In this document: one piece after another, positions 1-36,819 of the stretch | How positions within the stretch are numbered: position 1 is the stretch's first letter | Layout: each line of letters begins with the position of its first letter | IMG/VR virus record: IMGVR_UViG_3300028361_000073 | Span: 1 to 36,819 of that record | Length of the DNA stretch: 36,819 bases | Source of the DNA: a virus | Reading direction: 5' to 3' (one strand) | Made by a program: the position numbers and the translations under genes | Notes under the pieces: generated by a model | What the model saw: only the letters and a program-made list of their open reading frames with translations | What the model was told of the DNA's origin: nothing | Databases searched by the model: none

Positions 1-404
1 CTACTGCCACCTGCTACCCAGACACCTGCTTCATCTGTAGCTATTGAGTTTATCTGTGCACTACCAAAGCCTGAGGTTACTGCTGACCAACTAGCTCCAT
101 CGTTAGTACTTCTTGTCATAATACCGCTATCGCCAACGGCTACCCATACGCCTGCTTGGTCTGTTGCTACTGAGCGTATCTGTGCACTACCAAAGCCTGA
201 GGTTACTGCTGTCCAAACCCCCGCAGGGAATATAAATGGATCTAACGAAGCATCCCAACCCGAAGTTATCGCAAAACCGCTACGTAAAAACTTTTGACCG
301 TCTCGCTCGTAGTCGTCTTGGAAGTTTGGAAATAGCCTAGTAATCTCACCTAGTGCAGTGCCACCACCACCGCCACCACCTAAATCACTTAATTTTATTG
401 TCAT
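1..404 (-). CDS. Tail fibre/appendage protein with WD/BNR-like repeats (partial, C-terminus outside window)
   Basis: The frame is open from an ATG at 404 to the left edge, so only about 134 N-terminal residues are seen. After MTIKLSDL comes a run of seven glycines, a flexible linker. Two copies of a 42-residue unit follow, containing AVTSGFGSAQI, then SVATDQAGVWVAVG and a TRSTNDGASW segment. This resembles the Asp-box/YCF48-type repeats that build beta-propellers; the 126-nt units are very similar at DNA level. The start lies one base after the stop of the upstream fibre gene, so the two are co-transcribed. The position at the distal end of the virion block suggests a receptor-binding or fibre role. 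That role is inferred, because no fibre attachment domain is recognised and the C-terminus is missing. Confidence 0.7.
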   Translation of the reverse strand, partial: MTIKLSDLGGGGGGGTALGEITRLFPNFQDDYERDGQKFLRSGFAITSGWDASLDPFIFPAGVWTAVTSGFGSAQIRSVATDQAGVWVAVGDSGIMTRSTNDGASWSAVTSGFGSAQINSIATDEAGVWVAGGS

Positions 405-405
405 G

Positions 406-1392
406 TTATAGTCCCCAATCTGATACGCCATCGGACGTTAATGTAATCGAAACACTTGAGCCTGAGTCAAATGTTAAGCTTGTGTCTGTACCGCCAGAAT
501 AGCTTATTGTGTCACTACCTGCGCGAGTAACTACTGGCTCGTTAGTTTTAAATTCATCTGGCAGGGTAATAGTAATGGTTTGGTTAACTAGTACACTGTT
601 AGCAAGTGGTAGAGTATATCCAGTATTGCCGTCACGAATCTCATTGATGCGTAATGCAGTTAATGCACCGCCGCCTGTTTGAGGCATGACTGTATTTAAA
701 CTGCCTGTTTCTGATTGTAGATTGGATATATCTTCTGCGTTTACATCGAGCGCGGCTTGCGCGTTGGTTGCAGATATTCCGCTAGTCGTATTGTCATAAA
801 CGACGAACCTTGCATCAGCTATGGAAATCCAGTTATTAGCATCATCAGTCGATGGGTCATTGCCTTCGTTGTCTGATGTTATTCCCTTGTATAAAACGCC
901 TTGCTGATTAACTATGTCATTGGGATTAAAAGATTCTGCTGCATTCCAGAATTTAACTTGAAGAAGTTGAGACCAAAAAGGATTGTTGCCTGCGCTAAGG
1001 ATAGGGTCGTTGCCTTCGTTTTGAATAACGATACTTATATATGGTGATCCATTAGAACCAAATACGATGTCATTTTCATTGTACACCACGTTAGAGTTCC
1101 ATATTTGGAATGCGCCACTAGCACTTGCGCCGCCGACAGGGTCAACGTCGAATAGCTGATTCCCGTTTATGTCTGTCAGTCTTACTCTTGCTGATTGGCT
1201 AAAGAATATGTTTGGCACTTCGCCGCGGCTACCTAAAGTTACTGGATTGGCAATCGGAGCTGATTCATTTATATCAGCGTATATGGAAAGAATAGTATTG
1301 CTTCCACTTTCATAAAAAGTCAGTTCTCCGCCTGCTGCGAGGTCGCCATTTTCTAAAATAAACTGAGGTATTGGATTATTGAATCTGGACAT
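406..1392 (-). CDS. Tail fibre/tailspike with head-binding-like N-terminus and tandem CBM5/12-like modules
   Basis: The protein has 328 residues if it starts at the ATG at 1392, preceded by GAGGAAG; an in-frame ATG at 1413 adds seven residues with a poorer ribosome site. The N-terminal ~90 residues (NNPIPQFILENGDL, then GGELTFYESG, ending VRLTDINGNQLFDVDPV) look like the adaptor domain found at the start of many podoviral fibres. Two aromatic modules follow, each with W-N, an ND-IV strand, a Y-I/Y-KG strand and a GNDP turn ending in W. This matches the carbohydrate-binding module 5/12 (chitin-binding-like) pattern. The C-terminal part is beta-rich, Gly/Ser/Thr-rich and unassigned. The start overlaps the end of the upstream gene by 17 nt. 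It probably binds host surface glycan; the ligand is unknown. Confidence 0.75.
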   Translation of the reverse strand: MSRFNNPIPQFILENGDLAAGGELTFYESGSNTILSIYADINESAPIANPVTLGSRGEVPNIFFSQSARVRLTDINGNQLFDVDPVGGASASGAFQIWNSNVVYNENDIVFGSNGSPYISIVIQNEGNDPILSAGNNPFWSQLLQVKFWNAAESFNPNDIVNQQGVLYKGITSDNEGNDPSTDDANNWISIADARFVVYDNTTSGISATNAQAALDVNAEDISNLQSETGSLNTVMPQTGGGALTALRINEIRDGNTGYTLPLANSVLVNQTITITLPDEFKTNEPVVTRAGSDTISYSGGTDTSLTFDSGSSVSITLTSDGVSDWGL

Positions 1393-3151
1393 TTTCTTCC
1401 TCGTCTTCTTCATTTTGAGTTAAAGGTGCAGCTAGTATAACGCGACGCGCCCTGATGCCGTTAGCTATTTCTATGGCTTCTTTTTCTAACTTGCTGCCGC
1501 GCAACTTAATATCATTTAATTTAATTCTTGGGTCAGCGAGAAACTCAGCTAACATCATCGGGTCGCGCTTCCCTTTGGGGACTGACTTAAGATATTGAGT
1601 CACGACTTCTTCGCCTCTAGCGCCGCCTTGTATTTTAGCAACGATGGATTTTGCGGCTTTATTTTGTATTTTAGTTTCGCCAGTAAGGGTATCAGCTAAA
1701 ACGCGGGCTGGGCCAACAATCGGCATTTGCCTTACTCTTGTTGAGCCGAATGCTCTGTACACTCTAGCTAAGCCGATTACTGCGCCGACAGGCGTTGCCT
1801 TTATGCCTAGTGAGCCCATCATCTTTAAGAAGTTTCTTTCATCCAGCAGCGGCTTTCCTCGAAGTAAATCCTCCATAGCGCCTATTTCAGCCTTGCCATA
1901 AAATTTACGTTGCTGCGGCTTTCTTAGAATGCTGTTAATGCCTTTCTTAAATTCATCAATCGTTCCTTTTGGCGTGTCTTTTAGACTTGCGTAATATGAA
2001 GCGAGTTTTATATTCTCTGAGCGTATTACGCGGCCTGATAATTCACGAGCCGTTCCGAACATTTTTCGTAATGTTTTGCCATCTATTTCCGACGCTGAAA
2101 CATTTAGCAAGCCTTGGCCTTTAGTAAGGTTATACGTAAAGGCGTCTAATGAACGAGCCGCGGAATCTATTGCGAATCTTTGTTCAGGCGTTTTAGAGGC
2201 ATAGCCCTGATACAAGAACTTTTTAGTGTCTTCTAATTTACCAATGCGCTCTTTTCTTACACTGGGCAACGAGCCTTGCTGATCACGAATTATGGGATTG
2301 TTTCTCCTTATTGCATCTAGTTGATTGCCCAAGCCTAGCTCCTTAACCGCAATGCCGCTATCAAGTAACTGCGCTTCAATATAGTCCGCTGCTTTTGCAA
2401 TCGTTCCGCCTTTTAGCGCGACTCCTTTTTGATCGAACTCTGCATACAGTTGATTCCGAATTTCGGTCATCTTTTGTAGGTTATCGCCTACCTCTAGCTG
2501 AGAATTCCTAATATCTTTGGGTGTAACATTTTTAGCCGTTTTAGCGAACTTAACGGGGAGCATAGCAGGTATCACGTCGATAAGAAGCTCAGGCGCGGCG
2601 ACACTAGCTTCGGCCATTACTCTTGAGCCTGTCTTTTCCTCGACAGAATCTTTAAAGGCGTTGATGCTATTGCCTATTGCTTGCAAAGCGCCGCCTGCAC
2701 CAGAGCCGTCTATTGCTGCTGCAATTCCGTTCTTAGCCATTTCTTGCAGTCTTTTACCAGACTCGGTGCGCGGCTCATAATCGAAAAACTTGCGCACGTC
2801 TTTTTGCCGCTGAATCACTTCCTCTTCTGAAGGTTCGCCCATGCTGCCAGTGAAAGGCTGTCTTAGTAGTCTTTGGCCTTTTACATATGCATCGCCTATT
2901 TTTTGCACGTTGCTTACTACATCGCCAACTAAATTTGCGCCTGCATCTAATAAGTTTTCTCCCAATCCAACTGTATCCTTAGCTGTGCCTGCGATAGCGC
3001 CGCCGAAGGTTTCTAAGAATCCTGCATCAGCGGGCATAGGTTGCCGCTCAGGCTCAACTTCAGGAGCTGGAGCGGATTGCTGCTGCTCAAGCAATGCTTT
3101 CTTTTTTTGTAGTAGCTCTAAGTATCGTTGCTGTTCTTCTTCTTCGGTCAT
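1376..3151 (-). CDS. Putative ejection (internal virion) protein, P22 gp16 position
   Basis: This 591-residue protein has no family I can name with certainty. It begins with a Glu/Gln-rich coiled-coil-like stretch (residues ~1-30). An Ala/Gly-rich, weakly amphipathic segment (ETFGGAIAGTAKDTVG, residues ~47-80) follows, and the rest is mostly helical and basic with a second Gly/Ala-rich hydrophobic patch (LGIKATPVGAVIGLARVY). P22 gp16 is 609 residues and occupies the same slot, last of the ejection genes and before the tailspike. The length and location make an ejected membrane- or DNA-interacting protein the best guess. Its ATG overlaps the upstream stop (TAATG), a coupling arrangement used repeatedly in this block. 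No lytic transglycosylase motif was seen. Confidence 0.6.
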   Translation of the reverse strand: MTEEEEQQRYLELLQKKKALLEQQQSAPAPEVEPERQPMPADAGFLETFGGAIAGTAKDTVGLGENLLDAGANLVGDVVSNVQKIGDAYVKGQRLLRQPFTGSMGEPSEEEVIQRQKDVRKFFDYEPRTESGKRLQEMAKNGIAAAIDGSGAGGALQAIGNSINAFKDSVEEKTGSRVMAEASVAAPELLIDVIPAMLPVKFAKTAKNVTPKDIRNSQLEVGDNLQKMTEIRNQLYAEFDQKGVALKGGTIAKAADYIEAQLLDSGIAVKELGLGNQLDAIRRNNPIIRDQQGSLPSVRKERIGKLEDTKKFLYQGYASKTPEQRFAIDSAARSLDAFTYNLTKGQGLLNVSASEIDGKTLRKMFGTARELSGRVIRSENIKLASYYASLKDTPKGTIDEFKKGINSILRKPQQRKFYGKAEIGAMEDLLRGKPLLDERNFLKMMGSLGIKATPVGAVIGLARVYRAFGSTRVRQMPIVGPARVLADTLTGETKIQNKAAKSIVAKIQGGARGEEVVTQYLKSVPKGKRDPMMLAEFLADPRIKLNDIKLRGSKLEKEAIEIANGIRARRVILAAPLTQNEEDEEENVQIQ

Positions 3152-4485
3152 TATAGCTTACCGCCTAGTTGGTTTATTTCGTCCTCTAAGGCTTTAATCT
3201 GCTTCTGTATCGGCGTCATAGGAGGCGCATCGCCTAATCCTCCAGTGCCGCCGATAGCCGCTTCGAGGTCGCGCTCGTTGTTGGCTGATGTTCTAGCGCG
3301 GTCGCGTTCCTCTCGTTGGCTAGTTACAAGGCGTTCGTAATACTGATCAAAGCGCTCGTTTTTCTTAACTTCCATACCGCGTAAAGTGCCAGCTTGCTTG
3401 GCTATGTTGAAGCCGCCAAACATTTCCGAAAACTCAGAGCGACCATTTTTAAGCCTTGATAATCGGTCTTTAGTCGCTGCATAGGCTCTAAACCAGTTGG
3501 CCATTTGCCTGGCGTTGTTTGTTGATTTCGGATAACCTTCGCTGATAATTGCAATATCTCTATCCGATGCAACGCCAGGTGGAAGGTCACCTATGATGCC
3601 GCTGTTGATTAACCTTGTGGCCTCTTTCCTCATGAATGACTCTGCATTCTCTTGTCCTGTAATTGTGCGAAGAAACCGTTCAGCCATAGCTGGAACGCCA
3701 GCATCATCAATTGATGGATCAGCCGCTACTTCTGCATAAGCATCGGCTAAGCGTGAAGCAGTTCTGGATTCATTAGCGAACTTCTCTGACTCAAGACCAG
3801 CATCTACAATAAATTTAGAGACATCTTTTCCTGGCTTGTAGTCCTCGCTACCGTCTTGCGGCTTAACGCCGCCAGTAAATTGCTTGGACATAGTTTGGTT
3901 AGTCTTATTAAAGACGTTATAATATTCATTGCCTTGTGCATCTACGGACTTGCTCAAAACCTCTAAGTCATCTGGACTAGGAACTTCAAGATAGCCGCCT
4001 TGCTGTCCCATTTGCATTCCTATGTCTAGCATCTGGTTTATTTTTGTTATATCGCCAGTATTAAATGCGTCTACTATCATTTGCGTTTCTTTGTTAGGTT
4101 GCTGACCGTCCTTAAGCATCTGGTTACGCTGCTCCACCATATTAGCCGCGGCTTCGATTTGTCCGTTGTCGGCTAGAATCTTGGCTTCTTCGATGGTGTC
4201 GTACATACTAGTCATTGATTCTTCGTTCATTTCGCTTTCAAACTCTCTATTTTGAATAGCAAAATCAGGATTAATTTCGAACATAAGTCGGTCGATGCCA
4301 GTAGTGCTTTTGCCGTTAGTGACCGCCTCTGCTCGTTGCTTCACTAAGCGGCTCAATCGCTCTTTCTCTTTAGTTGCGTTCTCTCTCATTAGCTTATCAG
4401 ACTTTATGCTTTCCAACTTAGCTTTTTGATTCGCCAGTCCTAACACGTCGATGTTTAAGCCGTTTACATTGTAATTAAATTGCAT
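3151..4485 (-). CDS. Putative ejection (internal virion) protein with shared N-terminal motif
   Basis: The protein has 444 residues and starts at an ATG behind a textbook AGGAGG with a 6-nt spacer; it overlaps the upstream gene by 11 nt. It is predominantly charged and helical, with many Asn, Gln, Glu and Lys residues and no transmembrane segment, as expected for a P22 gp20/gp16-class internal protein. The first ~24 residues follow the pattern MQxNYNVxGxNxD plus LAxxKAK, and nearly the same pattern begins the small protein at 11456-11650. This points to a common docking or packaging signal. The position between the S74-bearing gene and the gp16-position gene supports a capsid-internal role. 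The function is inferred from context only. Confidence 0.6.
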   Translation of the reverse strand: MQFNYNVNGLNIDVLGLANQKAKLESIKSDKLMRENATKEKERLSRLVKQRAEAVTNGKSTTGIDRLMFEINPDFAIQNREFESEMNEESMTSMYDTIEEAKILADNGQIEAAANMVEQRNQMLKDGQQPNKETQMIVDAFNTGDITKINQMLDIGMQMGQQGGYLEVPSPDDLEVLSKSVDAQGNEYYNVFNKTNQTMSKQFTGGVKPQDGSEDYKPGKDVSKFIVDAGLESEKFANESRTASRLADAYAEVAADPSIDDAGVPAMAERFLRTITGQENAESFMRKEATRLINSGIIGDLPPGVASDRDIAIISEGYPKSTNNARQMANWFRAYAATKDRLSRLKNGRSEFSEMFGGFNIAKQAGTLRGMEVKKNERFDQYYERLVTSQREERDRARTSANNERDLEAAIGGTGGLGDAPPMTPIQKQIKALEDEINQLGGKL

Positions 4486-6652
4486 TAAAAACCTCCTGAT
4501 AGTTTACTCTGTCGAAGCCGTCTGGGAATGCGACCACCGCCGAAGGAATAAGCTTGCGAACTTCGTCAGACATAAAGCCCATAGCGCCGCCTGTCATATG
4601 CTTCCAGTTCCAAGTGTAAACTGTTAGGCCGTTGTAATCGTCCACCGCCTTAATATCTTTCTTAAGTCTGCGGTCAGATAACATAAGAGCGCTGATGCCC
4701 GTTCCGATGGTGTTGTTAATGGCATTGGCTTTTCCAGTGATTCCTGCCGCGTTAGCCGCGCCTATGCTTTGTTGCATTCCAGCTAATGCCGAGCCTTGTC
4801 CAGTGGCTAGGTTAGCAAGTATCGTTGCAAGTTGCTGTTGGCTCTGAGCATTTTGGCCGCCTAGTCCAGATAGTAAATTAGCTATGTTGGCGCTAAGGCC
4901 GCCGATTTGCTGGCCAGCCTGTTGGCCTTGTTGATTTTGCAGACCTGATAACTGCGATGCTTGTTGCTGGAATTGATTAGCGATTTGTTCGCCAGCTCTG
5001 GTTCTGCCTGCTGCTACTTGTCCGCCGATTCCCGCTGTTAAGTCCGCGGCGTTGTTTCCTGCGTTACTCATGAATCCAGCCGCTTGTGCGCCGAGTTGGC
5101 CAGTAAGGCCTGCGCCTTGTCCGAATAGATTAGCTTGGTCGCGTCCACCTTGAGCCTGCAATCCTGCTTGCTGTCCGAATAGATTGGCTTGGTCGCGTCC
5201 GCCTTGAGCTTGAATTCCTGCTTGCTGTCCAGATAGCTGAGCCTGAGCCTGTGCTGCTTGCATGTTCGCCGCCGATGCCGACTGAGCTAATTGGCTTTGT
5301 AGATTAGCGGCTGCTTGGCCCATCTGAGCTTCTAGTCCAGCGCCTTGGCCAGATAGTTGAGCTAAGGTTTGACCTAATTGGCCTTGCATCGAAGCGCCTT
5401 GTCCAGCGAGTTGGTTGCGCATTTGCGAGTTGTTACCGATTACATCCGCATTGGATTGGCCTTGCTGTCCTAGCATACTGGCTTGTTGTCCAGTAGCTTG
5501 AAGCCCTCTATTGGCCACGCCGCCGAGTCTATCGAATGACGATTGTAGTTGAGTAGACGCCAAACCTTGACCGAAGCGGGTTAGCTCTCTGTTTATTTCG
5601 CCGCCGCCTAGACCTCCTGTGGCTGCGCCTCCTGCTAGTACTGACCTCATGCCTTGTTCACGTATAAAATCGAACTCAGGGCTGTTCATCGTTTCGTTCA
5701 TCGCGGCTTGTTGTTGCTCCGCTCCGAAAGCGCCAGATAAACGCGCTTGCTGGTTGTTAGCCTCCGCGCCGCCTTGGAAGTTTCCTAACGCATTTATGCC
5801 TGTATTAAAGCCTTGATTAACAGCGCCTAACGCTCTATTTTCAGAACCTACTAGTGCTTGACCAGCTTGATTAAGTTGATCAAGACCGCCTTGAGTTCCT
5901 GCTTGCGCTTGTTGAGCGCCTCTGTTAAGTCTTTCGCTGAGTCTTTGGTTAGCGCCGCTAAGCTGTCCTTGCGCACCGCTCATTGCGTTTTGCAATATGC
6001 TTTGAGAACGACTCATGGCCGAGCCTAATCCAGCGTTGGCTTGATTTATTCCTAATCCAGCTTGATTGACGCCGCCTTGAATCGCATTAGCGCCTTGGCC
6101 AAAGGCCATGTTGCCTGCGTTAAGACCGCCTTGAATCGCATTAGACCCTTGTCCAAGAAAGTTTTGAATTTGATTGTTAGCGCCGCCGAGCTGACCAAGA
6201 GCGCCTTGCGTTCCTTGTTGAATGGCGTTTAATCCGCCGCCCAGCGCTCCTTGCAAAGCCGACTCACTTCCAGCTAATCCTATCTGAGATTGCGACATCA
6301 TCTGCTGAGTGGCCTGCTGTTGCTGTTGCAAATTAGCGGCTCTTTGGGCGTTTAAGTCAGGAGCTTGTTGTTGCTGCTGTTGAGGCTGATTAAGGCCGCT
6401 AAATATTCCTGATCTAGCCATTGGCGATATTTGTTGTTGTTGTTGGGGCGAATCGCCGCTTAGTAAATTTGCGAGTGGCCCGCTTATGCGCTGCGTGCTT
6501 GGCATCATCTGGTTTTGCATCATCGGAGGAGATTGATTCTGTTGATGTTGCACGGCGAAGTCACTGGGATTTCGTACCGACATTCTGGCAGGGTTAGACC
6601 TTCTATTTTTGCCTCCAAAGTCGCGCATGATTTGATTGTTTGGTCTTTGCAT
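4475..6652 (-). CDS. Gln-rich repeat virion protein with C-terminal S74 intramolecular chaperone domain
   Basis: This 725-residue protein is very rich in Gln, Ala, Gly, Leu and Asn, with heptad-like repeats such as GQGANAIQGG, LSGANQRL and QQAGLQAQGGRDQANLFG. The last is a tandem ~19-residue unit visible as a ~57-nt DNA repeat near 5110-5225. The final 68 residues start LSDRRLKKDI and continue with WNWKH, GGAMGFMSDEV and VNYQEVF. This is the Peptidase_S74/ICA family, whose Ser-Lys pair sits in SDxRLK (here Ser659 and Lys664). Such domains assist trimer folding and then cut themselves off just before the serine. S74 is usually found on tailspikes and fibres. Here the gene sits where P22 has its ejection protein genes, so the mature product may be a released, coiled-coil-like oligomer. 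Confidence 0.75.
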   Translation of the reverse strand: MQRPNNQIMRDFGGKNRRSNPARMSVRNPSDFAVQHQQNQSPPMMQNQMMPSTQRISGPLANLLSGDSPQQQQQISPMARSGIFSGLNQPQQQQQQAPDLNAQRAANLQQQQQATQQMMSQSQIGLAGSESALQGALGGGLNAIQQGTQGALGQLGGANNQIQNFLGQGSNAIQGGLNAGNMAFGQGANAIQGGVNQAGLGINQANAGLGSAMSRSQSILQNAMSGAQGQLSGANQRLSERLNRGAQQAQAGTQGGLDQLNQAGQALVGSENRALGAVNQGFNTGINALGNFQGGAEANNQQARLSGAFGAEQQQAAMNETMNSPEFDFIREQGMRSVLAGGAATGGLGGGEINRELTRFGQGLASTQLQSSFDRLGGVANRGLQATGQQASMLGQQGQSNADVIGNNSQMRNQLAGQGASMQGQLGQTLAQLSGQGAGLEAQMGQAAANLQSQLAQSASAANMQAAQAQAQLSGQQAGIQAQGGRDQANLFGQQAGLQAQGGRDQANLFGQGAGLTGQLGAQAAGFMSNAGNNAADLTAGIGGQVAAGRTRAGEQIANQFQQQASQLSGLQNQQGQQAGQQIGGLSANIANLLSGLGGQNAQSQQQLATILANLATGQGSALAGMQQSIGAANAAGITGKANAINNTIGTGISALMLSDRRLKKDIKAVDDYNGLTVYTWNWKHMTGGAMGFMSDEVRKLIPSAVVAFPDGFDRVNYQEVFNAI

Positions 6653-7188
6653 TATCGCTGCCTCTGATTAAATCCACCGAATTTGAGTCCACCGAATTCG
6701 ATTGGCCCACCTTGGCCGCCGAGGAATCCCATGGCAGGAGACTGAAACGGCTGTCCATTAGGAAACTGCATTGGCCCCATTTGCGGTTGCGGCGACATTT
6801 CTGGAGCTTCTACGTCAGGCATTCCACCTAAAAATCCCATAGCATCGAAGTTTATTCCCTGTGGTTGCAAAGATTCGAAATTCACATCGCCGCCTAGTAT
6901 AGCGTTAGCCATTTGCGGCGCGGCTTGAGCTATAGTATTTTGCGCGTTCATGTTGCCTTGATTTATAACGTCCATTTGAGGCATAAACCCTTGCTTCAGA
7001 ACGTCCATTGACTGTTGAGTCCGTTTGTATCTTTCCATTTCTGCTGACTCAAATCGCGGCATTATTTCACGCTTGGCTTCTGCCGTGCCTTCTTTAAATT
7101 GCTTCATTGCATCTTGAGTGGCGCGGTTCTGCGCTCTTGCTGCATCTTTTGCGCTTCCGCCGAAAACTGCATCAACTATTTGGCCCAT
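6652..7188 (-). CDS. Putative ejection protein, P22 gp7 position
   Basis: I chose the ATG at 7188 (MGQIVDAVFGGSAKDAA, 178 residues). It forms a TAATG overlap with the upstream stop, and the extra 42 residues available upstream overlap that gene and look like its shadow. Residues ~1-80 are helical and charged (AARAQNRATQDAMKQF). The C-terminal half is Pro/Gln/Met/Gly-rich with repeats of MGFLGG. P22 gp7 (229 residues) lies at the equivalent place between gp14 and gp20. Sequence similarity to gp7 could not be judged by eye, so the assignment is positional. Confidence 0.6.
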   Translation of the reverse strand: MGQIVDAVFGGSAKDAARAQNRATQDAMKQFKEGTAEAKREIMPRFESAEMERYKRTQQSMDVLKQGFMPQMDVINQGNMNAQNTIAQAAPQMANAILGGDVNFESLQPQGINFDAMGFLGGMPDVEAPEMSPQPQMGPMQFPNGQPFQSPAMGFLGGQGGPIEFGGLKFGGFNQRQR

Positions 7189-7646
7189 TATCTTATGCCT
7201 CTTTGATATAAAACTATGTCGTGTTGCTTGTTGTCTTTTGTGAATCCGCCTTTGTAACGGCCTACTTCTTTGAATTCCATCTTTCTGGCGAACAACGTCG
7301 CGTATCTTTTGCAAGTAGGGATGCTAGTAATCAATGATTTATACATGTTTGGTGAATTATCAATTACCCAAGTTATCGCAGCCTGCACAGCCGCCTGACT
7401 TTCTTGCCTGTGTTCTTTTTTTATAAAAGGATGAATTTCTAGCATAGTTCTATTATACGGCGAAAACTCAACAAAACCTAATAGAATATTACCACGCTTA
7501 ATTTTAAGCCAGCAGTCGGTATAAACATTAATGTAATTTATTAAAGCATCTTCATTTGTGTCGTCCTCTACTATATCAGTAAAACAACTAACGACAACAG
7601 GCAAAATTGAATTTGCGGTATGGCATCTTGTTACGCTAATACCCAT
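7188..7646 (-). CDS. P22 gp14-like head protein (DUF2824/GNAT-like fold)
   Basis: The 152-residue protein resembles GNAT-type acyltransferase folds: LKIKRGNILLGFVEFSPYN (beta strands), then LEIHPFIKKEHRQES entering a helix, and LITSIPTCKRYATLFARKMEFKEVGRY. The last is a typical acetyltransferase-like motif before the final strands. P22 gene 14, a minor head-assembly protein of the DUF2824 family, sits at the same position. The GNAT resemblance and the synteny agree, but enzymatic activity is not implied. GGAG lies about 7 nt before the ATG at 7646. The end overlaps the next gene by TAATG. Confidence 0.6.
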   Translation of the reverse strand: MGISVTRCHTANSILPVVVSCFTDIVEDDTNEDALINYINVYTDCWLKIKRGNILLGFVEFSPYNRTMLEIHPFIKKEHRQESQAAVQAAITWVIDNSPNMYKSLITSIPTCKRYATLFARKMEFKEVGRYKGGFTKDNKQHDIVLYQRGIR

Positions 7647-7876
7647 CCATCAACTCCTTCTGCTGTGCACTTAATATATATGATTGCGCCAGTGCCGCCC
7701 TCTAAATCGTAGTATATCGCGCCTACCTCCGCAAAAACATTTCCCTCTGGAGCGCCTACTCCTGTTATGGCTATCCTAGACTCGATTTCCTCTTGCGCAA
7801 CGCGACCTTCGCTATTGAAAACTAAATTTTCATCGACGTAGGGACGTGCTTTAGGCAATCCACTAATCTTAGGCAT
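7631..7876 (-). CDS. Small tail protein in the gp26 position, unknown
   Basis: This 81-residue protein starts at an ATG behind a perfect AAGGAG with a 6-nt spacer and overlaps the upstream stop by 8 nt. The N-terminus (MPKISGLPKARPYVDEN) is followed by VGAIYYDLEGGTG, then AIIYIKC and GWVLA. That tail matches a module common at fibre C-termini and in small phage tail proteins (pattern: GSIY, G-GGTLYVK, GW-A). It lies between the gp10-like and gp14-like genes where P22 carries the needle gp26, but it lacks the long coiled coil of a needle. It might be a small tip or trimerisation protein; the role is unproven. Confidence 0.6.
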   Translation of the reverse strand: MPKISGLPKARPYVDENLVFNSEGRVAQEEIESRIAITGVGAPEGNVFAEVGAIYYDLEGGTGAIIYIKCTAEGVDGWVLA

Positions 7877-9353
7877 TGGAAACTCCTTGCTTGTATTTAA
7901 TTTCTAGCCCGAAGAAGCGCCGCTTTACAGGGTCACTGACAGTCACTTTAAAAATGCATAATCGACTGACGCGGCCATTTCTATACCAGACTTGTCTTAT
8001 TTTTCTATTGCCTTCTGAGCCTAGCATTCTGGTTCTAGGGTCTTCGAAAACAACGCCGTCACGACTTATTTGCAACCTTACTTCTGGGTTTCTTTCCAAC
8101 TCACTGCCCACGCCTGATTCGCAAAGCAGCTCTATCGACGGTAAACTAAAGCTATTGCCTAAATTATACAAAGGACTTGTCGTGAAAAAGCTTATCATAG
8201 CTTCGTCGTATTCTGTGTATGTCGTTTCGCTTATTAGTCCTATTCTACCGTCCTCTGCGTCTCCTGCAAAAAGTTCGTTATATGCGCTGACTACGGATTG
8301 AATTCTGCATCGCTTTGTGACTTTACGATTATTAGCAAATACTTGGCTTTCTCTTTCATGCCATTGCCCTGTAGACACATCATATATAAAAGTCCAGCTG
8401 TCTGATGAAAAAGATACAAAGTCATGGCCGCGCAAAGAGTAAGCAAAACTAAATACCTGACCAATTTGCTCAGCGGATAGTTCGTGAAGTTTATTGTCTA
8501 TGGCTGTGGTGCTAATCTTTTGCGGCTCACTTCCGCTAAACATAAGAGCGACTGGCTGTTCATTCGAGCCGTTGCCTATCCAAAATACATTAGCGCCGAG
8601 CTTAATGACTGAAAAAGGTGATGCGCAACCGCGAGTAAGAACAAAGCCGTTTATTCTTTGAAATGGCACGCCTGCGCCGCCTATGTTTCGAAATGTTTCT
8701 GTGGTCTTAGCGCCAAGTAAATAAAGCTGATTTTTGTATACGAACGGAGCGACTATGTTATCAGGGTCTGCTTCCGCTGTAATTGAGTCTAATGCGTTCC
8801 AACTAAACCCGTCGTTGATTCCGCTGATTATTGCCTTTCTGCTATTTGTTGTCGCTATGAAATAACCATCTAAATAGACGACTTGTTGCGGCGTACCGTT
8901 GGCTGTAAATCCATTAGACGTTATTGGTTGAACGCTTGCGTTTTCAGAAGTCGAAGGTTGGTATATAAACCCAGAACCAGAATTGTTAATTATTATTAAT
9001 TGAACGCCGTTGTCTGACATGCTGCACAACCCTGTTCCGTCAATAGCGCCGACCGATACTGGATTATAAGCTATCGTACCGCCAAATAAAACAGAACGAA
9101 CTAGCTTGAAAAGCTGTTGCCCGTTTATAAAATACGGAACGCCGTTAAAAGACCATGCGCCTCTATTCCTATCAGCGGCCTTACGGCTGGTATTAGCGAC
9201 TTCTATAAGTCCTTGAACCTCGAATAGACTATCAGGCGTTAACGCAGGAGCTTGTGGTATATTGGGGAATAGTCCCACGCATCGCTGGTTTGCAAAAGGC
9301 AAGGAGTCGGATTGATAAAAACCAGCCCCTAAAGGCAAAGACATATTAGCCAT
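7869..9353 (-). CDS. Packaged-DNA stabilisation protein, P22 gp10-like (tail hub/plug)
   Basis: The protein has 494 residues, against 472 for P22 gp10. The beginning (MSLPLGAGFYQSDSLPFANQ, then CVGLFPNIPQ) and the repeated beta-strand blocks (KNQLYLLGAKTTETFRN, RINGFVLTRGCASPFSV, VFWIGNGSNEQPVALMFSG) are the gp10/Phage_stabilise pattern. In this family a propeller-like protein sits below the gp4 ring and closes the portal channel after packaging. It is encoded downstream of the gp4-like gene, as in P22, but with a long beta-helix gene inserted between them. The start is ATG at 9353; ATG at 9344 is an alternative, and neither has a strong Shine-Dalgarno. Confidence 0.85.
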   Translation of the reverse strand: MANMSLPLGAGFYQSDSLPFANQRCVGLFPNIPQAPALTPDSLFEVQGLIEVANTSRKAADRNRGAWSFNGVPYFINGQQLFKLVRSVLFGGTIAYNPVSVGAIDGTGLCSMSDNGVQLIIINNSGSGFIYQPSTSENASVQPITSNGFTANGTPQQVVYLDGYFIATTNSRKAIISGINDGFSWNALDSITAEADPDNIVAPFVYKNQLYLLGAKTTETFRNIGGAGVPFQRINGFVLTRGCASPFSVIKLGANVFWIGNGSNEQPVALMFSGSEPQKISTTAIDNKLHELSAEQIGQVFSFAYSLRGHDFVSFSSDSWTFIYDVSTGQWHERESQVFANNRKVTKRCRIQSVVSAYNELFAGDAEDGRIGLISETTYTEYDEAMISFFTTSPLYNLGNSFSLPSIELLCESGVGSELERNPEVRLQISRDGVVFEDPRTRMLGSEGNRKIRQVWYRNGRVSRLCIFKVTVSDPVKRRFFGLEIKYKQGVSNA

Positions 9354-9354
9354 A

Positions 9355-10932
9355 TTAGCTTGCTCTGATTAGAAGTTGATTAAGCTCTATGTTAGCGGTG
9401 GAGGTGCCATTAGCAAAGCCCACTTCAATAAAGTCACCAGCATTTAATGTAACGCCCCAAGCCAAAGTAACCACAGATGGAAGCTCTGTACTAATAAAGC
9501 TTGTTACTGAACTAGCATCTATTTTTGTTCCATTTAAAAAGTATGCTATTTTTACTGCTTGGTCTGTATTGGCCGCAGGTTCAAGGCCGCAGGTAGTATC
9601 TAACCTGCAAAACAACGGGCGCTTTCCGTTATATGTAATTCGTCCGCCTGTTGCGTTGCTGAAATAATCGGCCGTGTTAGATGTGTATGTGCCAGAAGCA
9701 AGAACGTATGCATCTATTGTCGCAATAGTAACCACCGCTGATGCGGCAAGAAATATTTGCGAAGCTGGCATAGTGTTAGGAATGCCAGCGACTTGATTGA
9801 ATTCCCAACCAATATTTCCATATGCAACTACATCTAACGCTGCGATGCCGCCGATTAGAGTGATTGAGTTAATAAGCGCATACGCATCAGCCGTTAAATT
9901 GGCCGCGCCTACTCCTTTAATAAGAGATTGGCCTGAAACAGAAGCTAGAACCTCAATCGCGGTCATGTCAATATTATTAAATGTAGCTGTTCCGAAATTT
10001 ACAAAGTCTAGCGCAGCGTTTGTGGCATTATTAATCACTAAATTTCTACAAGAGAATCGCCTGTTTGTTTGCGCTAAGTAAACGAACCCAGTTGCGCCTG
10101 TTATAAGCTCTATGAGAACATTGTCTATCGTTACAGATTCTTTACTGAGATTACCTAAATTGGCTACTTCGCGGATAATAACGTAGCCTATATAAAAAGA
10201 GCCGTTGGTGTTATTATTATTTATTAATGTTCCATTAGGGCAGTCAAGCGCTATTTCCTTTAAAACAAATGCGCCTTGTCCGTTAGTGAACATAACGCCA
10301 GTGCCTGTATATTCTAGCGTTACTATTCTTGGGTCAACAGACCTTATGACTGTGTTATTCGAAGTCAAAAAGCGGTTTGTTGTTGTTATGGAATTGCTAA
10401 TTAAATAATCAGTATCGGCCGCTAATGTAATTACTCCCGCGGATGCAGGCGGAAAGTCAGCCAGCGCGGTTATTATGGCTGTGCGATTAGAAACATCGAC
10501 TTGGCTGTTATCTATTATTATTTTATTATTTTCTTGGGTAATGGCAATCCCTCTGCCCGCGAACAAACGCCTCATTTCTATAGTGGATGAAGTTCTGTCT
10601 TTAATTATTCCTGCGCCGTCTACTGATGAGCCAGCGTTATTAAATTGCCCATTAATACTTACAGCGCCTAGTGGACTTACTGCTGCGGATATGCCTTGTC
10701 CCCCTAATATTCCGCGAATAATATAGTTGGGCGCTGTTCCTGTCAAAACAGGCGTTGCGCCTCCTGCGTTTGCGGAGATTATTGCTCCTGTTAGTCCTAG
10801 TGATGTGGCTAGATTACCGACCGTTACGCGATACAACTGGTCATTAGATACTATTGGTAATTGATCAGAAGAAGAAACGACTGTTTTGCCTAATGCAGCG
10901 GCAAGCTCTTGTGGTATGGTTTTACAAGCCAT
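9355..10932 (-). CDS. Beta-helix tail appendage protein with C-terminal jelly-roll-like domain
   Basis: The protein has 525 residues from the ATG at 10932, which has GGTGA 5 nt upstream; an ATG at 10944 is possible. The N-terminal ~60 residues (TIPQELAAALGKTVVSSSDQ, then VTVGNLATSL) resemble fibre attachment modules. Residues ~150-420 are short Asn/Ile/Thr/Val-rich strands with regular turns (SCRNLVINNATNAALDFVNF, TFNNIDMTAIEV). These resemble the pectate-lyase-type right-handed beta-helix of tailspikes. The last ~90 residues (LFCRLDTTCGLEPAANTD, VTLNAGDFIEVGFANG) resemble a C1q/TNF-like jelly roll used for trimerisation or receptor contact. It sits between the gp4-like and gp10-like genes, where P22 has nothing comparable. 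No catalytic residues could be assigned. Confidence 0.65.
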   Translation of the reverse strand: MACKTIPQELAAALGKTVVSSSDQLPIVSNDQLYRVTVGNLATSLGLTGAIISANAGGATPVLTGTAPNYIIRGILGGQGISAAVSPLGAVSINGQFNNAGSSVDGAGIIKDRTSSTIEMRRLFAGRGIAITQENNKIIIDNSQVDVSNRTAIITALADFPPASAGVITLAADTDYLISNSITTTNRFLTSNNTVIRSVDPRIVTLEYTGTGVMFTNGQGAFVLKEIALDCPNGTLINNNNTNGSFYIGYVIIREVANLGNLSKESVTIDNVLIELITGATGFVYLAQTNRRFSCRNLVINNATNAALDFVNFGTATFNNIDMTAIEVLASVSGQSLIKGVGAANLTADAYALINSITLIGGIAALDVVAYGNIGWEFNQVAGIPNTMPASQIFLAASAVVTIATIDAYVLASGTYTSNTADYFSNATGGRITYNGKRPLFCRLDTTCGLEPAANTDQAVKIAYFLNGTKIDASSVTSFISTELPSVVTLAWGVTLNAGDFIEVGFANGTSTANIELNQLLIRAS

Positions 10933-11443
10933 TTTTGTCACCATTGGTTGGATATACGTTTAAATCTTGGTCTTCACAAGTTCCAGGAAAGAATGGATCA
11001 TCCGAGAAGCCGCCACTATCATACTCATTGCCTGAGCCCAGAGGAACATTGCCGCTGAAGTTCGCCTTGCCTATTTGAACACCGTAGTTTTCCATAATAA
11101 CCATTGACATCATAGCGTTGTTTCTGAGGTCAGGACTTATTGGCATGTCGTAGCCGCTGGCTAAGCGAAGCGCTAAATTAAATACGATTGATTCTGTAAT
11201 ACCAGCGGGGACTGTGAGGATGTCATTAGGCGCATTAACATATGTGTACCCTACTTTAACGCCGTCTAGCGATAACGATGCCATCATGCGGTTCATGTAG
11301 CGTATGCCCGCGCTCATTTCAATCGGCTCAACTGTTTGTTCATCAGCTTGTATTGTTAACTCCGACAACGCGTCACGAACCACCTGCCCTGCTGTCTGCT
11401 GAAATCCGATTGGGTTTCTGTCTACTCTTGATGGTTCGCTCAT
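10922..11443 (-). CDS. Tail accessory factor, P22 gp4-like (portal-tail adaptor)
   Basis: The protein has 173 residues, against 166 for P22 gp4. The N-terminal part (GQVVRDALSELTIQADEQ, then IRYMNRMMASLSLDG) and the middle (ILTVPAGITESIVFNLALRLA, YDMPISPDLRNNA) match the P22_Tail-4 family. In that family twelve copies bind beneath the portal and initiate tail assembly. The gene lies downstream of the coat region, as in P22. Its last 11 nt overlap the beta-helix gene. The C-terminal ~35 residues are Gly/Asp/Asn-rich and probably flexible. Confidence 0.85.
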   Translation of the reverse strand: MSEPSRVDRNPIGFQQTAGQVVRDALSELTIQADEQTVEPIEMSAGIRYMNRMMASLSLDGVKVGYTYVNAPNDILTVPAGITESIVFNLALRLASGYDMPISPDLRNNAMMSMVIMENYGVQIGKANFSGNVPLGSGNEYDSGGFSDDPFFPGTCEDQDLNVYPTNGDKNGL

Positions 11444-11455
11444 AGTTGCCTCGGA

Positions 11456-11650
11456 TTATTCGAAAATTACACTGGACTGCGCGGCTTTAGCCTTGGCTTC
11501 CTTTTCAATGCGCTCCTTCTTTTTCTTTGCAGCTACATCTTTCTTTTTCTTTGCTTCTTTTTTAGCCTTAGCTTCATCCGCCTTAGCTTTAGTATCCGCC
11601 AAGTCGGCAAAGTCTACATTAATTCCGCTTACGTTGTAATTTGGTTGCAT
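11456..11650 (-). CDS. Small Lys/Ala-rich protein with N-terminal motif shared with an ejection protein
   Basis: This 64-residue protein has AGGTGA just upstream of the ATG. It opens with MQPNYNVSGINVDFADLAD and continues as a highly charged Lys/Ala/Glu helix (KAKKEAKKKKDVAAKKKK), ending QSSVIFE. The opening closely parallels that of the 444-residue protein at 3151-4485. The basic helix might bind DNA or the acidic scaffold. A short length, high lysine content and the coat-proximal location would fit a minor head or internal protein. No known family was recognised. Confidence 0.65.
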   Translation of the reverse strand: MQPNYNVSGINVDFADLADTKAKADEAKAKKEAKKKKDVAAKKKKERIEKEAKAKAAQSSVIFE

Positions 11651-11657
11651 GCATCAC

Positions 11658-11819
11658 CTATTTCTTTACGTTGATTTTGATGGTCTTCTCTTTTTGCGGC
11701 GCTTTACCTTCAGGCTCATCAATAGTCCAGCCGTTTCTCATCATGACTTCAGCCGCATCAAAATGGTCGTTAATGGTTATTGTTTTACCGTTTGGTTTAT
11801 ACATGTTGAGTTTTTTCAT
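11658..11819 (-). CDS. Small conserved-looking head-region protein, unknown
   Basis: This 53-residue ORF fills the gap between the coat terminator and the Lys-rich gene. It starts MKKLNMYKPNGKTITINDH, with AAEVMMRNGWTID in the middle and a Lys-rich end. AAGGA lies 6 nt before the ATG at 11819. Short proteins with a KPNGKTI, then GWT pattern are frequent beside phage coat genes, but no function is known to me. Good ribosome site, no overlap and coding-like composition support it. Confidence 0.65.
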   Translation of the reverse strand: MKKLNMYKPNGKTITINDHFDAAEVMMRNGWTIDEPEGKAPQKEKTIKINVKK

Positions 11820-11833
11820 TTTATATCCTTACT

Positions 11834-11864
11834 AAAAAGCGGCCAAACACGAAGGAATGGCCGC
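11834..11864 (-). terminator. Rho-independent terminator after the coat gene
   Basis: On the minus strand, a perfect 7-bp stem GCGGCCA/TGGCCGC with a 12-nt loop is followed directly by TTTTT. It sits 18 nt after the coat stop. It would reduce, not necessarily block, transcription into the tail genes, giving coat protein in excess. Confidence 0.75.
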
Positions 11865-11881
11865 AACCGAGGGAGTAACCT

Positions 11882-13159
11882 TTATGCAGGCGTGCCGTAG
11901 CCAAGACCAGCAAAGAACGGGTTGAATGTCACAAACGCAGGAAGTAAATCGAAACGTACTTTCTGGGTGTTTGCATCACCATCCGCATACTTAGATACGC
12001 GTAGCGAGAAACCATCTTCAGTTGTCGCAATTGTATCTGTGCTGTATAGCTTGGGTAGCTTAACGGTAGCTAAACCAAATGCTTGCTTTTGGAAGAACAA
12101 GTTTGGTTGCGCTGTATAACCGTTAGCGCCTAGTACTGTCACCACGTCATTATCCGCTATGGCCGTATCAATAGTGTTGTATTGACCATTAGCTTCGTGG
12201 ACTGCTGGGCCAGTAACAACGACATCAACAGCGCCGTCTGCTCCAATAGTAACGTCAGCGACAACAGTAGCACGAAACTTAACGCGTGCGCCAGAGCCGT
12301 CAACAAATGGTAACCGCGTGGACTGGTTTAAGTAATGGCGGCCTGTTACTTCTAAAACAGAACCAGCTACAATTACCGCGTTGGCTTGAAGACCATCAAT
12401 AGACCACGTTTGAATCATGGTGTCTTTTACTGATACATATGTTTGCGTAGGAACGCCAGCAAATGCACCCGCACGGTCAGCAAAGCTTCCGCCATCGCTG
12501 ATAGAGCTAAGGGTGTTTGCGGCAATTGCGCGTAAACCACCGAAGCTATCAGAAATCTGAGCCTTTTCCCAAGCTGTCCTAACTAAAGAATCAGCGGCTG
12601 TTAGTCCACTTTGAGCGCTTGCAAGCTCAGTGGCTACAAACGGGTTCATCGCGTAAAAAACTTCACTGTCCATCGGGCAACCGATAGATGTCATTAACGC
12701 GCCTGCGCCTGCAACATGACTCCACTCTTTAACAGGAGAGCCAGGAGTTCCAACAGATAATCCCGCATTAGTGCGCATATAGGCCGCTAAGGACGTTTCC
12801 AAAGTAGTCACAGCGCGAGTTGCCATAGGCGCAAGTAGCTGCTCCATTTGGTCAGACTCCAGTGCTTCTTCAATGTTCGACCATTCAGTGGCTATAGTGA
12901 TATAGTCCTGCACTACTGCAGTTGCCTTACCAGTAATAACATCTGATTTAGTCGAGCCGCTAATATCGCCGCCTGATGTACGTATTGCATTAAAGTCGGT
13001 GGGGCGTTTCACTGAAACAGTTCCACCAGTTCGTGGCGTAAAACGCCCTTGTATTAATTGTGTGTCGATTGATTTGGAAAGCACTTTGCTTGATTCAAAT
13101 TTTTCTAAGAAGACACGTGCAAGGTCTTCTACGACGTTACTGTTGAAATTATTAGCCAT
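11882..13159 (-). CDS. Major capsid (coat) protein, P22 gp5 family
   Basis: The protein has 425 residues, against 430 for P22 gp5. The N-terminus MANNFNSNVVEDLARVFLEK, the RTGGTVSVKRPTDF strand region, the helix DQMEQLLAPMATRAVTTLE (spine helix equivalent) and YMRTNAGLS match the HK97-fold coat proteins of the P22 group. The beta-rich segment at residues ~225-345 (VLEVTGRHYLN, VVADVTIGADG) is probably the inserted I-domain of this family. The C-terminus is FNPFFAGLGYGTPA. The start has AGGTAA about 6 nt upstream. Scaffold gene upstream and terminator downstream are the expected context for the most abundant virion protein. Confidence 0.9.
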   Translation of the reverse strand: MANNFNSNVVEDLARVFLEKFESSKVLSKSIDTQLIQGRFTPRTGGTVSVKRPTDFNAIRTSGGDISGSTKSDVITGKATAVVQDYITIATEWSNIEEALESDQMEQLLAPMATRAVTTLETSLAAYMRTNAGLSVGTPGSPVKEWSHVAGAGALMTSIGCPMDSEVFYAMNPFVATELASAQSGLTAADSLVRTAWEKAQISDSFGGLRAIAANTLSSISDGGSFADRAGAFAGVPTQTYVSVKDTMIQTWSIDGLQANAVIVAGSVLEVTGRHYLNQSTRLPFVDGSGARVKFRATVVADVTIGADGAVDVVVTGPAVHEANGQYNTIDTAIADNDVVTVLGANGYTAQPNLFFQKQAFGLATVKLPKLYSTDTIATTEDGFSLRVSKYADGDANTQKVRFDLLPAFVTFNPFFAGLGYGTPA

Positions 13160-13169
13160 GATTTATTAC

Positions 13170-14000
13170 CTATTCAAATTTTGTTTTAGAGCCAGTCAGC
13201 GGATATTTATCTCTTCTGTCTGGTGTTCCACCCTTCGACCGATTTGTAGGCGGCAGGGTGTTAGACTTTATTCGCTTCGAATTAAGCTTGGGCTTAATTT
13301 TCTGCTCGATGTATAATGCTGCGCGAATAGGGCTTGAGTTGGCCACTTCTAGTAGGTCTGCCATATTAGTAGAAAGAAACTTTGTAATGGCTGGGCCACT
13401 TTCGTCCTGTAATATGTGCATCGCTACGTCGTTGTGTAATCCTACTTGAGAAATAATATTACCTGCAGTAGACAACTCCTGCTGACTTACACCAAGCTTT
13501 TTAGCTCGACTCGTGTATGCCGTTGCTGCAGTTTGCATTTCCTGCTGTTGTTGCTGCTGGCTTTGATTAGTTCTCTGCTGGGATTGAGTCTCAAAGTTTT
13601 GCTTTTGCTGTTGCCAAGCCACTCTATCTGTAATAGCCTTATCTCGTGACCGTATCGCTTCTTGAAATTCCGCCGTGCTAACATCATCAGGGTCGGGTAA
13701 ATCATAAACTTGCGGCTCTTGACTATTCAGAATTTGCTGTTGCAGCTTTTGCAATTCTTCTTGTCTCGTCTCAGCTAATTTCTCAGCTTCTTTGCGCTTT
13801 CTGGTCAGCTCACCAATGCGTTCCTCGACTTTGGCGTTCTGCGCGTCTTTTACTTCGTGGTCGCTCTCACTATCGGGGTCTGAATCCGCTGAGTTTGCAT
13901 CAACTTCTTGCTCACCCTCTATGACACTGTCATCTTGTTCGTCGTTTTCCAAGATATCATCATTTTCCAGCTCTAAATCATCGTTTGCATCGGTACTCAT
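13170..14000 (-). CDS. Scaffolding protein, P22 gp8-like
   Basis: The protein has 276 residues, against 303 for P22 gp8, and lies directly upstream of coat. The N-terminal ~50 residues are extremely acidic (Asp/Glu runs). A long coiled-coil-like region (ERIGELTRKRKEAEKLAETR, then Gln-rich repeats at ~130-155) follows. The C-terminus is strongly basic (IKPKLNSKRIKSN, then PDRRDKY), corresponding to the basic helix-turn-helix by which P22-type scaffolds hold coat protein. The composition and position are distinctive even though scaffolds diverge quickly. Confidence 0.8.
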   Translation of the reverse strand: MSTDANDDLELENDDILENDEQDDSVIEGEQEVDANSADSDPDSESDHEVKDAQNAKVEERIGELTRKRKEAEKLAETRQEELQKLQQQILNSQEPQVYDLPDPDDVSTAEFQEAIRSRDKAITDRVAWQQQKQNFETQSQQRTNQSQQQQQQEMQTAATAYTSRAKKLGVSQQELSTAGNIISQVGLHNDVAMHILQDESGPAITKFLSTNMADLLEVANSSPIRAALYIEQKIKPKLNSKRIKSNTLPPTNRSKGGTPDRRDKYPLTGSKTKFE

Positions 14001-14051
14001 TTGTAGCCCCTTAGTAGGTCACCTTGATATAGCTCAAGTCGCTTTTTGTTA

Positions 14052-14080
14052 ATAGTAGCGGTAAACATCACAAAAGTCTA
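14052..14080 (-). promoter_or_regulatory. Possible promoter for scaffold and coat genes
   Basis: On the minus strand, TAGACT is followed after 17 nt by TACTAT, about 52 nt before the scaffold ATG. TAGACT is the same -35 hexamer seen at the plus-strand promoters at 18283 and 20915. The -10 matches TATAAT at only 4 of 6 positions, so this is weak. Confidence 0.3.
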
Positions 14081-16234
14081 TTATTCTATGATATTTTCTG
14101 CGGTTTGGTTAAAAGCTTTGGCCGCGGCTGAATTTACTATCACGTCCGCTCCCATCGCGTTCTTTATGTCAACAAGCAAATTACCCATTGCTTGCATCTT
14201 CTCGTTTTGCATTCTAATCATAGCGGCCATCTGATTAAACTGGTCGCGTGCGGCTTCTAGTTCTACTCTTTTGGCCTCTAATTCAATGCGTTCTTGCGTT
14301 TGTTGTATCTTCGCTCCGTCAACAGCAAGGTCACTTTGTAGCTTCTCTTGCTGCCCCATGTATTTAACTTCCATTTCTTTCATAGCAATCTGGTGAGAAG
14401 TAGCTTGATTCTGCTGCGCCATTAATGCAGTCTCCGCTTTCATCTGCTCAATCTTCATTGCCATTTCTTCGACGCTAGGCTCTTGAGGTTTATTGGCCGC
14501 CTCTTGTGCTGCCGCTCTCTCGTCTTCCGTCATCTGCTCGATAGGTATAACGCCGTTGTTGAGCGCTATTGATCTCATACGCTCTGCTATTTTATCGAAT
14601 CCAGGCGCATTAATATTCTTTAACCATATGTCGCCAGCAACTTGTATTAAACTAGGGTCGCGTTCCATAGCTCGCAAGAACATTTCCGATGACTCTTGCT
14701 GACGGTTCTTGTATGCTGGGCCAATGTCACAAACCACATCATACTTGCCTTGCGTTAGGTCGTTTAATGTTACGTCTTGGCCGCTTTGTTCGTCCGTGAC
14801 TACATTGTTCATCATAATCATTTCGATAGTGCCATCTTCTTTTAAAAGTCGCACTTGTCTGGTAGCGTCATAAACATAAGGGATTGCTTTGTTTAATACT
14901 ATGCCTGTTCTGCGTATCGCAGTCTCCATAGCCTCGAAGTATACGCTCGTACCGTTATTTCCGCGGTCAATCTGCTTCTCTATCGCTACGCCGCTCTGTA
15001 AATTAGTATTAGCGCCCATGTTAGCTGCAAACATGCCAGCGCTTCGGCTAATGGATTCATCTGAGCTTTGAATTAGTAATTGAACAGCGGCATTTGGGCT
15101 GCTTGCTCCACCTTCATAAGGCGGCGGCACTGCTCCTTGCGCGTTATAGAACTGCACTGGTTCCATGTTGGTGTTCATGGTTCTGATAGATTCTTCGTGC
15201 CCACGAGCTTGTCCCTTGGTCATGAATATTTTCTTACGTGGCGCCAATGCGACTTCTTCTACATTACGACTGACCGCGTAGTTGTGAACGCGCTGCATGT
15301 CCATTAACTTTTCGACCGCGCCGCGATATATAATTTTGCCTTCCGCTACTTCGAAATTACCATAACAGGGAATTATTGGAATGCTATCGAAAACCGTTTT
15401 TTGTTCTTCGCTTATCCAGCCGTTAGCATCTAACATTCTAAAGCAGCAAACATCGCGTGTCACTTCTCTGGAATCCTCGACTGTTATTCCCGCTGCAGCC
15501 AGCTCGTCTAATACGCTTTCTGTACCTTGGTCTGCGCGCAGCACTTTCCCGTCAGACATCAGTAAGACGGTAGACTTTTCTTTCTTTAGCCAGTAGTAAT
15601 GGCCGATAGTAACCGCGTCAGGCTTGTAGTAATATGCATTGTTCCACGAGTCGTTGCCTATGCTGACCAGAGACTTGCCTGGAAAATCTTCTGCAGCGTG
15701 GTCTTTGGAAATGTAATGCAAAACGACACCCCATCGCGCTTCAGAGCCGTCATTAGACAAATCGCCTGGGTCTAGCCACACTCTAGCGTGAGCATCGTGA
15801 ATTGACTCCACCATTAAATCTTGATCAAAGCTTTCTGAGTCATAATAGTCGTTAGTAACTAACCAAGCGCTAAATCCGCCTTTTATCATCTTACGCCCCG
15901 CCTGAGCGAAAATAGAATCAGCGTCACTTAGGTTGCGTATATTTCTTATAAGCCCGTCGCGCATGTTAGCGAGAGCGAGAGTGGCATCCCCGCCCGCGGG
16001 TCTAACTTTTATACTAAATTCGGCATTTTCCATCTCACCAGCTATCTGGTTAATGATGGGATTGGTGCGGTCATCGGTGTAACGAGGCTTGCCGCGCATT
16101 TTCGTTATAATGTCTGGTTCCCACTGCCCGTCTTTTTTATCTACAAAGTTATGGGCTTCACGCACGTTAGAACGCATATCGCGCTGAGTGCCTTGCGCTT
16201 CTCTTATCTTTATTACAATGTCGCTTGCTTTCAT
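14081..16234 (-). CDS. Portal protein, P22 gp1-like
   Basis: The protein has 717 residues from the ATG at 16234, which overlaps the terminase stop as TAATG; P22 gp1 has 725. TTG and GTG codons further up are possible but unlikely. The N-terminal DGQWEPDIITKMRGKPRYT, NPIINQIAGEMENAEFSIKV and VRVWLDPG-type segments match the P22_portal family. In that family, twelve subunits form the DNA channel. The C-terminal ~130 residues (QEPSVEEMAMKIEQMKAE, then QERIELEAKRVELEAARDQF) form a long helix or coiled coil, analogous to the barrel that extends into the capsid in P22. Confidence 0.9.
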   Translation of the reverse strand: MKASDIVIKIREAQGTQRDMRSNVREAHNFVDKKDGQWEPDIITKMRGKPRYTDDRTNPIINQIAGEMENAEFSIKVRPAGGDATLALANMRDGLIRNIRNLSDADSIFAQAGRKMIKGGFSAWLVTNDYYDSESFDQDLMVESIHDAHARVWLDPGDLSNDGSEARWGVVLHYISKDHAAEDFPGKSLVSIGNDSWNNAYYYKPDAVTIGHYYWLKKEKSTVLLMSDGKVLRADQGTESVLDELAAAGITVEDSREVTRDVCCFRMLDANGWISEEQKTVFDSIPIIPCYGNFEVAEGKIIYRGAVEKLMDMQRVHNYAVSRNVEEVALAPRKKIFMTKGQARGHEESIRTMNTNMEPVQFYNAQGAVPPPYEGGASSPNAAVQLLIQSSDESISRSAGMFAANMGANTNLQSGVAIEKQIDRGNNGTSVYFEAMETAIRRTGIVLNKAIPYVYDATRQVRLLKEDGTIEMIMMNNVVTDEQSGQDVTLNDLTQGKYDVVCDIGPAYKNRQQESSEMFLRAMERDPSLIQVAGDIWLKNINAPGFDKIAERMRSIALNNGVIPIEQMTEDERAAAQEAANKPQEPSVEEMAMKIEQMKAETALMAQQNQATSHQIAMKEMEVKYMGQQEKLQSDLAVDGAKIQQTQERIELEAKRVELEAARDQFNQMAAMIRMQNEKMQAMGNLLVDIKNAMGADVIVNSAAAKAFNQTAENIIE

Positions 16235-17721
16235 TATTCCCACCAAGAGTCGAAGTTAATTATCGTTTCAGAAGTTCCATAGCTGATTTCAGGAATTTCC
16301 ATGGCCATCGCAAAACAATCGGCGATATTCGGGCTAACGATTTTATGTTTACGCCACATTTCGTCCTTGCTCATCAACTGAATCTTACCTGCATTGTTAT
16401 GCTTCTTAGGTATTCTACAAACCTCAGAGCGTAATTTATTTAACAGCGGCATATCGCCAGCTATAGAAATTATCTCATCAGGGTCGATGTAAGCCTTCAT
16501 TTTGACAGCTTTAAAGGTCAACCACATGCGTTCGGCTAACTTAGTATAATACTGTGCCCGCTTATTAGCAAACATTTGTTTATTTGTTTTATCCCCTTCC
16601 GCCCACTTTCCTTCATAGGGCATATCTGGGTCATCAGGACTCTCAGAGCCGCGGTACATTCTAGCTTCGCACTTAATGCCGTTCAGCCCACGATCAACAT
16701 CATCCCTTATTAGCGCTCCAAGACCATCGCCATCCCACACAAACAAATCGACCCGCTCCTGTCGTGCTTTGCGCAAGGCATCCTGCAAGTCGATGTTTCC
16801 GTTCTCACCAACAAACTCGCCGAAGTCATAGAAGTGTATGCCCTCGCGTATAGAATAACCCGTATTGTCTCGCCCAGTGTCCGAAGGGTCGAGCGCCATT
16901 ATCTTAGCGCCAGTCGGTACAATGCCCAGAACCTGCGCGGCATCAATGCACGCATCGAACCATTCAGGCGGTATTAAACTATTCTCGACTTCTTCCAAGT
17001 AATGCCCCAACCATTTGTGATTATACTCCGCACGAGAAAGATTCTCATAGTCATCCGCTCTCTCTTGCTCCAACCCTGATCCAAGCCACCACGTTTCAGG
17101 CAAGTCGTTATAGTTCGCCTGCATAACCATTATGGTGTCGTCTTCATAGAAGCCGCACCTTTCCAGCGTGGGTTCTGCTCTTTCTAAATATTTCTTCGCC
17201 ACTGCATTTTCGCGTGACTTCCTGTTCATGCTTATCCAGATTTCAGGAATCGCTAATTCCTCCAGCGTTATCTCGCCTTTCAAGTAAGACGTGGCCTGCA
17301 ACGCGGTAAGACGAAGCGAGGCCGTTAACACACGCAATGTTTCTTCTGTCAGCGACTCACCTTCCTCAATCCATATACCGTCCAGCCCCTGCAAGATGCC
17401 TTTTAACGAGGTCACGTTGCGCTCCAATCCTTTATAGAATGTGTAGCCGCCTGAATCGTGAATATAGGTTCTGTTTTTTTCGATAAACTCCGCGTCCCAG
17501 CCGCACCGCTCTGATTCGTCTTTCAATGTACGGTGAACTGATTCGTCAATCGAGTTTTGGAATTCACGAGCGCAGCACCACTTTTTACCCATGCGCACTC
17601 TGGAGAGAACATAGTCAGCAACGAATGTCGTTTTTGTAGAAGCTCTGCCGCCGACAAATATCTTTACACGCTTAGGCCGCGTAATGGCTGGGCCGAACTG
17701 CTGTAGGCATTCGATGTCTAT
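16234..17721 (-). CDS. Terminase large subunit, probable ATA start
   Basis: This ATPase/nuclease drives DNA into the procapsid. The frame read back to 17721 encodes 495 residues. It includes an N-terminal IFVGGRASTKTT (Walker A, residues ~28-39), LDGIWIEEGES (Walker B), and nuclease acidic motifs LDPSDTGRDNTG and FVWDGDGLGALI. The nearest conventional codon, GTG at 17598, would remove Walker A and cannot be the true start. An in-frame TAA lies at 17765-17767, and no ATG, GTG or TTG lies between it and Walker A. AAGGAG (17728-17733) stands 6 nt before an ATA at 17721-17719, which I take as the start. A promoter with a perfect -10 sits just upstream. An ATG-to-ATA mutation or sequencing error is possible. 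Confidence 0.85.
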   Translation of the reverse strand: MDIECLQQFGPAITRPKRVKIFVGGRASTKTTFVADYVLSRVRMGKKWCCAREFQNSIDESVHRTLKDESERCGWDAEFIEKNRTYIHDSGGYTFYKGLERNVTSLKGILQGLDGIWIEEGESLTEETLRVLTASLRLTALQATSYLKGEITLEELAIPEIWISMNRKSRENAVAKKYLERAEPTLERCGFYEDDTIMVMQANYNDLPETWWLGSGLEQERADDYENLSRAEYNHKWLGHYLEEVENSLIPPEWFDACIDAAQVLGIVPTGAKIMALDPSDTGRDNTGYSIREGIHFYDFGEFVGENGNIDLQDALRKARQERVDLFVWDGDGLGALIRDDVDRGLNGIKCEARMYRGSESPDDPDMPYEGKWAEGDKTNKQMFANKRAQYYTKLAERMWLTFKAVKMKAYIDPDEIISIAGDMPLLNKLRSEVCRIPKKHNNAGKIQLMSKDEMWRKHKIVSPNIADCFAMAMEIPEISYGTSETIINFDSWWE

Positions 17722-17755
17722 GGAAATCTCCTTGATAGAATCTAATTGTGGCCCA

Positions 17756-17784
17756 ATTATACCTTAAAAAATTATTTTCAGCAA
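17756..17784 (-). promoter_or_regulatory. Probable sigma70-type promoter for the late (terminase-portal) transcript
   Basis: On the minus strand, TTGCTG is followed after 17 nt by TATAAT (17761-17756). Transcription would start near 17749, about 16 nt before the AAGGAG of the large terminase gene. The -10 is a perfect match and the -35 has TTG only. Confidence 0.5.
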
Positions 17785-18282
17785 ATGATATTTTAATCTG
17801 TCCTATTTATACGGGGAAAAATAAATCTGGCTCGTGAATAGATGGAAAAATTTCGTGGAGGGGCGTACTAGATATAAATATAATTCAAGTAACTTTAAAC
17901 AGGAGTATACTACCCCCTTCGCGGATCAGCGCGAGAAAGGGCGGGAGTCCCTGCGCCTTCAGCCTATGGCACGTTGCTCCACGTCATGTTACTGCATAGC
18001 ATAGCAGGTTGCTCCACGTATGCTGCCATACAGTGAGTCTATCTGCTATATGCGAGCATAGCATAGCAGCACAAGGCATAAGGAGTTGAGTGCATAAATA
18101 AATATCCATTTAATTTAATTACATATTATATATAGATGCTACTATAAGCCAACGTATGGCATGAGGTTGGACTATCGTAGCCAAGCCAACCAAGTGGGTA
18201 GCCTCTCAGTGATCGTGGAATGCCTTATAAATCAATGGCTTACGTGCAGTAAATTTATTTAACAATTTAATTACGAAAGTTG
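17762..18282. other. Noncoding divergent region with repeats and potential RNA structure
   Basis: No ORF of coding character was found here. The region lies between the divergent terminase and early transcripts. It contains a GTATAC palindrome near 17905, G/C-rich segments with short inverted repeats (CGCG..CGCG near 17920-17940; GGGAGTCCC), two direct repeats (17973-18069), and AT-rich blocks near 18100-18135 and 18245-18300. At 18143-18229 nested complementary segments could form a branched fold: TATAAG/CTTATA, GGCAT/ATGCC and GGTTGG (18165-18170)/CCAACC (18186-18191). Possible roles are a replication origin, a packaging or regulatory site, or a structured RNA. No tRNA-like cloverleaf was found. 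Confidence 0.45.
17973..18069. repeat. Interleaved short direct repeats in the divergent region
   Basis: GTTGCTCCACGT occurs exactly at 17973-17984 and 18008-18019. GCATAGCATAGCAG occurs exactly at 17994-18007 and 18056-18069. Spacings are 35 and 62 nt. Short exact copies in noncoding DNA suggest protein-binding iterons or a recombination relic. Confidence 0.7.
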
Positions 18283-18310
18283 TAGACTTAATGATTTAAT
18301 ACGGTATAAT
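18283..18310 (+). promoter_or_regulatory. Early promoter for the gene at 18389
   Basis: TAGACT (18283-18288), 16-nt spacer, TATAAT (18305-18310). It is one of four similar plus-strand promoters (see 19952, 20915, 26720). The transcript would start near 18317, giving a ~70-nt leader that contains a boxA-like element. Confidence 0.65.
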
Positions 18311-18337
18311 GATTGCAGGTCGAGAAGACGCGGCCTA

Positions 18338-18348
18338 GTTCTTTAACA
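18338..18348 (+). promoter_or_regulatory. boxA-like antitermination element
   Basis: GTTCTTTAACA lies in the leader of the 18389 gene. It matches the core CTCTTTAACA of bacterial rRNA leader boxA (NusB/NusE binding) at nearly every base. It could recruit Nus factors or titrate them. No boxB-like hairpin was identified beside it. Confidence 0.45.
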
Positions 18349-18388
18349 ATTTGAAACTAAAATCAACTAAACTATTAGGAATATAATC

Positions 18389-18913
18389 ATGCCTGCAATA
18401 AGAATTGAAGATAAAGTAAAGACAGAAAAGTATATGGATATTAATACGGTTGCCGCTCAGTTCAGCGAAGTAGTTAATGACACAGGTTATTGCGCAGTTG
18501 TCGCGTTGGCCGTTGTCGCTGAGATAGAATATGAAGCGGCATATGAGTTATTAAAGACCCATGGACGTGAAGACCGTGAAGGCACTAATAAAGCTACGTT
18601 GGATGCCGCTTTAAAGGCATTGGGACTTAAGCAGGTGTTTGTTGAGCCGCGTGAATTCATTAAAGATTATCGCGGCATTCATTCTGAAGTACTTAAGAAT
18701 GTTACAACGCACCACCCCAAGCGCTTTAATGAAGTATTTACAGACGGCTACAAGTATTTGTTTTATTCTAACAGCCATGTCTCAGCTATCGTTGACGGTG
18801 TAAACCACGACTATACGAAAGGGACTGCTAAACGAGTAAAGACTATTGCCGCGATAATACCGCTGACCAGTAAGATTAGCGAGTATTTAAAAGGCCGCGG
18901 CTTTATGAAGTAA
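18389..18913 (+). CDS. Small protein with possible Cys-His-Asp (C39/papain-like) active site
   Basis: The protein has 174 residues. The pattern DTGYCAVVALAVV (Cys35 at the start of a helix), then a helix with AYELLKTHGR and GTNKATLDAALKALG, then FYSNSHVSAIVDG (His130) and NHDYTKG (Asp141) is the Cys-His-Asp arrangement of bacteriocin-processing C39/papain-like folds. I infer that fold from the pattern only. It has its own promoter, boxA-like leader and terminator, so it is a one-gene transcription unit wedged between the two terminase subunit genes. That is typical of an added early gene ('moron') that could act on a host or defence protein. The target is unknown. The start follows AGGA with a spacer of about 9 nt. 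Confidence 0.75.
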   Translation: MPAIRIEDKVKTEKYMDINTVAAQFSEVVNDTGYCAVVALAVVAEIEYEAAYELLKTHGREDREGTNKATLDAALKALGLKQVFVEPREFIKDYRGIHSEVLKNVTTHHPKRFNEVFTDGYKYLFYSNSHVSAIVDGVNHDYTKGTAKRVKTIAAIIPLTSKISEYLKGRGFMK

Positions 18914-18920
18914 GGAACTG

Positions 18921-18946
18921 GGACGCTGAAAAGCGTCCTTTTTTTT
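18921..18946 (+). terminator. Rho-independent terminator
   Basis: GGACGCT-GAAA-AGCGTCC, a perfect 7-bp stem with a GNRA-type tetraloop, is followed by eight T residues, starting 8 nt after the stop of the 18389 gene. Confidence 0.9.
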
Positions 18947-19031
18947 GCTTTAAATTTTATCAGCTCATTATGACGTGGTTTGGCGTGGAACAAACAATCA
19001 ACTCAGAACAACTCCCATCAAGTCAGGACAC

Positions 19032-19055
19032 ACGAACACGAACACGAACACGAAT
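19032..19055. repeat. Hexanucleotide tandem repeat (ACGAAC x4, last copy imperfect)
   Basis: ACGAAC is repeated three times exactly plus ACGAAT. It lies in the short gap between the terminator at 18946 and the end of the small terminase gene. A further ACACGAACG lies near 19075. Its significance is unknown. Confidence 0.7.
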
Positions 19056-19095
19056 TTTTATGCGCGAACGCCGCCACACGAACGCTCATCCCAAA

Positions 19096-19518
19096 TCAAC
19101 TCTCGTCAGACTTCGACACGCCCTTAAAAGTCGCTGGTGCAAGGCTGCCGTCCGATGAACTATGATCAATTTCTGACCGCTCATTCTTGCCATGGTTCGC
19201 CGACAAAAGGAACTTTGTCATTCCAGAGTTGAACTCGCCTGATATGCCTTTATTCTGTAAAATACGCGACTGTTTCGCTAAGGCGACACTAACTGCTGCT
19301 TTGAACATTGGGTACTTTTTTCTGTATTGAACGATAGTTGTGTCATCTATTCCTAGCCATTCCTGTAACCCTTCTTGAGTTGGAATAACATCACCCATAA
19401 GCAAAAATCCGTCGTTTCCATACTCTAAAACAGACTCAGGCATATCTTCTTCATACTTTGTTGGCCTGCCATGTTTATTAACTTCCCAGTGAACTCGAAC
19501 GCCTTCTGATATGTTCAT
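19096..19518 (-). CDS. Terminase small subunit (P22 gp3/Sf6 gp1-like)
   Basis: The protein has 140 residues. GRPTKYEEDMPESVLEYG is followed by a helix-turn-helix-like segment (TQEGLQEWLGIDDTTIVQYRKK). The family signature comes next: LQNKGISGEFNSGMTKFLLS and ANHGKNERSE. Small terminase recognises the packaging site and loads the large subunit; in P22 the pac site is inside this gene. It is alone on the minus strand, separated by about 1.4 kb and an oppositely oriented gene from the large subunit, whereas P22 has the two adjacent. GAGAAG lies about 6 nt before the ATG. Confidence 0.85.
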   Translation of the reverse strand: MNISEGVRVHWEVNKHGRPTKYEEDMPESVLEYGNDGFLLMGDVIPTQEGLQEWLGIDDTTIVQYRKKYPMFKAAVSVALAKQSRILQNKGISGEFNSGMTKFLLSANHGKNERSEIDHSSSDGSLAPATFKGVSKSDES

Positions 19519-19951
19519 AATTTCTTCTCATCGTTGTGTAAGTCCCGTATAGTCTACGCTTAGCCGCGACAAAAGTAAAGCTCACCCGCGCTTGCCGCGT
19601 ATTTATACCAACTTTTTGCGATACCTATTCGCGAAGCCTTTAAATACAGCAAAATAGCCTCACCCGCGCCTAACGCGGTAAATGCGGTTTTACTATTACT
19701 TTCAAATGCTTTAGCTCCTACAGGCCGCGTTCTATGCGGACACCTTCCTCTTTGTCTCCACTTTTCCGTGCCTTTACCCCCTACTTGTCCATTAATGTTT
19801 TTAAGATATATAACGTAGTATAGTATAAGCGGTATTAAACCCTCATAGTGTGTGGTATAATGCGGCCTAGAGAGGCTAACATATATAAGAGTATTTAGAA
19901 ACGCCCTCTTAGCGCGATTAGCGCGGGCGCGGCGAACCATCACCAATATAC
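19519..19951. other. Noncoding stretch resembling a host-type intergenic repeat
   Basis: No convincing gene is present. The minus frame is open (19560-19946) but its product has an odd composition, no ribosome site, and crosses direct repeats. CTCACCCGCGC occurs at 19581-19591 and 19659-19669, followed in each case by a short segment ending in CGCGTA or CGCGGTA. The minus-frame translation (SKTAFTALGAGEAILLYLKA, then RIGIAKSWYKYA) resembles, from memory, spurious translations of a dispersed Psychrobacter/Moraxellaceae intergenic repeat. A minus-strand promoter for the small terminase may also lie in here, but no good match was found. Confidence 0.4.
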
Positions 19952-19979
19952 TTTACTTTCACGTTCCCTTACGTATACT
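19952..19979 (+). promoter_or_regulatory. Early promoter for the gene at 20010
   Basis: TTTACT (19952-19957), 16-nt spacer, TATACT (19974-19979). It is followed by the leader ACTAAACTAAAGGAA shared with other early genes. Confidence 0.6.
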
Positions 19980-20009
19980 AAACTTTCCACTAAACTAAAG
20001 GAACGGAAA

Positions 20010-20384
20010 ATGAACTTCTATCAGAAAAAACTAATTGGGATTAACCTATTCATTATTGACAACACTATTCTTTTGCAATTCCCTTTTGTCAAGAAGTCAA
20101 TCATTATAAAGAAGCGGCGCTTACCGCAACTCCCTTCGCGGCGCACAATACTAGACCACATTACTGGTCGAACAGTTTACTTCTACGAGAGCGGCACAGA
20201 TTGTGATGGATGTGAGAGCGGTTCGCGAGCGCAGTACTACTCTATAACCGAAGCGAACCGTTGCCACGAGGACGCATATAAGTGGGCAGATGGCCCTTTC
20301 TACAATACGCGGATAACTAAAGCGGAATACGACGCTGCAGAATCCTATTTCAAAGACCACTACGCTCAAAAAGCAGGATACTAA
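20010..20384 (+). CDS. Hypothetical early protein
   Basis: This 124-residue protein has AAGGA about 8 nt before the ATG, in the conserved leader. The first ~45 residues contain an Ile/Leu-rich stretch (LIGINLFIIDNTILLQF) and a basic patch (KKSIIIKKRRLP). The C-terminal half is polar (TGRTVYFYESGTDCDGCESG, ITEANRCHEDAYKW). A CDGC pair and further Cys/His could bind metal, but no family was recognised. An internal start is possible because the N-terminal part has different character from the rest. Confidence 0.6.
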   Translation: MNFYQKKLIGINLFIIDNTILLQFPFVKKSIIIKKRRLPQLPSRRTILDHITGRTVYFYESGTDCDGCESGSRAQYYSITEANRCHEDAYKWADGPFYNTRITKAEYDAAESYFKDHYAQKAGY

Positions 20385-20385
20385 A

Positions 20386-20760
20386 ATGACAATACTACAC
20401 GACCTAATCGACACCCTCAATAAAGCTAAAGAAATAGAAACCAGTGAACTAGATATGCGCCAATGGAAGACCTGCGGCACTAATCATTGTATTTGCGGCT
20501 GGCATGCTTTTTTTAACGATAACATGGAAGGCGAAGATGACTTTAATAACGCGGCGGATGAAGTTTCTTATGCATTGACCGTTGAAATCGGCGTAGAGCT
20601 AAGCATTTCAATATACGCAGGGAACGCCGAAGTAAGAAAGACCCACGCAATTAGAACAGGAAAGTTCACTGAAGAAGAACTAACTCATCCGCACCTGACC
20701 ACCAACTCAAGCTTCGACGATGCAATAGATTGGATTAACATAGTTAAGGATAAGGTATGA
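20386..20760 (+). CDS. Hypothetical early protein with CGTxxCICGW motif
   Basis: This 124-residue acidic protein starts one base after the previous stop. Residues ~23-40 read LDMRQWKTCGTNHCICGWH. I have seen this cysteine motif (W-CGT--CI-GW) in small phage and bacterial proteins of unknown role. It overlaps the next gene by ATGA-type coupling (20757-20760). There is no predicted membrane segment. Confidence 0.7.
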   Translation: MTILHDLIDTLNKAKEIETSELDMRQWKTCGTNHCICGWHAFFNDNMEGEDDFNNAADEVSYALTVEIGVELSISIYAGNAEVRKTHAIRTGKFTEEELTHPHLTTNSSFDDAIDWINIVKDKV

Positions 20761-20912
20761 CGTTCGAGACGCAACAACTCCCTGATCAGCGCGTGATGCT
20801 AATAGCTTGGAGCGGCCTAGTAGTTTTAGACGTTTTAGAATACGACGCTGATGAGATGACGAAGGCCGAAGCGGTAAAAGAACTGAAACGTCGCATCCGT
20901 GCTACGAAATAA
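20757..20912 (+). CDS. Small hypothetical early protein
   Basis: This 51-residue ORF has its ATG overlapping the preceding stop (GTATGA). It reads as a hydrophobic strand-like segment (VMLIAWSGLVVLDVLEY) followed by a charged helix (EMTKAEAVKELKRRIRATK). It precedes the promoter at 20915. Translational coupling and the gap-filling position support it; the function is unknown. Confidence 0.6.
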   Translation: MTFETQQLPDQRVMLIAWSGLVVLDVLEYDADEMTKAEAVKELKRRIRATK

Positions 20913-20914
20913 AG

Positions 20915-20943
20915 TAGACTTTTACTTTTATTTATAATATACT
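20915..20943 (+). promoter_or_regulatory. Early promoter for the 20991 operon
   Basis: TAGACT (20915-20920), 17-nt spacer, TATACT (20938-20943); an overlapping TATAAT at 20933-20938 is an alternative -10. Confidence 0.55.
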
Positions 20944-20950
20944 TTAAAAC

Positions 20951-20971
20951 GTCCCGCTGTTTCCGTGGGAC
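20951..20971 (+). promoter_or_regulatory. 5' leader hairpin
   Basis: GTCCCGC (20951-20957) pairs with GTGGGAC (20965-20971), a 7-bp stem with one G-U pair and a 7-nt loop. It sits at the expected transcript start, before the shared AACTAAACTA leader. There is no T-run, so it is not a terminator; it may stabilise mRNA. Confidence 0.45.
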
Positions 20972-20990
20972 TTAACTAAACTAAGGAAGT

Positions 20991-21311
20991 ATGATGAACC
21001 CAGCACTATTAACTATGATGAAAGAAATTCCCGCCGACCAAATTGTCTCTATATTTTTGCACCTCTTACGCCTTAACTGTAAGGACGCGCATGAAGTGGT
21101 GAGCGTGGCCACAGAAGCGTTAACCTTATCCGCGGCTTACGTAGCGCCTTGCTTAAAGGTCGATGAGGATAAGTCCCCGCAGGAAATGACCGACGAGACG
21201 GTGGATACCATGACATTCGCCGCTAAAAATCTGTTGAAGAAGCGCGAGAATCTATCTGCTTATGTAGAGGTATTTAAGTTGGGTCAAGAAAACTTCGGTA
21301 CTAAGCAATGA
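20991..21311 (+). CDS. Hypothetical early protein
   Basis: The ORF has 106 residues. Two ATGs are adjacent, at 20991 and 20994. AAGGA lies 3 nt before the first and 6 nt before the second, so the second may be used. The product is a helical soluble protein (LTMMKEIPADQIVSIFLHLL, VVSVATEALTLSAAYVAP) with no recognised family. It opens an operon of tightly overlapping genes that leads to the SSB-like protein, primase and helicase. Confidence 0.7.
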   Translation: MMNPALLTMMKEIPADQIVSIFLHLLRLNCKDAHEVVSVATEALTLSAAYVAPCLKVDEDKSPQEMTDETVDTMTFAAKNLLKKRENLSAYVEVFKLGQENFGTKQ

Positions 21312-21634
21312 TTTTGGTTCCGCACTTGCCGTATAAGAATGCGCGCGGCATTGTGGAGCCAGCTATTGACGTGGTGGCGATAAACCGCCTCGGCGATGGC
21401 GTTTGCTTCGTGGAGAATGACCCGTCAGGCGGCCAGCTTACGATTGACGCGTATAGGAAGAAGCTTGCACCGTTCGTTGAGCATGGCGGCTTTCCTAAAA
21501 TTCTTTGCGTTGGTAATCCACTAAAAACAGCGCTCGTTATTCACGAGTTTTTGGTAAGTTGGCTTGAGGTAGAAGTCGGCGTATATAACCGTCATACAAA
21601 ATCGTATGACTTTACGATAGTTAAGGAATTTTAA
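21308..21634 (+). CDS. Hypothetical early protein
   Basis: This 108-residue product overlaps both neighbours by a few bases (ATGA and TAATG). It shows an alternating strand/helix pattern (AIDVVAINRLGDGVCFVEN, then KILCVGNPLKTALVIHEFLV). No catalytic motif was recognised. Its close coupling to the replication genes suggests a linked early role. Confidence 0.7.
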   Translation: MILVPHLPYKNARGIVEPAIDVVAINRLGDGVCFVENDPSGGQLTIDAYRKKLAPFVEHGGFPKILCVGNPLKTALVIHEFLVSWLEVEVGVYNRHTKSYDFTIVKEF

Positions 21635-22140
21635 TGACTATAAAAATGTTAACGACCTTGGCGCATATTCGTCAGGATGTAAAATTTGATATAGAGATCA
21701 TGGAACGTGAGCTGAAGGAGAAAAAGGCGCACATGACGCGGCTCGATACTGAGGACATCCCTGAATTGATGGCGGAATTGGAGCTTAGTTCTTTTTCGCT
21801 AGAGGACGGGACGACTATTGCGGTGAAAGAGGACGTAAGAACAGCTATAACAGCCGCTAACGCGCCGAAAGCATTAAGTTGGTTAGTTGCTAACGGTTAC
21901 GGCGGAATCATTAAGACGAGCGTCGGAGTGGCATTAGCAAAAGGAGATAGAGAACGAGCGTTGGAGGTGTTTGCGCAGCTGCAGGAGCAGTTCCCTACTG
22001 AAGCAGAAATGAAGGACAGCGTGCATCCTATGACGCTTAAGTCTTTTGTCGTGGAAAGGTTGCAGGAAGGGGATGACTTGCCGTTTGATCTTTTCTCTGT
22101 GTTTCCGTTTAATAAAATAACAGTTAAGGTACCAAAATAA
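21634..22140 (+). CDS. Conserved phage protein encoded next to the SSB-like gene
   Basis: The protein has 168 residues: an N-terminal coiled coil (IEIMERELKEKKAHMTRLD), then ELELSSFSLEDGTTIAVKED, LSWLVANGYGGIIKTSVGVA and the block SVHPMTLKSFVVERLQEGDDLP. I recognise this arrangement from many phages, where such a gene precedes a single-stranded DNA-binding protein. Its biochemical function is not established to my knowledge. The N-terminal coil suggests a dimer. TAATG overlaps occur at both ends. Confidence 0.75.
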   Translation: MTIKMLTTLAHIRQDVKFDIEIMERELKEKKAHMTRLDTEDIPELMAELELSSFSLEDGTTIAVKEDVRTAITAANAPKALSWLVANGYGGIIKTSVGVALAKGDRERALEVFAQLQEQFPTEAEMKDSVHPMTLKSFVVERLQEGDDLPFDLFSVFPFNKITVKVPK

Positions 22141-22973
22141 TGACTAAATCTACAGCAATTAAAACTAAAGATACATCGAACGAAATCAGCACTGAGATAG
22201 ACCTTGGTAATTCGGGGAGCGGCTTCGAGGACGCTGATCAAGACAGCTATGCTATACCGTTTCTGCGGCCTCTACAGAAGATGTCGCCGCAGGTTGATGA
22301 AGCGGACGGCGCTTACATAGAAGGTGCAAAGCCAGGAATGTTCTTTAATACCGTTACGCAGGAATTGTACGACGGGAAGAACGGCATATACATATTACCG
22401 TGCGCCTTTCAGCGTAAGTTCCTGCAGTGGGCACCACGCGATGGTGACGGGGGACTGAAGGGAACGTATACGGTAGATGAAGTAGCTAGGATGGAGCAGG
22501 AAGGCGGCATTGCTTCTGACCCAGATACTGGTCGCTTATACGTACCTGCTGACGGCGTTAGCGGCTATAACGATAAGAAGTGCGATAAGATAACCGATAC
22601 GCGTAATCACTTTTGCATACTTTACGACCCTGAGAACGAGATATTGGAGCAGGTTCTTATTTCCTTATCCTCTACTCAGATAAAAAAGTCGAAGGCGCTC
22701 ATGTCGATGCTATCTAATGCTAAGGTAAAGCAAAACGGTAAGCTTCAAACCCCTCCCACTTGGATGAACATCATTAAGATGACATCAGTTCCTGAGTCTA
22801 ATGATCAAGGCTCATGGCACGGCGTTAAGTTCGGCCGAGGGGACGTTAAGTTTATAACTGACGCTTCTATATTCGAGGTTGGTAAGGAGTTCCATGAATC
22901 GGTTAGAGCGGGCGAGACTGAGGTTGACTTCAGTAAGGTTAACGACGAGCCTAAGAAAGACGAGGGATTCTAA
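22140..22973 (+). CDS. Putative single-stranded DNA-binding protein
   Basis: The protein has 277 residues. It has a beta-rich central domain (AKPGMFFNTVTQELYDG, GIYILPCAFQRKFLQWAPR) and an acidic C-terminal tail ending KKDEGF. A terminal Phe after an acidic stretch is the hallmark of SSB and T7 gp2.5-type proteins, which use it to contact polymerase and primase/helicase. Proteins of this pattern are commonly annotated as phage ssDNA-binding proteins and lie before primase genes, as here. DNA binding is inferred, because no canonical OB-fold signature was visible. Confidence 0.65.
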   Translation: MTKSTAIKTKDTSNEISTEIDLGNSGSGFEDADQDSYAIPFLRPLQKMSPQVDEADGAYIEGAKPGMFFNTVTQELYDGKNGIYILPCAFQRKFLQWAPRDGDGGLKGTYTVDEVARMEQEGGIASDPDTGRLYVPADGVSGYNDKKCDKITDTRNHFCILYDPENEILEQVLISLSSTQIKKSKALMSMLSNAKVKQNGKLQTPPTWMNIIKMTSVPESNDQGSWHGVKFGRGDVKFITDASIFEVGKEFHESVRAGETEVDFSKVNDEPKKDEGF

Positions 22974-23185
22974 TGGATAAGCAGGCATCACTAGACCTTT
23001 TTGCGTCTATTCATGCCGCCGCTTCGCCTCTACCTGTCTCAGAAGCTTATGAGTTGGTAGGGGCGGCCATAGGGCTGCTGGCATTAGGAATAGAAAGAAC
23101 GCATGATGTTGACCGAGGCACGACGTTTAAGATGATACAGCGTCACGGCCACGATACTATTAAACAGATGGAGCAGAAAAAATGA
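22973..23185 (+). CDS. Small hypothetical protein
   Basis: The ORF has 70 residues and overlaps the previous stop (TAATG) and the next start. It is a helical protein: PVSEAYELVGAAIGLLALGI is followed by a His/Lys-rich C-terminus (MIQRHGHDTIKQMEQKK). No family was recognised. Confidence 0.65.
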   Translation: MDKQASLDLFASIHAAASPLPVSEAYELVGAAIGLLALGIERTHDVDRGTTFKMIQRHGHDTIKQMEQKK

Positions 23186-23331
23186 TAGCCGCTCTCTTAA
23201 TCACGATTATTTTGCTTCTTGTGTTCGGAGCGCAGGGGACAGTTGCTTTTGCTCTTATCGTCGTTAGGGGAGCTATTTTCATAGCCGCGATATTGTTATT
23301 GATATTCGCGGCCTACTGGATAGTAACATGA
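23182..23331 (+). CDS. Small two-helix membrane protein
   Basis: This 49-residue ORF overlaps both neighbours (AATGA at 23182 and ATGA at 23328). It is almost wholly hydrophobic: residues ~2-20 (IAALLITIILLLVFG) and ~22-48 (VAFALIVVRGAIFIAAILLL, then FAAYWIV) form two membrane helices with a short loop and an Arg between. It could be an early membrane effector or holin-like protein. It sits in the replication operon, so lysis is unlikely. Confidence 0.65.
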   Translation: MIAALLITIILLLVFGAQGTVAFALIVVRGAIFIAAILLLIFAAYWIVT

Positions 23332-24287
23332 TAGACGAATTCATAAGTGAAATGTATAAGTTCGTGCCGCCTGAAGCACGCGTATTAGGTTGTCAGTTTC
23401 GTGGTGACCCTAATGCTGACATCTTCAGTAAGTGGAGGGCGCGAGTAATAAGAAATAGCGGTATGATAGACGATGGCGCAAATGTTTATCTTTGCGTATC
23501 GGCTATGAAGAAGAATGACCGCGGGGAGTTCCGTCGCAGGAAGGATAATTTCAGCGGCGGTATTCTTTTAATGATAGATGATCTGGGGACTGGCTTAGGC
23601 GCTAAGTTCCCTATGGACGTGATAGATGCTTTGCCGCCTACTTGCCTGATAGAAACCAGCCCCGACAATTACCAAGCGATGTACTTCTTCGATTCTCTCG
23701 TTACTGATATGGAGTTGTTCGATGCTCTTATTCGCTCGTTCATAGAAAAGAAGTTTCTTGGTGATGATACAGGGCAGGCAGGCATAAATAGAGTGTTCAG
23801 GCCTCCTGCTGGGGTTAACGGTAAACCTAAATACGGAGGTCACAAGGTAATTGCTACTAGATGGCAACCGCACATACGGTACAGCGTCGAAACTATCGCG
23901 GAAGCCTTCGACCTTAGTCTTACTAAACGAGTCCGTAGAATGCCAGTCGTTACTTCGGCGGACTATAAGGACAGGCTTAATCGCTTTGAGGAAGTTGCGG
24001 CTCAGCTTCGTGCGGCGGACATGATAAAGAACGAGAATCCTGATGTATCAGGCTGGTGTCCAGTTCGATGCCCTTGGACGGATAACCATAGCGACGGCGC
24101 AGACAACGGCGCGGCGGTTAGATTACCTGATTCGCAAAACGGATACCACGGCGCATTTAGATGCCATCACGGTCACTGCGCAGACAACGGATGGCGTCAG
24201 CTTACCGATTGGCTTAATGACCAGAACGAGGAACTACTTAACATGATAAACGAGAATGCAGATGAATATAGACCACATGAAGGATGA
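23328..24287 (+). CDS. DNA primase: AEP/RepB-like catalytic domain with C-terminal zinc finger
   Basis: The protein has 319 residues. GILLMIDDLGTG (acidic metal-binding pair), then CLIETSPDNYQAMYFFDS and GINRVFRPPAGVNGKP are the three conserved blocks of the RepB-type archaeo-eukaryotic primase group. The C-terminus (residues ~238-290) has SGWCPVRCPW, then NHSDGADNGA and FRCHHGHC, a CHC2-like zinc-binding module for template recognition. It probably synthesises RNA or DNA primers at the fork and is encoded overlapping (32 nt) the SF3 helicase, a classical primase-helicase pairing. The usual order in bacterial DnaG is zinc finger first; here it is last. Confidence 0.8.
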   Translation: MIDEFISEMYKFVPPEARVLGCQFRGDPNADIFSKWRARVIRNSGMIDDGANVYLCVSAMKKNDRGEFRRRKDNFSGGILLMIDDLGTGLGAKFPMDVIDALPPTCLIETSPDNYQAMYFFDSLVTDMELFDALIRSFIEKKFLGDDTGQAGINRVFRPPAGVNGKPKYGGHKVIATRWQPHIRYSVETIAEAFDLSLTKRVRRMPVVTSADYKDRLNRFEEVAAQLRAADMIKNENPDVSGWCPVRCPWTDNHSDGADNGAAVRLPDSQNGYHGAFRCHHGHCADNGWRQLTDWLNDQNEELLNMINENADEYRPHEG

Positions 24288-25668
24288 GCAGCCAGATGAC
24301 GTTGTCGATACTAGGCCGCGTAAGTATGAGGATTTCTTTTGGGATGAGCAGCAAAATGCATTTTGGGACATAGTTACTAAGGAATTAAAGACCGCTATGA
24401 GCGTGAACGGCGCTATTCCTAAAGACCAGCACGTGACGCGAGAGTGGAAAAACACAGGGAAGCTAAAGCCTGTTAATCCCTCCATCACAATATTAGAGGA
24501 CGGGAGCGGTCAGAAAGTAGAGAATGCCACGTGGTATCCAGGAAAGCCTGACATAGTAGAGGATTTGCAGCCTACTTCTGGCGGCTTTAAATTTAAAAAA
24601 GGCTATCTTTGCATTAACTTATATGACCCGCCTGAGCGTCCTGCTATGCCTATAGGAATAACAGAACAGCCTTGGGTAGACCACCTGCTAAAGCTATGGA
24701 CGCCAGAAGAAGTATCTCATTTTATTAAATTTGCAGCGCATGCCTTGCAGTTTCCTAGTGTAAAAGTGAACCATAGCATCGTGCTGGCTGGCGTTCAGGG
24801 ATTAGGGAAAGACCTTACCATGAAGCCTATCAGGGAGTCAGTCGGTAAGGGCAATGCGCAGGAGATACAGCCCGATGATATAATGGGTAAGTTTAACGGC
24901 TTCGCTAAGGCCGTTCTTCTAGTCGTTAACGAGGTTAGAGCCTCGGAGGCTACGAGTATAGAGTTCTACGAGCGATGCAAGATACTAACGGCGGAGGCTT
25001 CGGACGTTATCAGCATAGAGGAAAAGTACAGGAATCCAATTCACATTCCTAACATCGTCCGCGTAGTCATGACGACTAATAACCCTATGGCTATGTTCAT
25101 ACCAGAGGATGATAGGCGGATATTCATGATGTGGAGCTTCATAGAGCGTCCTTTCAGCGCGTCCTACTTCGATGCTTTGGCTAAGTATTATGATTCAGGC
25201 GGCGTCAGCGCGGTAATTAACTACCTTTGGGACTATGACCTGAGCGCATTTAATCCGAAGGCGCGGCCACCGATGACTGCTGGTAAAGCCGCGGTGCAGG
25301 CTAAGACTGAAACAGTTAATGAGGACGAGTTCGATGAGCTGTTGATGACGTATATAGATCAGGTTTATGGAGGCGAATCGCCTGATGTAATATTCCCTAT
25401 GGACTTAATCTCATTCATAGATTACTGGGCATTCGATGATAAAGATGCCATGCGTAAGAAAGTAAAGAGCAAGGCACTAGCGCACAGGTTAAATCGTTAT
25501 GGGTACTTACCGCTATCGCCGCCTGAGACTAAAGAGTGGGCGCATCCCACCTTTAGAAGTCGAAAGGCATATGTAAAGCAGGGACTAGGCGAGGGCGCTG
25601 GAGTTAATGCCGCTAAGTCAGCCCTTAAACTAAGACCACTAACATTTTTAGAAGAAAGGAAACACTAA
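24256..25668 (+). CDS. SF3/D5-like replicative helicase (DUF5906-type)
   Basis: The protein has 470 residues; the start could be ATG 24256, 24262 or 24277, since none has a clear Shine-Dalgarno. HSIVLAGVQGLGKDLTM (Walker A, residues ~172-188), KAVLLVVNEVRASE (Walker B) and IVRVVMTTNNPMAMFIPED (SF3 motif C with the sensor Asn), followed by DDRRIFMM, are the superfamily 3 helicase motifs. These are found in phage and plasmid primase-helicases. Walker A has Asp after the Lys where Ser/Thr is normal. The C-terminal ~110 residues resemble the winged-helix tail of D5-like proteins (LAHRLNRYGYLPLSP). It would unwind the fork ahead of the DnaE-type polymerase. Confidence 0.8.
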   Translation: MQMNIDHMKDEQPDDVVDTRPRKYEDFFWDEQQNAFWDIVTKELKTAMSVNGAIPKDQHVTREWKNTGKLKPVNPSITILEDGSGQKVENATWYPGKPDIVEDLQPTSGGFKFKKGYLCINLYDPPERPAMPIGITEQPWVDHLLKLWTPEEVSHFIKFAAHALQFPSVKVNHSIVLAGVQGLGKDLTMKPIRESVGKGNAQEIQPDDIMGKFNGFAKAVLLVVNEVRASEATSIEFYERCKILTAEASDVISIEEKYRNPIHIPNIVRVVMTTNNPMAMFIPEDDRRIFMMWSFIERPFSASYFDALAKYYDSGGVSAVINYLWDYDLSAFNPKARPPMTAGKAAVQAKTETVNEDEFDELLMTYIDQVYGGESPDVIFPMDLISFIDYWAFDDKDAMRKKVKSKALAHRLNRYGYLPLSPPETKEWAHPTFRSRKAYVKQGLGEGAGVNAAKSALKLRPLTFLEERKH

Positions 25669-25859
25669 TGGAAAACTACCCTGATGACATAAGAAGCTAC
25701 GACAACGACCACCGCTCACCATTTTATAGTGAGCCTAACGCTTGCGAGTATTGCGAAACTGAGCTAGAGGCCGAAACCGACTGCGATGACAATGGTAACA
25801 TGTTCAGTAACGAGAGCTGTCCTAATTTATCCTGCGAGAAGTTCGAGGTGAATGTATGA
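25668..25859 (+). CDS. Small acidic cysteine-rich (zinc-ribbon-like) protein
   Basis: The ORF has 63 residues, with AAGGA 7 nt before the ATG. It overlaps the helicase stop and the next start. Cysteines at positions 26, 29, 39, 51 and 56 (CEYC; CDDNG; CPNLSC) suggest a metal-binding finger in a very acidic protein. No known family was recognised. Confidence 0.65.
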   Translation: MENYPDDIRSYDNDHRSPFYSEPNACEYCETELEAETDCDDNGNMFSNESCPNLSCEKFEVNV

Positions 25860-26497
25860 GCTACTTAATACATAACCTGCCGCCAATACCTGTAAAGGTC
25901 AGGAAAGAGTTTTTATATGATCACCAAAGCGGTCACGGAGAATACGTAGACGGTATATGGGCATCGGTTAAAAGCATTACAGGGAAAGCCCTGTACTTTG
26001 AAACACTGCTGCCAGAATATGGCGCGTTGTATGATAAGTTGCCTATCAGCGCGTTCCTGTGGCACACCGAAACGCCGTCAGTAAAGCTGTTATCACTAGA
26101 CACGTTGCAGCTTTGGGATTGCTTCGACTATCATATATCAATCCTGCAAAAGCCTTTACTTAACCGCGCCAAGATGTTCGGAAAAGATAAGAAGTTCCAT
26201 CATGGGGATTACATGTTCACGATAGATACCTGTCATGGCGGCGATTCCATCCTAGACACAGGTTTTAGTGAGACTGACCCTGAACATAAGTCCTTTAACA
26301 TATTAAGGCTAGACAACGGGCAGTTCGCCGCGCAACCGAATAACAGATGCGTTTGGATGGATGCTAGTTTAATACCGAGCGAAACTAAAACGCCTGACTT
26401 TAAAGTTTGCACGCAAAACTATGCGGTCGAGGGCACAGATAAGTGGAATGTCGCAAGCAGTGACGAGTGGCAGTACAAAAGCGACGAGGGGAAGTAG
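25856..26497 (+). CDS. Conserved phage protein of unknown function
   Basis: The protein has 213 residues. The opening MSYLIHNLPPIPVKVRKEFL, followed by YDHQSGHGEYVDGIWASVKS, GKALYFETLLPEYGALYDKL and SFNILRLDNGQFAAQPNNRC, is a pattern I recognise from many tailed phages. There it is found near replication genes and annotated as hypothetical. It is rich in aromatic residues and beta strands, with no catalytic motif I can name. It is expressed with the helicase operon. Confidence 0.75.
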   Translation: MSYLIHNLPPIPVKVRKEFLYDHQSGHGEYVDGIWASVKSITGKALYFETLLPEYGALYDKLPISAFLWHTETPSVKLLSLDTLQLWDCFDYHISILQKPLLNRAKMFGKDKKFHHGDYMFTIDTCHGGDSILDTGFSETDPEHKSFNILRLDNGQFAAQPNNRCVWMDASLIPSETKTPDFKVCTQNYAVEGTDKWNVASSDEWQYKSDEGK

Positions 26498-26499
26498 TT

Positions 26500-26706
26500 G
26501 TGTATAACGAGTATATAACTAAAACTTACAAAAACAAGTGGTCAATGGAGGATCAGAGGCTACTGATAAAGCTTCACAAAACGACCGAAAACATGAAGGA
26601 TATATACGAAGCTTTTCCTAAAAGAACAAAAGGAGCAATACACGAAAAGATGACGAGAATAGGATTATCTTTAAGGGGAAGGCAGGCAGTGCGTGCAGTT
26701 AAATAA
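26500..26706 (+). CDS. SANT/Myb-like small DNA-binding protein
   Basis: I chose the GTG at 26500, which has GAGGGGAA 6 nt upstream and follows the preceding stop; the longer frame overlaps that gene without a ribosome site. The product has 68 residues. NKWSMEDQRLLIKLHKTTE, then MKDIYEAFPKRTKGAIHEKM and RIGL is the three-helix SANT/Myb-like pattern (tryptophan start, W-x-E-D, R/K-T-x-x-A-I-x-x-K). A regulator or DNA-binding accessory factor is likely. It ends this operon. Confidence 0.65.
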   Translation: MYNEYITKTYKNKWSMEDQRLLIKLHKTTENMKDIYEAFPKRTKGAIHEKMTRIGLSLRGRQAVRAVK

Positions 26707-26719
26707 TCGTGAAAAACAC

Positions 26720-26747
26720 TTTACTTATAGAATGAAACCATTATAAT
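26720..26747 (+). promoter_or_regulatory. Early/middle promoter for the 26801-36383 operon
   Basis: TTTACT (26720-26725), 16-nt spacer, TATAAT (26742-26747). It lies in the 94-nt gap between operons. It is the only clear promoter seen for the nucleotide-enzyme and polymerase genes. Confidence 0.65.
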
Positions 26748-26752
26748 GTAAC

Positions 26753-26766
26753 TTCGCAATAGCGAA
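26753..26766 (+). promoter_or_regulatory. Inverted repeat at the predicted transcript start
   Basis: TTCGC-AATA-GCGAA is centred a few bases after the expected +1 of the 26720 promoter. It could be an operator or a 5' mRNA hairpin. Confidence 0.4.
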
Positions 26767-26800
26767 ATTTACTAATTTAACTTTTATACAAGGATTTAAA

Positions 26801-27325
26801 ATGGACATTAAGAAAACAACCAACGTCGAGCTTTTGGCTTTTTACAATAAGCACTGCGGGGAGCTAAACCTAGCGAGAATAGAGAAATTTGAAAGCCGTA
26901 AAGACGCTGTTCAAAAAGTAACTGATATGGTTGACTTGCTTGGTGACGAGAAATCAGCACCGAAGAAGAAAACCAAAGAGCCGAAAGCGCCAGTAACTAA
27001 TGAACAGCTTCGTGCTAATATCTCTGCTGGCGTAGTAGAAACTTGGAAAGACCCTGTTGTCGCGGCTAAGCGTAAAGAGCGCCACGCTGTTATGATTAAC
27101 GGCACTGATATGTTTCAGTCGGTATTAGCCGCGTACATCGGATTAAACCTTAATCCTAAAGACCACATTAAGTTTCGCAAAGGATTGAAGCTAGAGCCGA
27201 TTGGCACCTCAGTTAAGCACTTAGGAGCGCAGTGGACTTTAATTCCATTCGCTGATTATCAGGAAGCCGCGTCCGCTCAAAAAGCAGCCGATAGAGAGAA
27301 GGCCGATGCCGAAGTTGCCGTGTAA
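26801..27325 (+). CDS. Conserved phage protein, putative nucleic-acid-binding
   Basis: The protein has 174 residues, with AAGGA about 8 nt before the ATG. MDIKKTTNVELLAFYNKHCG and RIEKFESRKDAVQKV begin a pattern seen in many phage hypothetical proteins. A Lys/Pro linker (KKKTKEPKAP) follows. The block VETWKDPVVAAKRKERHAVM, then FQSVLAAYIGLNLNPKDHIK and FRKGLKLEP resembles small HTH-containing modules. The C-terminus is Ala/Glu/Lys-rich. It may be a regulator at the head of its operon; the evidence is similarity by eye only. Confidence 0.65.
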   Translation: MDIKKTTNVELLAFYNKHCGELNLARIEKFESRKDAVQKVTDMVDLLGDEKSAPKKKTKEPKAPVTNEQLRANISAGVVETWKDPVVAAKRKERHAVMINGTDMFQSVLAAYIGLNLNPKDHIKFRKGLKLEPIGTSVKHLGAQWTLIPFADYQEAASAQKAADREKADAEVAV

Positions 27326-27551
27326 GATTGGCCGCCCTAAGCTTTATGAAGATACGACGTTGTTGTATCTTCAAAGCCGTAAGGCGGATACAAAGTTACA
27401 GCCCGACAGTGAAAGGACGGCTATAATTTGGCGCATCATAAACGCAGGAGGTCAGATGACTATTGGCGACCTTTGTAGCGAGTTCGGATATGATGTTACT
27501 AATAACATTAAGCACTTAGTTCGTTCTAAGTGGCTGGAGATAGCGGAATGA
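27306..27551 (+). CDS. Small winged-helix-like protein
   Basis: The ORF has 81 residues. GGQMTIGDLCSEFGYDVTN, then IKHLVRSKWLEI is the arrangement of a winged helix-turn-helix. It overlaps the upstream gene by 20 nt and the flavoprotein start by ATGA, implying coupled translation. A DNA-binding role is inferred. Confidence 0.65.
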   Translation: MPKLPCKIGRPKLYEDTTLLYLQSRKADTKLQPDSERTAIIWRIINAGGQMTIGDLCSEFGYDVTNNIKHLVRSKWLEIAE

Positions 27552-28432
27552 TTATTGTGGGCGCAGGATTAGCAGGACTTATCGCCGCCCACAGATTTCC
27601 TGCAGCTCAGGTGTTGGAGGCAGGGGAGCGTAAAGAAGGTCATAAAGCCTTGTTGCGCTTCCGTTCTGACGCTATTAGTCGCTTAACAGGCGTACCATTT
27701 AATAAAGTAAATGTGCACAAAGGAATATTTGTTGATGGCAAGTTTGTGCGGCCTACTATATCATTAGCTAATGCCTATTGCCGAAAGGTTCTAGGAAGCG
27801 TTAATGGCGACCGTAGCATATGGAATGTAGATACCACTGTACGCTATATAGCGCCGTCTAATTTTTTCGATATACTATCCGATAAAGTTAGCGATAGAGT
27901 TGCTTACAATTCGCCTTACGAATTTTCTAAAGGGGATTCGCCTGTTATCTCGACTGCGCCGCTACCAGTAGCGCTAAACATCACTAAAAAGAAGCATGAC
28001 TTGGCATTCGAAAGTAAGCCAATTACGACAGTAAGGATTAAACTAGAAGGCGTAAAGAATGTGTATCAAACGATATACTTTCCAACCGCAGAGCACGACG
28101 TGTACAGAGCGAGTATCACCGATGATACGATGATATTGGAAAGCATAAGCGATAAAACAGTTCAATTAAGTTTAATTGCTCTTGCGTTCGGATTGAGTCA
28201 GTATCAGTTCGATACTCCTATAATACATCACCAGCGATTAGGTAAGATTGCGGCGGTGAACGATGATAAACGTAAGGCGCTGTTGCATGACTTAACAGAC
28301 AGCCATAACATTTTCTCACTAGGTCGGTTTGCGACTTGGAGAAACATACTGCTCGATGACCTTATCCAAGATATGGATTTAATCGAGAAGCTAATTAAAA
28401 CAGAAACATACCGCAGAAAACTGCTAAGGTAA
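27548..28432 (+). CDS. FAD-dependent oxidoreductase (amine-oxidase/UGM-like Rossmann protein)
   Basis: I chose the ATG at 27548 (TGGAG 8 nt upstream), giving 294 residues that begin MIIVGAGLAGLIAAHRFPA. This is a complete GxGxxG dinucleotide-binding motif right at the N-terminus. The C-terminal FSLGRFATWRNILLDD resembles the second FAD-contacting motif of the amine oxidase, protoporphyrinogen oxidase and UDP-galactopyranose mutase group. YFPTAEHDVYRAS resembles a UGM-type substrate region. The protein is short for that group (350-450 residues is usual). It is immediately followed by a ThyX-like gene, so it may act on a nucleotide or base or recycle flavin. The substrate is unknown; an unusual phage gene. 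Confidence 0.75.
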   Translation: MIIVGAGLAGLIAAHRFPAAQVLEAGERKEGHKALLRFRSDAISRLTGVPFNKVNVHKGIFVDGKFVRPTISLANAYCRKVLGSVNGDRSIWNVDTTVRYIAPSNFFDILSDKVSDRVAYNSPYEFSKGDSPVISTAPLPVALNITKKKHDLAFESKPITTVRIKLEGVKNVYQTIYFPTAEHDVYRASITDDTMILESISDKTVQLSLIALAFGLSQYQFDTPIIHHQRLGKIAAVNDDKRKALLHDLTDSHNIFSLGRFATWRNILLDDLIQDMDLIEKLIKTETYRRKLLR

Positions 28433-28438
28433 GACCCC

Positions 28439-29167
28439 ATGATAGTTCATTTAGTTGAATACACAGGCCGCCACGCTGACGAACCAGCACGCGCTGCGGC
28501 CGAGCTGTTGGTGACGACGAAGGCGACACGGCTCACAATAAACGAATCATTCGAGAAAGTAAATGCGATGGATGGTGAAGAGCTTTATGAAGAACTTCAG
28601 TATATGGCCAGCACCATCCCTAGTTCTTGGGAATTTCTCGATGTTACATTTCTGGTCGAAGGCGTAAGCCGCGCTTGCGCTCAGCAGATAACGCGGACGC
28701 GCACAGGCAGTTACGCTATGCAGTCACAGCGCGTTACCGATGCTAGTCAGATGGACGTAATTAATCCTTATTCGGAGGATGACCCTTTATTTAATTATTT
28801 TAATGATAGCGTAGAATGCGCTCAGGACTCTTACAGAACCTTAATCACATCAGGCGCTACTGCTCAGGACGCTCGCGGCTTGCTGCCTATGAATACTTCG
28901 TGTAACATTTGGTGTAAGTATAACTTTCGTTCATTCGTGGACTTAGTTAAGGCGCGGAGTAGTCACCGAACGCAGGACGAGTATTATAACATTGTTATGG
29001 AAATGAAGAAGCGCGTTATTGCTGTGTGGCCGTTCGCCGCGTTGTTCTTTACGTCTAGTAATGATAAGGCGTTAGCCCTATTGGACGAGATTATAAAGGA
29101 CGCGGGCTTGGATACTGGGAAAGGCACTGGCTGGAAAGCCGCTAAAGTACAGGACTTACTACGATGA
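28439..29167 (+). CDS. thyX: ThyX-family flavin-dependent thymidylate synthase, variant active site
   Basis: ThyX uses FAD, NADPH and methylene-folate to methylate dUMP. The protein has 242 residues, the usual size. The signature RHRxxSxxxxSxRY is present as RTRTGSYAMQSQRV (residues 86-99): both Arg of the first triad, both Ser and the following Arg are kept, but His is Thr87 and Tyr is Val99. The upstream H-x-x-E-H region is SSWEFLD, keeping Glu65 and losing His. The C-terminal NFRSFVDLVKAR retains the NxRS block and Arg. Upstream neighbour is a flavoprotein, downstream a HAD-Nmad1 fusion. It is either a diverged thymidylate synthase or an enzyme with altered chemistry, such as making another 5-substituted pyrimidine. 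Confidence 0.8.
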   Translation: MIVHLVEYTGRHADEPARAAAELLVTTKATRLTINESFEKVNAMDGEELYEELQYMASTIPSSWEFLDVTFLVEGVSRACAQQITRTRTGSYAMQSQRVTDASQMDVINPYSEDDPLFNYFNDSVECAQDSYRTLITSGATAQDARGLLPMNTSCNIWCKYNFRSFVDLVKARSSHRTQDEYYNIVMEMKKRVIAVWPFAALFFTSSNDKALALLDEIIKDAGLDTGKGTGWKAAKVQDLLR

Positions 29168-29958
29168 ATAATGAATTATTAGTCTGCGACTTAGATGGCA
29201 CTTTGTTCGATGATGAGTGGCGCAGGCACCTGTTGCCTGAATCTCAAGAATTACAACCTAAAGACAGCGATTATGATGATTATAATCAGCGTCACGTGGA
29301 TGATATGCCGATTAAAGGGGTGGTTAAATTCGTAAATGAATTTGCTGGGGACGTTCTATTCTTAACTGCGCGGCCAGCAAAGTACAGGACAGCTACAAGG
29401 CATATGCTGACTACGCATACAAGTAGATACGGAATGGGCAAAGGGCTTTTATTTATGCGACCTAATGGCGACATGAGAGACTCGCCGACCCTGAAACTAG
29501 CTCTTTTGTCTGAGCATCTTAAGACCAGTAAGTACTATGAACACATAGTAGTTCTGGATGATAGAGAAGACGTGAGAAAGAGATTGTGCACTTTTATAGA
29601 AAATTCAGCAGGAATAGACCCGCAAATTTACATGAAGGAGCAGGCGACAGAGCTGCGGCCTTGCGTTAGTCCTTCGACGATACTAGAGAGAATGGCCGAT
29701 ACATACGCTGAGCGTAATATAACATACGGCGATAACTGGAAGAAAGTAGGGGATGTTATGAACCTTCTTTTCCCTTCTGGAGTAGTATTAAAAACGCCTG
29801 AAGACTTTAATAAATGGCACCTGTTCGAGCTGATGATTGTTAAACTAACGCGGTTCGTTAACAGCGAATTAAGCCATCAGGACTCGATTCACGATATTGC
29901 CGTATACGCGGCTATGGTAGAAAGCATTTTGGAGAATGAATCATGCAGCAAAAAGTAG
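29164..29958 (+). CDS. HAD-family phosphatase fused to DUF1599/Nmad1-like domain
   Basis: The protein has 264 residues in two parts. Residues ~1-150 are a HAD phosphatase of the PNK-3'-phosphatase/5'-nucleotidase type: CDLDGTLFDD (catalytic Asp9 and Asp11), FLTARPAKY (motif II), TLKLALL (motif III Lys) and VVLDDREDV (motif IV). Residues ~165-260 (ERMADTYAERNITYGDNWKK, FNKWHLFELMIVKLTRF, DSIHDIAVYAAMVES) match the DUF1599 'nucleotide modification associated domain 1' helical pattern, from memory of the family. It overlaps ThyX by 4 nt and the SDR gene by 16 nt. The fusion points to nucleotide 5'-phosphate chemistry in the same pathway as ThyX. Confidence 0.75.
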   Translation: MNNELLVCDLDGTLFDDEWRRHLLPESQELQPKDSDYDDYNQRHVDDMPIKGVVKFVNEFAGDVLFLTARPAKYRTATRHMLTTHTSRYGMGKGLLFMRPNGDMRDSPTLKLALLSEHLKTSKYYEHIVVLDDREDVRKRLCTFIENSAGIDPQIYMKEQATELRPCVSPSTILERMADTYAERNITYGDNWKKVGDVMNLLFPSGVVLKTPEDFNKWHLFELMIVKLTRFVNSELSHQDSIHDIAVYAAMVESILENESCSKK

Positions 29959-30626
29959 CGGTGGTGACAGGCGCGGCAAGCGGTCTAGGAAAGTTAATAT
30001 CTCAAAAGTTAACGGCGGAAGGCTTTAATGTCGTGCCGATTGATACTCAGTTCGGGCACGACATTACTCAGCCGACTATTTTGAACATGCCTGTTTTAGG
30101 TAGGGTTGATGTATTAGTTAACTGCGCGGGAATTAATAAAATTAACTGGATGGCGGACGTAACTCACAGAGAGTTTATGCGCGTGATAGAAGTTAATGCT
30201 TATGGTATGTTCGCTATGACTCAGCACTATCGCACTGCGCTAGAAGCTACTAAGGGTTCGGTTTGTAATATAGTATCGAACGCCGCTCATATGCCTATGC
30301 GTTGCAGTGCCGCGTATAATGCGAGTAAGGGCGCGGCCTTAATACTTACTAAACAAATGGCGCGGGAGCTAATAGAGGACGGTATAACAATATTTTCCGT
30401 TAGTCCCAATAAGCTAGGCGGTACTGGCATGAGCGAGGATATTGACGCGCAGGTATGTAAGACTCGCGGATGGACTCCTGAAGAAGCGCATAAGTATCAG
30501 GTCGCTGGATTACTGACTAAGAAAGAAACGAGCGCCGCGGCTTGCGCAGAGTTTATTGTATTTTTACTATCTGAAAAATATCGCCACGAAGCATTAGCTG
30601 GTTGCGATTTACCATACGGAGCATAA
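29943..30626 (+). CDS. Short-chain dehydrogenase/reductase (SDR)
   Basis: The protein has 227 residues, a classical SDR length, with GGAGA 7 nt before the ATG. VAVVTGAASGLGK (TGxxxGxG, residues 9-16) binds the nicotinamide cofactor, and LVNCAGIN is the NNAG-like block. The catalytic tetrad is intact: Asn85, Ser112, Tyr125 and Lys129 (YNASK). SDRs oxidise or reduce alcohol/carbonyl groups with NAD(P). It is inside the ThyX cluster and translationally overlapped, so a hydroxymethyl/formyl-type or sugar substrate is conceivable but not shown. It has a few SDR-core substitutions such as NCAG for NNAG. Confidence 0.85.
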   Translation: MQQKVAVVTGAASGLGKLISQKLTAEGFNVVPIDTQFGHDITQPTILNMPVLGRVDVLVNCAGINKINWMADVTHREFMRVIEVNAYGMFAMTQHYRTALEATKGSVCNIVSNAAHMPMRCSAAYNASKGAALILTKQMARELIEDGITIFSVSPNKLGGTGMSEDIDAQVCKTRGWTPEEAHKYQVAGLLTKKETSAAACAEFIVFLLSEKYRHEALAGCDLPYGA

Positions 30627-30627
30627 A

Positions 30628-31092
30628 ATGAAATTTATAGTAGAGCAGTTAGCATTTTCGCCTAAGAGTGAAGCGGGAAAAAGATTCTTGAAAGAGCTGT
30701 TTAATTTCGGCGCGTGGGTAGAGGATGCTGTCATTGCGGAAGGCGAGGTATTCGGGGAAAAAGGAATTAATGAGGCTAATTTATCGTTCGGTTATCAGGA
30801 TACGCCTGATAAGTTAGAGGTAGAAAACTTGCGCTATACCAAAGGTAACAACTGGATTAAAAATAAGAAGGCTTGCGTGTCTCATGTAGGCATGCATGTT
30901 ACCGCGGCCGAATTGTCGAAATGGCGTTCATTTATGGAGGATAGATATGTTAGTATTGCTCAGGAGGTAACGACTAAAAGCCACACTAATGAATTTTTAG
31001 TTAATAACGGCCGCACATATAACTATACGATATTTAGTACACGCGAGTTAATCGGCACTGATATTAAATTCATCGTAAGGATAGACGCATGA
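30628..31092 (+). CDS. Conserved phage protein, possible VOC (glyoxalase-like) fold
   Basis: The protein has 154 residues, with GGAG 6 nt before the ATG, one base after the SDR stop. VSHVGMHVTAAELSKWRSFM, then SIAQEVTTKSHTN and TIFSTRELIGTDIKFIVRI gives a beta-alpha-beta pattern with conserved His/Glu. This recalls VOC metalloenzymes (HxGxxV, then a distal Glu). The pattern is known to me from several phage hypothetical proteins. Metal binding and activity are inferred only. It links the cluster to the DNA polymerase genes by a 4-nt overlap. Confidence 0.6.
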   Translation: MKFIVEQLAFSPKSEAGKRFLKELFNFGAWVEDAVIAEGEVFGEKGINEANLSFGYQDTPDKLEVENLRYTKGNNWIKNKKACVSHVGMHVTAAELSKWRSFMEDRYVSIAQEVTTKSHTNEFLVNNGRTYNYTIFSTRELIGTDIKFIVRIDA

Positions 31093-31640
31093 ATGTCATG
31101 GTGTTCGATACAGAAACCACGGGCTTGCCTAAGCATCCGTCAGTAGACATTAGTAAACAGCCGAAGATCATTGAGTTTGGCGCTGTTATTCTGGATGAGA
31201 ACGGTGAGATTGTTAAGTCATATAACCAGCTTATTAATCCGCAGGAGCAAATCGAGTCCATCATCACTAAGATAACGGGAATCACTAATGACGACTTAAT
31301 CGGAAAGCCTGTTTTTAAGGACGTGTGGCCTGAGATAATGGCATTGTTTAATGAGTCGGATTTAATGGTAGCTCATAACTTGGCTTTTGACCGAGGATTG
31401 GTTGGATTCGAGTTGCGCCGCATGGGGATAGATTTTAAGTTTCCGACTGGCGTTTGTACCGTCGAAGAAAATCGAGCGCGGTACGGATACAGGCCTAAGA
31501 TGGTTCAACTTTATGCTGACGTGTGCGGCCACGCATTAGCGCAGACTCACCGTGCTATAGATGACTGCACCGCTCTCGCTGAGATATGGACTACAGGAGG
31601 ATTTCATGCTACCTTTATTGAGAATCAGAACCGAATGTAG
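31089..31640 (+). CDS. DnaQ-like 3'-5' proofreading exonuclease (DEDDh)
   Basis: The protein has 183 residues, with AAGGA 7 nt before the ATG. VFDTETTG (ExoI, Asp7 and Glu9), then ESDLMVAHNLAFDRGLV (ExoII) and THRAIDDCTALAEI (ExoIII His-Asp) form the complete DEDDh catalytic set. The gene overlaps the DnaE-like polymerase start by 35 nt, so the two are made together and probably act as a proofreading pair, like epsilon and alpha of bacterial polymerase III. Confidence 0.9.
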   Translation: MNVMVFDTETTGLPKHPSVDISKQPKIIEFGAVILDENGEIVKSYNQLINPQEQIESIITKITGITNDDLIGKPVFKDVWPEIMALFNESDLMVAHNLAFDRGLVGFELRRMGIDFKFPTGVCTVEENRARYGYRPKMVQLYADVCGHALAQTHRAIDDCTALAEIWTTGGFHATFIENQNRM

Positions 31641-34389
31641 TTTCAGGCGTGCATATGGAAAGATAGACTATGTTGCCGAGGTCATAGAAGAAATGGGCGT
31701 GCCATCCGCGGCTATTGTTGATGATAAAGGAACGTGGGGACATGCTCGTTGGTTTAAGGCTCTAAACGGCCTCGTAAAGCCCGCGTTTGGGTTTACCGCT
31801 ACTATCGCCTTAGAGGACGGACGTAAGCCCGTAGCTTGGGCGTTAGCCATGAGAAATAACACCCGCGCATTCTATAAGGCGAGTTCTAGCAATCCCACTA
31901 GCGATATTGATTGGGAGGGGCTTTCTGGAAAGGTAATTCGTTTTGCTGGCAGTGCTTTGGGCGGCAATCCTTTAGCGTATGACTACATGGATATTGACCC
32001 CAGCAGCGTGACCGAAGGGAGGCGTAGGATTCTTCAGGCAAAGCGCGACGGTAAGCCCTGCGTGCTAGTGCCTTATAACGACTATCCGACTCCAGAAGAT
32101 AAGGAGTTCTTTCTTGCTTGGGATGATAGTGACTCAGTAAGGCCGCGGCACATAGACGTAAGCAGGGAGGCGTTCGACTTTTTAACTGATGCGGAGTATG
32201 AGGAATACTCAGTAACCACTAAGATAGTTGGCGCTCTTTCTGCGCAGGACTCCTTACCTTCTGCTCCAATCATAAAAGTAGAGGGTGACATCAATGCTAT
32301 GTGCGATGCGGGGAAAAAATACAGGCTAGAGAGTAAGCATATCGACGAGTGGACGCAGGAGTATGAAGACCGCCTTCAGCGTGAATTGGCTATGATAGAG
32401 AAAAAGGATTATAGCTCCTACTTCATCATGGTTGCCGAGCTAGTTATATGGTCTAAAAAGCATATGTTAGTTGGGCCAGCTCGTGGTTCATCAGCAGGTT
32501 CGCTCGTTTGTTACTTAATGGAGATAACAGAGGTAGACCCGCTGCCATACGGACTGCTATTCGAGAGATTCATCGACATAAACCGTGACGACCTTCCTGA
32601 CATAGACATAGATTTTAATGATAAGAAGCGCTTCATGGTGTTCGATTATCTTGCTGAGAAATACGGACAGGCCAACGTCGCTAAAATAGGCTCGTTCTTA
32701 ACGCTTAAACCGCGGTCTGTTATGGCGCACGCATCTAAAAAGCTAGGAATAAACCGCGGCGCGACCTTCCCCGTTTTAAATGTTCTAATCGAATACAGCT
32801 CTGGTGATGCTAGATATGGTAAAGGATTAGAAGACACGCTTCAAAATACAGTCGCAGGGCAGACGTTTATCCACGACCATCCTGAATTTAGGGTAGCTAA
32901 CGAACTAGAGAATCATGCATCTCACACAGGAGTGCACGCCGCGGGGATAATAGTTTGTAATGACGCTATCACCGAGTACTGCACAGTCATAGACGGCGTT
33001 GCTCAGATAGATAAGAAGGACGCAGAAGCGCTTAACCTATTAAAAATTGACGCTTTGGGATTAAGGACGCTAGGAGTCATCGAGGACAGTGGAGTTATAA
33101 GTCAGCGCGAGTTGTTTAGCATGAAGTTTAACGACCAAGAGGTGCTAGATATAATTAATCAGCATAAGTTCTCTGGGGTGTTTCAGTTCGAAGGCGCGGC
33201 TCAGCGTTCAGTATCCGTTGGCATTCACATAACGGAGTTTCAGCAGATAGACCACATCACAGCTCTAGCCAGACCTGGCCCATTAGGTGGTGGTGCCGCA
33301 GCGCATTATGTCTCCAGAGCCGCAGGAAAGGAAAAGGTGGAGTATCGTCATCCGTCCATGGCGGCTTACTTAGATGAAACTATGGGGGTCGTATTATACC
33401 AAGAGCAGGTCATGCGCATAGTCCGTGAGATTGGCGACTTTTCTTGGGAGGATACGTCCACGATTCGTAAGGCTATGAGCGGAAGAAAAGGGCAGGAGTT
33501 CTTTGATAGATATGGTGAGCAGTTCGCTATCGGCGCTAAGAAGATGAACATTGAAGAGCACGACGCGACTGCGATATGGAATGAGATATGCGGCTTCGGC
33601 GCTTGGGGAATGAATAAGTCACACACCCATAGTTATGCCGTTATCAGCTATTGGTGCGCTTGGCTTAAGAGATACCACCCGTTAGAGTATGCAGCGGCTA
33701 CGCTTAGGAACGCAAAAGACGAGGAGCAGACAGTAGAGATACTGCGAGAGCTTCGTGATGAAGGCGTTATGTATATTCCGTTCGATGCCGCGTTGTCGGA
33801 TATAACGTGGGCGGCTAAAGGCGGACGATTAATAGGCGGCTTCGATAATTTGTTTGGAATAGGGCGCATTAAGGCCGCTAAGCTTTTATCGGAGAGAGAA
33901 GCGGGGACGTTAACCGTCGAGAAAATCGAGGCGCTAACGAGTAAGCATAAGCCACGCATAGGAAACCTTGCGCCTATATACACTATGTACTCGCACATAT
34001 ATGATAACCCAGCGAAGTATAATGTGATGGGGCAGATTAAGCGCTTCAGCGAATTGGAGGCTAATGAGTCAGCGGTTGTGGTTTGTCAGCTAATAAGAAA
34101 GGAACGCCGCGATGAAAATGAAGGCGTAAGAGTAGCGCGGCGCGGCGGAAAAAGATTCGAAGGGCAGTCCTTATTTTTGGACTTGTTTATGGTCGATGAT
34201 AGTGTTGCTAAGCCTGTGCGCGTTCGAATAAGTAAGCGTGACTGGATTTCGATGGGAGTAGACCTAGCTGAGACAGCGCGTAATAAAGAGGACTACTATC
34301 TTGTGCGGGGAAAATGGCTAAAGGACTTCAGCATGATGAACGTGCAGAAGATTAAGTGTATAACTAAGGAAGTTATTTATGAGACTTAA
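31606..34389 (+). CDS. DNA polymerase III alpha subunit-like (DnaE) with degenerate PHP domain
   Basis: The protein has 927 residues from the ATG at 31606, preceded by GGAGGA; an upstream ATG at 31561 would run further into the exonuclease gene. The PHP domain (residues 1-~190) has RIRTECSFRRAYGKI where bacterial DnaE has HVHSEYS-like His residues, so its metal site is lost. The palm has GPARGSSAGSLVCYL and PDIDIDF (Asp332, 334 and 336), then FGAWGMNKSHTHSYAVI and HhH-like IKAAKLL. Host DnaE has about 1160 residues, so the C-terminal domains are shortened. It replicates phage DNA with its own exonuclease and helicase; dependence on the host clamp is likely but unproven. Confidence 0.9.
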   Translation: MLPLLRIRTECSFRRAYGKIDYVAEVIEEMGVPSAAIVDDKGTWGHARWFKALNGLVKPAFGFTATIALEDGRKPVAWALAMRNNTRAFYKASSSNPTSDIDWEGLSGKVIRFAGSALGGNPLAYDYMDIDPSSVTEGRRRILQAKRDGKPCVLVPYNDYPTPEDKEFFLAWDDSDSVRPRHIDVSREAFDFLTDAEYEEYSVTTKIVGALSAQDSLPSAPIIKVEGDINAMCDAGKKYRLESKHIDEWTQEYEDRLQRELAMIEKKDYSSYFIMVAELVIWSKKHMLVGPARGSSAGSLVCYLMEITEVDPLPYGLLFERFIDINRDDLPDIDIDFNDKKRFMVFDYLAEKYGQANVAKIGSFLTLKPRSVMAHASKKLGINRGATFPVLNVLIEYSSGDARYGKGLEDTLQNTVAGQTFIHDHPEFRVANELENHASHTGVHAAGIIVCNDAITEYCTVIDGVAQIDKKDAEALNLLKIDALGLRTLGVIEDSGVISQRELFSMKFNDQEVLDIINQHKFSGVFQFEGAAQRSVSVGIHITEFQQIDHITALARPGPLGGGAAAHYVSRAAGKEKVEYRHPSMAAYLDETMGVVLYQEQVMRIVREIGDFSWEDTSTIRKAMSGRKGQEFFDRYGEQFAIGAKKMNIEEHDATAIWNEICGFGAWGMNKSHTHSYAVISYWCAWLKRYHPLEYAAATLRNAKDEEQTVEILRELRDEGVMYIPFDAALSDITWAAKGGRLIGGFDNLFGIGRIKAAKLLSEREAGTLTVEKIEALTSKHKPRIGNLAPIYTMYSHIYDNPAKYNVMGQIKRFSELEANESAVVVCQLIRKERRDENEGVRVARRGGKRFEGQSLFLDLFMVDDSVAKPVRVRISKRDWISMGVDLAETARNKEDYYLVRGKWLKDFSMMNVQKIKCITKEVIYET

Positions 34390-34786
34390 AGAGCAAAGGG
34401 TATGGGACTCGATGAAGCGTAACATTGATAAGAGGTTGTGGTGCCGCCGTATTGAAAATGAAGTAGGTGCTGGAGAGGCAGACGTTTGGGTAGGCATGAA
34501 AGGAGACCAAACTTGGGTGGAGCTAAAATCTATCATCCTGCCTAAGAAGGCTACGACTAAATTAATGGGTGATGAAGGCTTAAGAATATCGCAGATTAAC
34601 TGGCACCTTAAAATGGCCTCACTCGGCCTAAGAACGTATGTATTGATACGCGACAACGCCTTGCGGCTTTATTTAATAGAAGGTAAGTATGCCGACGTAA
34701 TGAATGATTTTAACATGACCGAAATGCAGTTACATAACGAGGCCGATAACTGGGAGGACATAAGCCAATGCTTACTAAAGGAATGA
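34379..34786 (+). CDS. PD-(D/E)XK nuclease (Holliday-junction resolvase-like)
   Basis: The protein has 135 residues and starts 11 nt before the polymerase stop. ENEVGAGEADVWVGMKGDQT, then WVELKS and LRISQINWHLK is the PD-(D/E)XK core: Asp in EADV, Glu-x-Lys in VELK, then a helix with Gln. It resembles archaeal resolvases and VRR-NUC-type phage nucleases that cut branched DNA. Context between polymerase and SNF2 helicase supports a role in resolving replication or recombination intermediates before packaging. Confidence 0.7.
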   Translation: MRLKEQRVWDSMKRNIDKRLWCRRIENEVGAGEADVWVGMKGDQTWVELKSIILPKKATTKLMGDEGLRISQINWHLKMASLGLRTYVLIRDNALRLYLIEGKYADVMNDFNMTEMQLHNEADNWEDISQCLLKE

Positions 34787-36222
34787 GTCATCAGCTCGTC
34801 GGCCTAGAGCGCATGGCTGGCTGCCCTATGTATTACGCATTGGCTTGTGAGCAGGGAACGGGCAAGACGTGGATGCTACTAGCCGATGCTGAAAGGCAAT
34901 TTAAAGATGAGCTAATAGATACCGTTTTAGTCATTGCGCCGAAGGGCGTTCACAGTAACTGGCCGCGTCGAGAAATACCTAAACACTTAGAAGTTGCTTA
35001 TATAGCGAATTGGTGGGTGCCAGAGCAAACGATTAAGTCTAAGAAAGTGCAAGCCCTAATGCTGGAGCGCTCGGATAGCTTACGAATATTCGCCATGAAT
35101 ATAGATAGCCTTAATACAGAGCGCGGCTATTCCTACGCGGCAAAGTTTCTTAAGGCGGGGCGTTGCATGATGATAGTAGACGAATCCACTCGAATTAAGT
35201 CGCCCAGCGCTGGCCGCAGTAAAAAGACAGTAAAATTAGGCACATTAGCGAGAAGCCGCAGAATAGCTTCTGGTACTATCATGCCTAATGGCCCACAAGA
35301 TATATTTAATCAGGCTAAGTTTCTATCCCCTAACTTGCCGCTCTTGGGCACGTCTAGTTTCAGGGCGTTTGTTTCAGAATACACAGAATTGCTTCCTGAA
35401 AATTCGCCTTTGTATAAAGCTATTCTCGAAAAAACGCGAGGCTTCGAGAGACCACAGATAACGGCTAAAGATAGTAAGGGGCGGCCTAAGTATAAGAACT
35501 TAGATAAACTCGCTAAGCTTATGTCCAGTTGGACTTATAGAGTAAAAAAGGCCGATTGTTTAGACCTTCCCGATAAAATTTATAAAATAGTAGGATTCGA
35601 CCTTCCGCCTGCGCAAAGAAAGACCTACGATTTCATGAGAGACAATCTAAGAATAGAGCTGGAAGGAAACCTGCACATATTCGATAAGCTAGTCGTGAAG
35701 TCTAAACTTCGTCAGGCTGTATCTTGCTTCATAATGGTAGACGGAGAGCCGACGGTCTTGGCCGATAAGAACCCCCGTATGGACTTGTTAAAAGAGCTAA
35801 TTGAGGACACCGACGGAAAGATAATTATTTGGGCATCTTTCCGTGCAGAAATAGCCGCGATTGCTGATCATCTACTACGCAGCAATATATCTTTCGTTCA
35901 ATACCACGGCGGGGTAAACTCTAAGGATAGAGAAAACGCAGTGGATAGTTTTCAAGAAGGCGAGGCTCGAATATTCGTAGGTAATCCTCAAGCGGGCGGT
36001 ATAGGATTAACGCTAACGGCGGCGAATACGGTTATTTATTATTCCAATGATTACAACCTAGAAACTAGACTACAATCAGAGGACAGAGCGCACCGAATTG
36101 GAACCACTAAGAATGTTCTTTATATCGACATCGTGGCTAACGACACTATTGATGAAGTAGTAGCCGCGGCCTTACAAAGTAAAGCCGATGTTCAAGAATC
36201 GGTAATGGAGAGACTAACATGA
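34768..36222 (+). CDS. SNF2-type DEAD-box helicase/translocase
   Basis: The protein has 484 residues. Motif I is ACEQGTGKTWM (residues ~26-36), motif II is MIVDESTRIKS (DEST rather than DEAH), motif III is ASGTIMPNGP, the C-terminal RecA domain has KIIIWASFRAEI, and motif VI is QSEDRAHRIGTTKNV. This is the short SNF2-like form frequent in phages near the replication genes, acting on double-stranded DNA or branched forks. Start ATG 34768 has GGAGG about 10 nt upstream; an ATG at 34783 follows AAAGGA with no spacer. It overlaps the nuclease gene by 19 nt. Confidence 0.85.
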   Translation: MLTKGMSHQLVGLERMAGCPMYYALACEQGTGKTWMLLADAERQFKDELIDTVLVIAPKGVHSNWPRREIPKHLEVAYIANWWVPEQTIKSKKVQALMLERSDSLRIFAMNIDSLNTERGYSYAAKFLKAGRCMMIVDESTRIKSPSAGRSKKTVKLGTLARSRRIASGTIMPNGPQDIFNQAKFLSPNLPLLGTSSFRAFVSEYTELLPENSPLYKAILEKTRGFERPQITAKDSKGRPKYKNLDKLAKLMSSWTYRVKKADCLDLPDKIYKIVGFDLPPAQRKTYDFMRDNLRIELEGNLHIFDKLVVKSKLRQAVSCFIMVDGEPTVLADKNPRMDLLKELIEDTDGKIIIWASFRAEIAAIADHLLRSNISFVQYHGGVNSKDRENAVDSFQEGEARIFVGNPQAGGIGLTLTAANTVIYYSNDYNLETRLQSEDRAHRIGTTKNVLYIDIVANDTIDEVVAAALQSKADVQESVMERLT

Positions 36223-36383
36223 AGAAAGCAAAAGGTTACAGCAGAACAACCAGCATAAAGATTATAAAAGGATGGGATAAGACGGTTCGTGGCGATGACG
36301 GTTACATGCTTACGCCGCCTTGGAGACTAGACATGAGAACGACAACACTAAGGTTATCTTCTCTTAACCGCCCTAATACCTAA
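36219..36383 (+). CDS. Small basic hypothetical protein
   Basis: The ORF has 54 residues, with its ATG overlapping the helicase stop (ATGA). MKKAKGYSRTTSIKIIKGWD, then TVRGDDGYMLTPPWRLDMR is Lys/Arg-rich. Its last 30 nt overlap the end of the holin-like gene on the other strand, so the two transcripts converge. Coupled start supports it; the product is unknown. Confidence 0.5.
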   Translation: MKKAKGYSRTTSIKIIKGWDKTVRGDDGYMLTPPWRLDMRTTTLRLSSLNRPNT

Positions 36384-36755
36384 GCCCGCAAAGATAGTCG
36401 CGGCTAGTAGCTCTTGATAATTAGGCACTAATTCTTTAATTGCTTTGTTGGCTTGGATTGATGCCTCTATTAAATCAGGCCTATTAAGTAAAATGCCGAA
36501 GAAAACAGCCAAGAATAGCATAACAAGCGGCATGGTCATGATGATAGTGATGTATTCATCTTTCCATGTTTGTCCTTCATTGCGCTTAGATATTACATCT
36601 ATTTCTTGTTCATTAAACACGACCTGCGCTTCATTTCCATTTTTCTGTAGCGCTAGTTTCCCATCTATCGAGCGTTCAAGTTGCTTGCCCTCTTCTCGTT
36701 TATTAAAAACGCCACCGACCACTTCGGCCACGGCAGTTATAGGATTCCAGTTCAT
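36354..36755 (-). CDS. Holin-like protein (GTA/3TM holin family pattern)
   Basis: I chose the ATG at 36755 (GGAG about 9 nt upstream), giving 133 residues; the longer frame from 36806 overlaps the preceding gene. The N-terminus NPITAVAEVVGGVFNKREEG is a membrane-associated helix. A charged coiled-coil-like middle follows, then GQTWKDEYITIIMTMPLVML and FLAVFFGILL, a Pro/Asn linker, and LAATIFAGLGIRAVKRR. The WKDE before a hydrophobic helix is typical of the 'holin of 3TMs' group found in phages and gene-transfer agents. It probably forms the lysis pore. It shares the late-gene strand. Confidence 0.7.
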   Translation of the reverse strand: MNWNPITAVAEVVGGVFNKREEGKQLERSIDGKLALQKNGNEAQVVFNEQEIDVISKRNEGQTWKDEYITIIMTMPLVMLFLAVFFGILLNRPDLIEASIQANKAIKELVPNYQELLAATIFAGLGIRAVKRR

Positions 36756-36756
36756 A

Positions 36757-36819
36757 TCAATAACTCCACGTTGGTACGCTCTTGTCGCTGGTTGGTGTCC
36801 ATGCAAGGTGTACGAATTT
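36757..36819 (-). CDS. C-terminal end of an unidentified late gene (partial)
   Basis: The minus-strand frame is open from the right edge to TGA at 36759-36757, one base before the holin ATG. The visible 20 residues end VHLAWTPTSDKSVPTWSY. Coding is likely because the stop abuts the holin start, and a lysis gene is plausible by position. The product cannot be identified from so short a piece. Confidence 0.45.
   Translation of the reverse strand, partial: KFVHLAWTPTSDKSVPTWSY

Follow-up and report, generated by a model that had tools for sequence, protein, structure and literature searches.

The closest described relatives of the gene analysed here lie in PHROG 3754, a phage protein family annotated as "unknown function" whose members in isolated phages include those of Pseudomonas phages of Otagovirus and Pakpunavirus and of Acidovorax phage ACP17; some GenBank homologues carry the depositor label "peptidase", and a limited literature search (weak evidence in itself) found nothing on PHROG 3754 or on a C39-like, host-directed phage family. 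Cysteine proteases are classic host-takeover tools in eukaryotic viruses, and to our knowledge few phage cysteine proteases with a host target have been described. According to a survey of papain-like proteins published in 2023 (PMC10318531), C39 peptidases are fused to ABC transporters; in the passages covered, a phage family of the PHROG 3754 type was not found. Cleavage of the alpha subunit of host RNA polymerase is set off by the phage protein Rac (PMC7552054), and for jumbo phages it has been argued that well-conserved peptidases process virions and that patchily distributed ones are expected to act against the host (PMC7824862).

The analysis covers a 36,819-base virus record (referred to hereafter as the window, at its full length). 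It is a mosaic phage, with P22/Sf6-like terminase, portal, scaffold and coat genes running leftward and a replication module running rightward (Pam3 gp33/gp34-like proteins, primase, ThyX, a PNK phosphatase domain, DNA polymerase and helicase). Between the terminase genes TerS and TerL, on the opposite strand to both, lies a 174-residue ORF (Table 1), an arrangement described in the earlier note and borne out by coordinates and terminase profile matches alike. Sequence comparison makes it certain that this ORF is a real gene, because most of its product aligns at ~40% identity with proteins of independent phages and because it has a dN/dS of ~0.2 (~0.17–0.22 in close-relative pairs at 88–90% identity, the ratio being measurable only in the more divergent pairs of close relatives).

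Table 1. Coordinates of the gene between the terminase genes, its predicted catalytic codons, candidate expression signals and flanking genes in the window.
Feature	Position	Strand	Evidence
174-aa ORF, predicted papain-like (C39-like) cysteine enzyme gene, PHROG 3754	18389–18913	+	profile match, relatives, AlphaFold, Foldseek, VIA-align
Cys35 codon (TGC), predicted nucleophile	18491–18493	+	67/67 distinct homologues; start of helix 35–44; ComA residue 17 alignment
His130 codon, predicted general base	18776–18778	+	68/68 homologues; first residue of strand 130–135
Asp141 codon, predicted third triad residue	18809–18811	+	67/67 homologues; after strand 138–140
Second boxA-like copy TTATTTAACAATTT, imperfect, upstream of promoter-like site	18255–18268	+	sequence
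Sigma70-type promoter-like site TAGACT-16-TATAAT	18283–18310	+	10/12 consensus positions
boxA-like leader element GTTCTTTAACAATTT (15-mer)	18338–18352	+	exact GYTCTTTAANA
Shine-Dalgarno-like AGGA, 8 nt ahead of ATG	18377–18380	+	sequence
Intrinsic terminator GGGACGCT-GAAA-AGCGTCCT-TTTTTTT	18920–18947	+	strong; two separate scripts
TerS gene, flank	19096–19518	-	PF16677 E 6.7e-14; phrog_309
TerL gene, flank	16234–17721	-	PF04466 E 8e-12

The extent of TerL required separate attention. The ORF as listed lacks a Walker A motif, and an intron or split gene was suspected; this was rejected, since an open frame that includes the motif (GGRASTKT) extends beyond the GTG at 17598 in the upstream direction, and Rfam gave no intron. 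No ATG, GTG or TTG lies ahead of the motif, and the likely start is an ATA at 17721–17719 with AAGGAG 6 nt upstream; the TerL genes of the two nearest terminase relatives (L016 and L018) have an ATG close to this place. The start region (17719–17733, minus strand) shows the same 45 bases in four sibling contigs, which argues that the ATA did not arise from one isolated sequencing error. In other samples, sibling contigs begin or end within the TerS–TerL gap (at 17917, 17966 and 17973), two of the ends falling exactly at a 19-nt direct repeat (17966–17984 / 18001–18019); for this cluster of ends (17917–18019) a repeat-driven assembly break, population variation and a genome end are alternatives.

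On sequence grounds the protein belongs to PHROG 3754, though as a divergent member: residues 15–153 match positions 4–140 of the 145-position phrog_3754 profile (E 4.1e-16, 60.5 bits), and the same profile is matched by all 21 aligned relatives. It has the Cys, His and Asp of the described members and its model superposes on that predicted for the ACP17 protein (TM 0.89 by target length), but it is only 23–28% identical to the isolated-phage members, as against ~40% to its nearest contigs, and is ~40 residues longer than the Otagovirus versions. A tblastn search of isolated phages with the window protein alone gave no match at E 0.1; with a relative of intermediate position as query, 155 records of isolated phages were recovered, of which 148 are Pseudomonas phages and the others Acidovorax, Myxococcus and Tunturiibacter phages. 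An IMG/VR alignment query (83 stretches confirmed, 80 kept), with other loci added, yielded ~70 distinct relatives, mostly from viral contigs, in whose tree the window protein forms a long branch in a poorly resolved part and the terminase-adjacent members are scattered in several places. Among 84,980 genomes of bacteria and archaea, scanned twice with short conserved peptide patterns and tblastn, no relative was confirmed, a result to be read as "rare or absent" rather than "never". The protein is a member of a known and widespread phage family, and it is also predicted to belong to the papain-like superfamily.

The earlier note had pointed to Cys35, His130 and Asp141 as following a C39/papain-like order, and the enlarged family upholds this. 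All three residues are invariant among the distinct homologues that have a letter at the position (Table 1), down to ~25% identity with the window protein; Arg60 is also invariant (68/68). Since these three residues do not vary while their neighbours Asp136 (40/67) and His140 (49/67) do, the triad would consist of exactly Cys35, His130 and Asp141. Asp136 had been a candidate for the third position, being invariant in the first 21 sequences, and was discarded on finding Asn, Gly or Glu there in many of 69. The assignment of a predicted Cys35–His130–Asp141 triad is thus supported, its placement being read from strand and helix positions in the models (see below). Papain-like folds also cover amidases, acyltransferases and inactive members, some of which have lost the cysteine (the C39-like domain of HlyB is one such example), and the protein might by analogy be a catalytically dead, papain-fold binding protein; we regard this as extremely improbable against a triad that is invariant in ~67 distinct sequences.

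The window protein (pLDDT 87, pTM 0.82) and a 41%-identical relative (pLDDT 91, pTM 0.85) were modelled with AlphaFold, and the two models agree with one another and fit the proposed Cys-His-Asp positions. By DSSP, Cys35 opens a helix, His130 opens a strand and Asp141 follows the next strand, with Cys31, His125 and Asp136 of the relative placed in the same way, so that both models have the papain-like layout in which a cysteine begins the core helix and a β-sheet later in the sequence carries the histidine and the third residue. From the strand register, a DG turn between the strands would produce a tight hairpin, and His130 and Asp141 should share a face. The best PDB matches listed by Foldseek are PeiR (top for the window protein), PCAT1, ComA and Josephin-2 (E 0.01–0.05), and in VIA-align all 50 of the 50 matches listed for each model appear to be papain-like, as judged by their titles. 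The top VIA-align matches listed are Josephin-2 with ubiquitin for the window protein (Z 8.7, rmsd 3.8, 108 aligned) and PeiR for the relative (Z 9.0, rmsd 3.2, 111 aligned), values of 8–9 that sit near the 7–8 commonly reached by models that have no clear match. A sequence profile run against 177,635 distinct PDB sequences matched ComA proteins alone (E 0.06–0.75), with the family cysteine falling on ComA residue 17, and Pfam C39 (PF03412) is matched by 3 of 21 members (best E 0.0079). Given the uniform match list, the ComA-only profile matches, the Pfam C39 hints and the invariant triad, we consider that the protein very probably adopts a papain-like fold.

Which branch of the superfamily it resembles bears directly on what it might do. 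Predicted fold, Cys-His-Asp order and the position of the cysteine are shared with C39 peptidases (the N-terminal domains of ComA and PCAT1), but the ORF is a single domain to which neither an ABC transporter nor a membrane part is fused, no double-glycine substrate is apparent, and the His-to-Asp spacing is 11 residues rather than the 16 of ComA. The window protein gives no PF03412 match at E ≤ 10; because of this and of the missing transporter, it is C39-like in shape and not a member of the C39 family. With Josephin deubiquitinases and PeiR the resemblance is likewise one of fold, at similar Z, and no sequence similarity was found. The Josephin-2 match with ubiquitin, together with BpJOS, viral tegument-like DUBs and UfSP among the structural matches, could indicate a counter-defence isopeptidase that removes the ubiquitin-like tags of Bil or type II CBASS, to which we give a slim chance: the Josephin matches are tied with those to C39 peptidases and come with no sequence link, and the PADLOC anti-phage defence profiles yielded only PtuB at E 0.044, below the cut-off. 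(Matches to DUF6945, NblB and PtuB at E 0.02–0.04 are below cut-offs and were read as chance.) The rank of PeiR, a pseudomurein endoisopeptidase, at the head of one Foldseek and one VIA-align listing would similarly be expected of a cell-wall peptide hydrolase serving lysis, yet a single domain of ~150 residues in which no wall-binding domain or export signal is seen, from a family whose genes sit among replication genes, makes such a role very unlikely. A papain-like enzyme other than a peptidase (an amidase, or an acyltransferase resembling transglutaminase or phytochelatin synthase), whose substrate would be a small molecule, a modified nucleotide or the side chain of a protein, would accord with the presence of phytochelatin synthase Alr0975 among the matches (Z 6.3 and 6.8) and with the ThyX, polynucleotide kinase/phosphatase and short-chain dehydrogenase genes of the window; we find it rather unlikely, as the best and most numerous matches listed are C39 peptidases and isopeptidases, and those metabolic genes lie at least 8 kb away in another transcription unit.

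Comparison of loci across relatives shows a patchy gene. The nearest terminase relatives, L016 and L018 (TerL 77–79% identical), have TerS–TerL gaps of ~450 and ~315 bases from which the family gene is absent, and it is absent throughout a 39.9-kb record from one of the two (G001). PHROG 2402, a replication-module gene that neighbours many family loci and is present in the window too, provided a second comparison: of 44 long contigs carrying it, five have the family at strong scores and one is marginal, the five being a lower bound since contigs may be incomplete. These absences from the relatives' gaps and the low count among PHROG 2402 contigs support an accessory, phage-borne gene, as the earlier note had suggested, and argue strongly against a conserved, essential structural one.

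The neighbourhoods of 70 distinct members show where the family resides. Within 3 kb, a helicase gene is found on the same strand at 18/70, VRR-NUC at 12/70 and a DnaE-like polymerase at 11/70; TerL (14/70) and TerS (13/70) also occur, on the opposite strand every time. The terminases concerned are of differing types (phrog_38, phrog_3717/2 and Sf6/P22-like), and in the other terminase-adjacent cases found the gene stands upstream of TerS, the position between TerS and TerL occurring only in the window. The insertion at the terminase locus is not as unusual as it seemed, relatives in several other lineages adjoining terminase genes on the opposite strand as well. Because several lineages adjoin terminase genes and many others lie in replication clusters, the place where late genes meet oppositely directed early genes is most simply read as a common landing site. 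The same neighbourhoods could be taken to mean that the substrate is a phage protein, be it a replication protein or a virion precursor, rather than a host one, given relatives that directly adjoin helicase, VRR-NUC nuclease, primase and polymerase genes and a window gene set between terminase genes. We doubt this: the gene is missing from most PHROG 2402 phages and from the nearest terminase relatives, the terminases beside it are of unlike types, and it does not seem to be needed by any fixed partner from the phage.

Within PHROG 3754, the window gene is distinguished by its solitary place between terminase genes and by having a promoter-like site, a boxA and a terminator to itself. The 15-mer GTTCTTTAACAATTT of its leader is one position off the E. 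coli rrn boxA. The 11-mer GTTCTTTAACA within it (18338–18348), ending 40 nt ahead of the ATG, is an exact match to the published gamma-proteobacterial boxA consensus GYTCTTTAANA (PMC5725501). This 11-mer has two exact occurrences in the window and so is not rare, the core alone being weak; when 360-nt stretches were drawn at random from the window, 6 of 2000 held a boxA match with one mismatch, a number that overlap with the leader site itself would yield, and none held one with two mismatches, so that nothing close to the 15-mer turned up elsewhere in the sampled stretches. The terminator is the first of the sites listed in 20 kb. The promoter-like site is one of six equally good sites in 20 kb, where promoter-like sites in total are no more numerous than in shuffled sequence, and is by itself not beyond chance. 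Of the complete expression unit proposed in the earlier note, the strong terminator and exact boxA consensus thus stand and the promoter does not rise above shuffles; an independent-looking transcription unit is supported. We discounted boxA and terminator as traits of the family, as no boxA was seen upstream of PHROG 3754 relatives and a terminator follows the gene immediately in only 4/70 family loci, the window included. A structured RNA in the neighbouring gap (17900–18240) was also discarded, fold z-scores being only −1.1 and −0.5; the Rfam STnc540 sRNA match in this non-coding stretch (17984–18148, plus strand) scores 24.3 bits against a gathering score of 38 and is probably chance.

Combining these strands, we propose a small, stand-alone, cytosolic C39-like cysteine peptidase, accessory to the phage, that would cut a host protein, an explanation that we consider about evenly poised between right and wrong. 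By analogy with the superfamily, the enzyme would use Cys35 to hydrolyse a cytoplasmic peptide or isopeptide bond: from the start of the core helix, Cys35 would attack the carbonyl, with His130 activating it and Asp141 orienting His130. Its own transcription unit would allow expression by host RNA polymerase independently of the oppositely running late terminase operon, and the boxA leader may bind host NusB/NusE to render that polymerase Rho-resistant, or may tune translation. The enzyme would then cleave a host protein in the infected cell, in host takeover or counter-defence. We infer a host target from patchy presence, a recurrent replication-gene neighbourhood, the lack of a virion link and absence from the scanned bacterial chromosomes, and from the argument made for patchy jumbo-phage peptidases (PMC7824862); a role in host attack or anti-defence is plausible, and membership of replication clusters would also fit the processing of a phage replication protein. 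Patchy distribution and actual or expected cleavage of a host protein are features that the window protein would share with Rac (PMC7552054) and with the patchy phage peptidases (PMC7824862), Rac itself being a predicted acetyltransferase and not a relative. A broader proposal, that PHROG 3754 is a widespread counter-defence family of cytosolic papain-like (iso)peptidases which disable a protein of an antiphage system or take off ubiquitin-like tags, and which lytic phages exchange as single-gene cassettes at the early/late boundary, seems to us unlikely. With its invariant triad, its place beside replication genes and homologues in culturable Pseudomonas phages, this patchy family is directly testable, and if the host-directed peptidase reading is true, PHROG 3754 would gain a function.

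Elsewhere in the window, a 213-aa product (25856–26497, plus strand) matches PHROG 3704, "ferredoxin", at E 1e-96 with no Pfam match, and the label looks doubtful; a further ORF of 174 aa (26801–27325, plus strand) has a weak match, under the cut-off, to PF20301, "predicted novel nucleotide synthetase" (E 0.0076). A short-chain dehydrogenase/FabG-like gene (29943–30626, plus strand) adjoins the ThyX and PNK-like genes. In L018, the end of TerS (1870–1960) is a Pro-Glu repeat built from tandem CCTGAG units.
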